Shown here in pieces: positions 1 to 5,129 of a DNA stretch of 5,129 nucleotides. The position numbers and the translations under genes are program-made. The notes beneath the pieces are model-generated. The model had not been told where the DNA came from and searched no databases. It worked only from the letters and a program-made list of their open reading frames with translations. Within the stretch, counting starts at the first letter, position 1; the number at the start of each line of letters is the position of its first letter. Source of the stretch: an uncultured Gemmatimonadota bacterium (GTDB taxonomy: Bacteria; Gemmatimonadota; Gemmatimonadetes; Gemmatimonadales; Gemmatimonadaceae); assembly GCA_946479995.1 (NCBI GenBank), contig CAMLIU010000170.1, positions 1 to 5,129 on the forward strand, read 5' to 3'.

Positions 1-653
1 TCGGGGATGAGGATCCGCTTGCTGGTCAGGGGCTCGATGATGCCCTTGGAGGCGAGCTGCTTGAGGGCGCGCGAGACGGACTCGCGGGCGGTGCCGAGCT
101 CGAAGGAGAGCTCCTCGCGGGTGCGGTCGAGCGTGATCTCGGTGCCGCGCTTCGTCACCGTGCCGTGGTGTTCGGCGTACTCGGCGAGGAAGCTGGCGAG
201 GCGGGCGGCCACGTCGCGGAAGGCGAGCGTCTCCGTGACGTGCACGAGGTGGCGCAGGCGCTTGCCGAGGGTGCGGATCACCGCCTGGGCGACGTCGGGG
301 TTCTCGCGGTAGAGCGCCTCGAAGTCCGCGCGCGGGAGGAAGACGAGGCGCGATTCCACCTCCGTGATCGCCGACGCGGGATAGTCGCCGCCGTCGAAGA
401 GCGGCAGCTCGGCGACGGGGCGGCCAGGGCCCTCGGTGTGCAGCACCTGTTCGCGACCGGCGGGACTCGTGCGGTAGATGCGCACGCGCCCGCTCTCCAC
501 GATGTACAGGCCACGGCAGGGCTCCCCGGTGGTGAAGAGCACGTGTCCCGCGGCGAAGGTGCGGGAGACGCAGCGCGATGCCAGGCGCGCGAGCGCGTCG
601 GAGCCGAAGCTGGCGAAGAGCGGGAGCTGCTGCAGGAGGTCGAGGGGAGCCAT
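1..653 (-). CDS. Crp/Fnr-family transcriptional regulator (3' end cut by window edge)
   Basis: A DNA-binding regulator with an N-terminal cyclic-nucleotide-binding-like sensor fold and a C-terminal winged helix. At least 217 codons are visible, close to the usual 220-240, so only a few C-terminal residues are missing. The sensor domain spans about residues 5-115 (PLF..., AAGHVLFTTGEP, GLYIVESGRVRIYR, AELPLFDGGDYPASA). The long dimer helix is about 117-160 and the HTH about 178-206 (REELSFELGTARESVSRALKQL). The recognition helix has R190, E191, S194 and R195, matching the R-E-x-x-x-R contact pattern of E. coli CRP and the E-x-x-S-R pattern of FNR. Only two cysteines are seen (C28, C46), so an FNR-type [4Fe-4S] sensor is unlikely; the ligand is unknown, and a Dnr-like NO/haem or nucleotide sensor is possible. 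ATG at 653 is preferred; GTG at 677 in the same frame is an alternative, and neither has a strong SD. It is divergent from an Fe-S repair operon that it probably controls. Confidence 0.9.
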   Translation of the reverse strand, partial: MAPLDLLQQLPLFASFGSDALARLASRCVSRTFAAGHVLFTTGEPCRGLYIVESGRVRIYRTSPAGREQVLHTEGPGRPVAELPLFDGGDYPASAITEVESRLVFLPRADFEALYRENPDVAQAVIRTLGKRLRHLVHVTETLAFRDVAARLASFLAEYAEHHGTVTKRGTEITLDRTREELSFELGTARESVSRALKQLASKGIIEPLTSKRILIP

Positions 654-697
654 GACGAACGGATCAGGGTCGGGCACCGACGTGCGGTGGTCGTGGC

Positions 698-713
698 TGT
701 GACAATCGTCACG
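698..713. promoter_or_regulatory. CRP/FNR-type operator palindrome between divergent genes
   Basis: TGTGA-N6-TCACG is one base from the E. coli CRP consensus TGTGA-N6-TCACA. It can also be read as perfect 5-bp arms GTGAC-N4-GTCAC (699-712), the spacing used by FNR/DNR sites. It lies 45 bp upstream of the regulator's ATG and 79 bp upstream of the DUF59 ATG. The centre is at 705.5. The adjacent gene encodes a Crp/Fnr protein whose recognition helix has the R-E-x-x-x-R pattern that reads TGTGA in CRP. The likely role is autoregulation plus activation of the rightward operon (inference). Confidence 0.65.
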
Positions 714-734
714 CGCGTGCGCGCCGGTGCAGGC

Positions 735-740
735 GAGAAT
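735..740 (+). promoter_or_regulatory. Candidate -10 box of the DUF59-DUF542-cupin operon
   Basis: GAGAAT matches TATAAT at four of six positions, including the final AAT. It would place the start point near 747. The upstream palindrome would then be centred at -41.5, the class II position for CRP/FNR activators, where the activator overlaps and replaces the -35 element. No good -35 hexamer is seen, as expected for an activator-dependent promoter. The call rests mainly on this geometry. Confidence 0.35.
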
Positions 741-751
741 GCGTCATCGCC

Positions 752-765
752 GCGGCATGTGCCGC
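752..765 (+). repeat. Perfect short inverted repeat in the operon leader
   Basis: GCGGCA-TG-TGCCGC has six-base perfect arms around a two-base centre. In RNA it could form a five-pair hairpin with an ATGT loop. It sits in the predicted 5' leader, about 27 bases before the DUF59 start codon. It may be a second operator or a leader hairpin; in GC-rich DNA it may also be chance. Confidence 0.4.
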
Positions 766-791
766 TTCACGTAACCTACACGGTGATGCCG

Positions 792-1085
792 ATGAGTGAA
801 TCGGATCCGCGCATCGAGGTGCTCTGGCGCAACCTCGCGACGGTCATCGATCCCGAGATCGGACTGGACATCGTCACGCTCGGCCTCGTGTACGGCGTGG
901 AGGTGACGGATGACGTCGCGGTGATCACCCACACGCTCACGACGCCCGGCTGCCCGATGGAGCGGATCATCACCGACGGCATCCGTGCGGCAGTGATGCA
1001 GACCGATGGGATCTGCGGCGTAGAGACGCACATCGTGTGGGAGCCGGCGTGGCACTCCGGCATGATCGCGCCAAACGCGTGGTGA
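792..1085 (+). CDS. DUF59/MIP18-family metal-sulfur cluster assembly protein
   Basis: A 97-residue single-domain protein of the DUF59 family (SufT, PaaD and MIP18 relatives), cytosolic helpers in Fe-S cluster assembly or delivery. The family signature DPEIGLDIVTLGLVYGV is at residues 20-36, followed by a beta strand and the conserved T-x-P-G-C-P-M loop with the reactive cysteine C54. The family's C-terminal W-x-P-x-W motif is at 83-87. A second cysteine, C75, lies in GICGVE. ATG 792 is chosen because GGTGAT (782-787), complementary to the 16S tail, precedes it by four bases; ATG 786 in the same frame would add two residues. The open frame continues upstream to 165, but that part is antisense to the regulator gene and not protein-like. 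It is the first gene of a three-gene run with the DUF542 and cupin genes. The exact client protein is unknown. Confidence 0.88.
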   Translation: MSESDPRIEVLWRNLATVIDPEIGLDIVTLGLVYGVEVTDDVAVITHTLTTPGCPMERIITDGIRAAVMQTDGICGVETHIVWEPAWHSGMIAPNAW

Positions 1086-1121
1086 ATGGCGCGCCTTCTT
1101 CCGAACTCCCGAGGAGTCAGC

Positions 1122-1331
1122 ATGGCAGGCAACAGCATCGATACAAGCGTAGCCGTGAACGAGATGGTGGCCCGGCATCCGGAGACGATGCCCGTCTTCA
1201 ACCGGTTCGGGCTCGACACCTGCTGCGGCGGGGGCGCCCCGATCGCCGAGGCGGCGCGGCGCGATGGCGTCAACCTCGACGACCTCGTGAAGGCGCTTGA
1301 AGAGGCCCTGAGCGCGGCGGGGGTAGCGTGA
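1122..1331 (+). CDS. Stand-alone DUF542 (ScdA/RIC N-terminal domain) protein
   Basis: A 69-residue protein consisting only of the DUF542 domain, which in ScdA/YtfE (RIC, repair of iron centres) precedes a di-iron hemerythrin-like domain. The diagnostic segment is at residues 19-38: HPETMPVFNRFGLDTCCGGG, with the vicinal cysteines C34-C35 and a glycine triplet. The C-terminal helix LDDLVKALEEAL also matches the family. No hemerythrin domain follows. ATG 1122 is chosen because GAGGAG (1111-1116) lies five bases upstream; the frame is open back to 1086, but that start lacks an SD. It begins 36 bp after the DUF59 stop, and its TGA overlaps the next gene's GTG. RIC proteins repair Fe-S clusters after nitrosative or oxidative damage; a similar role here, perhaps with a separate partner, is inferred from family and context. 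Confidence 0.88.
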   Translation: MAGNSIDTSVAVNEMVARHPETMPVFNRFGLDTCCGGGAPIAEAARRDGVNLDDLVKALEEALSAAGVA

Positions 1332-1660
1332 AGCTCCTTTCCCCACTCGGTGCGGCGCGGGACGCCGTATCCGCGCAGGCGACCCGCCCGGCGACCGCTC
1401 TCCTGCACGACGTTCCCGATGCGCGCGTCGTGGTGTTCCGCATCGAGCCGGGGCAGGAGGTGGCGCCGCACACCAGCAGCTCCACGGTGCTTCTTTCCGT
1501 GGTGAAGGGCACCGGTACAGTGAGCGGCGCGTCGGGCGAGAGCAGCGTCTCCCCCGGTGACGTGGTGGCGTACGACGCGGGCGAGCTGCACGGCATGAAG
1601 GCCGGCACCGAGCAGCTCGTCATCGCAGCGATCATCACTCCGCGGCCGGGAGCGCGGTAA
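1328..1660 (+). CDS. Small single-domain cupin protein
   Basis: A 110-residue protein with one cupin beta-barrel. Motif 1 corresponds to residues 41-61 (PGQEVAPHTSSSTVLLSVVKG) and motif 2 to 76-91 (PGDVVAYDAGELHGMK). Classical metal-binding cupins use H-x-H...E plus a later H. Here H48 and H88 remain, while the second motif 1 histidine is S50 and no glutamate stands at the third ligand place, so metal binding would be reduced or altered. It starts at GTG 1328, sharing GTGA with the DUF542 stop, with a GGGGG stretch just upstream, so translation is probably coupled. No signal peptide is seen. Its function is unknown. Placement with DUF59 and DUF542 suggests a part in Fe-S or NO/redox stress handling, or a sensor/binding role rather than an enzyme. 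Confidence 0.85.
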   Translation: MKLLSPLGAARDAVSAQATRPATALLHDVPDARVVVFRIEPGQEVAPHTSSSTVLLSVVKGTGTVSGASGESSVSPGDVVAYDAGELHGMKAGTEQLVIAAIITPRPGAR

Positions 1661-1680
1661 GCAGGCAAGACCAGGTGAGC

Positions 1681-1717
1681 GAGGGCGCGCCACGTGCTAT
1701 CTTGGCGGCGTGCCCTC
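1681..1717 (+). terminator. GC-rich stem-loop between cupin and pnuC (possible weak terminator)
   Basis: GAGGGCGCGCC (1681-1691) pairs with GGCGTGCCCTC (1707-1717) over eleven positions with one G-U pair, around a 15-base loop. It begins 20 bases after the cupin stop and is followed by TCTCCC rather than a run of T. It could end or attenuate the upstream operon, but without a T tract an intrinsic terminator is uncertain. The loop contains the TATCTT listed separately as a possible -10 box, so the hairpin and promoter readings compete or coexist. Confidence 0.35.
1698..1703 (+). promoter_or_regulatory. Candidate -10 box for the pnuC-kinase unit
   Basis: TATCTT matches TATAAT at four of six positions in an otherwise GC-rich gap, 33 bp before the pnuC ATG. 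Seventeen bases upstream, GTGAGC (1675-1680) is only a poor -35 match. No thi-box, NrtR-like or other known operator is recognised in this 75-bp gap. Confidence 0.3.
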
Positions 1718-1735
1718 TCTCCCTGAAGCGGCTCG

Positions 1736-2308
1736 ATGAACACGCTCGAGCTGGTCGCTGCGCTCGTCGGCGCGCTGAGCGTGTACCTCAGCGTGCGCCA
1801 GAACATCTGGAGCTGGCCCACCGCGATCGTCAACGTGGTGCTGTACACCCTCGTGTTCTACGAGGCCAAGCTGTACGCCGACATGGGGCTCCAGGTCGTC
1901 TACGCCATCCTGTCGGTCTACGGATGGTATGAATGGCTGTACGGCGGGGAGGGGCGCACCGAGCTCCACGTCACGCGCACTGGCCCCAGGCTCGGCGTGA
2001 TGCTCGCCACGATCGCGCTCATCGGCTCGGCGTGGCTCGGCAGCTTCCTCCACCACGAGACCGACGCTGCACTCCCATACATGGATGCCGCGCTCTCCAG
2101 TACCAGCCTCGTCGCGCAGTGGATGATGACGCGGAAGCTGCTGGAGAACTGGCTGGTGTGGATCGCAGTGGACGTGCTCTACGTCGGGATGTTCGTCTTC
2201 AAGGGGCTCTACCTCACGTCGGGGCTGTACGCGGTGTTCCTCGCCCTCGCCGTGCGGGGCTACATCGACTGGCGGCGCTCGATGCGCGCCACCGTGACCG
2301 CGGCCTGA
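1736..2308 (+). CDS. pnuC: PnuC-family vitamin-precursor transporter (nicotinamide riboside or thiamine)
   Basis: A 190-residue inner-membrane protein of the PnuC family, which carries out facilitated diffusion of nicotinamide riboside (PnuC), thiamine (PnuT) or riboflavin (PnuX), with trapping by a cytosolic kinase. Length and helix pattern are typical: an N-terminal helix at about 3-20, NIWSWPTAIVNVVLYTLVFYEAKLYADMGLQ at 23-53, the W-x-x-W substrate-site motif at W64/W67, a long helix near 86-104, then ENWLVWIAVDVLYVGMFVFKGLYLTSGLYAVFLAL at 137-171. The C-terminus is basic (RRSMR), suiting the cytosol. ATG 1736 has a weak SD (GAAG, seven bases upstream). The next gene, a NadR-like kinase, follows without a gap. 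The convergent neighbour is a TPP-riboswitch-controlled TonB receptor, so thiamine is a real alternative substrate (PnuT); D146 in the penultimate helix and the motifs seen do not let me decide. The family call is sure, the substrate is not. Confidence 0.92.
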   Translation: MNTLELVAALVGALSVYLSVRQNIWSWPTAIVNVVLYTLVFYEAKLYADMGLQVVYAILSVYGWYEWLYGGEGRTELHVTRTGPRLGVMLATIALIGSAWLGSFLHHETDAALPYMDAALSSTSLVAQWMMTRKLLENWLVWIAVDVLYVGMFVFKGLYLTSGLYAVFLALAVRGYIDWRRSMRATVTAA

Positions 2309-2851
2309 GTGACGGCCGACGGCCTGGTACGCGTGTGCGTGACGGGGCCGGAATCCACCGGCAAGACGACGCTCGCGCGGAGGCTCGCCGAGTGGAGGGA
2401 GACCGAATGGGTACCGGAAGCGTCGCGGGTGTACGCGGAGCGGAAGGGCGCGCCGCTCACGGCGGCCGACGTCGGACCGATCGCGAAGGCACACATCGCG
2501 CTCGCCGATGCCGCGGCCGAGCGTGCACGGGCACGCGGCGCATCGCTGCTGGTGCTCGACACCGACCTGCTGAGCACCGTGGTGTACGCACGCCATTACT
2601 ACGGCGCCGCGCCGGCGTGGGTGCAGCGGGCGGAGCGCGAGCGTCGCGCCGAGCTCTACCTGCTGTGCGGCGTGGACGTGCCGTGGATCCCGGACGGCAT
2701 CCGCGACCGTCCGGAGAACCGTGACGAGATGTTCACCCTCTTCGCACGCGCCCTCGCCAGCCGCCGCGCGAACGTGGTGCGGGTGCGCGGCGGCTGGGAG
2801 GAGCGGTGGGCGACGGCGCGCGACGCCGTCAGAACCCTATGCGAGCGGTAA
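2309..2851 (+). CDS. NadR-like P-loop kinase (ribosylnicotinamide-kinase-type domain, AAA_28)
   Basis: A 180-residue cytosolic nucleoside-kinase-like ATPase resembling the C-terminal kinase domain of NadR, which makes NMN from nicotinamide riboside. The Walker A loop GPESTGKTT is at 13-21. The family's VPEASRVY segment, with E37 and R40, is at 35-42. A Walker-B-like LVLDTDLLST stands at 81-90, and the family motif VPWIPDGIRDRPENR at 124-138. The N-terminal HTH and NMN adenylyltransferase domains of enterobacterial NadR are absent, so this is a kinase-only form. The GTG at 2309 directly follows the pnuC stop (TGAGTG) with no SD, indicating coupled translation and a transport-plus-trapping pair. 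Given the neighbouring thiamine-type receptor, thiamine could be the substrate instead; that is inference. The last 23 bp overlap the 3' end of the convergent receptor gene. Confidence 0.88.
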   Translation: MTADGLVRVCVTGPESTGKTTLARRLAEWRETEWVPEASRVYAERKGAPLTAADVGPIAKAHIALADAAAERARARGASLLVLDTDLLSTVVYARHYYGAAPAWVQRAERERRAELYLLCGVDVPWIPDGIRDRPENRDEMFTLFARALASRRANVVRVRGGWEERWATARDAVRTLCER

Positions 2852-4931
2852 CGGTGACGTTCCTCGGCGCGAGCATGTAGTAGTACGGCTCCATCGCCTC
2901 CGGATCGCTGCTCCCGGCGAGCGCGCCCGGATAGCCGCCGGTGTAGACGCGGTTGTCGAACAGGTTGCGGACGGCGACCAGCAGTGACTGTCCGCGCAGG
3001 TTGAAGGTGAGCGCGCCGTCGGCGTACCAGCTCGCGGGCACCACGAATCGCGGGTCGTTGGTGTTGGTGAGCATCATCCGCGACGTATAGCGGCCGTCGA
3101 GATCGAGCGAGAGCCAGTCGGCGAGTGCGGCGCGGATGCCGTGGCCGGTGACGAGCTTCGGCGTCATCAGTGCCGTGACGTCGTGGTACGACTGACCGCT
3201 GGCGTCGTCGGTGTAGTCGGCGATGCGCGCGTCGGTGATCGACGCGGTGGCGACGACGGCGAGGCGAGGCATTGCCTGCCAGGTGAGATCACCCTCGACG
3301 CCGCGACGGACGCTGCGCGCCACGTTCTTCCGCAGCTCGTAGCCGAGCTGGCTGATCTGGCCGATCGGCGCGATCTCGTCGTGGAACTGCATGAGGAAGA
3401 GGTTGGCGTGCGCCTGCAGCCAGGGACGCGCGAAGTCGACGCCTGCCTCGAGGTCGCGCGCCGACTCGGGATGCACACGGGTGAGCGGGAAGACCTCGCG
3501 CGCCGTCACGCTGTCCACGTCGTCAGCGCCGGCGAACATGTCGGCGCGCGTGGGCTCGCGCCCGTTGATGCCGGCGCTGGCGTAGGTAGAGAGCGCGTCG
3601 CTCAGGCGCAGCCGCACCCCCGCCTTCGGGTTGAGGAAGCTCCAGCTCACGTCGGCGGGTGCGACGCCGGAATTGGGCGTGGGCTTGTAGCGGAACTGGG
3701 CGAAGCGGAGCTGCACGTCGCCGTACACCGTGGCGCGGCCGCGGGTGACGGAGCCCTTGGCGAAGGCGCTTTGCTCGCCCTTGTAGCCGGTGTTGTCGTA
3801 CCAGCGCGTCTCCATGTCGGGGCGCTGTCCCGCCCAGTGCTCGCGCGCGTAGCGCGATACGTGCACGCCCGCCGACGCGCTGGCACCCTGGCCGGACCAG
3901 TCGAGGGAGCTGATGACGCCGCCCCAGCGCGAATGCAGGCCGTAGTGGTAGGCGTCGCTCAGGTCGCCGTTGCCGGTTGGGTAGTCGTACCAGCCGCCGG
4001 CGTCGAAGCCGTAGGCCGTCGTCGCCACACTGAACGCCGGCGACAGGGCATGCGTCCACGCCAGGCTCAGGAGGTCCTGGTGAAAGCGGTCGCCGACGGC
4101 GAGCGCCGGGCTGTTGCCGAACGGGTTGTCGCGCGGCTCCCGCTGCAGCACGGAGAGCGGCGACGCGAGATACGCCTGCTGGTTGGAGGAGATGCCGGCG
4201 AGGAGGGTGGCCTTCACCACGTCGCGCGCGCCGAACCATCCGCCGCTGGCGAATGCGCTGCGCGAGCTGTTCCCGGAGTTGAAGCGATAGCCGTCGGTGT
4301 GCTGGCCCGAGCCGCGCACGTAGCCGGCGAAGCCCCTGGCGGTGAGCCCCGACTGCGCCTCGAACGAGGCACGCGACGTGTTGTACGCGCCGCGCGTGAG
4401 CTGCAGCCGCGCGCCACGGGACACGCCGGCGATGGGGATGGATTCGAAGTTCACCGAGCCGGCGTACGATGCGACGCCAGGAGTGCTGGCGCCGACGCCG
4501 CGCTGCACCTGCACCGAGGCGATGCTGGTGGCGAAGTCGGGGAAGTTGGAGAAGTAGAGCGCCTCGTCCTCCGGCTCGTTGAGCGGGATGCCGTCGAGGG
4601 TGATGTTGATGCGCGTCTGGTCGATGCCGCGCAGGCGCATGTACGAGTAGTTGGACCCGGATCCACTCTCCGAGTACGCCGTCATGCCGGGCGCGCGCTG
4701 GAGCAGGATGGGCATCTCCTGCCCGGTGTACTCGCGCTGCAGCTCGGCGCGGGAGATGGTCTTCTGCGAGATGGGCGCGTCGTGACCACGGATCGCGGTG
4801 ACGCGCACCGACTCGAGCCGCTGGGCGGGGGTCGCATGGAGGGAGTCGGCCGCCGAGTCGGCGGGGACGCGCACGGTGTCGCGCACCGACTGCGGCGACT
4901 GGAGTGCGAGGGCGAGGAGGAGTGCCAGCAC
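2829..4931 (-). CDS. TonB-dependent outer-membrane receptor, probable thiamine importer
   Basis: About 700 residues forming a 22-strand outer-membrane barrel gated by a plug and energised by TonB. A hydrophobic signal segment (LALLLALALQS) is followed by a TonB-box-like ESVRVTAI at about 40-47. The plug runs to about 170 and includes YTGQEMPILLQRAPGM, MRLRGIDQTRINITLDGIP and VQVQRGVGAST. The barrel follows, with the typical end NLFDNRVYTGGYPG and VTVTARIGF with terminal F. No N-terminal carboxypeptidase-like or signalling domain is present. GTG 4931 is preferred because GGAG (4942-4939) lies seven bases upstream; TTG 4937 is in frame but only one base from that SD. Neither start gives a basic signal-peptide n-region, which is unusual, and no in-frame ATG exists before the stop at 5009. 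The TPP riboswitch in the leader points to thiamine or a phosphate ester as substrate. Confidence 0.93.
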   Translation of the reverse strand: MLALLLALALQSPQSVRDTVRVPADSAADSLHATPAQRLESVRVTAIRGHDAPISQKTISRAELQREYTGQEMPILLQRAPGMTAYSESGSGSNYSYMRLRGIDQTRINITLDGIPLNEPEDEALYFSNFPDFATSIASVQVQRGVGASTPGVASYAGSVNFESIPIAGVSRGARLQLTRGAYNTSRASFEAQSGLTARGFAGYVRGSGQHTDGYRFNSGNSSRSAFASGGWFGARDVVKATLLAGISSNQQAYLASPLSVLQREPRDNPFGNSPALAVGDRFHQDLLSLAWTHALSPAFSVATTAYGFDAGGWYDYPTGNGDLSDAYHYGLHSRWGGVISSLDWSGQGASASAGVHVSRYAREHWAGQRPDMETRWYDNTGYKGEQSAFAKGSVTRGRATVYGDVQLRFAQFRYKPTPNSGVAPADVSWSFLNPKAGVRLRLSDALSTYASAGINGREPTRADMFAGADDVDSVTAREVFPLTRVHPESARDLEAGVDFARPWLQAHANLFLMQFHDEIAPIGQISQLGYELRKNVARSVRRGVEGDLTWQAMPRLAVVATASITDARIADYTDDASGQSYHDVTALMTPKLVTGHGIRAALADWLSLDLDGRYTSRMMLTNTNDPRFVVPASWYADGALTFNLRGQSLLVAVRNLFDNRVYTGGYPGALAGSSDPEAMEPYYYMLAPRNVTVTARIGF

Positions 4932-4936
4932 GTGCA

Positions 4937-4969
4937 AGCTCCGGTGAATCGCGTGAACGCGAGGGAGCT
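4937..4969 (-). promoter_or_regulatory. SD-sequestering hairpin, expression platform of the TPP riboswitch
   Basis: On the minus strand AGCTCC (4969-4964) pairs perfectly with GGAGCT (4942-4937), which contains the likely SD GGAG. A nested perfect stem TCGCG-TTCA-CGCGA (4962-4949) closes the interior. This would hide the ribosome-binding site just before the GTG start. The anti-SD strand GCTCCC (4968-4963) can instead pair with GGGAGC (5040-5035) at the 3' edge of the aptamer, leaving the SD free. No T tract follows, so translational rather than transcriptional control is inferred. Confidence 0.6.
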
Positions 4970-5027
4970 GGCCGGCGTGGGCGGAATGGGTGCGATGCGC
5001 GAGAGCTCATGCGCAGTCCGCCTGCAC

Positions 5028-5126
5028 CAGTGACGCTCCCTTCGCTGGAATGACCCAGATCAGGTTCGACGGGTGTGATCTCAGCCCGCGCTTGTAGGAA
5101 TCGTGCGCGGGCACCCCGTGCCACTG
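5028..5126 (-). promoter_or_regulatory. TPP riboswitch (thi-box aptamer)
   Basis: On the minus strand the conserved thi-box elements occur in order: GGGGTGCCC (5117-5109), CTGAGA (5084-5079), ACACCCG, ACCTGATCTGG (5065-5055) and CCAGCGAAGGGA (5048-5037). P1 is CAGTGGC (5126-5120) with GTCACTG (5034-5028), seven pairs including one G-U. P3 is CCCGCGC (5111-5105) with GCGCGGG (5091-5085). All core elements are present at normal spacing, so the aptamer looks intact. It lies about 96 bases upstream of the receptor's GTG and is expected to lower expression when TPP is abundant. The promoter lies beyond the window edge. Confidence 0.96.
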
Positions 5127-5129
5127 TCC

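What the first reader, a model, noticed from the sequence alone, without database searches (positions are those of the whole stretch)
1736..5126. Possible complete thiamine salvage locus: TPP-controlled TonB receptor, PnuC/PnuT-type permease and NadR-like kinase
Seen: an intact TPP riboswitch in front of a TonB-dependent receptor, which is convergent and overlapping with a pnuC-family gene coupled to a kinase-only NadR homologue. Known: PnuC relatives include thiamine carriers (PnuT), TPP-regulated TonB receptor genes occur beside pnuT in Bacteroidetes, and PnuC-type carriers rely on a cytosolic kinase for trapping. Inference: the NadR-like protein could be a thiamine kinase or pyrophosphokinase rather than a ribosylnicotinamide kinase. 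The three proteins would then take thiamine from outside the cell to a phosphorylated form. The weak point is that only the receptor, not the permease pair, has a visible riboswitch.
Basis: partly seen in the sequence, partly recalled or inferred. Interest (0 to 1): 0.72.

Follow-up and report, generated by a model that had tools for sequence, protein, structure and literature searches.

The report
Thiamine salvage locus, NadR-like kinase
A bacterial vitamin B1 uptake locus pairs a riboswitch-controlled outer-membrane receptor with an inner-membrane carrier and a small kinase annotated as an NAD enzyme, which comparison of many genomes suggests is really an unrecognised thiamine kinase that traps imported vitamin B1.

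Summary
In detail: a complete TPP riboswitch (62 bits) precedes a TonB-dependent receptor; a pnuC-family gene and a kinase-only NadR homologue converge on it (the receptor overlaps the kinase, not pnuC). Nearest named kin are Gemmatimonadaceae MAGs.

The thiamine reading is well supported. In Bacteroidota the same riboswitch-TonB slot often carries thiamine pyrophosphokinase (TPK) instead. Of 50 kinase-bearing genomes 0 have TPK, 47 ThiL, 12 ThiC, 19 ThiE/TenI. Of 31 Gemmatimonadota (150 searched) lacking both ThiC and ThiE/TenI, 30 carry the kinase; NadA shows no such pattern.

Most likely function: thiamine kinase. Thiamine enters by TonB receptor and PnuT, becomes ThMP, and ThiL makes TPP. 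Against: 29 of 39 kinase-only Bacteroidota loci of an even draw lack a nearby riboswitch; seven genomes with DUF4301-fused kinases also have TPK; the kinase tree does not set kinase-only proteins apart from NadR as one clade; the window's closest relatives keep ThiE/TenI. Nothing here is biochemical. Novelty: new variant of a known salvage system, with a probable new thiamine-kinase family.

The parts
5019..5128 (-). TPP riboswitch aptamer
   Evidence: RF00059, 62.2 bits, complete; 107 bits with session model R1, which was built from it among others
4938..4968 (-). possible SD-sequestering hairpin (GCUCC...GGAGC around a CGCG stem); its 5' arm can instead pair with the aptamer's 3' GGGAGC at 5035-5040, and does so in the minimum-energy fold of the whole leader
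   Evidence: GCUCC-like arm and GGAG seen in the six Gemmatimonadota leaders compared; fold without ligand; inference
2829..4931 (-). TonB-dependent receptor, predicted thiamine receptor; GTG start at 4931 preferred (ORF list: TTG at 4937)
   Evidence: Plug and TonB_dep_Rec_b-barrel; shared start and SD
1736..2308 (+). PnuC-family inner-membrane carrier, predicted PnuT (thiamine)
   Evidence: PF04973 195 bits; tree
2309..2851 (+). kinase-only homologue of the NadR kinase domain, predicted thiamine kinase

Best explanation
The locus is a thiamine (vitamin B1) salvage system. When cellular TPP is low, the riboswitch lets the TonB receptor be made; the receptor brings scarce thiamine into the periplasm. 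The PnuC-family protein acts as PnuT, a facilitator for thiamine across the inner membrane. The NadR-like kinase phosphorylates thiamine to thiamine monophosphate (ThMP), trapping it; ThiL, encoded elsewhere, makes TPP. Shown: the riboswitch, the protein families, the operon TPP>TonB>pnuC>kinase in relatives, absence of TPK and retention of ThiL in kinase-bearing genomes. Inferred: substrates of receptor, carrier and kinase; ThMP rather than TPP as product; translational control by SD sequestration.
For: Riboswitch heads TPP>TonB>pnuC>kinase on one strand in 8 of 80 loci (L001-L003 Gemmatimonadota; L008, L017, L026, L027, L036 Acidobacteriota); 47 of 80 have it nearby. The kinase goes with TPP>TonB also where no pnuC was called (L043, L123, L125). 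L060 adds an NMT1/THI5-like protein. The same slot holds TPK in Bacteroidota: 14 of 20 TPK loci fetched (of 96) have riboswitch, TonB, TPK in that order (three of the 14 riboswitch hits are weak, 25-28 bits); OMthi-pnuT-tnr3 is the published operon (PMC5613172, passages). In 50 kinase-bearing genomes: TPK 0, ThiL over cut-off 47, ThiC 12, ThiE/TenI over cut-off 19, ThiK over cut-off 0; 29 of 50 have ThiL but neither ThiC nor ThiE/TenI, in three phyla, among them all five Acidobacteriota with the full operon. Gemmatimonadota (150): ThiC in 6 of 43 with kinase, 96 of 107 without; of 31 lacking ThiC and ThiE/TenI, 30 have the kinase; control NadA 38 of 43 and 69 of 107. Bacteroidota (198): TPK in 0 of 39 kinase-only genomes, 88 of 146 without kinase.
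Against: In an even draw of Bacteroidota only 10 of 39 kinase-only loci have a TPP riboswitch in the stretch fetched (about 6 kb each side, less at contig ends); Rfam found none in 22 of the other 29. All 7 genomes with long (733-800 aa) kinase frames also have TPK, although 5 of the 6 such loci fetched have a riboswitch nearby. In the kinase tree NadR-length rows lie within the Bacteroidota half, so kinase-only proteins are not one clade apart from NadR. In the window the pair has no riboswitch of its own. The window's nearest relatives (L001-L006) have a ThiE/TenI homologue and three of the six have ThiC, so the ThMP gap is not shown for its own lineage. Fold and sequence are those of NadR kinase domains. 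The Fisher tests ignore kinship. Absences in MAGs may be assembly gaps; ThiL in 47 of 50 argues against that as the whole cause.
Confidence: 0.77

Rival explanations
1. The pair salvages nicotinamide riboside (PnuC plus ribosylnicotinamide kinase) and only happens to lie beside a TPP-regulated receptor.
For: Best fold and profile matches are NadR kinase domains; source names say NadR and PnuC; NadR-length proteins sit beside pnuC in 10 of 11 such Bacteroidota loci fetched; kinase-only proteins do not form one clade apart from them.
Against: Riboswitch-headed operons in two phyla and riboswitch neighbourhood in three; no NMN adenylyltransferase part; in Gemmatimonadota the kinase goes with missing thiamine synthesis and not with missing NadA; five genomes (G099, G122, G196, G232, G236) hold both a NadR-length and a kinase-only match.
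Confidence: 0.1
2. Same system, but the kinase is a one-step thiamine pyrophosphokinase (thiamine to TPP) replacing TPK directly.
For: It takes TPK's place in the riboswitch-TonB slot and TPK is absent from 50 of 50 genomes.
Against: ThiL is over cut-off in 47 of 50 genomes and would be idle in the 29 of them with neither ThiC nor ThiE/TenI.
Confidence: 0.08
3. The system imports and phosphorylates a thiamine precursor (HMP or thiazole alcohol) rather than thiamine.
For: TPP riboswitches also control precursor uptake (established knowledge); L060 has an NMT1/THI5-like protein next door; the window's relatives keep ThiE/TenI.
Against: 31 of 50 kinase-bearing genomes have no ThiE/TenI over cut-off, so precursors could not be joined by it, yet ThiL stays.
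Confidence: 0.04

Closest known systems
Bacteroides OMthi-pnuT-tnr3 thiamine salvage operon
   Same: TPP riboswitch, TonB receptor, PnuC-family carrier, phosphorylating enzyme (PMC5613172, passages)
   Different: the enzyme is NadR-kinase-like instead of Tnr3/TPK; in the window the pair is convergent to the receptor
NadR ribosylnicotinamide kinase domain with PnuC (NR salvage)
   Same: kinase fold and sequence family, pnuC next door
   Different: no NMN adenylyltransferase part; thiamine regulation nearby and genome content
ThiK (YcfN) thiamine kinase of E. coli
   Same: predicted reaction thiamine to ThMP, followed by ThiL (function of ThiK recalled)
   Different: other family: the window's kinase matches AAA_28; no ThiK over cut-off in 50 kinase-bearing genomes, 17 weak matches

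Membership tests
TPP riboswitch (RF00059) | covariance-model score over gathering cut-off, full length | tested here: met
   62.2 against 54.3 bits, 1-105/105
TonB-dependent receptor | Plug and beta-barrel domains | tested here: met
TonB-dependent receptor for thiamine | binds or imports thiamine | not testable with these tools
   only its riboswitch points to thiamine
PnuT (thiamine carrier) | member of the PnuC family | tested here: met
   PF04973 195 bits; 4qtn by sequence, E 5e-11
PnuT (thiamine carrier) | gene under a TPP riboswitch | tested here: inconclusive
   not in the window; in 8 of 80 related loci one riboswitch heads TonB, pnuC and kinase
PnuT (thiamine carrier) | apart from NR carriers in a tree | tested here: inconclusive
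   E. coli PnuC with 5 of 10 NadR-linked PnuCs (99), window in another clade (96), but E. coli is a long branch, 5 NadR-linked rows lie elsewhere and no proven PnuT was available
PnuT (thiamine carrier) | transports thiamine | not testable with these tools
   -
NadR | NMN adenylyltransferase domain plus kinase domain | tested here: not met
   only the kinase part of TIGR01526, 90 of 341 bits
NadR-type kinase fold | same fold as solved NadR kinase domains | tested here: met
Thiamine pyrophosphokinase (TPK/ThiN/Tnr3) | TPK_catalytic domain PF04263 | tested here: not met
   Pfam scan of the kinase gives AAA_28 and weak AAA matches, no PF04263
Thiamine kinase (function) | phosphorylates thiamine to ThMP | not testable with these tools
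   genome content supports it

The most novel reading that the evidence does not exclude
The kinase-only NadR-like proteins beside pnuC are an unrecognised thiamine-kinase family spread over Gemmatimonadota, Acidobacteriota and Bacteroidota, a third answer to thiamine phosphorylation besides TPK and ThiK. In thiamine auxotrophs that kept ThiL but lost ThiC and ThiE it is the only visible entry to TPP, although its members are named after NAD metabolism.
Probability: 0.72. Interest if true: 0.72.

Novelty: new variant of a known kind. Interest (0 to 1): 0.63.

Why it matters
If true, a widely distributed gene that sources name 'NadR type nicotinamide-nucleotide adenylyltransferase' is the vitamin B1 trapping enzyme of many uncultured and cultured bacteria. 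That would explain how bacteria without ThiC, ThiE and TPK live on external thiamine while keeping ThiL, would change predictions of B1 auxotrophy and cross-feeding, and would show the NadR kinase fold and its carrier family re-used together for a second vitamin.

Tried and rejected
The PnuC motif WxxWxxx(N/D), a recalled candidate for telling PnuT from PnuC, does not discriminate: D in 48 of 54 TPP-linked rows but also in 10 of 10 NadR-linked rows, N in E. coli. Residues differing between 57 TPP-linked and 11 NadR kinases were listed (for example W104 and Y42 in window numbering), but 11 NadR rows are too few for a specificity signature. One cell of the Bacteroidota table was wrong (96 for 88) and was corrected. 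Aldose-epimerase neighbours or fusions in Hymenobacter were considered as pathway partners and left unexplained. Paper searches listed no paper whose listing, or the passages I opened, reports a NadR-like thiamine kinase; this covers only the held open library and those terms. The PnuT paper of Jaehme 2018 is not held and is known here only from citations seen. Not tested: YjbQ, archaeal-type ThMP synthase, ThiD, ThiM.

Rows dropped: the trees left out 4 short PnuC rows and 1 short kinase row. Alignment A6 was poor and was not used. The 50 genomes are those of 50 of the 80 loci, chosen by me for spread because the tool takes 50. The 20 TPK loci were chosen by me out of 96 hits. In the Bacteroidota draw the classes kinase-only, DUF4301-fused and NadR-length were set by open-frame length and gene overlap, with Pfam on a few examples; of the NadR-length proteins scanned, L146 has a weak adenylyltransferase match and L149 none, so that class is rough.
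Full report
What is there. The window carries, on the minus strand, a complete TPP riboswitch (5019-5128, 62.2 bits) and a TonB-dependent receptor (ORF 2829-4937). Converging on it, on the plus strand, are a PnuC-family gene (1736-2308) and a kinase (2309-2851) that matches AAA_28 and only the kinase part of NadR models. The kinase starts on the base after the pnuC stop. Receptor and kinase overlap at their 3' ends by 23 bases. The nearest homologues of both proteins, where an organism is named, are Gemmatimonadaceae MAGs. The window's own genome is not held.

Is the pair tied to thiamine? A scan of named genomes with a kinase alignment kept the best 80 of 398 loci, in Gemmatimonadota, Acidobacteriota and Bacteroidota with one Proteobacteria and one Planctomycetota record. 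A covariance model built from 11 Rfam-confirmed hits finds a TPP riboswitch at E below 1e-12 in 47 of the 80 loci and in the window. With 14 loci of a later draw (scores there are lower, 33.4 to 68.4 bits) 62 loci have one; 60 of the 62 have a TonB receptor called just downstream, and in the two others the fetched stretch ends first. In 8 loci (L001, L002, L003, L008, L017, L026, L027, L036) the order is riboswitch, TonB receptor, pnuC, kinase, all on one strand; in 4, the window included, riboswitch and receptor are on the other strand; in 50 they follow the kinase, 0.06 to 2.8 kb away and often with other genes between, so an operon is not implied there. In L043, L123 and L125 the kinase lies beside riboswitch and receptor with no pnuC called, so the link is to the kinase too. 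L060 adds an NMT1/THI5-like gene after the receptor. PMC7749635 (passages) states that PnuT genes are occasionally found with TPP riboswitches and that carrier specificity can be predicted from the riboswitch class.

What occupies the same slot elsewhere? In Bacteroides the published operon is OMthi-pnuT-tnr3, tnr3 being the TPP-forming enzyme (PMC5613172, passages). I fetched 20 loci, chosen out of 96 TPK hits in a draw of 198 Bacteroidota: 14 of 20 have a riboswitch hit (three of them weak, 25-28 bits), each followed by a TonB receptor and TPK on the same strand. One of them (L085) has a PnuC right after TPK; in 11 of the 14 a roughly 470-aa membrane protein that looks like a sodium:solute symporter follows (my reading of the sequence, not scanned). 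So the NadR-like kinase stands where TPK stands in these.

Genome content. In 50 kinase-bearing genomes (those of 50 of the 80 loci): TPK 0, ThiL over cut-off 47, with some match in all 50, ThiC 12, one of them only fragments, ThiE/TenI over cut-off 19, with weak matches in 4 more, ThiK over cut-off 0, with 17 weak matches. 29 of the 50 have ThiL but neither ThiC nor ThiE/TenI: 12 Gemmatimonadota, 8 Acidobacteriota, 9 Bacteroidota; all five Acidobacteriota with the full riboswitch operon are among them. ThiL acts on ThMP (established knowledge), so ThMP must be formed, and a thiamine kinase is the simplest source.

Two draws give controls. In 150 Gemmatimonadota the kinase is in 43 and TPK in none, so TPK absence alone says nothing there. 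ThiC is in 6 of 43 with the kinase and 96 of 107 without; ThiE/TenI over cut-off in 13 of 43 and 105 of 107. Of 31 genomes with neither, 30 have the kinase. The control gene NadA is in 38 of 43 with the kinase and 69 of 107 without (some matches are fragments), so the kinase does not track loss of NAD synthesis, as a substitute by NR salvage would. In 198 Bacteroidota, TPK is in 0 of 39 genomes with a kinase-only protein, 7 of 7 with a long frame (733-800 aa; two of six fetched were scanned and are kinase-DUF4301 fusions), 1 of 6 with only a NadR-length protein, and 88 of 146 with none (corrected in 71). Classes were set by frame length. Fisher p values (4e-19 and 5e-19 for Gemmatimonadota, 2e-13 for kinase-only Bacteroidota) ignore shared ancestry and are descriptive only. 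A paper reports thiamine synthesis to be much less prevalent in Gemmatimonadales and Longimicrobiales than in Palauibacterales (PMC10469786, passages).

Regulation. In six Gemmatimonadota leaders a GGAG sequence lies just upstream of a shared RTG-CTG start; an upstream GCUCC (CCUCC in L006) can pair with it around a CGCG-type stem, shorter in L002. In the minimum-energy fold of the whole window leader, computed without ligand, that arm pairs instead with the aptamer's 3' GGGAGC (4963-4968 with 5035-5040), as an anti-sequestering state would. This suggests TPP-dependent translational repression; it was not tested by covariation.

Against the reading. In the Bacteroidota draw only 10 of 39 kinase-only loci have a riboswitch in the fetched stretch; Rfam at gathering threshold found none in 22 of the other 29 and the remaining 7 were searched with R1 only. 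The long-frame kinases coexist with TPK in all 7 genomes. In Gemmatimonadota the riboswitch-linked loci belong to genomes that have ThiE/TenI (6 of 6), while 12 of 12 unlinked loci lack it (L004, whose contig ends at the kinase, left out): the window probably belongs to a lineage where salvage adds to synthesis rather than replaces it. Substrates of all three proteins remain inferred.

Verdict. The system as a whole is a known kind; the NadR-like kinase in it appears to be a new variant, with no report seen in the listings and passages.

Noticed in passing
Gemmatimonadota loci among L001-L041: Riboswitch-linked pnuC-kinase loci are all in genomes with ThiE/TenI (6 of 6); unlinked ones are all in genomes without it (12 of 12, L004 left out). 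It looks as if auxotrophs of this phylum do not keep TPP control of uptake; the five riboswitch-linked Acidobacteriota do not follow this.
   Followed up: partly
L118 6556-8103, L109 6601-8151, L139 2673-4886, L144 2687-5017: DUF4301 (unknown function, about 510 aa) follows the kinase in L118 and L109 and is fused to it in L139 and L144; it may belong to thiamine salvage. One paper in the library mentions DUF4301 (listing only).
   Followed up: partly
L034 7932-9443 and L018 8464-9492: In these Hymenobacter loci the kinase is fused to, or followed by, an aldose 1-epimerase-like domain; reason unknown.
   Followed up: no
window 3-1660: Neighbouring genes: Crp/Fnr-type regulator (-), FeS_assembly_P (SufT-like), ScdA_N and cupin proteins (+); perhaps an Fe-S or NO-stress set. 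The cupin ends 75 bases before pnuC, so the pair might be cotranscribed with them.
   Followed up: no
L081, L082, L084, L086-L092, L094: TPK in the riboswitch-TonB slot is followed by a roughly 470-aa membrane protein resembling a sodium:solute symporter, perhaps the thiamine carrier listed as ThiV in PMC6593275; not scanned.
   Followed up: no
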